Source: Dehalococcoidia bacterium
GTDB lineage: Bacteria; Chloroflexota; Dehalococcoidia; GIF9; AB-539-J10
Length of the DNA: 34,364 nucleotides
Assembly (NCBI GenBank): GCA_003552465.1
Contig: PULQ01000098.1
Coordinates: forward strand, 1-34,364
Direction: 5' to 3'
Shown here piece after piece: positions 1-34,364 of the stretch. The number at the start of each line of letters is the position of its first letter. Position 1 is the stretch's first letter. The notes under the pieces are model-generated. The model saw only the letters and a list, made by a program, of their open reading frames with translations. It did not search any database and was not told the origin of the DNA. Made by a program: the position numbers and the translations under genes.

Positions 1-102
1 CGACGGTACGGCTGTCAGAAAATCCTGCCAGGCGAAACCGGTGAACTCGCCAGGCCATTGCTCCTTGAAGGTCGACGGCATACACGGAAACTCTTTCTTC
101 AT
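1..102 (-). CDS. Flavin reductase-like protein, N-terminal fragment (runs off left edge)
   Basis: The reading frame starts at an ATG at 102 and is open to the window edge, giving 34 residues. A GGGGG run sits about 9 bases before the ATG as a possible ribosome site. The segment around FTGFAWQDFLTAVPS resembles the beginning of the FMN-binding split-barrel flavin reductase family as I remember it, where a short aromatic stretch precedes a first strand ending in 'IPSP'. Only this short stretch is visible, so the assignment is tentative. If right, it is an ordinary metabolic gene and marks the edge of the accessory region. Confidence 0.4.
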   Translation of the reverse strand, partial: MKKEFPCMPSTFKEQWPGEFTGFAWQDFLTAVPS

Positions 103-315
103 AGTAATCCCCCAGCATTATCATCACTAATCATACCATGAGTGTTACCTATGCCTCGGCCTCCTTGACCGTATTCCGTTGCAGCGTTCGCCGGGGAATC
201 CTTTCGGTTCGAAACAACCAGCGACGGGAACCTTAGAGATACAGCCGCCCATTGCCAAAGACCCGCGCTCCTGTTGTCACTGGCACTTAAGATCCGCCAC
301 TTGTGGGCAGATCAA

Positions 316-1515
316 ATGCCGCCAATCGTAAGGAGTTACAAGCTACTCCATCTGGTTTGTCCCGTCAAGGCCTCATCGGCCTGCTTGCTGAACATTACCG
401 AGGACTGGCCAGAATGGAGACACAAGATTCAGGAGTTGATTCCGTGGATATGCGGCTATGCGTACGATGCTGTCGGCGAGAAAGCTGTACCGGATCTCAG
501 GCTTGTGAGGAGTCTGAACGTAGAACGTGTGCACGGACTACAGGTGATCTGTGGAATAAAGTATGAGGGCGACCTGATAGAGGGTAGCCAGATCTCGGAC
601 TCCTGCTGCCTTGAGAAGACTACCGCTGGTGCTAGTCTATACTTGGACGCGATGTTCGATGACAAGAACAACGCACATCTGCAGTTCCTGTCTAGCCTCA
701 TGGTTACGCTCCTCGATCCCCACATCGAGGTCCGACGAGTTGAGTGGATCATGGTCCTGAACCAGTACTTTAGGCAAGGCGAGATCAGCGGCATAAACCC
801 GTACAACCCACAATCCTCTGGAGGACCAGCGCAAACGACCGAACCCGTAGGCGAAGAAGAGGGACCCAGTGAAGGAACCGGCGAGGAGGCTAGTGAAGAA
901 GGGGGCGAGGTAAAGGTCACAGCGGAAGACACCCCGATGGATAGTGTCGAGGCTGAAAGAGGGAGAGGTACCTATGGGCGAGCTACGGAGCCCGCGGACG
1001 ACGGGCTCAATGAAGCCCCATCCATCGGAAAACAGAGATCAGGCCGCCGAAAGACCTTCGCGCCGAGCTATCGAGGGGGAGGAGCGGTGAAGCCACATGC
1101 TGTTAACTATGCGTATGAGAGAGACTGGGTGAGGAAGGAGGCGCAGAACTTCTGCCAGGTCTGTGTACTCTCTTGTGAAAGCTGTGGCAGTAGGCAACAG
1201 GGGCAGTGTTCATGTGAGGTAAGGAAGAACGCAGAACGTGCACTAGTGCACCACCACCTGCAACCTTATGGAGGAGACTGGAAGCGGGATGTGCGAGGAA
1301 ACCTGATAGTACTCTGCGCATACCATCACAAGCAATTGGACGGCACCGACGTGCGGTTAGGATATCTCAGAGGCAAAGCACTCCTGGAAACACGGGCAAA
1401 CGATCTGGTTCTGTCGGTGTATCCCAAGAACAAGGACGAGACAGAGGTCAAGATCAGACTCTCGAAGAGCCATTTCGACGAGTTCGTAAAGTATACACGG
1501 ACTGGCGCCCAATAA
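316..1515 (+). CDS. HNH endonuclease, probably the 3' remnant of a larger sacsin/NO VEIN-like ATPase-HNH protein
   Basis: The C-terminal ~130 residues hold an HNH nuclease: CxxC and CxC zinc pairs, the catalytic HHH (codons near 1250), GNLIVLC, then a CAYHH ligand set. Before it comes a long acidic Glu/Gly-rich linker (about 840-1060). The N-terminal ~190 residues resemble what I recall of the last part of large sacsin-like (HATPase-type) proteins, just before their C-terminal effector: a strand-rich stretch, then a conserved 'aglYLD' step and a helical end. No ribosome site precedes the ATG at 316 or the TTG at 274. The frame is open back to a stop at 166-168 with no other start. I infer the ATPase portion was lost and this is a truncated, perhaps dead, gene. 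It could instead be a short HNH protein in its own right. HNH call firm; start and parent family uncertain. Confidence 0.6.
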   Translation: MPPIVRSYKLLHLVCPVKASSACLLNITEDWPEWRHKIQELIPWICGYAYDAVGEKAVPDLRLVRSLNVERVHGLQVICGIKYEGDLIEGSQISDSCCLEKTTAGASLYLDAMFDDKNNAHLQFLSSLMVTLLDPHIEVRRVEWIMVLNQYFRQGEISGINPYNPQSSGGPAQTTEPVGEEEGPSEGTGEEASEEGGEVKVTAEDTPMDSVEAERGRGTYGRATEPADDGLNEAPSIGKQRSGRRKTFAPSYRGGGAVKPHAVNYAYERDWVRKEAQNFCQVCVLSCESCGSRQQGQCSCEVRKNAERALVHHHLQPYGGDWKRDVRGNLIVLCAYHHKQLDGTDVRLGYLRGKALLETRANDLVLSVYPKNKDETEVKIRLSKSHFDEFVKYTRTGAQ

Positions 1516-1794
1516 CAGTGAAGGCAGATGTCAATGCAGTGGTGCCATCTGATATGCGTGCGATATTCATGGTCATCCGCAATGCAATGCCGGACTGAGG
1601 GCCGCGACCCCGTTCATGTGATCCCGTCCTCCTTGACCCGTTGCAGCAGACCCCTGTTGTTGGTGATGCGCCATACTCACTTGCAGCAGGTCTGTCTGGC
1701 ATGGGGTCTCCAGAGTCCTTGGGCCACGGTTGGTTCGCTGACGGGGACTGTCCCTCATAAGCTTCGCGGAGGCCCGGAAGATCATGCAGTCTAT

Positions 1795-2412
1795 CTACTG
1801 CACAAGTATGCCGCAACCTTGCGACAGCTCCACAAGCTTGGCATGTTCCTGCGCAGTGAGAGGTCTGACTGCATTGATACCTTGGAATAGCTGGCCAGTT
1901 GTATCTACCTTCATGTTACCCCGGAAGAAGTGTAGCTCGCGAATGAGTTGCTCAGCATCCGGGCCAGTCTCTACGTCAAAGTAGCGACAAGCTTGGGGAT
2001 TCCCAAGCGCACAGTATTTGCCATATCTGGCACCCTGATCACCAAACTGGTTCCGGCGGATGACGTCCACTACCAAGTCCATGGCCAACACATAAGTCGT
2101 CTCATCCCTGCGAGTGAAAGCCCAGATGTGATCTCGTCTTCTCAGTGAACGCATCAGTCCGTTGTCGTGATTAAGCTGATACGTCATGCCTAACAGCCGC
2201 ATGTCACTCTCATAGTTCTTCCACGTCCAGAAGAAGAGCAGAGAGCTCGCCGGAGGAATCCTGAGAGGATCCGAACTCTGGTACAGTACCCTGTCGAGTC
2301 TACCTACGGCAGACGACGGCACCACGAGGCCTGTGCTGCAGTCAATCCACTGTCCACTCACGCGCCTGTAGAGCTTGTCATCAATCTCTACTTGTTCTTG
2401 GCTATCATCCAT
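1795..2412 (-). CDS. Uncharacterised 205-residue protein, possibly a PUA/EVE-like reader domain
   Basis: I do not recognise a named family with certainty. The chain is soluble, about 205 residues. Its centre has an alternating pattern (a basic 'rrrDhIWAFTRR' strand, a turn, then 'tYVLAMDLVV') that resembles the core of PUA/ASCH/EVE-type domains, where 'GD-x-hydrophobic' is followed by a strand of the barrel. A second conserved-looking block near the C-terminus (GQLFQGINAVRPLT) precedes a helix. PUA-like domains often read modified bases in type IV restriction, and the neighbours are restriction enzymes, so that role is an inference from context. The gene is convergent with the HNH gene and lies downstream of the PGN_0703 endonuclease on the same strand, 196 bp away. 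Ribosome site weak (GGGG). Confidence 0.6.
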   Translation of the reverse strand: MDDSQEQVEIDDKLYRRVSGQWIDCSTGLVVPSSAVGRLDRVLYQSSDPLRIPPASSLLFFWTWKNYESDMRLLGMTYQLNHDNGLMRSLRRRDHIWAFTRRDETTYVLAMDLVVDVIRRNQFGDQGARYGKYCALGNPQACRYFDVETGPDAEQLIRELHFFRGNMKVDTTGQLFQGINAVRPLTAQEHAKLVELSQGCGILVQ

Positions 2413-2502
2413 CTGTTACCCCACTGCTCGCCTGCTAGATGCACATGAGGCCGACTGCGGCACTACTCACCTCTGTGGCGTCTTCCATCACCAGGCCTTA
2501 GC

Positions 2503-2521
2503 ACTCGTGTGTTACACGAGT
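2503..2521. repeat. Perfect 8-bp inverted repeat with 3-base centre
   Basis: ACTCGTGT and ACACGAGT flank GTT. It lies in the 196-bp gap between the PGN_0703 endonuclease stop and the downstream gene's start at 2412 (both minus strand). There is no following T-run on either strand, so it looks more like an operator or a processing hairpin than an intrinsic terminator. Confidence 0.5.
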
Positions 2522-2608
2522 CACATACGGACAGGAACCTACAGACCCAACAGGATACTGCGTTTCGCACCCGGGAGTCCTCATTTCTCAATGGGATGAC
2601 CGTCACAG

Positions 2609-3640
2609 CTATACTCCCTTCCTGAAGTACCTTGCATCCATGTACTCAATCCAGTTCTTGTATTCGGGGGATTTAGCATGTTGCTTCACCGTGCTCCAAA
2701 GCTCATCCGCGTAGATGGATCGGAAGATGACCGGCTCTGCAAACAGGTGTGCTGCGATCTCAGATACGGTCTCATTGCTTCCATACTTGTCTTTCAGCCA
2801 GGGAGACGTGATCCTCCTGCCAAATGCCAGGTTATGCCGCGGATAGACAGGGATCACATACACCTGATCGAGTTCCCTGTCCTCGAAGATCATCTTCTGC
2901 CCAAGCAACCCCATCCTGAGTATCTGATAGAACGGCTCGTAGAGAACAGCATCCAGAGGTATCTCTCTTGAGAACACCGATCCACGCGCCTCAAGATACG
3001 GCGTGTAGGTCTCCCTTCGCGTCCTCCCTGCACTGCCGTCGCCGAGAAAGTCCCCTCGATACTCCTCCACCAACTTCCACTCAAAGAAGAACCCGACCCT
3101 TCTGCCTTTAGCAATCCCACTGACAAAGGCATCGATGCTGGTCGCATTCGCACCCCTTGAGTATCTCTTCTTCTCCAGCGTCTCCTTGGTCCCGACCCAC
3201 TCGAACTCAACAAGGCTCTTGAGTTTCCGACCTTCCTCACGACCAGTACTGCTGATCTCAGTCACGCTATCCACGCCGGGTTCAATAGACCTCAAGAGGG
3301 CACTCAACAGCCCTACATCGTCCTTGATCGGATACCAGAAGTTCACACAAAACACCTGAGAGCTTGCCATGTTCCTGGTAGGACCGTCCCTGGAGAAATC
3401 ATCGCCACTCCTGGCTGACTTCCACCACTTGATTCTCCGATCTGCGAAAAACCTCATTGCCCGTTCATCGCCCCGGATTCCCGGGAAGAGGTTCTCCATC
3501 TCATGGCCATGCGCCAGCAGATGGGGGTTTCGCCGTCCCTTCAAGTCACTCTCCACGGGCTGCCTGGCCCGAGCGGAGATGGTTGGGGAGGCGTCCCGGA
3601 AGCGCGCTTGTGCCTCTCTTATCTTCGTCCCGAATGTCAT
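2609..3640 (-). CDS. PGN_0703-family putative restriction endonuclease
   Basis: A 343-residue PD-(D/E)XK nuclease of the PGN_0703 family. Visible family marks, in order: the SSQVFCVNFWYPIK block (residues 93-106), the acidic 'LVEFEW' strand (143-148), 'RGANATSIDAF' with catalytic Asp170, then 'FFFEWK' with Glu187 and Lys189, and the YEPFYQILRMGLLGQKM helix (about 234-250). Members are predicted restriction-like DNases. I see no dedicated methylase next to it, so it may act on modified or foreign DNA, or be tightly controlled. The start at 3640 is set by an AGGAGG about 6 bases upstream; a longer open frame to 3757 lacks such a site. A 289-bp gap with a possible promoter and inverted repeat lies upstream. 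Confidence 0.85.
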   Translation of the reverse strand: MTFGTKIREAQARFRDASPTISARARQPVESDLKGRRNPHLLAHGHEMENLFPGIRGDERAMRFFADRRIKWWKSARSGDDFSRDGPTRNMASSQVFCVNFWYPIKDDVGLLSALLRSIEPGVDSVTEISSTGREEGRKLKSLVEFEWVGTKETLEKKRYSRGANATSIDAFVSGIAKGRRVGFFFEWKLVEEYRGDFLGDGSAGRTRRETYTPYLEARGSVFSREIPLDAVLYEPFYQILRMGLLGQKMIFEDRELDQVYVIPVYPRHNLAFGRRITSPWLKDKYGSNETVSEIAAHLFAEPVIFRSIYADELWSTVKQHAKSPEYKNWIEYMDARYFRKGV

Positions 3641-3851
3641 GCTATCCTCCTGTCTGACGATGATCCTGGGTTGCCTGCAGCAGGTCTCGCCGTCGTGTAG
3701 GCCCGGCCGACCGGCTTGCGAGCAAATCGGTGACGTGCAGACCAGAGGTTGCTGCAAGCGAGAGCGTGAGTACTGTTGTTCTAGGTACTGCCCCCGGTCT
3801 GCTCTGCAATCCCAGTTTAAGCAACTCTCCTTAGATGGATCTTACTCGAAT

Positions 3852-3878
3852 AGTATATTGGCCGAGGCAGCTCGGCAA
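3852..3878 (-). promoter_or_regulatory. Possible promoter with operator-like inverted repeat for the PGN_0703 gene
   Basis: Reading on the minus strand, TTGCCG (3878-3873) and TATACT (3857-3852) are 15 bases apart. A perfect 6-bp inverted repeat GCCGAG/CTCGGC with a 4-base centre (3861-3876) fills the spacer, where a repressor would block polymerase. The leader to the ATG at 3640 would be about 200 bases. The spacing is short, so this is tentative. Confidence 0.35.
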
Positions 3879-3929
3879 TCACCCAAAGGTACCATGTGGG
3901 TTACACCCTGGAGATTGCCTCCGCATATC

Positions 3930-4652
3930 TCACCCAAGTGCTGCCCACTGCACCAGAGTCTCAGATGATGGAAGGCCGATTCTTCTCCCATCTTTGCGAG
4001 GCACCGTCACCCAGGCATACTCATTGATGAGCTCTATCACAGTCGACTCCGGTCGCCCCAGCCTGTGTGGGAGATCCTCTATCCCAAAGCCATGGTTCCG
4101 ACAGAGATTGTCCACGTGTAGAGTCAGGTCTCGCATGGAAAGGAGATAATCGAGATACCTTCTGAGGCTACGCTCCTGCTTGAGCGCGGTTCTCATCGCA
4201 TCATCCCAAGGCATCAGTGCCCTCGGCCGGATAGCGAACAGGATCTTAGAGGCTGCGGTCTGCCCAATCCGAACCTTACGTCTCCCACCGTCACGAACAC
4301 GCCATGCCCCCAGCCTGCCCTTGAGAGACGCATAGGCACTGGAGGCCGCAGATAGCTCCCCATGGTCGGCCTGCCAAAGAGGCTTCTCCTCTTCGAGTAA
4401 TCTGGCACTGGCTGCCTTATGCCACGCAAGAATGCTATCCGCCGCGGTGTCATGATAGTCTTCCGACAGGTGTCTGCACCCCCAATCGTTCAGCCAACGA
4501 ACTACCGCATTGCAGTGTTCCTTGATAGAGAGATCCACGCGATTGCCCGTAGCATCCCTCAACTTGGACAGCGAAGTATTGTAGGGGGTCAAAGACCTGA
4601 ACAACAGACCGGCTATTGCCAGTCGGCCCAGCGTAACGTGATCGACATTCAT
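3930..4652 (-). CDS. Uncharacterised protein sharing a SK-P-WD domain with the gene at 31434
   Basis: A 240-residue soluble, helix-rich protein I cannot assign to a named family. Its second half carries the pattern S-K-x(5)-P-x(6)-W-D at residues 135-150, followed by RYL..LL.M...T.H (about 165-179). The gene at 31434 has the same pattern with identical internal spacing. It is the third gene of the minus-strand block behind the type IIG enzyme and the Mrr-type nuclease, 36 bp after the latter, so it is probably co-transcribed. Start is either ATG 4652 or TTG 4661; neither has a good ribosome site, so translation may depend on the upstream gene. I see no catalytic motif. Confidence 0.65.
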   Translation of the reverse strand: MNVDHVTLGRLAIAGLLFRSLTPYNTSLSKLRDATGNRVDLSIKEHCNAVVRWLNDWGCRHLSEDYHDTAADSILAWHKAASARLLEEEKPLWQADHGELSAASSAYASLKGRLGAWRVRDGGRRKVRIGQTAASKILFAIRPRALMPWDDAMRTALKQERSLRRYLDYLLSMRDLTLHVDNLCRNHGFGIEDLPHRLGRPESTVIELINEYAWVTVPRKDGRRIGLPSSETLVQWAALG

Positions 4653-4688
4653 GAACTGCAAGACAACCGTACCTATAGCGTGGGGCTG

Positions 4689-5684
4689 CTATCCTGTTAC
4701 AAGCGCCCATATCCTCTTGAGTGGCAACTCAGCCTTCAGGACATCGTCAAACCGGTCATAGTACTTGAACACTTCCCCGAGGAGAGTACCCTGGTCCCAT
4801 AACCTGATGGCAAAGAAAGCATCGCTTGCCTCTTTGATACATGCGCCGTTAAACCCACCCCATGCCACTAACAGTCCTTGTTCCGCCCTGACGCGCGACA
4901 TCACTCCCTGCAATTCCCTGAGGACCCGAACATCCACTTGAGAAGAGGAAGACTTGACCTGCACGCAGAGCCAGGGTTTATTGAACCCCAGAGGGCCTGA
5001 TGCTGCGAGGATATCAATACCCCCATCCGGGCCAGGGGATGACCTTCTGGTTACATAGCCCTGTGCGTGCAGGATCGCCTCGACCAGCCTGGCAAAGTCA
5101 TGTCCCCTGAATCTGGTTCCGATATACTTGGTAATCTGGTCTCTGGCTGACTCTTCTATGTCTACCGTCTCTTCGGTGATGACCTCCTCCGGCTCCTCTG
5201 CCTCAGGTTGCTCCTCTGACTTCAGCAGGCTCAGAACTCTGTTCTCGGCATCGTGTCGCTTGATTCGGCAGACTGTCATGAAAGCTCCCAACGAGTAAAG
5301 AATGTCCTGGTCAAAAGCAGAACGCCTTATCGTCTTCAGCCATCTGACTCGACGAATGTGCTTGATGTTATCGGCAAGCTCTTTGTACTCGTATGTGCCT
5401 TCAACCCTACCAATGGCTATGGCCGCTTGGGTCTTAAGGGGTAGTGCCACCAGGTCCCCAACCTGTATCTCACGCGCGAATCTCCATACCTGCCCAACCT
5501 CGTTGGCGATCTGATTCTTCTTTGCCTTTGGATGGATCTGCGTGTACAGCCTGGTAAGTTCGCTCCTACTCTTCAGGCGCGAGAGGTCTGGCAACTCGTT
5601 CCAGCCGATCGTCACAACGTCGTTATCCAGCGCCCCCTGTTCCTGCTCTCCATGTCTTCCTGCCCTTACCAGCCATAAGCTCAT
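4689..5684 (-). CDS. Mrr-type (type IV-like) restriction endonuclease with N-terminal PUA-like domain
   Basis: A 331-residue protein. Residues about 190-290 form the Mrr catalytic domain: FARLVEAILHAQGY, then PGPDGGIDILA with catalytic Asp224, then CVQVKSS with Gln242 and Lys244 (the D..QxK form of the PD-(D/E)XK site typical of Mrr). An acidic linker (about 155-180) joins it to an N-terminal domain beginning LWLVRAG and containing 'GDLVALPLKTQAAIAIGRV', a pattern suggestive of a PUA/EVE-like barrel that could sense modified bases (inference). Mrr-family enzymes usually cut methylated DNA. The start at 5684 is set by AGGAGG 5 bases upstream. It follows the type IIG gene by 24 bp, so the two are likely one transcript. 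Confidence 0.88.
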   Translation of the reverse strand: MSLWLVRAGRHGEQEQGALDNDVVTIGWNELPDLSRLKSRSELTRLYTQIHPKAKKNQIANEVGQVWRFAREIQVGDLVALPLKTQAAIAIGRVEGTYEYKELADNIKHIRRVRWLKTIRRSAFDQDILYSLGAFMTVCRIKRHDAENRVLSLLKSEEQPEAEEPEEVITEETVDIEESARDQITKYIGTRFRGHDFARLVEAILHAQGYVTRRSSPGPDGGIDILAASGPLGFNKPWLCVQVKSSSSQVDVRVLRELQGVMSRVRAEQGLLVAWGGFNGACIKEASDAFFAIRLWDQGTLLGEVFKYYDRFDDVLKAELPLKRIWALVTG

Positions 5685-5708
5685 AGACACCTCCTGTGCA
5701 TAGCAGTG

Positions 5709-8700
5709 CTATCGCTCTGATGCTTCCTCCACCAGGGCTATCTCTTCCTCGGTTAGCCCGTAGAGCTTGCATACAATCGCATCAACTGACTCCTGTAGCA
5801 TCTGGAGTTCTTGCCTGAGCCCCGAGACTGCTTCGACAATGTGTTGCTTCTTGCGCTCGAACTCGTTATGGTCTTTGGGTACTATAGGCATGTCCCTGAT
5901 CGAGGACCAGAGAACTCCCTCATGATTGGTGAGGATGTCCCCGATGGTCTTGAGCAGATCCTTATCTCCTGTCAGCGTAACAGCCCTTCTGCCCTTGCCG
6001 TGAAGTCTCAGTTCTGCCTCACCCGAGGTTACTGAGACCTCACCAACCCTGCTCAACACAAACTGCGGCTTTTCCAGATCCTGCTCATGCTCGACTTCGA
6101 TCCCGGGATGAGTCCTGAGAGAGAATCTGTTCTCAGGAGATAGGCACTCAGCGATGGACTCGAGATCAAGATCGGGCAGAGGGTCCTTATCTTTCAGACG
6201 GGTCAGTCTTGTCCCGCGAGAATACCTTGAGTAGGCGGCAAGTTCGCCCATCTTACTCCTGATCTTCGTGACCCGCTCCACAATGTCATCGTGTAACCTG
6301 ACATCTTTGGGGTCATCGAAATCTATGCGGCGTATGGGGATCCTAGAAAGCGGCGTACCTACATACTCTCTTGCCTCACCTTTCGCCTTTCTGGTCTCGG
6401 AAAACCAGAAATCCATTAGCGTGGAATTCAGGATGGCCAAAACATATGCGAGTCTTATGCCTTGAGTCGGACAACCGACGAAAAACACGTCCGACATTGC
6501 ATACAAGGGTGTGCTGTCAAACGCGAATGTGTTGCGGGGCGCTCTGTTGGGCGTAACAAGCTTCTCTGTATCGAAGATTGTCTGCTCCCTCTCGCGATGC
6601 AGCCTGTACCACGGGTAATCCTCTCCATAGGTGCTGAGTCGATTCTCCAGAATCGGTCGAAACTTCTCTAAGTGGGCTCGGATAGCAGGATACTTGTGAA
6701 TGTCCGTATCGTTTGTCGTGTAGATGATGAACCGCGGATTCTCCGAACTCCTGTTGACGTAATAGCGGTCAATATCTGAGTTCTTACAGAAAGGCTTCAC
6801 CAACGCCCTCTCCTCATCAGATAGGTTCAGTGCGTTCAGTTCACCTTCGTTCAGAACAAAGATGCCGTCGCCAACTCTGATGTTGTGGCGAGAAAGCAAT
6901 TCCTGGGGTATGAGTTTGATGTTCTTGCTACTAACTCTGTCTGCTCCTGACAGTATCCCTTGACTAACTCCGCAGATGTCACCGAGGGGGAACCCTTGTC
7001 GACTGATCTTACCCTGGATCTTCTGAGCCTCACCACTCTGTGTGAAATGCCATGCCTTGTGACTCAAAGCCCCTTGCTCTGCCGTGTTCAAGAATACCTG
7101 GATGTACTCGTCCTGCCACTTGTCTCTATCAATGTGCTCCTCAATATGTCGAGTTAGTAACCTTAGCTTTTCCCTGATCGTATCTCCTTGCAGGTCTTGG
7201 GGACCAGCCACGACCCGGACAATCTTGATTCGGTTGTCGTCCCTTTCAGCTCTTCTGCCCGCTGAACACTTCTCCAATGTGAACACCATGTTGTGCTGCC
7301 CCTTGGCGTGCTCGAATACCTTCACATCTTGGAAGAATATCATCTCCCTGATCTTTGCATTTTCCAGGATGTAGGTGCGTAACTTGGAGGCGCCGTCTGC
7401 AGTTGGCCAGTAGTCGGTGGTTATGAAGCCTAGCTTGCCTCCTTCCTGTAGTTTGGAGAGCCCTAGTACAATGAAGAAATACAGGTAATCCATCTTACCC
7501 TGATAGAAGTTTCGCCAATACGGAAAACGCGCCAGAGTTGCTCGAAAGAGCTCCTTGTTTCCCTTTTCTCCCACATAAGGGGGATTGGCGCAGCAGTAGG
7601 AGAACTCGCCATCGCAGATCTTCTTGATCTTCTGATACATAACCTGCTTCTGGCTTTCCACGGGCAGCAAATCTCGTGTCTGGTCGAAGTTACAGTCCTC
7701 AGGCTCAAGAGCAAGCTGCTCGGGATTGTAGAGGGACAGAGCATCAACCGGGATGACACCCATAGCCGGAGTGCCTTTTGCCACGACCCCTTTCTTCATC
7801 TCCATCATGCGCTTGATAGTGGGAGTAAGCTGGATCAGAAGGTTCACCTCAGTGATGTAATAGGGAAAACGAGAGATCTCGCTACCGAACACACCAGTCA
7901 GAATGCAGGTGCGAAGGTCCAGCAGATCATCGAAATCGTTGCTGTCTATCCTGGATTCCTCTCTCATGCGCCTAACCGCCTCAACCAGGAAACCGCCAGA
8001 ACCCGTGGCAGGGTCGAAGATAAGCCTTGGCTTACGCATCCCTTCTCTGTATGCAAAGAAATCCTCGTCTCTGGTGAACCCTACTCTGTTCCAGATGAAC
8101 TCAACTATCTCCCTCGGCGTGTAATACTGCCCCTTCTGTTTCTTATCTACCTTATCGATATACGCCTCATAGATTGAGCCCAGAACATCCTGATCGAGCT
8201 TTCCCAAGTGGAAATTTGAGAGTTCATAAAGCGTCTCAATAAGGGTCTCGTCTGAGGGTTCATACCAGGTGTAGTTGTTGTCCACATTGAAGAGCCATCG
8301 ATAACGCTCAGCTGCCAGTTGGAACGCGTATTTCAGTACCCGGCGAATCTCCCTGTTGAAGCTCTCATACCACCTCGCGAGGCCCCCGTCGTACAGGGTC
8401 TGATCAACAAACCCGATGTCTTCCCACGCCCTGGCTAGAAGCAGCTTGGTCATCGCGAAATACCCGATCCGGAAGAAGAAGAGGTCCAACGCTCTCCCTA
8501 ACACGCTCGGGGGTTGGGCATCGAGAATCTGGCAGAACGTCTGCAGTGTCACCACCTCCATCTCTCTTCCGCGCTCGATTTCCGAGGCAATCATCTCCAC
8601 CTCTTGGGCAATGGCGATTGCCCTTTCCGGCTCATGTTCCTTCAAGAAGAGAAGCTCCTCTCTTCTTGAGCGTACATCATCGTAGATACGTTCTACTACG

Positions 8701-9347
8701 TAGTGCAGACGCCTAGTCAGGAGGTCGATGTTAAGTAGTTCGCTTCCCGTCCACTGCTTGGCCTCCGCAACTCTTCGGAGTTTCTGCTCAATCGTTAACG
8801 GGGTGTACTGGAAAGACTGGACGAACCGGAGAAAGCGTCTGGTGTTCTGACTCTCAAGAACACCAGTTCGGTTTCCTTCAAAGTCCCTGTGCAGTTCGAC
8901 GAAGCTGAAGCTGAACGATTCTATCGGTTCTGAGGATTCACACGTATATACCCCAAGGTCGCGCATATTGACCAGAATCCCGTACTTGAGGTCCTCCATC
9001 TCGATGTAGCTCTTGATCTGCCCATGCCATTTGGAGAGGTCGGCCGTGTCCATCCCTTTGCAGTCAAACAGGAACGGGTGAGTACGGGTATCGGCAGGGA
9101 CGAAATCGGGAGTGCGTCCGCCGGCTACTGCTTCCTCAACACCAACAGTCTCACCAAGGGTGAACCCGAGTATCTGCTCCAATAGCTTAGGGAACAGTAT
9201 AGGCGCTATGAGCTTTCTCTCGTCAGCCCAGCCGCCGGAGACATACTCAAGATAGGTACTGGCTTTGCCGTCTGAGTAGCGCTTGTAGTCTACAGAGTTG
9301 AGAATGGATACAGTTGCCCTTATGGTGTCTATCTCTGTCTGTGCCAT
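5709..9347 (-). CDS. Type IIG restriction-modification enzyme (fused nuclease, N6-adenine methyltransferase, target recognition)
   Basis: A 1212-residue single-chain restriction-modification protein. The N-terminal nuclease has the PD-(D/E)XK layout: TPD with Asp81, then FDCK with Asp95 and Lys97. A helical region follows. The methylase starts at KKQKGQYYTP (about 402), with SAM motif DPATGSGGFL (445-454) and catalytic NPPY (588-591), the gamma-class N6-adenine arrangement. The last ~450 residues resemble the TaqI/Eco57I-type specificity region (the block reading PRFIIYTT and later 'LNSTLMDFWF'). The length fits type IIG enzymes. BREX PglX is an alternative for the methylase part, but no other BREX genes are nearby and PglX lacks this N-terminal nuclease. 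The ATG at 9347 has AGGAGG upstream. It heads the block running left to at least 3930. Confidence 0.9.
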   Translation of the reverse strand: MAQTEIDTIRATVSILNSVDYKRYSDGKASTYLEYVSGGWADERKLIAPILFPKLLEQILGFTLGETVGVEEAVAGGRTPDFVPADTRTHPFLFDCKGMDTADLSKWHGQIKSYIEMEDLKYGILVNMRDLGVYTCESSEPIESFSFSFVELHRDFEGNRTGVLESQNTRRFLRFVQSFQYTPLTIEQKLRRVAEAKQWTGSELLNIDLLTRRLHYVVERIYDDVRSRREELLFLKEHEPERAIAIAQEVEMIASEIERGREMEVVTLQTFCQILDAQPPSVLGRALDLFFFRIGYFAMTKLLLARAWEDIGFVDQTLYDGGLARWYESFNREIRRVLKYAFQLAAERYRWLFNVDNNYTWYEPSDETLIETLYELSNFHLGKLDQDVLGSIYEAYIDKVDKKQKGQYYTPREIVEFIWNRVGFTRDEDFFAYREGMRKPRLIFDPATGSGGFLVEAVRRMREESRIDSNDFDDLLDLRTCILTGVFGSEISRFPYYITEVNLLIQLTPTIKRMMEMKKGVVAKGTPAMGVIPVDALSLYNPEQLALEPEDCNFDQTRDLLPVESQKQVMYQKIKKICDGEFSYCCANPPYVGEKGNKELFRATLARFPYWRNFYQGKMDYLYFFIVLGLSKLQEGGKLGFITTDYWPTADGASKLRTYILENAKIREMIFFQDVKVFEHAKGQHNMVFTLEKCSAGRRAERDDNRIKIVRVVAGPQDLQGDTIREKLRLLTRHIEEHIDRDKWQDEYIQVFLNTAEQGALSHKAWHFTQSGEAQKIQGKISRQGFPLGDICGVSQGILSGADRVSSKNIKLIPQELLSRHNIRVGDGIFVLNEGELNALNLSDEERALVKPFCKNSDIDRYYVNRSSENPRFIIYTTNDTDIHKYPAIRAHLEKFRPILENRLSTYGEDYPWYRLHREREQTIFDTEKLVTPNRAPRNTFAFDSTPLYAMSDVFFVGCPTQGIRLAYVLAILNSTLMDFWFSETRKAKGEAREYVGTPLSRIPIRRIDFDDPKDVRLHDDIVERVTKIRSKMGELAAYSRYSRGTRLTRLKDKDPLPDLDLESIAECLSPENRFSLRTHPGIEVEHEQDLEKPQFVLSRVGEVSVTSGEAELRLHGKGRRAVTLTGDKDLLKTIGDILTNHEGVLWSSIRDMPIVPKDHNEFERKKQHIVEAVSGLRQELQMLQESVDAIVCKLYGLTEEEIALVEEASER

Positions 9348-9420
9348 TCCCGACAGACCTCCTAAGCGATCTAGGTCTCTAGACTAACAGCCAGCAAGCC
9401 CTGACTCTCGGCCACAGCTA

Positions 9421-9481
9421 GCACACAGTCAGTTGTTATAGCTAACCAGAGACATTTCAGACAGGGCCACCGACTGTGTGC
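9421..9481. repeat. 10-bp perfect inverted repeat flanking 41 bp in the type IIG leader
   Basis: GCACACAGTC (9421-9430) and GACTGTGTGC (9472-9481) are exact reverse complements. The 41 bases between contain TATAAC (9440-9435 on the minus strand), a possible -10 element for the type IIG operon that starts at 9347. The arrangement could be two half-sites of a looping or dimeric regulator around the promoter. Confidence 0.5.
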
Positions 9482-9513
9482 CACAATCAGGATGGTGCCC
9501 TCCAACCATGGTC

Positions 9514-9519
9514 ATTATA
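9514..9519 (-). promoter_or_regulatory. Consensus TATAAT, possible distal -10 for the type IIG operon
   Basis: A perfect TATAAT on the minus strand, with no convincing -35 at 16-18 bases. It would give a leader of about 160 bases that contains the 9421-9481 inverted repeat. Confidence 0.35.
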
Positions 9520-9645
9520 GCATGGCATATCGCTCAATCGGGTCAGCGTCACAAGCAACCATCCGTCACCGTATGCGATGCTGGCAGATAGACAAGAACA
9601 GCCACTGCAACCACGATTGGCGACAAGCTGCGCCGATGCCTACAC

Positions 9646-9927
9646 CTACTCGTCAAGCTGATATAGCCTTACATACAGTTTGAACCCCTTGTCCGGGTTT
9701 CTCTTCCCGAAGCGTGCATCGATCTCTATGTGGTTCCTTTTGTGCTTCTTAGCGTGACTCAGACAGGCGACCAGGTCTTTTCGTAGTTTGTCTGCGTTCT
9801 CCAGGTTGAGCACAAGCTTGACGCCATAAGGACCTCCCTTGCTCTTGATAAAATCCACGGCCTGGTAACGATTGTGCCATATCTTGCCTGCGCCGTATGG
9901 CAGCGGTCCCGAATCAAGATGCTTCAT
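9646..9927 (-). CDS. Uncharacterised 93-residue basic protein
   Basis: I do not recognise it. It is a lysine/arginine-rich soluble protein with two halves: an N-terminal part ending in a strand (YGVKLVLNLENADKL), and a histidine/lysine stretch (LSHAKKHKRNHIEID) leading to a strand pair near the C-terminus. A strong AAGGAGG lies about 5 bases before the ATG at 9927, which supports it being real. It stands alone between the type IIG operon and the TPR operon, all on the minus strand, 102 bp after the preceding stop, and could be the last gene of that operon. Its charge suggests nucleic-acid contact, but nothing more can be said. Confidence 0.6.
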   Translation of the reverse strand: MKHLDSGPLPYGAGKIWHNRYQAVDFIKSKGGPYGVKLVLNLENADKLRKDLVACLSHAKKHKRNHIEIDARFGKRNPDKGFKLYVRLYQLDE

Positions 9928-10029
9928 GTGTCCTCCTTAGATACTGTTGTATGAGATAGTCTACCCCAGGCGAGTAACCTCAGGCAAGAGGCAAACTGGT
10001 TGCCCGAACACATTCAAGCCGACTGCTCA

Positions 10030-10650
10030 TCAGTCAGCAACCCTTAACGGGGGGATCAGCGCCTGCTGGAACCTCCGGCATGCTTCACCGTTCGATACGT
10101 CGAGTATTCTTCCCTCCACCATAAGCCGATCTGCTTCTTCGACCGGCACATCGATCGTTATCAGTTCGCTGTTCTGGGGAATCGACAGACTCAACAACGA
10201 GGGTGCCCTGTCCCTCCACTCGATCATCGGAAGGTACAGTCCCTCCTGACCATCGTAGGAGTAGTACAGCTTGAGCAGCTTCCCGCGGAACACCTGCAGA
10301 CAGGGAACCGCGTCCTCAGGCATCGGCTCTCGGCCAGCATGTACCTTACCGTGCTCTATCGGCTGCAACGCCTTGCTCAAAGCCTGTTCTATCAGTGCGC
10401 CGGGATATGCGGGCGTGACGAAGAGGAAGACCTCCGCCCGGCGGCGGGCCGTTCCACGAACCGTAACCCAGAACGTTATGGGCACCTCCCTGATCTTCGC
10501 AGCCTTTCGCCCGGCTATCGGCTCCACTGCCGGCACCAGTACATCGTGTATCCAGTCGGCGTCGGGGTTATCCTTGATCTCCTCACCGGGGAAGTAGCTG
10601 ACCAGCCCCACATCTTTCCGGCTTAACTCGATGAAATACCGTTTTCCCAT
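10030..10650 (-). CDS. Uncharacterised protein paired with the TPR gene
   Basis: A 206-residue soluble protein of no family I recognise. The middle has alternating strands (VPITFWVTVRGTARRRAEVFLFV, in part), and a later segment, YYSYDGQEGLYLPMIEW, looks like a beta-hairpin followed by a loop. Its ATG is only 3 bases after the stop of the TPR gene, and its ribosome site (AAGGAG) lies inside that gene's end, so the two are co-translated and probably work together. No signal peptide, membrane helix or catalytic motif is visible. Confidence 0.7.
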   Translation of the reverse strand: MGKRYFIELSRKDVGLVSYFPGEEIKDNPDADWIHDVLVPAVEPIAGRKAAKIREVPITFWVTVRGTARRRAEVFLFVTPAYPGALIEQALSKALQPIEHGKVHAGREPMPEDAVPCLQVFRGKLLKLYYSYDGQEGLYLPMIEWRDRAPSLLSLSIPQNSELITIDVPVEEADRLMVEGRILDVSNGEACRRFQQALIPPLRVAD

Positions 10651-10653
10651 TTT

Positions 10654-11604
10654 TCAGTCTCCTTTCTCACAGTCGCCGCTGCCCGACCCCGATCGCTGGT
10701 CCTCCAGGCCCGCTGCAGTCCACACCCGGTTGGCGTAGGCCACTATGTCGTTGGGGTTGAGCGACAGCTCGTAATCGAAGTCCGCGACCGCCTTGTCATA
10801 TTCGCCCAGCTTTGCATACGCTTCTCCGCGGCTGTTGTGAAGCTCACGGAGGTTCGGGTCAAGCTCGATGGCCCTGTTGAAGTCCGCAATGGCCACATGG
10901 AGATCCTTCTTCCAGCAGTGAGCCAGTCCGCGGTTGGCGTGAAACATCGCTATGTCGGGGTCCAGCTGAATGGCCGTGTCATAGTCAGCGATTGCCTCGC
11001 TGATCAGGCCCTGCCTGTAGTACGACAGCCCCCGGTTGTTGTAGGCGCCGGCATAGTCGGGCTCGAGTTCTATCGCCCGGTTGAAGTCGGTGATGGCTTC
11101 GTCGTAGCGTTCTGCCCTTCCGCAGGCAATGCCACGCCGGTCGTAAGCAGCGGCGTTATCCGGCTCAAGCTCGATAACACTTGTGAAGGCGTTGATTGCC
11201 CGCTCCCAGTCTCCCTCCCCCAGGAAATGGATGCCCAGTGAATAGTAGAAACGCGGCAGATCGGCTTCGCCGGGTTCGTGTTCCTGGCCGGTGGTCTGTT
11301 GCTTCATCTTCTCGGTGTTCTCCGAGGCGATCTGTCTGTGCTTCTCCGCCTGTTCCTGTCTGCTAGCTCGATGCGGCATCATCAGCCTCGGGTCCCTGGT
11401 AATGGCCCGGCTGAGCAGCACCGCAGCGCACCCCTGGCACAGGGTGGAGACTGTGCCTGCCTCCGTTATCTCCACCGCACCATCGTCAGTCGGGCTCTCC
11501 AGTGTGAGCGACAGACTCACCATCTTCTCGCCTGCCTCTATGAAGTCTCCGCACCTCAAGCAGAAGAAGCTGTGCGTCCCCTTACTGATCTCGTAGTCTT
11601 CCAT
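10654..11604 (-). CDS. TPR-repeat protein with N-terminal zinc-binding region
   Basis: A 316-residue protein. Residues 1-65 carry two Cys pairs (FFCLRCG and TLCQGC), consistent with a treble-clef or ribbon zinc site. A charged helical linker (about 80-115) leads to five consecutive tetratricopeptide repeats (about 118-290), each with the canonical 'A...YDRRG', 'AI.DFNRAIELEPD' and 'YNNRGL' features. TPRs bind partner proteins; the likely partner is the product of the gene starting 3 bases downstream. The start at 11604 is fixed by AAGGAGG and a consensus -10 at 11653-11648. It is divergent from the ADP-ribosylglycohydrolase gene. Confidence 0.85.
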   Translation of the reverse strand: MEDYEISKGTHSFFCLRCGDFIEAGEKMVSLSLTLESPTDDGAVEITEAGTVSTLCQGCAAVLLSRAITRDPRLMMPHRASRQEQAEKHRQIASENTEKMKQQTTGQEHEPGEADLPRFYYSLGIHFLGEGDWERAINAFTSVIELEPDNAAAYDRRGIACGRAERYDEAITDFNRAIELEPDYAGAYNNRGLSYYRQGLISEAIADYDTAIQLDPDIAMFHANRGLAHCWKKDLHVAIADFNRAIELDPNLRELHNSRGEAYAKLGEYDKAVADFDYELSLNPNDIVAYANRVWTAAGLEDQRSGSGSGDCEKGD

Positions 11605-11647
11605 GTTCGATACCTCCTTGATTGGTCCGGATCTCTGATCCGCTCCT

Positions 11648-11653
11648 ATTATA
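11648..11653 (-). promoter_or_regulatory. -10 element (TATAAT) for the TPR operon
   Basis: A perfect TATAAT on the minus strand, predicting a start near 11641 and a leader of about 37 bases. No good -35 is visible. The sequence beyond it is AT-rich. Confidence 0.5.
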
Positions 11654-11819
11654 AGAGTTAGAAATATTTGCCTCGGTGGGTCGGCCCGACCGAACAGGAC
11701 GAGTCCCAACGATCTGTGCAGTCCGGCCTGGCTGTTCAACGATGACTATAGGGGGTGCTTTCTGCGCCCCTGTCGGTGGTGTAGAATAGGATCCGCGAGA
11801 CAAAAAAGGAGTAGCAGCC

Positions 11820-12596
11820 ATGCTGGGAGCGATTGCAGGGGACATCATAGGGTCAGCCTTCGAGTGGAACCGAACCAAGCTCTACGACTTCAGACTGTTC
11901 TCACCAGCATCCACATTCACAGATGACACCGTGCTGACGGTAGCTGTGGCGGACTGCATCCTTCACGGGAAGGACTACGCAACCACCTTCAGGGAATACG
12001 GTCTCCGCTATCCCCACGCCGGCTGGGGAGGGATGTTCTTTCAGTGGCTCTTCAGCAACGATGCTGGGCCGTACAACAGCTTCGGCAATGGATCAGCAAT
12101 GCGCGTAAGCCCGATAGGCTTCGCCTTCGACACTCTGGAGGAGGTTCTGGCCGAGGCCACATGTTCCGCGGAGGTCTCTCACAACCACCCCGAGGGCATC
12201 AAGGGCGCCCGGGCAATTGCTTCGTGCATACTCCTGGCCAGGCAGGGCGAGAGCAAGGACGATATCAAGAGGTTCGTCGAGAACGAGTTCGGCTATGATC
12301 TGAGCCGAACGCTCGACGCTATTCGCCCGGGCTATCAGTTCGACGAAACCTGCCAGGGGTCGGTTCCGGAGGCGATCACAGCCTTACTGGAGTCGACCGA
12401 CTACGAGGACGCAGTGAGAAAGGCCGTCTCGCTGGGCGGAGACGCCGATACCCTGGCCTGCATGACCGGCGGCATCGCCCAGGCCTACTACAGGCTGATC
12501 CCCGCTCACATCGTGGCCGAAGCCAGAAGACGCTTGCCCGACGACTTCATTGCCATCATCAACGAGTTCGAGGCACGATGTTCCTGTCCACAGTAA
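11820..12596 (+). CDS. ADP-ribosylglycohydrolase family protein (DraG-like)
   Basis: A 258-residue single-domain hydrolase that removes ADP-ribose from proteins or other targets using two metal ions. Visible family marks: the N-terminal GAIAGDIIGSAFE; TFTDDT (residues 32-37, metal ligands); the mid-domain GNGSAMRV and SHNHPEGIKGA blocks; and GGDADTLACMTGGIAQAYY near residue 210, which carries the second acidic metal-binding pair. The length is normal for the family. AAAGGAG precedes the ATG, and a weak TAGAAT at 11782-11787 may be its -10. It is divergent from the TPR pair. In defence settings such enzymes can reverse ADP-ribosylation toxins, but no ADP-ribosyltransferase is visible here. Confidence 0.92.
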   Translation: MLGAIAGDIIGSAFEWNRTKLYDFRLFSPASTFTDDTVLTVAVADCILHGKDYATTFREYGLRYPHAGWGGMFFQWLFSNDAGPYNSFGNGSAMRVSPIGFAFDTLEEVLAEATCSAEVSHNHPEGIKGARAIASCILLARQGESKDDIKRFVENEFGYDLSRTLDAIRPGYQFDETCQGSVPEAITALLESTDYEDAVRKAVSLGGDADTLACMTGGIAQAYYRLIPAHIVAEARRRLPDDFIAIINEFEARCSCPQ

Positions 12597-12740
12597 CCTC
12601 CTGCCTGCGTCAGGTGTTGACAGGGAGCATCAGATGGTAATCGGTCAGCGAGTGTAACTCCAGGGAGACGCTCATGGAAACCCGGACGGCCCTTAGAGCC
12701 TGCTTTTGGTCATGGCGAGGTCACTACGAACCTTCGGTTT

Positions 12741-15161
12741 CTAGTCTCTCCAATCATAGGCCAGATTACCGCACTTGCACCTGATCTTGCTCTCCACACT
12801 ATCGAAGTACTTAGTCGAGATTATCGTCTCGCAGTCGTTGCAGTAGAATGTCCCGATAGTCTCACAGATGCCTTCCCACATCACTGCCAAGTCTTCAACA
12901 CCTGCATTGAACTTGCTGTCGTGCGAAGCGATGTTTGCAATGAACATTGGCATTCTCTTCAACCTCGGAATATCAGCTATCTCCTTCAAGCCACTCCCCT
13001 TCCTTGAAACGCGACTATGTACAGCATCCAATAGCTCAGAAGCCATCCTCTTTTCGTTATGTTCATTGTACCGAAAAGCTACCTGAGCATCTATGTTGTT
13101 GGAAATCTCCTTCATCACTCTTTCAGTGTAAATCCTCATATCATTGCCAAGTCCATCAATGTTCTTATCCCGAAACTTGTTCTGGATTCTTTCTCTCAGG
13201 TCTGCCACTCCATGTTCAATGCTCGATCCATTGTCTTCTGACCACACAAACCGTCGAATCAGCCAACCTTTGCCCTTGACCTCACTGGATACTAACTCAA
13301 AGAACTCCTGCTCATGTGTAAGCAACAAGATCTGATAGTCGCTGAACTCGCCCGTCAACAACTGAGTAAACCTTGTTCTATGCGCCCTATCGAAACTGGA
13401 AATCACGTCATCAAGCACAATGAACCTATTCTCTTTGTTGAACGCTCTTACAGAAGCCAGGAAGAAAGATAGGCCAAGACAGTTGACGTGGCTTTCGCTC
13501 AGATATGCGCTTGGTCCCTTTTTGGTCTCATCGAAGAATCTATACTCGATTGAGATTCCGGCCAAGTCATTGTTCTTATCTTTGACTGTAACCAAGTTGA
13601 TGTCCTCAACTCTTTCGCCCGGGTTCATTGCGGTATAGTAATCATTGATGTTGGCGGAGAACATGGTCAGAAACGAGTTCAGGGCCTGTTCTTGTCTTCT
13701 GATGAGATCGGCAAAGAGGGCCTCAAACGTCACTTGTTGCCTTGTCAACACTGCCTGCATCTTGTCGATCCTCTGATACTGCTTGTAAGCGGTGACTGAT
13801 TGGAACAGCTTGGTGTAGATCTGAAACTGGACATTGGACGTCTTACTCTGGATAAGCGCTGCTGCCGTTTCCTGCGCCTTCTTGACAAGAGCCAAAACCC
13901 CCGCTTTATCAATACGGACTTTGCTCGGTTCCTGAACCGGAGTTTCGTGGTTCAGGTCCTTCTTCAGTTCATCAGAGAGCGTCTGCAAAGCGGTTCTTAC
14001 ACCCACAACCTTGTCAGCAAGCTTGCTGTTCTGTTGCTCCTTGAAACCCCTCTCTTTCAGCAATTCATCAACCGTACTGATGTTACCTCCCAGGGCATCC
14101 TTCAGATCCCGCCCCTGCTCGTCTGATCTGTCTTTCTCTCGCTCCAGTTCCTCCAGTTCTTTGACCCTCTCATTCAACTCCGCAATCAACTCGATCTTGC
14201 TCTTTTCTTGTCGGCACAGAGGGCAGTAGTCATCTTGCACAACATCGTTGACCAAGATGCTTTGTCCCTCCTTAAGCAGGGCGAGGAGTTGAATCTTCCC
14301 AAGCTTGCCTGGGTCTTTTCGAAGCGCCGTATAGGTCCTGTGGTATACTTGGTAGCTTGCGTTTATGGCATCAACATTGCCAGCAACTTCATCTAAGCGT
14401 TCTCCAACTCTCGTCTGGAAACTGATTTCCTCAAGTAGAGCAGTGTCTTCCTTGGTCTCAATCGTCACTAAAGCCTCTTGAATGTCCTGCAGCGATTTGA
14501 TTGCCTTGCCAAGTTTCAATGGTCTTATCAACTCATTGGCTCCTGCAAAGAGCTGTTTGTTGGTATAGGCGTTTTGACCCAGGTTTTCGAGGACAACTGC
14601 TTGTTGGGCGTTCTTCTGATTATCATAGTTGGCTGATTTGATGCTCCGTGCAACTCGTCCCGCGGACTTCTTCAGCAGATCTCGAACGTCGGCCACCTCA
14701 CCAAAACCGATGATTCTTTGCAGGGTCTTCAGTCTCTCGGTCTTCGGGGCAATGATGAACCTAACCAAGTCTGTATAGCGAAGGATCAGGTTCTCCGATT
14801 CACTGGCGACCATGTACTCATCGAACTCATCTGATCTGTTGGAGTCCGATGTCCTGAATGAACTGTCTAAGGATTTTTTCGAGTCTAACGTGCTATTGGA
14901 ATACTGAATCGCGATGTAGGCATCTTCTTCATCCGGAATGCGTAGATTGCGTAACGCTCCCCTTCCTTTCGTTGACTCTATCTCTTCACTGACCAGATGC
15001 TGAATACCGTCTGAATAGTACCACTCAATGGCGTCAGTCAAAGAGCTCTTTCCTGAGCCATTCTCACCAAACACCAGAACTGAACTACCGTTCAGGTCTA
15101 GGGGGGGAGATCGCCTGATGCCCCTGATCCCGCTTATGTCGATTGATCTAATCTTCACCAT
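12741..15161 (-). CDS. SMC/RecF-like ATPase with zinc hook and C-terminal zinc ribbon
   Basis: An 806-residue ABC-type ATPase. The Walker A is GENGSGKSS (residues 32-40). A long helical, coiled-coil-prone arm runs to a CPLC zinc hook at 313-316 and returns. The second half has an ABC signature-like LSESHVN (about 550), Walker B 'FIVLDDVISSFD' (about 578-590) and the H-loop LLLTHEQ. The last ~35 residues add a CxxC...CxC zinc ribbon. This layout matches the SMC-like subunits of anti-phage systems such as Lamassu, and also AAA_13-type proteins. GGGGAG precedes ATG 15161, which overlaps the upstream small gene by 14 bases. It is the last gene of a three-gene operon with a GIY-YIG nuclease, so I infer that the ATPase senses DNA and controls the nuclease. 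Confidence 0.88.
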   Translation of the reverse strand: MVKIRSIDISGIRGIRRSPPLDLNGSSVLVFGENGSGKSSLTDAIEWYYSDGIQHLVSEEIESTKGRGALRNLRIPDEEDAYIAIQYSNSTLDSKKSLDSSFRTSDSNRSDEFDEYMVASESENLILRYTDLVRFIIAPKTERLKTLQRIIGFGEVADVRDLLKKSAGRVARSIKSANYDNQKNAQQAVVLENLGQNAYTNKQLFAGANELIRPLKLGKAIKSLQDIQEALVTIETKEDTALLEEISFQTRVGERLDEVAGNVDAINASYQVYHRTYTALRKDPGKLGKIQLLALLKEGQSILVNDVVQDDYCPLCRQEKSKIELIAELNERVKELEELEREKDRSDEQGRDLKDALGGNISTVDELLKERGFKEQQNSKLADKVVGVRTALQTLSDELKKDLNHETPVQEPSKVRIDKAGVLALVKKAQETAAALIQSKTSNVQFQIYTKLFQSVTAYKQYQRIDKMQAVLTRQQVTFEALFADLIRRQEQALNSFLTMFSANINDYYTAMNPGERVEDINLVTVKDKNNDLAGISIEYRFFDETKKGPSAYLSESHVNCLGLSFFLASVRAFNKENRFIVLDDVISSFDRAHRTRFTQLLTGEFSDYQILLLTHEQEFFELVSSEVKGKGWLIRRFVWSEDNGSSIEHGVADLRERIQNKFRDKNIDGLGNDMRIYTERVMKEISNNIDAQVAFRYNEHNEKRMASELLDAVHSRVSRKGSGLKEIADIPRLKRMPMFIANIASHDSKFNAGVEDLAVMWEGICETIGTFYCNDCETIISTKYFDSVESKIRCKCGNLAYDWRD

Positions 15162-15357
15162 CTCGCTCCCCGATGTTACCGAGTTCTTCTTGAAGCAGTT
15201 GCTCCATTGCATTCCGGATGTTGGTGTCGGTCAGTCTCTTCTCACTGTGCAACGAGATTAGCTTCTCAACTATCTTACTGTCCACCCCTTCAACATCCCG
15301 AATCCCTACGAAGAACTCATCAACTACCACTCTGCCGCTCTTTGTTTCATCAGTCAT
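15148..15357 (-). CDS. Small 69-residue acidic linker/adaptor protein
   Basis: An uncharacterised 69-residue protein between the GIY-YIG nuclease and the ATPase genes. It is mostly helical, with a C-terminal half (IRNAMEQLLQEEL) likely to form an amphipathic helix. AGGAGG lies about 6 bases before the ATG. Its stop overlaps the ATPase start by 14 bases, a sign of translational coupling. The position in the middle of a nuclease/ATPase operon suggests a bridging or regulatory subunit, comparable in position to the small middle subunit of Lamassu-type systems, though much shorter than I would expect for LmuC. No sequence motif supports a specific function. Confidence 0.75.
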   Translation of the reverse strand: MTDETKSGRVVVDEFFVGIRDVEGVDSKIVEKLISLHSEKRLTDTNIRNAMEQLLQEELGNIGERDGED

Positions 15358-15383
15358 TCTGCATACCTCCTAGCACTGGCCAT

Positions 15384-15854
15384 TCATTCGAAATAGGGCC
15401 AGTCAATTATGAAATCAGCCTTTAGCTCCTTTTCCAATATCTCATACCCAGATTTGTTGTTACAGATGGGGTATACTCCATACTTTTCCACAAAATCCAA
15501 GAGGAAGTAATTCTCAAGGTCTTCTATCCTGTAACTCCATAGGCTGTGAAGCATCTCGAAGTTGATGTATGTGAAAAGCAGTCTTTCGGCCTTGCGATAG
15601 TTCACTAGTCCCAGATTCTTGCTTCTTCCTTCAAAGTGCCCGATCAGTCGGCTTCTCATACCATGTGTCTTCTTCTCACTCATCCCGATGTACAAGAGCC
15701 GTGACTTCTTGAATGGATACTGGATCTTCATCCTTGCCGTGAAGATGAAGTACAGTCCTATGAGTCCCGATAGTGGTTGGATGCTCTGTGTCTCAAATGT
15801 CCTTGGTCGGTCAAAGAATATCTTCAGTTCTGCCTTTTCCCGGTTCATCATCAT
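15384..15854 (-). CDS. GIY-YIG family nuclease
   Basis: A 156-residue protein with a GIY-YIG fold. The first signature appears as GLYFIF (residues 33-38), the second as LLYIGMS, followed by the arginine-bearing helix 'RSRLIGHF' and, near the C-terminal part, the acidic YRIEDLENYFLLDF helix that would provide the metal-binding Glu. All core elements are present, so it should be an active endonuclease. It is the first gene of an operon with a 69-residue protein and the SMC-like ATPase. Three ATG codons occur in a row (15854, 15851, 15848). The promoter places transcription start about 4 bases before the first, so the mRNA may be nearly leaderless. It is the likely effector of the system. Confidence 0.82.
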   Translation of the reverse strand: MMMNREKAELKIFFDRPRTFETQSIQPLSGLIGLYFIFTARMKIQYPFKKSRLLYIGMSEKKTHGMRSRLIGHFEGRSKNLGLVNYRKAERLLFTYINFEMLHSLWSYRIEDLENYFLLDFVEKYGVYPICNNKSGYEILEKELKADFIIDWPYFE

Positions 15855-15864
15855 TGTCCTGTAG

Positions 15865-15893
15865 ATTAGGGCCTAGTACCAACCCATTGTCAA
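15865..15893 (-). promoter_or_regulatory. Promoter of the GIY-YIG/ATPase operon
   Basis: On the minus strand, TTGACA (15893-15888) is followed after 17 bases by CCTAAT (15870-15865). This predicts a start near 15858, about 4 bases from ATG 15854, implying a leaderless or nearly leaderless message. Confidence 0.55.
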
Positions 15894-16428
15894 CCATCTG
15901 ATGATCATTACGTGAACCCCACGAACCTGGAGTCAGTCAGGCCACTCATAGGATACTCCATTCTGCCCTTTTTGCATAGGCGAGTGGACTATGTTGAGGC
16001 AGAGCCCGGTGCCGCCGGTCCTCGTTACAGCACGCGCAGCGGGTTTGTCGACCCGTAGCATCGCTTGGACGAGTTCACGATACTCATGGCGGCAGGGCTC
16101 TCCTGCAATGGACCTATCAGTGCACGGACTCGACCCATAAGGCTGTCCCTAAGGCATCTTGACTCAAGCCTACTCCAGCCTGACGTCTAGCAGCCGGGCA
16201 GCCCCTTGAGAGACGATGTGTCGTGAACTGTGATCCTCTATCCACCATTGTTATCGGACAGTGGCCTACGGCGCTCTGCGGAGGGTTAGCATCCAGGGTA
16301 CACCATACCAATCATGCCAACCACAAACAAGGTATCATGTCCCTGGAGTATCAAGCACAAAGACCAATGACTTGCTAATCTGACGACACCCAGCCTCAAA
16401 TGGCCCCTCTGCGTCAGTAACCGCTGCT
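15894..16428. other. 535-bp gap without a recognisable gene
   Basis: It lies between the GIY-YIG promoter and the stop of the 194-residue gene. Short open frames here (for example 16117-16311, minus) have no ribosome site and no recognisable protein pattern. I see no tRNA, no repeat array and no clear terminator. A 14-base match (16302-16315) to the promoter region at 18141 is within chance. Confidence 0.5.
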
Positions 16429-17013
16429 CTATCTATGGGTGAGATGGTCTTCCAGCCAATCCACAATCGCCTTCGTGACTTCACCGATAGTATCATCGGT
16501 TACTGCAAAGAGCGACAGTTCGTCAAACTCCACATCCGCGCTGCCTCTCTTGCTCATCAACCTGACACCGCGGACTTCCAGGGGTTTCTGCTCACGCTTC
16601 TCCGAGATCTCGTACATGAAGGGTTCGTGCTCCATGACCTGATTCTCCCCCCAGTTGATGTCGGTAAGGATACCGTAGATGACTCGTGGCGGTTGCGCCT
16701 TGCGCGTTAGCAGCGAGAAGAGAATGAACGGTGCCGCTTCGGGAGGTATGTGTCTCGCCTTCGAGGCGGTGAATACCGTATAGCCATACCGTCTCAGCAT
16801 CCACGACTCGGCGTCGGTGAGTCGACCATACTGGTTGATGTAACTCGCACTCTGGCTGTTCCACCCGCGACTCACCTTCAGGCCCAGCTGTTCGCCGACA
16901 TCCGCTGATAGTCTTTCGTGAGCGATGAATGCGAGGTCATAGATCCTCTTGGTAGCCTCAAACGCGTTTCTGGCTGTAGTCTCCGCCTTCCGGATTTGGT
17001 CTTCTGACACCAT
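16429..17013 (-). CDS. Uncharacterised protein, second gene of the PD-(D/E)XK operon
   Basis: A 194-residue soluble protein not assignable by me. The first ~45 residues form a charged helix; the middle (SWMLRRYGYTVFTASKARHIPPEA) may be a compact alpha/beta unit; the C-terminal half has strands (PPRVIYGILTDINWG; VRGVRLMSK) and ends with a helix carrying WLEDHLTHR. AAGGGGG precedes the ATG. It begins 6 bases after the stop of the nuclease-like gene at 17020, so the two are one transcript and probably one functional unit. It could be a specificity, sensor or antitoxin-type partner; nothing decides this. Confidence 0.72.
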   Translation of the reverse strand: MVSEDQIRKAETTARNAFEATKRIYDLAFIAHERLSADVGEQLGLKVSRGWNSQSASYINQYGRLTDAESWMLRRYGYTVFTASKARHIPPEAAPFILFSLLTRKAQPPRVIYGILTDINWGENQVMEHEPFMYEISEKREQKPLEVRGVRLMSKRGSADVEFDELSLFAVTDDTIGEVTKAIVDWLEDHLTHR

Positions 17014-17019
17014 AGCAGT

Positions 17020-18048
17020 TTACCCCCTTTGTTCACTCAGGATTCTGATCGCGTCTGGTCGTATAGATCTCCGTGCCAGATCGTCGGTCATGTCCGGCAT
17101 GAGCTTCGCAGCCGGTATGTCTGTCGGGTTCATTCTGCTTCCTTCGAACGCGTCCGGGTCCCACTGCAGGCTCTTCTCTCTTACCCGGAGTAGAGGGATA
17201 TCTCCTGGATCAACGTCTGGCAAGCAGTCTTCCCATGCCGGGAAAAGGCCAGTTGCCGGAACAAGATCGTAGTCTTCAACTACCACCTCATCTGGATCAT
17301 CGGCCCGATAGACTCGCACAGGGGAATAACCCTCCCTGTCTGTCATCTCCTTAAAGCCTGATAGGAATCGCGAGATGATCATTGACACCCTATCTTGCCT
17401 GTGCCCATACACTTCTATCACCTCTTCCGCGAGCTTGCCAATGTGATGCCAGCTAACCCACAGAAACCTGCGACTTACCTCATCAACATCACATGCTTCA
17501 CCCAGCATTCTGGCGCGTTTCTCAATATACCGGGGCACCGAATCACCGGCTGACACTGCGATCCCGGTGCTCTCGTCGGTGGCAGTAATGCGACAGGCAG
17601 ACGGGCGCATCTGATCCGTGTTGATTAGCACGGTATACACCTTGCGTCTGCCTTGTGTCGGAGTTACGAACATCCGCTGCCCGATCATATACTGCTGAAA
17701 CAGTTGCTCGGCTTCTATCGAATGTGACTTCTCGGCCTCCACTATGAATGTGTAGTGACCAACGATAAGCACAGCGTCGGGGACAATGTAGTGCTTGCTG
17801 CGCCTTCTCTCGGCCGGGATATCCGGACGGTTGAACTGCGTACGCCATTCTTTCGGGATTTCGTAGTCCGGCCACAGCAAGACCTCTGCCTGTTCGAAGT
17901 GCTGAGGTCTGATGTCTCGGTCAGGGTATTGGCGCTGGATCAGATCGAGGAACGGGATGAGAACAGCCTCGTCTGGCAAATGCCTCATGAGGCCGAAGAA
18001 GTCCCCGGTCAGGTCGTCCTCACTCACTCCCCACGGATAAGCAAACAC
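17020..18048 (-). CDS. Putative PD-(D/E)XK-like protein with unusual EAE active site
   Basis: A 342-residue protein. The segment IVPDAVLIVGHYTFIVEAEK (residues 88-107) has the strand-turn-strand form of a PD-(D/E)XK core, with Asp91 and Glu104, but the usual Lys is displaced: E-A-E-K rather than E-x-K. The downstream helix and strand (about 110-150) fit the fold; the C-terminal half is unknown. The start is set at GTG 18048 by AAGGAG 5 bases upstream; the ATG at 18084 lies in a palindrome and has no ribosome site. It leads a two-gene operon. A nuclease role is an inference, and the shifted lysine may mean altered or lost catalysis. Confidence 0.65.
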   Translation of the reverse strand: MFAYPWGVSEDDLTGDFFGLMRHLPDEAVLIPFLDLIQRQYPDRDIRPQHFEQAEVLLWPDYEIPKEWRTQFNRPDIPAERRRSKHYIVPDAVLIVGHYTFIVEAEKSHSIEAEQLFQQYMIGQRMFVTPTQGRRKVYTVLINTDQMRPSACRITATDESTGIAVSAGDSVPRYIEKRARMLGEACDVDEVSRRFLWVSWHHIGKLAEEVIEVYGHRQDRVSMIISRFLSGFKEMTDREGYSPVRVYRADDPDEVVVEDYDLVPATGLFPAWEDCLPDVDPGDIPLLRVREKSLQWDPDAFEGSRMNPTDIPAAKLMPDMTDDLARRSIRPDAIRILSEQRG

Positions 18049-18080
18049 TCCGACTCCTTCTTCCTGGTTGACTGGCGGGC

Positions 18081-18094
18081 ACATCTGCAGATGT
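18081..18094. repeat. Perfect 14-bp palindrome (operator candidate)
   Basis: ACATCTGCAGATGT is fully self-complementary with no spacer. It lies 33-46 bases before GTG 18048, downstream of the likely promoter at 18170-18141, where a bound dimer would block elongation or initiation of the two-gene operon. Confidence 0.5.
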
Positions 18095-18140
18095 CGGCGC
18101 AGCCAGCGACTGCTTCAGGGCACACCGCGCACCATGCAGA

Positions 18141-18170
18141 ACCATACCAATCATCCTCACCATGCGTCAA
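18141..18170 (-). promoter_or_regulatory. Likely promoter of the two-gene PD-(D/E)XK operon
   Basis: On the minus strand, TTGACG (18170-18165) and TATGGT (18146-18141) are 18 bases apart, predicting a start near 18134 and an 86-base leader containing the 14-bp palindrome. Confidence 0.45.
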
Positions 18171-18570
18171 ACACCCAGTCTCGAGGGCAGCGGTTGGCAC
18201 TACACGATCCGTTGCACTGTGCAGGAGTCGCTCTGGGGTCCCTGACATCATGACACTACTGCCCGAGATCCGGCACACAGCAGCCGCCTGATGTCGTGCG
18301 CTCCAACTGATCCCGCCGGCCGGGCGTAAGCGGAAGATGACAGAGAAGCTAGTCCCTGGCCCCGCCCAGACATCGCCTGATTTGGTCGCAAATCTTGACT
18401 CTACATAGAGAATCTGCAGCGAGAATGGTCAGGTCGATATCAAGATACTGCCGGTGGGAAATCGGTGTCAGAATCCCTGGTAAAACGCATCGGCAGCTCC
18501 CCTAACGCGGAGGATGGAGATGGGTTCATGCATCCCAAAGCGATCAGCCGACGCAGGCTGTCCTTCAGTA
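18171..18570. other. 400-bp gap without a recognisable gene
   Basis: It lies between the stop of the winged-helix gene and the promoter of the PD-(D/E)XK operon. I see no credible open frame, RNA gene or repeat family in it. Confidence 0.5.
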
Positions 18571-18993
18571 TCAGGGGCGTCGCCGAAACCGCACCGACCT
18601 GCCCTTCTTAACAGCGTTCAGTAGCCCATCCTGCGTTAGCTTCCTCAAGTTCGCTCTAACGCCAGTGTCTGTGAAGGTGAGCCCCGCGTCACTCAATCGT
18701 TGTTTGATCTCTGCAGTAGAGCGAGGCTTGTCAAAGAAGCCCGCCTCCAGATCGTCCCGCATCGTCGCCATGACAGTAGCCGGTTTTCGCGTGCGCGGCT
18801 TGGCAACCGCTGCATTCCTCTTCTGGGACACGCGACTGGCTTTCTCCGGTACGGCTACAGTATCCTGCGGCAAGCCCAGCAGTCCTCTGATGCCGGGCCC
18901 GTACATGTCAAGACAGTGTCTTACGAAATCAGCAGGACCCTCGATCTCAATGATGCCTTCCTTGAGGTTTATCACGACCTTTGCATCTTCCAT
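18571..18993 (-). CDS. Small protein with C-terminal winged-helix domain
   Basis: A 140-residue protein. The N-terminal ~45 residues form short strands and a helix (VVINLKEGIIEIEGPADFV) of unknown type. A basic Lys/Arg/Ala linker follows (about 55-80). The C-terminal ~60 residues resemble a winged helix: STAEIKQRLSDAGL, TDTGVRANLRKLTQ as the recognition helix, and a basic wing KKGRSVRFRRRP. It probably binds DNA, perhaps as a local regulator, but the target is unknown. AAGGAGG lies about 8 bases before the ATG, and TATAAT (19048-19043) gives a leader of about 43 bases. It is a single gene, 130 bp downstream of the Pif1 stop on the same strand. Confidence 0.7.
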   Translation of the reverse strand: MEDAKVVINLKEGIIEIEGPADFVRHCLDMYGPGIRGLLGLPQDTVAVPEKASRVSQKRNAAVAKPRTRKPATVMATMRDDLEAGFFDKPRSTAEIKQRLSDAGLTFTDTGVRANLRKLTQDGLLNAVKKGRSVRFRRRP

Positions 18994-19042
18994 CGGGTTT
19001 CCCTCCTTGCACTATTGCACGAATCGTATCTGTGCTTTACTC

Positions 19043-19048
19043 ATTATA
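19043..19048 (-). promoter_or_regulatory. -10 element (TATAAT) for the winged-helix gene
   Basis: A perfect TATAAT on the minus strand upstream of ATG 18993, with no clear -35. It gives the gene a transcript separate from the Pif1 gene upstream. Confidence 0.4.
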
Positions 19049-19123
19049 GCACCAAGATCATAGTGCCGGAGGATAACTCCAACCCAACTCTTCATCGTCT
19101 GCTGTGATCTGACCCACTACCTT

Positions 19124-20689
19124 TCACGCCTCGCGGATCTCCAGTATCCTGTCAACCCGGAAGACTCTCTCTTCTTTCCGCTTGAGGCAGAAGGCGCGCA
19201 CGCCGATGTAGCTCTTGCCGGAGTACTCCATCTCTCCAACTACCTCTGGTCTGATACGCCTTCTTGACTTCTCATCATTGGGTTTTAGGTATGTTATGTC
19301 GAGCAGCGCCTCGTGCTCGATTGCCTGCCTGATCACCTCAACCTTATCATCAACGGGGAGGGCGCGTGCGGCCTTTCCGTATTGATACTTCGTCAAGAAC
19401 TTGACCACCCGGTAATCGGTCCAGATATGCTTTTTCAGAATCGGCTTCTTCAGGACAATGCCATCCAGCGTAGTGCATCGGCTCAACGCCACATAGGTCT
19501 GCCCGTGAGCGAACGCCCCTCGTCCGATATCAATGATCACCCTGTCGAACGTCTTGCCCTGGCTCTTGTGGATGGTCACCGCCCAGGCCAGCATAAGTGG
19601 GTATTGCTTGAATCTGCCGATGACTTCGGACTCAAGATGACCCTCCCGGACTGAGAAACTGTAGATCTCCCAGGTATGAGGCGTAATGTCTACAGTCTGA
19701 CCGTCGGCCAGTTCAGCCACTATGATGTCTTCGCCATTCTCTCGGATCACATCGATGATCTTCCCAACACTGCCATTAACCCAGCGACCATAGGGGTCGT
19801 TACTGACCATCATGATCTGCGCTCCCACCTTTACCACAAGGTCAACCGATGTGGGGAGATACTCGGCGGTGAACCTTCCTTCGATCTGTCCGGTAAAGGT
19901 ATAGGGCGTAGCATTCAGCCTTGCCAGCTCCCCAGTGTTGATCTCCTCAGCCAGCTTGTTGACTGTGGTCAGATAGACGTAGAAGTCATCGGCGGGTGGC
20001 TCGAACTCCGGCATGTGTCTGTCATTGAGGAGAGCTAACTCCTCCTCAGTAACGGAGTTGTTACGGATGGCGTTGAGCAGGTTGATGAAGTGCTCGTCAC
20101 GCTGGCGATAGACCTTCTCCAGTTCCACGAACTCCATGTCCAGCGAATCAAGCACCCTGGCGCTGTAGAAGTACGGAGTCTCGTAGACCGACCCGAACAC
20201 TTCCTTCTCAGTGCCTACGACAACGGGTGGTAACTGGTAGAGGTCGCCGATGAACACCATCTGAACCCCGCCGAAGGGCTTGCTGGCCCTCGGCCCATTG
20301 AGCCGTAGAAACGCATCCACGCAGTCCAGCAGGTCCGCTCTTACCATGGAGATCTCGTCAATGACAATGGCATCAAGGTTCCTGTAGATGCTCCTGGTCT
20401 CGGCATCAGGGTGGGTCTTCTTGACCTGGTCAATGGTTATGCCAGGCCTGAACCTGAAGAAGGAATGGATGGTCTGCCCCTTGACATTGAGGGCGGCAAC
20501 GCCAGTCGGAGCTAGCACCGCCACCTGCTTCTTCGTGGCATGCTGAAAGTAGTCCAGCAGTGTCGATTTGCCCGTTCCTGCCCGCCCTGTGATGAAGATG
20601 TTCCTGCCGGTGTGCTCCATGGTATGCAGAGCATGTTCAAACTGCTCGTTCAGCTCTATTGTCGCCTGTCTACGTCGTGGCTGCTGCAT
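19124..20689 (-). CDS. Pif1-family helicase with C-terminal WYL domain
   Basis: A 521-residue superfamily 1B 5'-3' DNA helicase. Walker A is GRAGTGKS (residues 35-42); motif Ib region 'LAPTGVAALNV.GQTIHSFF'; Walker B 'DAIVIDEISMV'; motif III 'FIGDLYQLPPV'; motif V 'AWAVTIHKSQGKTFDRVI'; motif VI 'GQTYVALSRCTTLDGI'. The last ~70 residues (about 452-521) are a WYL domain: 'AIEHEALLDITYLKPN', 'RIRPEVVGEMEYSGKSYIGVRAFC', then 'R.FRVDRI'. Bacterial Pif1 proteins with a C-terminal WYL domain that contacts single-stranded DNA are known (for example from Thermotoga), so the fusion is not new. A consensus -10 ends 10 bases before the ATG, and there is no ribosome site, implying a nearly leaderless message. 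Confidence 0.93.
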   Translation of the reverse strand: MQQPRRRQATIELNEQFEHALHTMEHTGRNIFITGRAGTGKSTLLDYFQHATKKQVAVLAPTGVAALNVKGQTIHSFFRFRPGITIDQVKKTHPDAETRSIYRNLDAIVIDEISMVRADLLDCVDAFLRLNGPRASKPFGGVQMVFIGDLYQLPPVVVGTEKEVFGSVYETPYFYSARVLDSLDMEFVELEKVYRQRDEHFINLLNAIRNNSVTEEELALLNDRHMPEFEPPADDFYVYLTTVNKLAEEINTGELARLNATPYTFTGQIEGRFTAEYLPTSVDLVVKVGAQIMMVSNDPYGRWVNGSVGKIIDVIRENGEDIIVAELADGQTVDITPHTWEIYSFSVREGHLESEVIGRFKQYPLMLAWAVTIHKSQGKTFDRVIIDIGRGAFAHGQTYVALSRCTTLDGIVLKKPILKKHIWTDYRVVKFLTKYQYGKAARALPVDDKVEVIRQAIEHEALLDITYLKPNDEKSRRRIRPEVVGEMEYSGKSYIGVRAFCLKRKEERVFRVDRILEIREA

Positions 20690-20698
20690 CTGGCGCCC

Positions 20699-20725
20699 AT
20701 TATACCTGCGTTGTCACATGGACAA
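20699..20725 (-). promoter_or_regulatory. Promoter of the Pif1-WYL gene, nearly leaderless
   Basis: On the minus strand, TTGTCC (20725-20720) precedes TATAAT (20704-20699) by 15 bases. Transcription would start near 20692, about 3 bases before ATG 20689, and no ribosome site is present. Confidence 0.5.
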
Positions 20726-20896
20726 GAAATCGGCGGCAGGAAAAGGAGAGGGGAGTCATGCTACTCTGTGAAGCTGCTCGTGAACTCACCTTCATGGTTT
20801 GACGGCACCGACTGGCTGCCTTACTATGGACTTAACTGAGCGCGAGGGCGACTGCAGGATCCGAGGCTGGAACAGATAGGAAAGGAGCCTGGAAAC

Positions 20897-21055
20897 ATGG
20901 AGATCATACTCGTCAAAGAGAAGGAGACACCGGGTACCTGGAGGTACAAAGAGAAGAAAGAAGACCGTCCTATGACGGTCTACTTGACGAAAGAGCAGGT
21001 CAAAGAACTGGGCAACCCGGACTCCATCAAGATCACGATAACAGCGGCGAAGTAG
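20897..21055 (+). CDS. 52-residue uncharacterised protein upstream of the metallopeptidase
   Basis: The frame begins with ATG at 20897, preceded by AAAGGAG at good distance, and ends at TAG 21053-21055. The protein is Lys/Glu-rich, beginning MEIILVKEKETPGTWRY, and ends in a strand-like KITITAAK. A central TVYLTKEQVKELGNP looks like a strand and short helix, so it could be a tiny beta-alpha-beta domain. Its stop is only 5 bases before the ATG of the metallopeptidase gene, which lacks its own ribosome site, so the two are likely coupled. It is divergent from the Pif1 gene. The 190 bases upstream (20705-20896) show only a 23-codon open frame and no convincing gene. Confidence 0.65.
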   Translation: MEIILVKEKETPGTWRYKEKKEDRPMTVYLTKEQVKELGNPDSIKITITAAK

Positions 21056-21060
21056 AGTAG

Positions 21061-22005
21061 ATGGTGCAATCAAAGACGGTAGAGATTGCCGGCGTTGGAC
21101 CGGTCCTCTTTGAGCGCAGCAGAAAGGCCCGGCGGTTGATCATCTCCGTGAGGCCATCGGCACAGGTTCGTGTCGCTGTGCCCTATGGATCATCCTTCCA
21201 GAGAGCCGAGGAGTTCGTGCACGCCAAGGTGGACTGGATACAGGGGCAGTTGGTCAAGATGAGGGCGCATTCACAGAGCGAAGGTTCTACCAAGCCTGCC
21301 GTCGACATCATCGACAAAGAAGAAGCCAGACGGAAACTCATAGCCAGGCTGGAGTACCTGGCTGCCCAACACGACTTTAGCTATAACAAGGTGTTCATCC
21401 GCAATCAAAAGACGAGGCTGGGCACCTGCTCCAGCAAGAACAACATCGGCCTTAACATCAAGGTTAGCTGCCTGCCCCAAGAGCTAATGGACTATGTGAT
21501 TCTGCACGAGCTTGCTCACACCAGGGTCAAGAACCACGGCAAGGAGTTCTGGATGCTGATGGATAAGCTGGTGGGAGACGGAAAGGCTGAGGCAAAGAGG
21601 GTACGTGAATACAGCATCCGCCATCTTCTGGGGTCTCCGCAAATGCCGGTCGGCCAGCCAACGACGAAGGAGGGAAGAGTGATAGAAAGCTATGAACTGT
21701 TGGCCAGTGCCATATTCTGTACGCCGGTCAGAGCAGCGGACATTCGTACGCTCAAGGAAACCGCGGACACTCTAATCGAGCAGCTGCCCATTGGCCTGCC
21801 GCAGTATCACTCCCGCAACCAGGCTGTTCTGCGTGCCCTGTTCGGGCTGGACGGTGAGCCCAAGAGTCGAGCCGAGATCGGCAGCGAGGTGGGGCTATCG
21901 CCAGAGAGGATCAGGCAGATAAGGAATCAGGCGTTGCGAATGCTCAGACATCCATCAAGAAGTAAGGAGCTATCCAGGCTGATTGTGACGGCTGGACCTA
22001 GGTAG
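21061..22005 (+). CDS. YgjP-type metallopeptidase fused to a sigma-70 region 4 domain
   Basis: A 314-residue protein with two clear parts. Residues 1-190 are a YgjP/DUF45-type zinc metallopeptidase: N-terminal beta-rich domain with 'RRLIISVRPSAQVRVAVP', the block 'RNQKTRLGTCSSKNNIGLN', and the active site HELAH (149-153) with third ligand His159 in 'KNHGKEFW'. Residues 255-306 match sigma-70 region 4: AVLRALFGLDGEPKSRAEIG, then a GLSPERIRQIRNQALRMLRH helix-turn-helix like that which contacts the -35 element. Residues 190-255 are a linker. The frame is continuous, so this is one protein and not two. No ribosome site; probably coupled to the 52-residue gene. The fusion suggests a peptidase targeted to promoters or a transcription regulator. 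Confidence 0.88.
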   Translation: MVQSKTVEIAGVGPVLFERSRKARRLIISVRPSAQVRVAVPYGSSFQRAEEFVHAKVDWIQGQLVKMRAHSQSEGSTKPAVDIIDKEEARRKLIARLEYLAAQHDFSYNKVFIRNQKTRLGTCSSKNNIGLNIKVSCLPQELMDYVILHELAHTRVKNHGKEFWMLMDKLVGDGKAEAKRVREYSIRHLLGSPQMPVGQPTTKEGRVIESYELLASAIFCTPVRAADIRTLKETADTLIEQLPIGLPQYHSRNQAVLRALFGLDGEPKSRAEIGSEVGLSPERIRQIRNQALRMLRHPSRSKELSRLIVTAGPR

Positions 22006-22202
22006 CCAGACGGCCCAACATTTCTGACTTCTGTGCAGCCCCGTCAACTGAAATGGAGAGCCAGACTTTGCAACTAACCTGCTGGGTCTTGTCAAACAAT
22101 GCATGCCATGATAGACTCTGCAGCGCAGATGATCCCTTATTGCAGAGCGGGTGATTTGCTGTTCACTACGGAAACGAGTCATTGGAGCTGAAAGGAGCAA
22201 AC

Positions 22203-22898
22203 ATGTCTGTTGATGCACAGCTGGTCCGTAAGTTGGTCGAGTGCCTCGACGAGGTTGCCAAGGAGTTTCATGTGGAGGGCGACAGTGGATTCTGGTGTGA
22301 AGCCGATGCCCTGAGCAGGCTATTTCATCTTCTGCGATCTGACAGCACCATGATCAGCCAGTCGTATGGGCAACGACAGGTGGCCGTGCCCTTGATTCAC
22401 ATGCAGGTTCCCGCACGGGTGCTTCCTCCTGGCAAGCGAACGAAGTGGTATGATCTTGTCCTGTTCAACTCCGAGAATGCCTGCAGAGTCGGAGATGAGG
22501 ACATGCGGTACCTAGACTACAGCAGGCAAATCGCCAACAAGAGAGGTGCCTTGGCAGTTGTTGAAGCGACGATGTGTGGTGATACCGTTCAGCCAGGCAA
22601 GATCAGCAAGATATCAAACGACATCGAGAAGATGCGACTCAACATACTTGCAGGGCAGATTGACTACGGGTTTGTGGCTGTGTTCTGCTGGACATTCTCC
22701 GCACCTGGCAGTAGTCAGAAGCCCCGGACATCGCGTCGAGTGTCCAAGTTCGATGATGACATAAAGAAGCTCAGTATGCTACTGGACCGAACATGCCCCG
22801 GCGAGGAGCTTAGGGACAGAGTCTTCATACTCTATGCGTCTGACAGCGGAAACGATCCACCGTTAACGTGGCTTCCGACTAGGCCGTCGCCATGCTAG
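22203..22898 (+). CDS. Uncharacterised protein, possible degenerate nuclease
   Basis: A 231-residue protein that I cannot assign. The pattern E-ADALSRLFHLL (near 30), then 'KWYDLVLFN' (about 90), then ALAVVEATMCGD (about 120) follows the spacing of a PD-(D/E)XK core, with an Asp and a Glu in the right strands, but the expected Lys after the Glu is replaced by 'ATM'. It may be an inactive member or a different fold. The C-terminal part alternates strands (YGFVAVFCWTFS; RVFILYAS). Start 22203 is set by AAAGGAG 6 bases upstream. It stands alone, 197 bp downstream of the metallopeptidase gene on the same strand. Confidence 0.6.
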   Translation: MSVDAQLVRKLVECLDEVAKEFHVEGDSGFWCEADALSRLFHLLRSDSTMISQSYGQRQVAVPLIHMQVPARVLPPGKRTKWYDLVLFNSENACRVGDEDMRYLDYSRQIANKRGALAVVEATMCGDTVQPGKISKISNDIEKMRLNILAGQIDYGFVAVFCWTFSAPGSSQKPRTSRRVSKFDDDIKKLSMLLDRTCPGEELRDRVFILYASDSGNDPPLTWLPTRPSPC

Positions 22899-23150
22899 CA
22901 GCTTGGATGGGACTGCCCTCTTCAGCGGGACGTCGCCAGTCACAATCTCCCTTCAGTTCACCATCTGCTATCGCGTGACCACTGGGTAGGGTCGATCTGA
23001 GGCAGATTGCTGGCCTGACCTCCAATGGATTACTTGGTACTCAACATCTTCACCTTAGTCTAATCTCAGTTTCTGACCCGCTCACAAGGTGATGCGCGCA
23101 CCAGTACCCTGGCACTCTATCATCGATACCCGCCGCGATTACTGTTGCAC

Positions 23151-24995
23151 CTAAGGCCACATGAGCTTCACTAGTTTGAGCAGGACCAGTTGGCGTTCGT
23201 CTATGGCCTCCTTGCCATATACATCATACGGTCTGAAACCGAGTCCGTATTTGCTGTTGAACTCAAGGAACCTCTTCTTATTGTGATAGAGATCGGGGTG
23301 AAGAGTCTGGTTCCAAAGTAGTGAACCTGCGTAGGTCCTCATCTTCTTCGCGAACGGCTCATTGCTTGACGCTTCATTGTCTTTGCCCCTCAAGAGAAGA
23401 AGCGCTCCCAGCCTGTTTCTTTCCAGACGAAACAGCTCATCATCATTGCCAAACAGCGTTCTGTTCTCGTCGTTATTGGCTAGTATATGCTCAATGTGAA
23501 AGCCGTAAACTGGCCCGGTGTTCCTAGCTGTGTTGTAGAAGTCGGCGGTGGACATGCCGGTTTCTGACGCGATGAAGCGATCGACTCGAGCGAAGAAGTA
23601 TCGGACAAACTTCTCTCCAAGAGTAAGTCTGCCGGCATCTTTGAAGAAGTTCCAGTCGTAAGGATCATCAACCTCAGTGCCCTTCGCCTGGGAAATATCC
23701 TTGATGATCTGAGAATTGTACACTTCATCGATCTCGTCGAGTGGTTTGCTCCTCAACCTGGTTGTGAGATCAATCAAACTCTCTGTGAAACTGTTACTAT
23801 TGTATGAGTCTGTCAGTTGTAAGAGCGAGAAGTGCTTGTCGAAGAGGCGCGAGATCAGCTTGACCTTCTCTTTGTCCATTGCGTCATTGAGAGCACAGGC
23901 TGACAGGATGAGCAAGGCTTGCCTATCCTGCCCATTAATGCCATTGTAGTAAAGATACGGACCATACTCAGAGTCAATGGTCTGTGACTCGTTCATGATT
24001 CTTACGTAGAGATCGGCGTAGTAGCTGAGATCATGCGTGATGAACCTCTTCGCTTCTAAGGGATTCTGCTTAAGTCTGATCATCTCATTCCATTTTGGCT
24101 CATAGATGGTCTTGTGATAGTCGCCGTCGAACTCACGGTACTCGGCATGAGTACGAACATACCTGGCCCGAAAGAGCGTGCGAAAGAAGTCATCTACATA
24201 ACTCTCGTCACTACTTTGGATAGCATAGACGTGTTCTTGCCAAGTAGGATGATATGTATCTATCTCTTCCTTCGGGATTTGGCCTAGCAACTTGCCTTTT
24301 AGCACCTCATAGGGTTTCAGTCTCTCACCCCGGTCGTTGATCACCTCGAACACCATAGGGACATCTTGTGTCTCTGAGATATCGATCTGCACCAGCATGA
24401 CCCGCTGCAGGAACCATAACGAGAAAGCCTCTAGTCTGTGTGAATCTGTAAGCTGTGCGCCCAACTCTCGGTCAATCGTATTGTAGTTCTGATATATGTT
24501 CTTGATGCTCAAATCCTGCGAAGGACTCGAACCACGCTTAGCATTGTCATTTAGGTATAGATCCCCAAGGGCTGCCTCTCTGTCGTTATGGCCCATCCAG
24601 TACTCACGCCCAGTCGTGGTCTTGCCGGCAATCCGGTCCGAGATGAAGTCGCTAAGGGGATTCAGCTCGGTGTACTGCCTTGTAAGGTGGTAGAGCTTAA
24701 TGAGTATCAAAGTCAGAGACGTGAACCTCTGTTGGCCGTCAACTATGAAAGTGTGCCCATTGTAGACATTCGTGACGTAGGTATTGAGATAATACCAATC
24801 GTAATGGCTAATGGCTTCCTCATTGGTGTCTCGCTCCTTACGATAGTCTAAGCTGAACCTGTAGAACAGATCCTCTAGTAGCTTTTCAATATGTCCCTTG
24901 GTCCATTTATAGTCACGCTGATAGAAGTCGATGTAATATGGTTTGCCGGTTGAGAAGAGTGCTGTGATGTCACGTTTCTGCGGAAGAATACTCAT
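23151..24995 (-). CDS. GmrSD-like DUF262/DUF1524 restriction protein
   Basis: A 614-residue protein. The N-terminal DUF262 (GmrS-like, ParB-fold nucleotidase) shows the 'YIDFYQRDYKW' block (residues 21-31) and FIVDGQQRFTSL (83-94) with its DGQQR nucleotide-binding motif. Further along, 'FEVINDRGERLKPYEVLKG' is another family signature. The C-terminal DUF1524 (GmrD-like HNH fold) has HIEHILANN near residue 497 and the 'RLGALLLLRGKDNEASSN' block with its Asn residues. Proteins of this kind restrict DNA with modified cytosines (GmrSD) or act as nucleotide-dependent nucleases. Start 24995 is set by AGGAGG and a promoter at 25065-25036; a longer open frame to 25121 is unlikely to be used. It is a single gene, convergent with the gene ending at 22898. 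Confidence 0.9.
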   Translation of the reverse strand: MSILPQKRDITALFSTGKPYYIDFYQRDYKWTKGHIEKLLEDLFYRFSLDYRKERDTNEEAISHYDWYYLNTYVTNVYNGHTFIVDGQQRFTSLTLILIKLYHLTRQYTELNPLSDFISDRIAGKTTTGREYWMGHNDREAALGDLYLNDNAKRGSSPSQDLSIKNIYQNYNTIDRELGAQLTDSHRLEAFSLWFLQRVMLVQIDISETQDVPMVFEVINDRGERLKPYEVLKGKLLGQIPKEEIDTYHPTWQEHVYAIQSSDESYVDDFFRTLFRARYVRTHAEYREFDGDYHKTIYEPKWNEMIRLKQNPLEAKRFITHDLSYYADLYVRIMNESQTIDSEYGPYLYYNGINGQDRQALLILSACALNDAMDKEKVKLISRLFDKHFSLLQLTDSYNSNSFTESLIDLTTRLRSKPLDEIDEVYNSQIIKDISQAKGTEVDDPYDWNFFKDAGRLTLGEKFVRYFFARVDRFIASETGMSTADFYNTARNTGPVYGFHIEHILANNDENRTLFGNDDELFRLERNRLGALLLLRGKDNEASSNEPFAKKMRTYAGSLLWNQTLHPDLYHNKKRFLEFNSKYGLGFRPYDVYGKEAIDERQLVLLKLVKLMWP

Positions 24996-25035
24996 TGCGA
25001 TACCTCCTGTTACGGCGTCAAGGCCTACCATGGCG

Positions 25036-25065
25036 ATTATACCCATGGCCACACGGTTCAGGCAA
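25036..25065 (-). promoter_or_regulatory. Promoter of the DUF262/DUF1524 gene
   Basis: On the minus strand, TTGCCT (25065-25060), an 18-base spacer, then TATAAT (25041-25036). The start near 25029 gives a leader of about 34 bases with AGGAGG. Confidence 0.55.
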
Positions 25066-25191
25066 TAGCGCTGATGCGTATGCCACACAACTGATCCGGG
25101 ATCCATGCCTATGTGTGCCATAACGAAGTGGGGGCGTTGACTCTCGGGGCATTAGGTCTTCAGCACGGAGACGGCTTCAATCCATGAGTGG

Positions 25192-25608
25192 TTAGCCAGG
25201 CCCGTGCCTCATATCTTCTGCCAGCGCATCACGAAACTTGATGTACCTCACCAGTTCGTCCATGTCGAAGACGTAGTGGGTGCCGGGCGCATAGTCACAT
25301 CCGGGGCAGTTCTCGATCCCTCTTATCTGTCCGCCGGGATCGATCCAGTCGAGTATCTTCCCGCTCTTGACCAGTGAGAAGGGGAAGTACCAGGCCATGT
25401 ACCCGATCTGCATATCGTGGTACAGTAGGGGCCTGTCAATGAAGGAGGCTGTTCTGCAGCGAGGACAGACGAACAGGTTTGTCTTCCCATTCAGCAGAGC
25501 TGTCTTAGCTTCGGGGTTGACCTGGGCGTTGATGGTATCCCAGACCAGCGCCTCATCCTCTGCGCTGCAGTTGGGGCACTTTATCTCCATGTATCTGTGC
25601 AGAGTCAT
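25192..25608 (-). CDS. CpXC-domain protein
   Basis: A 138-residue protein matching the CpXC domain: an N-terminal zinc-binding pair CPNCS (residues 11-15), a second CPRC with the typical following strand 'TASFIDRPLLYHD', and 'YMAWYFPFSL' after it. A further CPGC pair (about 101-104) adds a possible second zinc site. The function of CpXC is unknown; it has been noted in bacterial proteins of diverse context. The ATG at 25608 has AAGGAG 7 bases before it. It is 11 bp after the membrane peptidase gene and so is the last gene of the AAA/M50 operon. Confidence 0.82.
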   Translation of the reverse strand: MTLHRYMEIKCPNCSAEDEALVWDTINAQVNPEAKTALLNGKTNLFVCPRCRTASFIDRPLLYHDMQIGYMAWYFPFSLVKSGKILDWIDPGGQIRGIENCPGCDYAPGTHYVFDMDELVRYIKFRDALAEDMRHGPG

Positions 25609-25619
25609 CTCGTATCTCC

Positions 25620-26162
25620 TTAGAGTGTTTTTCTCAGGTATGTGCTAAGCGACGGGGTCGGGCTACGCGTCGGTGGCCGGCGTGGTGGTGGCTCTGATCT
25701 GGCCAGTGGGCAGATTGCCGAGTGCAAGAAGACCGCGGAAACGGCCCAGCCATAAATGAGAATGTCGGTGACCGAGAACACGGACATCGCTCCCATGATG
25801 TAGGCGCCGTAGTAGCTCCCCTCCAGGTAACCGATGGCGAACTGGATGGAGGCAAGCACGACCGTCACGAGTCCCAGCGACCAGCAGAACGGCGACGGCT
25901 GGCGGCGGTATCTCCGTGCCCAGTGCAGGAGGTAGAAGAGAAGAAGTCGGGCGCCAGCGGCAAGGCCGCCGGCATAGCGCACTATCGTGCGTGGTGTGCC
26001 GACAAACCACTCGGGCAGGGTCACCGACGGGTTGATGCCGAGGAAACCGGGCTGGAGTTCGCCCAACGGCACACCGAGGGCCAGCGCGGTCACGATATGG
26101 GCTGCCTCGTGGGCAAGGACCGAGGCCGCCGCTATCGCCACTGTGTACAACATCAGCTTCAT
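25620..26162 (-). CDS. Membrane metallopeptidase-like protein (HEAAH, M50-like)
   Basis: A 180-residue integral membrane protein with about four helices (residues 4-30, 60-80, 95-112, 125-150). The first helix contains HEAAH (18-22), the HExxH zinc motif of intramembrane M50/site-2-type proteases. An AGGLAAG step in the second helix recalls the M50 'AGP' turn, but I do not see the LDG/NPDG motif that gives the third ligand, so catalysis is uncertain. The C-terminus is a Pro/Arg-rich cytoplasmic tail. GGGAGG lies very close to ATG 26162; the second ATG at 26153 is the alternative start. It is part of the five-gene operon from 27953, 65 bp after the zinc protein gene. Confidence 0.7.
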   Translation of the reverse strand: MKLMLYTVAIAAASVLAHEAAHIVTALALGVPLGELQPGFLGINPSVTLPEWFVGTPRTIVRYAGGLAAGARLLLFYLLHWARRYRRQPSPFCWSLGLVTVVLASIQFAIGYLEGSYYGAYIMGAMSVFSVTDILIYGWAVSAVFLHSAICPLARSEPPPRRPPTRSPTPSLSTYLRKTL

Positions 26163-26227
26163 GGCCTCCCGGCGGCTGAGCCTCAATCCTTCAGGTCTTC
26201 TAATGCGGAGCAATGCCTGCTCCTCTC

Positions 26228-26374
26228 CTATCCTTCCACATAGCCCGTGCCGTCGCAGACCGGGCATTCGTCGGTCTGGCGGACTCCGATCGCCCCTTTC
26301 AGCAGAGGCGGGAGGTCCTTCCTGGGCACCTGTCCGCTGCCCTTGCACTTGGGACACTTCACCGGATGCTTCAT
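26228..26374 (-). CDS. Small DnaJ-like zinc protein (CxxCxGxG)
   Basis: A 48-residue protein too short for standard gene calls. It has two CxxCxGxG half-sites: CPKCKGSG (residues 7-14) and CPVCDGTG (37-44), which together would bind one zinc as in the DnaJ cysteine-rich domain. A strong AAGGAGG lies about 8 bases before ATG 26374. It begins 5 bp after the stop of the small membrane protein gene and precedes the membrane peptidase gene, so it sits inside the operon. A chaperone-like or redox-sensing role is an inference from the motif alone. Confidence 0.75.
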   Translation of the reverse strand: MKHPVKCPKCKGSGQVPRKDLPPLLKGAIGVRQTDECPVCDGTGYVEG

Positions 26375-26379
26375 AGCTT

Positions 26380-26583
26380 TCACCTCCTTCCATTGCGCTT
26401 TTTGCCCGGGGACATGACCATCCTTACAGCCGTCACGGGGATTCCGATGACAACGGCGACCATTATGAGCCTGGTGGTGATCGACACCAGCAGGTCGAAG
26501 TCCCTCAGGCCGATCAGCACGAGTACTGTGACGCCGAGCAGCAGCGAGGGCATGATGATCACCAGTAGCACCTTCCTCAGCAC
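26380..26583 (-). CDS. Small two-helix membrane protein
   Basis: A 67-residue protein with two hydrophobic segments: about 4-25 (VLLVIIMPSLLLGVTVLVLI) and 33-56 (SITTRLIMVAVVIGIPVTAV, in part), joined by a short loop with RDFD, and a basic C-terminal tail KKRNGRR. The start is a GTG at 26583 with GGAGGAG 5 bases before it, overlapping the end of the AAA gene by 7 bases. Coupling to the ATPase suggests a membrane anchor or partner, and the basic tail should face the cytoplasm. No homologous family is recognised. Confidence 0.72.
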   Translation of the reverse strand: MLRKVLLVIIMPSLLLGVTVLVLIGLRDFDLLVSITTRLIMVAVVIGIPVTAVRMVMSPGKKRNGRR

Positions 26584-27953
26584 CGGTTCTCCTCCGGTGC
26601 CGTCAGGAAGGCTATGTGGTCACCGTTGTGGTTGTTGCCGATATCGAATCCCAGGCGACGTCTGTTTCTGCCGTTGATTCGTGAGATCACCAGGTCGACG
26701 TCCTCCTTCGTCACGTCGAGTTGGTGCGAAGATGCCTGAGCAGGTTCCTCCGGGTATTCAATGGCCAGGCCGTACACGATCTCCTGAAGCTGCGCTGGAG
26801 TGCAGTCGTGTGCCCTGCAGGCTATGTAGTCCTGTATCTGCCCATCTATGGGGATCCTCCGGCACAGGAGTCCCACCAGTTCCCGGCGCTCTTCCTCTGT
26901 GGGGAGCGAGAGCTTGACTACTCGGTCGAACCTCGATGGTCGCCGGCTGATGGCCCGGTCCAGTGCCTCCCAGTTGTTGGTCGTGGCCACGGTAACCACC
27001 TCCTGCCTTTGCTCTACTCCATCCAGCACATTGAGCAGGGAGAGCAGTGCCGGTCCGTGCTGATAGTGATACTCCTCCCGGTTTAGCCCGATCAGGTCTA
27101 TGTCCTCAATGAACACGATACAGGGACTGAGGTCCTGCGCCATCTCGTAGAGGTCGGTGATGTACTCGTCCATGCACATCTTGTAGGCGTTGACCGTGAT
27201 GCAGGTGATGCCTTCGGATTCTGCCATCAGCGCCCTGCAGATCAGCGTCTTGCCCGTGCCCGGCTCGCCCGCTAGCAACACCCCTCTCTTGCTAGGTATG
27301 CCGTATTCCACCCAGCGTTCTCTGCCCCTGAGAAAGTCTACGGTGTTGGCCCTGACCTCCCCCTTTGTCGCGGGATCGAGTATGATGCCGTCCCATGAAG
27401 TGCCCCTGACGTTCAGGAAGTGGACCCGTCCGGAGAACTCGACATTCTGTCCGCGGTAGATGTTCTCTTTCTTGGCGATGTTCATGAGGCCATCGATAAA
27501 CGACTTGACGCGCTCTTTCTTGTCTTCCGGGCCTTGCACCTGCACTGACCCAACATATCTGGGGTTGAGGTCGATGGTGACGATGAAGCGGTCGAGACCC
27601 TTCTCCACGAGCAACTGAGCGCAGACCGGCAGGTTCTCCCGTTCCCCGTAGGCGGTGCTGACGTCAATGTAGACCGGCTCGGCCGCTTCGTAACCTATGA
27701 TGTCTACGACGTTCCACTGTTCTCGCTCCATGTGGCGATGAAGAGCCCAGGTGAGAAGCTCGATGTAGTACCTGGGCATGATGCCCACCGCGGTTGCCCG
27801 CTGTCCCGACCCGAGGAACTCATCCATGATTACCTGGTGCTTGCGCAGGATCTTCTGCCTTTGTTTGCGCCTCCAGCTTGCGAAGGAGGGCACCTCGTCA
27901 TCGTCGTCGTCACCGTCCAGCATCGCTTCCGCCAGTTGCTCCTCTTCGTTCAT
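26577..27953 (-). CDS. AAA+ ATPase (classical AAA clade), operon leader
   Basis: A 458-residue ATPase. Residues 1-180 hold an acidic start (a DDDDD run at 15-19), a basic helix, and an uncharacterised alpha/beta domain. The AAA module has Walker A GEPGTGKT (229-236), Walker B 'IVFIEDID' (279-286), sensor-1 'TVATTNN' (321-327) and an arginine finger region 'RRPSRFDR' (337-344), a pattern of classical AAA proteins (FtsH, Bcs1, p97 group). No protease motif is present on the chain itself, so a partner is likely; the membrane HEAAH protein in the same operon is the natural candidate. Start 27953 is chosen because GGAGG lies 13 bases upstream; ATG 27986 has no such site. Confidence 0.88.
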   Translation of the reverse strand: MNEEEQLAEAMLDGDDDDDEVPSFASWRRKQRQKILRKHQVIMDEFLGSGQRATAVGIMPRYYIELLTWALHRHMEREQWNVVDIIGYEAAEPVYIDVSTAYGERENLPVCAQLLVEKGLDRFIVTIDLNPRYVGSVQVQGPEDKKERVKSFIDGLMNIAKKENIYRGQNVEFSGRVHFLNVRGTSWDGIILDPATKGEVRANTVDFLRGRERWVEYGIPSKRGVLLAGEPGTGKTLICRALMAESEGITCITVNAYKMCMDEYITDLYEMAQDLSPCIVFIEDIDLIGLNREEYHYQHGPALLSLLNVLDGVEQRQEVVTVATTNNWEALDRAISRRPSRFDRVVKLSLPTEEERRELVGLLCRRIPIDGQIQDYIACRAHDCTPAQLQEIVYGLAIEYPEEPAQASSHQLDVTKEDVDLVISRINGRNRRRLGFDIGNNHNGDHIAFLTAPEENRC

Positions 27954-28008
27954 GTCTTGCTCGCTACCTCCTTCACCGTCGATCATTGCGGTACGAGTTT
28001 AGCAGGAG

Positions 28009-28027
28009 GATGTGACACATCATGTCA
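28009..28027. promoter_or_regulatory. Palindromic operator candidate between the AAA operon and the WYL gene
   Basis: GATGTGaCACATC (28009-28021) is a perfect 6+1+6 palindrome. It overlaps a second inverted repeat, TGACA/TGTCA (28013-28017, 28023-28027). TTGACA on the minus strand (28028-28023) could be a -35 for the AAA operon, so a protein bound here would cover it. The WYL regulator encoded next door is the obvious candidate ligand (inference). Confidence 0.5.
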
Positions 28028-28076
28028 AAACTGCCACGTATCTGCGCGCATTTCACGATTGAGAACGAAAGGGCTA

Positions 28077-28106
28077 TTGACATTTCTGGCGGGCAGGTTG
28101 GATAAT
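28077..28106 (+). promoter_or_regulatory. Strong promoter of the WYL regulator gene
   Basis: TTGACA (28077-28082), an 18-base spacer and GATAAT (28101-28106) give a start near 28113. This rules out the ATG at 28111 and supports ATG 28138, which has AGGGGAG just upstream. Confidence 0.7.
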
Positions 28107-28137
28107 ACGGTTGATGATTATTCCAGGGGAGTCGCTC

Positions 28138-29109
28138 ATGGAAGATAAGGTTCGGAAGACGGAACGGCTGATCCAGATATGGGTCCTGCTGGCGGACAAT
28201 CCGAACGGCTTTAGCATCAAGGAGCTTGCCAGCAGGTTCGGGGTTAACATCCGCACCGTCTACCGCGACATGACGTCGCTGGGAACCGATCTGCACGTGC
28301 CCGTTCGTGATGATAAAGGGCGGTGGAAGATCGAGCCAGGGTACCGGCTGCCTCCGATTCAGTTCACGTTGTCCGAGGCGCTCAACATCTTCCTTGCCGC
28401 GAGGCTGATGCTGCGGTACTCCAACCGCTATGATCCGAACACCGACGCCACCTTCACCAAGCTCAGCGCGGTGCTACCGACTACGCTGGCGGAACAGGTG
28501 CGCAAGACCATGGCATGGATGCAGAAGCTCGAGAAGAACGAGAAACACCTGCGCATCCTGTCGACTGTGGCCGAGGCCTGGGTGTCCCAGCGGAGACTGA
28601 AGATCGAGTACAGGTCGCTGCCGGCGAAAGCGGCAGTCGAGCGGATCATCGAGCCCTACTACATCGAGCCTGCTGCGCCAGGACATGCCAGCTATGTGAT
28701 CGCTCACTGCCACCGCACCGGAAAGCTGCGCACCTTCAAGATCGAACGGATCGAGTCGGCCGAGCTTACCAACCAATCTTATACGGTCCCGGCTGACTTC
28801 GATGCCAACGAGTTCTTCGGCTCATCGTGGGGCATCGTCGTGGAAGGCGAGGTCCAGACTGTGAAGCTGAAGATCGAGGATAGGGAACTGATCAGGCTTA
28901 TGAGCGAGACAGTGTGGCACCCGTCGCAGGTGCTGGACAAGAAGAATGACGGCTCGATGGTGATGACGCTCCGGGTGACCGATACTGTCGAGCTCTACTC
29001 CTGGATACTCGGTTGGGGTGAGTATGTGGAGGTGCTGGAGCCAAAGGAACTGCGGCAGGAGATCATAGATACAGCTAAGAACGTGGTGAAGCTTTATGAG
29101 AAGGGGTAG
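28138..29109 (+). CDS. WYL-domain transcriptional regulator
   Basis: A 323-residue regulator. Residues about 5-55 are a winged helix-turn-helix with 'FSIKELASRFGVNIRTVYRDM' character. The WYL domain lies around 155-215: 'RRLKIEYRSLP', 'RIIEPYYIEP', 'SYVIAHCHRTGKLRTFKIERI'. The C-terminal ~80 residues form the WCX dimerisation extension ('VKLKIEDRELIRLM', 'WHPSQ'). Such proteins sense a ligand or nucleic acid and often control phage-defence operons. It is divergent from the AAA/M50/CpXC operon, across a 184-bp region with a promoter and palindromes, so it probably controls that operon and itself. Start chosen from the promoter and the AGGGGAG ribosome site. Confidence 0.92.
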   Translation: MEDKVRKTERLIQIWVLLADNPNGFSIKELASRFGVNIRTVYRDMTSLGTDLHVPVRDDKGRWKIEPGYRLPPIQFTLSEALNIFLAARLMLRYSNRYDPNTDATFTKLSAVLPTTLAEQVRKTMAWMQKLEKNEKHLRILSTVAEAWVSQRRLKIEYRSLPAKAAVERIIEPYYIEPAAPGHASYVIAHCHRTGKLRTFKIERIESAELTNQSYTVPADFDANEFFGSSWGIVVEGEVQTVKLKIEDRELIRLMSETVWHPSQVLDKKNDGSMVMTLRVTDTVELYSWILGWGEYVEVLEPKELRQEIIDTAKNVVKLYEKG

Positions 29110-29170
29110 GAGGTTTTGACACGCGGGGTCCAGGAGGAGAGAAGAGAAGTAGATCGCAAGGAGGCCACAG

Positions 29171-29479
29171 ATGGGATTCTCATGGGATACTGTACAACGT
29201 GTTTGGAGCAGGCAAGATGGACTGTGTGCACATTGCGGCAAGCGACTTGTGAAAGCCAACTATCAGAGCGGTACCTGGGGCGCATGGCATGCGCATCACC
29301 GCATACCGGAGAGAATGGGAGGCTCTCACTACTTGGGCAACTGCGTGCTGCTATGTGTTAATCAGCCGAACTGCCATCTGTATGTCGGGCACGACGGCAA
29401 CTACTCGAATCGCGTTGTGATACACCGCGAAGATCTACCTTATCTACAGGGCTATGATGGACCGTACTATATTCTCTAG
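29171..29479 (+). CDS. Small HNH endonuclease
   Basis: A 102-residue HNH nuclease. CAHC (residues 19-22) is the first zinc pair; the catalytic WHAHHR carries His42 and His43; 'GNCVLLC' holds Asn57 and Cys62; and 'NCHLYVGH' (67-74) gives the final Cys68, His69 and His74. The length is typical of minimal HNH enzymes found as homing or restriction nucleases. AAGGAGG lies about 6 bases before ATG 29171. It follows the WYL gene by 61 bp on the same strand and might share its transcript. The substrate cannot be told from sequence. Confidence 0.82.
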   Translation: MGFSWDTVQRVWSRQDGLCAHCGKRLVKANYQSGTWGAWHAHHRIPERMGGSHYLGNCVLLCVNQPNCHLYVGHDGNYSNRVVIHREDLPYLQGYDGPYYIL

Positions 29480-29703
29480 TGTCGGGTTTTACGGGAGAAG
29501 CACAGACCATCCACTGTGATTCTGGAGCGAGCGCCAGCCGGTGGCGCCGTGCAAGAGATGCCGGGGGGCGGATGTGCAACGCTACCCCCTGCGTATAGTT
29601 GGAGATGCGTGCAGAGGTGAATGCATGTCAACCGCCCAGAACAGAAATGGCTGCTATGGCCTGAACAGGAAGGAAAGGAGTAATACCAATTTAATATAAT
29701 ATC

Positions 29704-30825
29704 ATGTCGAACAAGGAATACGTGAAGTATATAGCTCCTGATCTGGCAGCTAAGCTGGCCTCGGACCTCCACTCAAGTGCTGAGGAAAACGTCATATCCT
29801 CGATGTTAGCGGCATCCCTGAATGAATCTGAGCATTTCATGAAGTGGTTGTGTCGGGGCAAGGCAGGCTTCATGCGTCGTAAGAGGGATTTCGGGGAGCT
29901 ATGGGCAGCTGCAAACGATAGAATTCCGCAAATAGTCACGGATCACGCGCCAGCGTGTACGTACCAGCATCCAGACATACTGATTTGGCATAAGCAGGAC
30001 GAAGGTGATTGGGACGAGGCCTTCAAGGCGAAGACTCCCGACGATAAGAAGGCTGCTATGCGCAGAGTGCGCGCCGTGTTCATTGAGGTCAAGAAGACCT
30101 CTCTAGGTGAAGATGAAAAGGAGAAGTACAAGCAGTTCGTTGAATGCATTTCCCACATGTGGAGGGGCGAGAAGTCTGAACTCGTCAGGTTCGTCATGAT
30201 ATCGTCCCATGACGCGTGGACTGCCGAACGGATTAAGAGTGCAAGCCGACGAGATCGACGCAGGGCGGACGAGAAGCGCTGGAATGAAGTCCTCAAGTAT
30301 CGGAGAGGGCGGGTCAAACCGGTCCATGTCACATTTCACGATATCTTCGGTGAGCTCAAACAGAACGAGAGAGCGTATAGAGGGTGCAGCGTTATTCCGC
30401 TGTTCAGGAGTTATCTGGCACTGTATACTGCGCAAGTTGATGATATGTCCTACAGGAAGAGTTGGGAGTACCTGGTGAAGTATCATGGACATGATCAGTC
30501 GGGGCTAAGAAGGGAGATCGTCAACTCGATAAGGGAACTAGCAACGATAATGGGCATCTCACCGGAAAGAGTATGGAACCTTGAACAGAAGATGAGGAAG
30601 ACAAAACTCATCACGGTTATCGAACATGCAGCAGATAAGTATCGCCTCAGTCTGCATGATGAGGCCGCTTATGCGGTTCCCGAGGATGAGCTTCATCTGA
30701 GGGTCTTGAAGGGAAGGAAGCCGATCAGATTCTATCTTCGTGACGCATCGGCAGGCAGCATCACAGAGAAGATGCGACATGTTAGGAACCGACTGCGCAA
30801 ACTGCGGGAGTGTCAGAGTGAATGA
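29704..30825 (+). CDS. PD-(D/E)XK restriction-like endonuclease
   Basis: A 373-residue protein. The nuclease core is HPDILIW with Asp91, a long insertion, then 'VFIEVKKTS' with Glu128 and Lys130, which is a textbook D..ExK site. Upstream residues (about 25-60) are helical with an early Glu that could be the fourth ligand. The C-terminal ~120 residues include 'RELATIMGISPERVWNLEQKM', a helix-turn-helix-like segment that may read DNA. No methylase is adjacent, so it may be a modification-dependent or standalone enzyme. The start is unusual: AAAGGAG lies 23 bases before ATG 29704, separated by an AT-rich block with TTTAAT and TATAAT. Confidence 0.75.
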   Translation: MSNKEYVKYIAPDLAAKLASDLHSSAEENVISSMLAASLNESEHFMKWLCRGKAGFMRRKRDFGELWAAANDRIPQIVTDHAPACTYQHPDILIWHKQDEGDWDEAFKAKTPDDKKAAMRRVRAVFIEVKKTSLGEDEKEKYKQFVECISHMWRGEKSELVRFVMISSHDAWTAERIKSASRRDRRRADEKRWNEVLKYRRGRVKPVHVTFHDIFGELKQNERAYRGCSVIPLFRSYLALYTAQVDDMSYRKSWEYLVKYHGHDQSGLRREIVNSIRELATIMGISPERVWNLEQKMRKTKLITVIEHAADKYRLSLHDEAAYAVPEDELHLRVLKGRKPIRFYLRDASAGSITEKMRHVRNRLRKLRECQSE

Positions 30826-30900
30826 ACCGATTGCACGTGTTCGCGCTCTTGGGTGCGAGCGGGTTTCAGACGGGAGTCGCTGCCTTAAGGTGCAAACGGC

Positions 30901-31410
30901 ATGGTAAGCACGACAGACGCCTATCTCGACATCGAAACCACCGGCCTCTCCTGGAAGGATGCCGGCATAACCGTCATCGGCATCTACCTGGTCAATGGCG
31001 TGGATGACAGGCTGGTGCAACTGGTGGGTATGGATGTGACTGCCGACAATCTCCTTGAGTCTCTGGCCGGGGTGAAGGAGATCTACACCTATAATGGGAG
31101 CGGCTTCGATCTACCCTTCATCCACGGCTCGCTCGATGTAGATCTGGAGGGTCTCTTCAACCATCACGATTTGATGCTTGACTGCTGGCGCCGCAACCTC
31201 TACGGCGGTTTCAAGGCAGTTGAGCAGCAACTGGGCATCCCGCGCCAGCTTCAGGGCATCAGCGGATTGGATGCGGTGCGGCTGTGGTGGAGATACCTGG
31301 AAGGTGGCGACCTGGATGCCTTGGCTACGTTGCTTGAGTACAACCGGGAAGACGTGATGAACCTCAGGGTTCTGAGGGAGAGGTTCGATGGGTCGCAACG
31401 CCGTGCTTAA
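30901..31410 (+). CDS. RNase H-like (DEDDy-type) exonuclease, YprB-like
   Basis: A 169-residue single-domain exonuclease of the RNase H fold. Catalytic residues are placed as in the YprB/DnaQ-like superfamily: Asp10 and Glu12 in YLDIETTGL, Asp70 in YNGSGFDLPFI, and Tyr147/Asp151 in YNREDV, matching the DEDDy signature. It is shorter than full YprB proteins and carries no extra domain. AAGGTG precedes the ATG. It follows the PD-(D/E)XK nuclease gene by 75 bp and precedes the SK-P-WD gene by 23 bp, so all three may share a transcript. It likely degrades single-stranded DNA or RNA ends. Confidence 0.85.
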   Translation: MVSTTDAYLDIETTGLSWKDAGITVIGIYLVNGVDDRLVQLVGMDVTADNLLESLAGVKEIYTYNGSGFDLPFIHGSLDVDLEGLFNHHDLMLDCWRRNLYGGFKAVEQQLGIPRQLQGISGLDAVRLWWRYLEGGDLDALATLLEYNREDVMNLRVLRERFDGSQRRA

Positions 31411-31433
31411 TTAGTGAATGCAGAAAGGAGCGA

Positions 31434-32282
31434 ATGATGGACTATAGCAGCTTCATCAAGGCCGTCGCACTAGCGCGTAACGCGCACTCGGTAAGAAGAA
31501 AGCCCCTGCGCAAGCCCAAGTGTCAGAGGTACACCGATTTCAGCTACTCTGCCCTGAGACAAAGAGGGGCTGCGTATTGGCTGCATCTTGATAGGATGGA
31601 TGAAGTAACTCTCGGGCAGGAGATAGTAGACTGTTTCTTGAATACCAGCAAGTGGTCTTGCCATCTCCCAAGACCTGATACGCCCAAGGGGAGGAAGATG
31701 CTATGCAACCTACAATGGGCTCTGAGTAGGTTGCCGCCGTACTACCACGCTGTCGCGCATATGAGAGTCACGAACATTGGATTTGGCGGACTGGCTAGTC
31801 TTCAAAATGTGATGACTCCCACAACTGATATCATTGACTCCATATACTCCATGTTTCGCCAGGTCGGGCAGCAGTTCAGCAGAGTAGCATCATCGAAGCT
31901 GATGCACATGGCACTTCCCGAATTGTTCATGATGTGGGACAAAGACATCATTCATGCCTATGACGTACCGAGACAAGACCTCGATCCCCTAACACGGCGT
32001 GTACGGTCATACACGGCGTTTATGGTGTTGATGCAAGAGAACACTCGCCATCTGAAGGAAACTCATCCTAGTGGTAGCGGGATCGCTGATGTTCAACTTG
32101 CACACGGGATCAATGTGCAGTGTGGATGTACAGGTCTGCCCATGACAAGGCTGCTTGATCTCGCCAATTTCGCTGTTGCCCGCCTGGGAGTTAGTAGGTG
32201 TTCCGCATGTGTGCAGGCCGCGAACGTCAAGTTAGATTCACTAGAGTGGTCTCAGCAGAACAGAGTGGGGCAGTTTCGATGA
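31434..32282 (+). CDS. Uncharacterised protein sharing the SK-P-WD domain with the gene at 3930
   Basis: A 282-residue soluble protein with no family I recognise. Residues 154-169 carry S-K-x(5)-P-x(6)-W-D, followed by RRVRSYTAFMVLMQENTRH (188-206), the same arrangement as in the 240-residue gene at 3930-4652. C-terminally there are CGC (about residue 225) and CSAC pairs, which could bind zinc and are absent from the shorter relative. AAAGGAG lies 3 bases before ATG 31434 (the next codon is also ATG). It is downstream of the DEDD exonuclease by 23 bp and convergent with the helicase at the right edge. Confidence 0.65.
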   Translation: MMDYSSFIKAVALARNAHSVRRKPLRKPKCQRYTDFSYSALRQRGAAYWLHLDRMDEVTLGQEIVDCFLNTSKWSCHLPRPDTPKGRKMLCNLQWALSRLPPYYHAVAHMRVTNIGFGGLASLQNVMTPTTDIIDSIYSMFRQVGQQFSRVASSKLMHMALPELFMMWDKDIIHAYDVPRQDLDPLTRRVRSYTAFMVLMQENTRHLKETHPSGSGIADVQLAHGINVQCGCTGLPMTRLLDLANFAVARLGVSRCSACVQAANVKLDSLEWSQQNRVGQFR

Positions 32283-32468
32283 TTGTGGCACTCGGGCGAA
32301 CTGTCACTTGCCTATCATCGTCATTCACGGCTAAGCATTCTTCTGAAACTGCCCGCTTACGTGTGAAATAGGCCATGGGATGGCATCAGAGGCCACCGCA
32401 AGTGTCCAGGCTATCATTAATGGACTCAAGGCGGGCGAACCATGTTAGACGAACCGTAGACTAGGCAC

Positions 32469-34364
32469 TCATCTCCTTCGCGTGTGAGGCCAACGCCGCA
32501 CGTCTGATCCTTGCAACAGTGTACACACTTTGCCCGCATCTGTGAACAGTAGTTGGAGCGTGACATCCGAAGGCTCGATCTGCAGCATTCGGGCAAGGGC
32601 CTTTCCGTATAGCGCGAGTTGGGGACGGTAGTATTCGGCGATATCGGCCAGTTCGGTGTCATCTGCAATCTCGTTGCTCTTGAAGTCGAGTATCGTAGCC
32701 CGTGAGGGCCTGCCACTTGGACCGCGCACTATGGTGACCCGGTCGAAGACACCGGTTATCCACTGGTCTTCAAGCACGATCTCGAAGTGCTTTTCACGCC
32801 ACAGGGAGACGTCTCCCTCCGGTTTGGAGAGTGCCTGTCTGACCTCATCCGAAGCCATGGCCTGCCGGAGTTGCTCGACTGACCTCTGCTCTATCTGTAC
32901 TGGAGCAGATGATTCGTTATGCCACTCTTCGATCAGACCCTCAACATCTACCTCATCTAACCACGATACCTTCTCGAAGAGTTCGTGTATGGCTTTGCCC
33001 AGCTCCATGCTGTCGTGAGTTACGTGGGTGAACAGCAGGTCAGCCCGGATCGCTCTTCCCTCGATCGTCGATGGCGATACTCCGAGCAGCCTTCGCCTGA
33101 GTGATGGTTGCTTGCTATATTCGCCAGGTAGTTGAACCCATTCAGGGGGCGTGGCAGGCTCAGCCTTCGATGGCGTCTTCAGGTACCAGTCGCGCTCTCC
33201 AGTCTCGTAGAGACATGTGAACTCCTCGCTGCCTATCTTCATGCTTGTACCACCGGTCGGCTTAGGCTCTCCCGCCAGCCGGTTCTTCAGCAGAGCCGCG
33301 GCCGATACCATCTGTGAGGTCTTACCCGGAAAGCCGGTTACAATGTACTTGGCCTGCTTTGCCCGGGTCAGTGCCACGTAGAGCAGGCACAGATCGTCAA
33401 AGCATGCGATCTCATCGCAGATCTGCAACTGCTCTGCCAGGGTCGGCTCGATAGTGGCTACGGTCCGGGGCGGTGTCTTTAGCGCCCACAGAGGCCGATC
33501 GGTGTCTGCATCGCGGGCAACCAGGAACCCCGGCTTGCTCGCTTTCGCAATGCTGTCGGACTGCAGGTCGGGGAGGATAACGATGTCGAATCCCAGCCCC
33601 TTGGACTGGTGTATCGTCATGACGCGCACCGCGTTGGCGGCAGCGAGTTCGTTGAGTTGGTAGCTGTCGATGAAGCGGAGGAAGTCGTTGCAGCCTGAGC
33701 CTCCGGCCCTGTCGAACTCACCTGCCGCGTCTATCAGATCCTGCAATCGCTTGCTGCCGAAGTCATCAAGCTGCTCTGCTTCGTTGAGGTGTGCACCCCA
33801 AGTGCGTATGAAAGGCTGGAAGCCGCAAGCCTGTATGTCTCTGAGCAGGATCAGGGGCAGATGATCCCTGCCCAGATCGTGTTTGGCGAAGTGGCTGTTG
33901 AGGGGACTCATCTGAAGGTGGCGCCAGGCGAAGGTATCGCCCGGATGTGCGGCGAACCTGACCAGCGACATCAGGACCGAAACGACGGGGTTGTCCTTGA
34001 TTGCGGCCCTGCCCTCGTGGATGATGGGCATCCCGGGGCATTCGGCGCGAAGATGATCAACTATGCTCTTGCCGGTCTTGTTATCGCGTACCAGGATCGC
34101 TACAGAGAGCCCGCGGTCGAGCGGCCTCATCTCGTTGAGCAGAGCGGCGATCAGGTGATATCTGTCCTCGCTGGCAGGCTTGTACTCACCACCGTCACAG
34201 GGTGGCTCGAGCAGCGCGGCGTAGCCGTGTTCGGGTACAACGTCTTCCTGACATTCATGCTCCTGCCAGATCTTCTCCCATTCAGCGACAGCCTGCTCGG
34301 GGAGTTGCTCGCCCGAGAGGTCGCCGAACACGCGGTTGACGGTATCGATGACAGGTTGACATGA
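32469..34364 (-). CDS. AddA/RecB-like helicase-nuclease, C-terminal part (runs off right edge)
   Basis: 631 codons are visible and the frame is open at the edge, so the N-terminal third with Walker A and B lies outside. Helicase motifs present: the motif-IV region 'SCQPVIDTVNRVF' right at the edge, motif V VRVMTIHQSKGLGFDIVIL and motif VI LLYVALTRAKQ. The C-terminal RecB-type nuclease is complete: 'GKAIHELFE' (His), 'GVFDRVTIV' (Asp), 'ATILDFKSNEI' (DxK) and 'YRPQLALYGKAL' (QxxxY). This is the AddA architecture for double-strand break processing. No AddB is visible within the window. It is convergent with the gene at 31434. It could also be a defence-associated helicase of the same fold. Confidence 0.88.
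   Translation of the reverse strand, partial: SCQPVIDTVNRVFGDLSGEQLPEQAVAEWEKIWQEHECQEDVVPEHGYAALLEPPCDGGEYKPASEDRYHLIAALLNEMRPLDRGLSVAILVRDNKTGKSIVDHLRAECPGMPIIHEGRAAIKDNPVVSVLMSLVRFAAHPGDTFAWRHLQMSPLNSHFAKHDLGRDHLPLILLRDIQACGFQPFIRTWGAHLNEAEQLDDFGSKRLQDLIDAAGEFDRAGGSGCNDFLRFIDSYQLNELAAANAVRVMTIHQSKGLGFDIVILPDLQSDSIAKASKPGFLVARDADTDRPLWALKTPPRTVATIEPTLAEQLQICDEIACFDDLCLLYVALTRAKQAKYIVTGFPGKTSQMVSAAALLKNRLAGEPKPTGGTSMKIGSEEFTCLYETGERDWYLKTPSKAEPATPPEWVQLPGEYSKQPSLRRRLLGVSPSTIEGRAIRADLLFTHVTHDSMELGKAIHELFEKVSWLDEVDVEGLIEEWHNESSAPVQIEQRSVEQLRQAMASDEVRQALSKPEGDVSLWREKHFEIVLEDQWITGVFDRVTIVRGPSGRPSRATILDFKSNEIADDTELADIAEYYRPQLALYGKALARMLQIEPSDVTLQLLFTDAGKVCTLLQGSDVRRWPHTRRR

Follow-up and report, generated by a model that had tools for sequence, protein, structure and literature searches.

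The fused frame and its upstream gene

The window (the whole stretch of DNA analysed here, 34,364 nucleotides) is the entire contig C163 of a 1.8-Mb Dehalococcoidia MAG (G000) that is 87% complete. It carries a frame in which a YgjP-like zinc metallopeptidase runs directly into a sigma-70 region 4, and a short upstream ORF ends 5 bases before the peptidase start (Table 1). The initial annotation had described the frame as unbroken from the HELAH...NHG zinc site into the region-4 helix-turn-helix, and our analysis bears this out: all 314 codons are open and both domains are matched in Pfam. Both halves have the high third-position G+C that a coding frame should show, and the motifs HELAH, NHG, PERIRQI and LRHPSRS lie at residues 149, 158, 281 and 295, respectively.

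Table 1. Coordinates of the fused gene, its parts and neighbouring genes in the window.
Feature	Position	Strand	Basis or remark
Fused ORF, 314 aa	21061-22005	+	No internal stop in frame; Pfam; C96 paralogue equally open
YgjP-like zinc metallopeptidase half, residues 1-193	21061-21639	+	PF01863, pLDDT, Foldseek
Codon 194, CAA	21640-21642	+	Aligned with TGA stop (3/3 G018 copies) and with CGG in C96 (DNA alignment, translations)
12-codon linker, corresponding to the intergenic gap of the split relatives	21643-21678	+	Equal length in 5/5 copies; pLDDT ~31
Shine-Dalgarno AAGGAGG, 5 bases before internal start	21667-21673	+	Identical in 5/5 copies, split or fused
Region-4 protein unit, 108 aa, from GTG (21679-21681)	21679-22005	+	PF04545; PDB SigA/RpoD domain 4; free gene in G018
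52-aa upstream ORF, MEIILVKEKETPGTWRYKEKK...ITAAK, TAG stop at 21053-21055	20897-21055	+	Recurrent peptidase partner
Pif1-family helicase ending in WYL domain	19124-20689	opposite	Divergent from cassette
GmrSD	23151-25121		Neighbouring defence gene
Type IIG-like R-M protein	5709-9347		Neighbouring defence gene

A fused paralogue is present on a second contig of the same MAG (C96:3292-4236), again as one frame of 314 codons, with 86% protein identity to the window copy. Codon 194, where the peptidase half gives way to the linker, reads CAA in the window and CGG in C96, and each of these is two substitutions away from TGA. Since two diverged contigs are thus open with different sense codons at this position, a sequencing slip was rejected as the cause of the join, and it is barely credible that any assembly or sequencing artefact joined two genes, even though the source is a MAG contig and split homologues do exist.

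The peptidase half

The match to PF01863 (YgjP-like) covers residues 83-180 (E 4e-35; 122.1 bits against a curated cut-off of 26), and weaker SprT-like and WLM matches overlie the same zinc domain. Both the HExxH signature (HELAH, residues 149-153) and a further zinc-ligand histidine (H159) are present and are conserved in relatives. In the structure predicted with AlphaFold from 18 sequences, residues 1-190 mostly reach pLDDT 70-97, and the best Foldseek matches of the peptidase are proabylysin (4jiu) and selecase (4qhi), with jannalysin, Wss1 and the entry 5xbv also matched. The protein shares with the YgjP-like metallopeptidases (PF01863; minigluzincin/SprT/WLM type, i.e. 4jiu, 4qhi and Wss1 5xbn) the HExxH plus third histidine and the fold, but differs from them in its region-4 tail and in having LGTC instead of the family's conserved WGSC. 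This replacement (21418-21429, residues 120-123) occurs in all copies of the clade that bears region 4, whereas close peptidase relatives without region 4 keep WGSC, and it may possibly have altered peptidase activity. Pairwise dN/dS between copies is 0.20-0.34 for this half. One paper (PMC12783615) tabulates YgjP as a UTP pyrophosphatase, as an annotation only. In EPEC, a defence island with restriction-modification genes contains a gene for an M48-type metallopeptidase (PMC12255303).

The region-4 half

The match to PF04545 (Sigma70_r4) spans residues 252-297 (E 3.2e-8; 33.4 bits against a curated cut-off of 24.1), and against the PDB the region-4 profile hits domain 4 of SigA/RpoD with E values as low as 1.5e-15; on these comparisons the tail can be placed firmly in the SigA/RpoD domain 4 family. 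Residues 236-305 match domain 4 of the principal sigma factor (RpoD/SigA), including the helix-turn-helix and the LRHPSRS end, but the window protein lacks regions 1-3 and has a unique N-terminal part of ~40 residues in place of region 3. Within the 314 residues there was no match to sigma region 2 (core binding, -10 recognition).

Structure prediction, which the initial annotation had proposed as a check, gave a pLDDT of ~31 for residues 191-210, so that the linker is predicted to be disordered. The C-terminal part is helical, with values of 43-56 for most of it; these are low because the alignment is shallow. Foldseek returned weak matches of the tail to SigA region 4-beta-flap chimeras.

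A free-standing protein bearing sigma domain 4 is likewise found in the SigO-RsoA split sigma of Bacillus subtilis (PMC8103513). SigO, however, works with a separate domain-2 partner, whereas here the neighbour is a peptidase, and no sigma domain of a SigO-RsoA-type partner was found in the 52-aa ORF or in the scanned neighbours. The MZA anti-phage system also includes a sigma factor (PMC9523054), and among the PADLOC models the fused protein matched MzaA alone (E 1.7e-4; 39.5 bits against a cut-off of 800 bits, over the region-4 segment only). MzaA resembles the present case in having a sigma-70 region 4 in a defence setting, but its model is ~700 positions long, and none of its partners (MzaB-E) was found among the scanned neighbours.

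Split relatives and the conserved region-4 start

Three further copies occur in a congeneric Dehalococcoidia MAG (G018; contigs C176, C39 and C41), and in all three the peptidase and region 4 are separate genes. The peptidase frame ends after LGSP or LSSP at a TGA that corresponds to codon 194 of the window, and 36 bases further on a second frame opens with ATG (C176, C41) or GTG (C39), 5 bases past AAGGAGG, and encodes a free region-4 protein of ~108 residues; the C41 copy has a frameshift within region 4. Homologues split at about residue 200 with independent starts, which the initial annotation had named as the sign of a sequencing error, therefore do exist (the split falls at residue 193), but the error itself is contradicted by the two open paralogues of G000.

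The stretch AAGGAGGGAA is identical in all five copies (21667-21676 in the window, with the GTG at 21679), and an ATG or GTG start is kept in register after it, in the fused copies as well as in the split ones. When the codons of this CDS are shuffled, 7.7% of the resulting sequences contain AAGGAGG followed by a start in any frame, so the mere presence of such a site is a weak point; conservation of the Shine-Dalgarno across copies is the stronger one. A free region-4 protein could on this evidence be produced from the fused gene by internal initiation.

Other relatives locate the natural end of the peptidase. Four genomes (G016, G032, G005 and G009) encode peptidases of 52-58% identity without region 4 that end no more than a few residues from this point, and distant peptidases of other phyla likewise end near it. 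As the closest of these relatives end near the G018 stop position, that stop approximates to the natural peptidase end.

The 52-aa ORF also travels with the peptidase. It lies upstream of it in C96 (95% identity over the part covered), in G018 C39 (82%) and in G009 (72%, start lost), and a lone copy with only the first few peptidase codons is present on G018 C233. It thus recurs in three genomes of the genus (G000, G018 and G009); none of the other 81 genomes sampled from the order contains a relative of it, and it has no match in Pfam, NCBIfam or PHROGs. That two genomes each hold several copies indicates a small cassette that has become dispersed. The initial annotation had noted neither this ORF, nor the Shine-Dalgarno and GTG inside the fused frame (21667-21681), nor the stop at codon 194 in the sister copies.

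Selection and history of the two halves

For region 4 the pairwise dN/dS between copies is 0.30-0.53, which together with the values for the peptidase indicates that both halves are constrained. Their substitution histories differ. Comparing the two G000 copies with two G018 copies, sites that group the copies by genome outnumber conflicting sites by 65 to 5 in the peptidase and by 6 to 5 in region 4 (Fisher p 0.003). The window and C96 copies are 92% identical at the DNA level in the peptidase and 82% in region 4, and in region 4 C96 shares 89% identity with G018 C176. From these four sequences it seems that the second half has undergone exchange or has evolved at its own tempo. Recombination is not claimed for it, since both halves favour one and the same four-sequence grouping and differ only in the support.

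The fused form was found in one genome only

Among the 84 genomes sampled at the level of the order, the region-4 unit is present only in G000 and G018. Its N-terminal part was not found beyond G000 in 393 class-level genomes, a sample that included no G018 match. At ~70 other YgjP loci, in the phylum and beyond, region 4 was found neither in frame nor as the next gene. One case of proximity between a peptidase and a sigma factor (G040/L013) was set aside, as the sigma gene is of RpoD type and lies on the opposite strand. Viral contigs yielded no relative of the region-4 protein, and the one viral locus that matched the query was discounted, its match being limited to a sigma region 4. Phage and plasmid records gave peptidase or sigma matches separately, with no place covering 80% of the query. 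The search for the same two-domain architecture in other genomes, suggested in the initial annotation, thus located the fused form in G000 only, and we found no description of a YgjP-sigma fusion in the literature.

Origin and possible role of the fusion

We consider it probable that the fusion arose by loss of a stop codon between adjacent genes of a small multi-copy cassette. The cassette would consist of the 52-aa ORF, the YgjP-like zinc peptidase and a free-standing region-4 protein, and the spacings (5 bases from the 52-aa ORF to the peptidase and 36 bases from the peptidase to region 4) fit a single co-translated operon. At codon 194, TGA would have changed to CGA and this in turn to CGG and CAA. 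A split ancestor with one stop loss is the simpler history given that relatives of the peptidase stop near residue 190 and that, in each of the copies, a ribosome-binding site already stands before the region-4 gene.

The reverse history, which we regard as unlikely, would have the fused state as ancestral, with the G018 lineage gaining the TGA and the internal Shine-Dalgarno letting the second half survive as a separate gene. CAA, CGG and TGA are each one step from CGA, and one C-to-T change would suffice to create the stop. However, a ribosome-binding site would need to have pre-existed at the right distance, peptidase relatives without region 4 stop at about the same place, and the region-4 half has a substitution pattern of its own.

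On the preferred reading, a regulator and a peptidase are co-expressed from the cassette and have become fused in G000 through stop loss, with the free region-4 protein still likely to be made: ribosomes would produce both the full-length protein and, from the internal GTG or ATG, free region 4. As the likeliest role we suggest, tentatively, that the region-4 part binds DNA or RNA polymerase and regulates its own cassette or neighbouring genes, and that the tether mainly co-localises two proteins that were already made together, with no new enzyme resulting. A more elaborate outcome, which we think doubtful, is that a free-standing, sigma-A-derived region-4 protein serves the zinc-peptidase cassette throughout one Dehalococcoidia genus and that G000, through the retained internal start, makes it both free and covalently tethered to the peptidase, so that a single gene would supply a DNA- or RNA-polymerase-bound protease together with its own competitor.

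The initial annotation had proposed either a peptidase brought to promoters or a regulator switched by proteolysis. Both seem to us improbable, whether region 4 would direct the peptidase to RNA polymerase or -35-like DNA for cleavage of a bound protein, or cutting of the linker would free the regulator. In favour of such a function, purifying selection acts on both halves, the zinc site is preserved, the recognition helix keeps its ERIRQI, and two paralogues have retained the fused frame while diverging by 14%, which could mean that the fusion is selected. On the other hand, of the genomes searched a single one has the join, the sister copies in G018 manage without a tether, the linker is predicted to be disordered and the region-4 gene retains its own ribosome-binding site and start. 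In addition, the arginine that precedes ERIRQI in SigA and contacts the -35 element is replaced by P in the fused copies and by T in those of G018.

Decay of the tail, i.e. a sigma fragment without function, appears quite improbable. The frameshift in the C41 copy of G018 and the extra changes at the C-terminal end of the window copy would fit such decay, but dN/dS remains at the constrained values given above, 69 of the 108 columns are invariant, and the start and Shine-Dalgarno are intact in all copies. Very improbable, in our judgement, is that the protein is a minigluzincin held on DNA to remove DNA-protein crosslinks, as Wss1 or Spartan (SPRTN) does. Both of these share the minigluzincin-type zinc protease fold and act on DNA-bound proteins, and DNA binding activates Wss1 (PMC4559962); but they are eukaryotic, carry SUMO/ubiquitin and Cdc48 motifs and have no sigma domain. 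The sequence and fold matches to Wss1, SprT-like proteins, WLM and minigluzincins express a likeness that goes no further than the protease superfamily. As a tether, region 4 would be specific for sequence and not for damage, and the G018 peptidase is untethered.

As it stands, the fusion is lineage-specific, and the two domain types that it joins are both known. Formation by stop loss would make it a clean example of an operon becoming a two-domain protein through loss of one stop codon, with the old start kept, and the pairing points to an undescribed free-standing sigma region-4 protein that accompanies a peptidase. Were the fusion to prove functional, the result would be a protease directed to RNA polymerase or to promoters, and we are aware of no precedent with this build.

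Neighbouring genes

The initial annotation correctly placed the fused gene beside a Pif1-WYL gene in a defence-rich region, with GmrSD and a type IIG-like R-M protein in the same window (Table 1). Elsewhere in the window, 4689-5690, adjoining the type IIG-like R-M protein, strongly matches the PADLOC candidate family PDC-S02 (E 8e-135), and 12741-15212 encodes an SMC/RecF-type ATPase of 823 aa that matches LmuB (Lamassu) models. Neighbours vary from copy to copy with no fixed partner, and several resemble defence genes. A metallo-beta-lactamase-fold protein lies beside C96, and a TIR-domain protein lies 3' of C41; in the latter (L042, 4075-4974), a few kb downstream of the split copy, the TIR is joined to a restriction-endonuclease-like domain. 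QueC-like genes occur near two of the three G018 copies, C176 and C39 (L041, 3344-4033; L040, 2084-2785), and the one at L041 weakly matches QatC.
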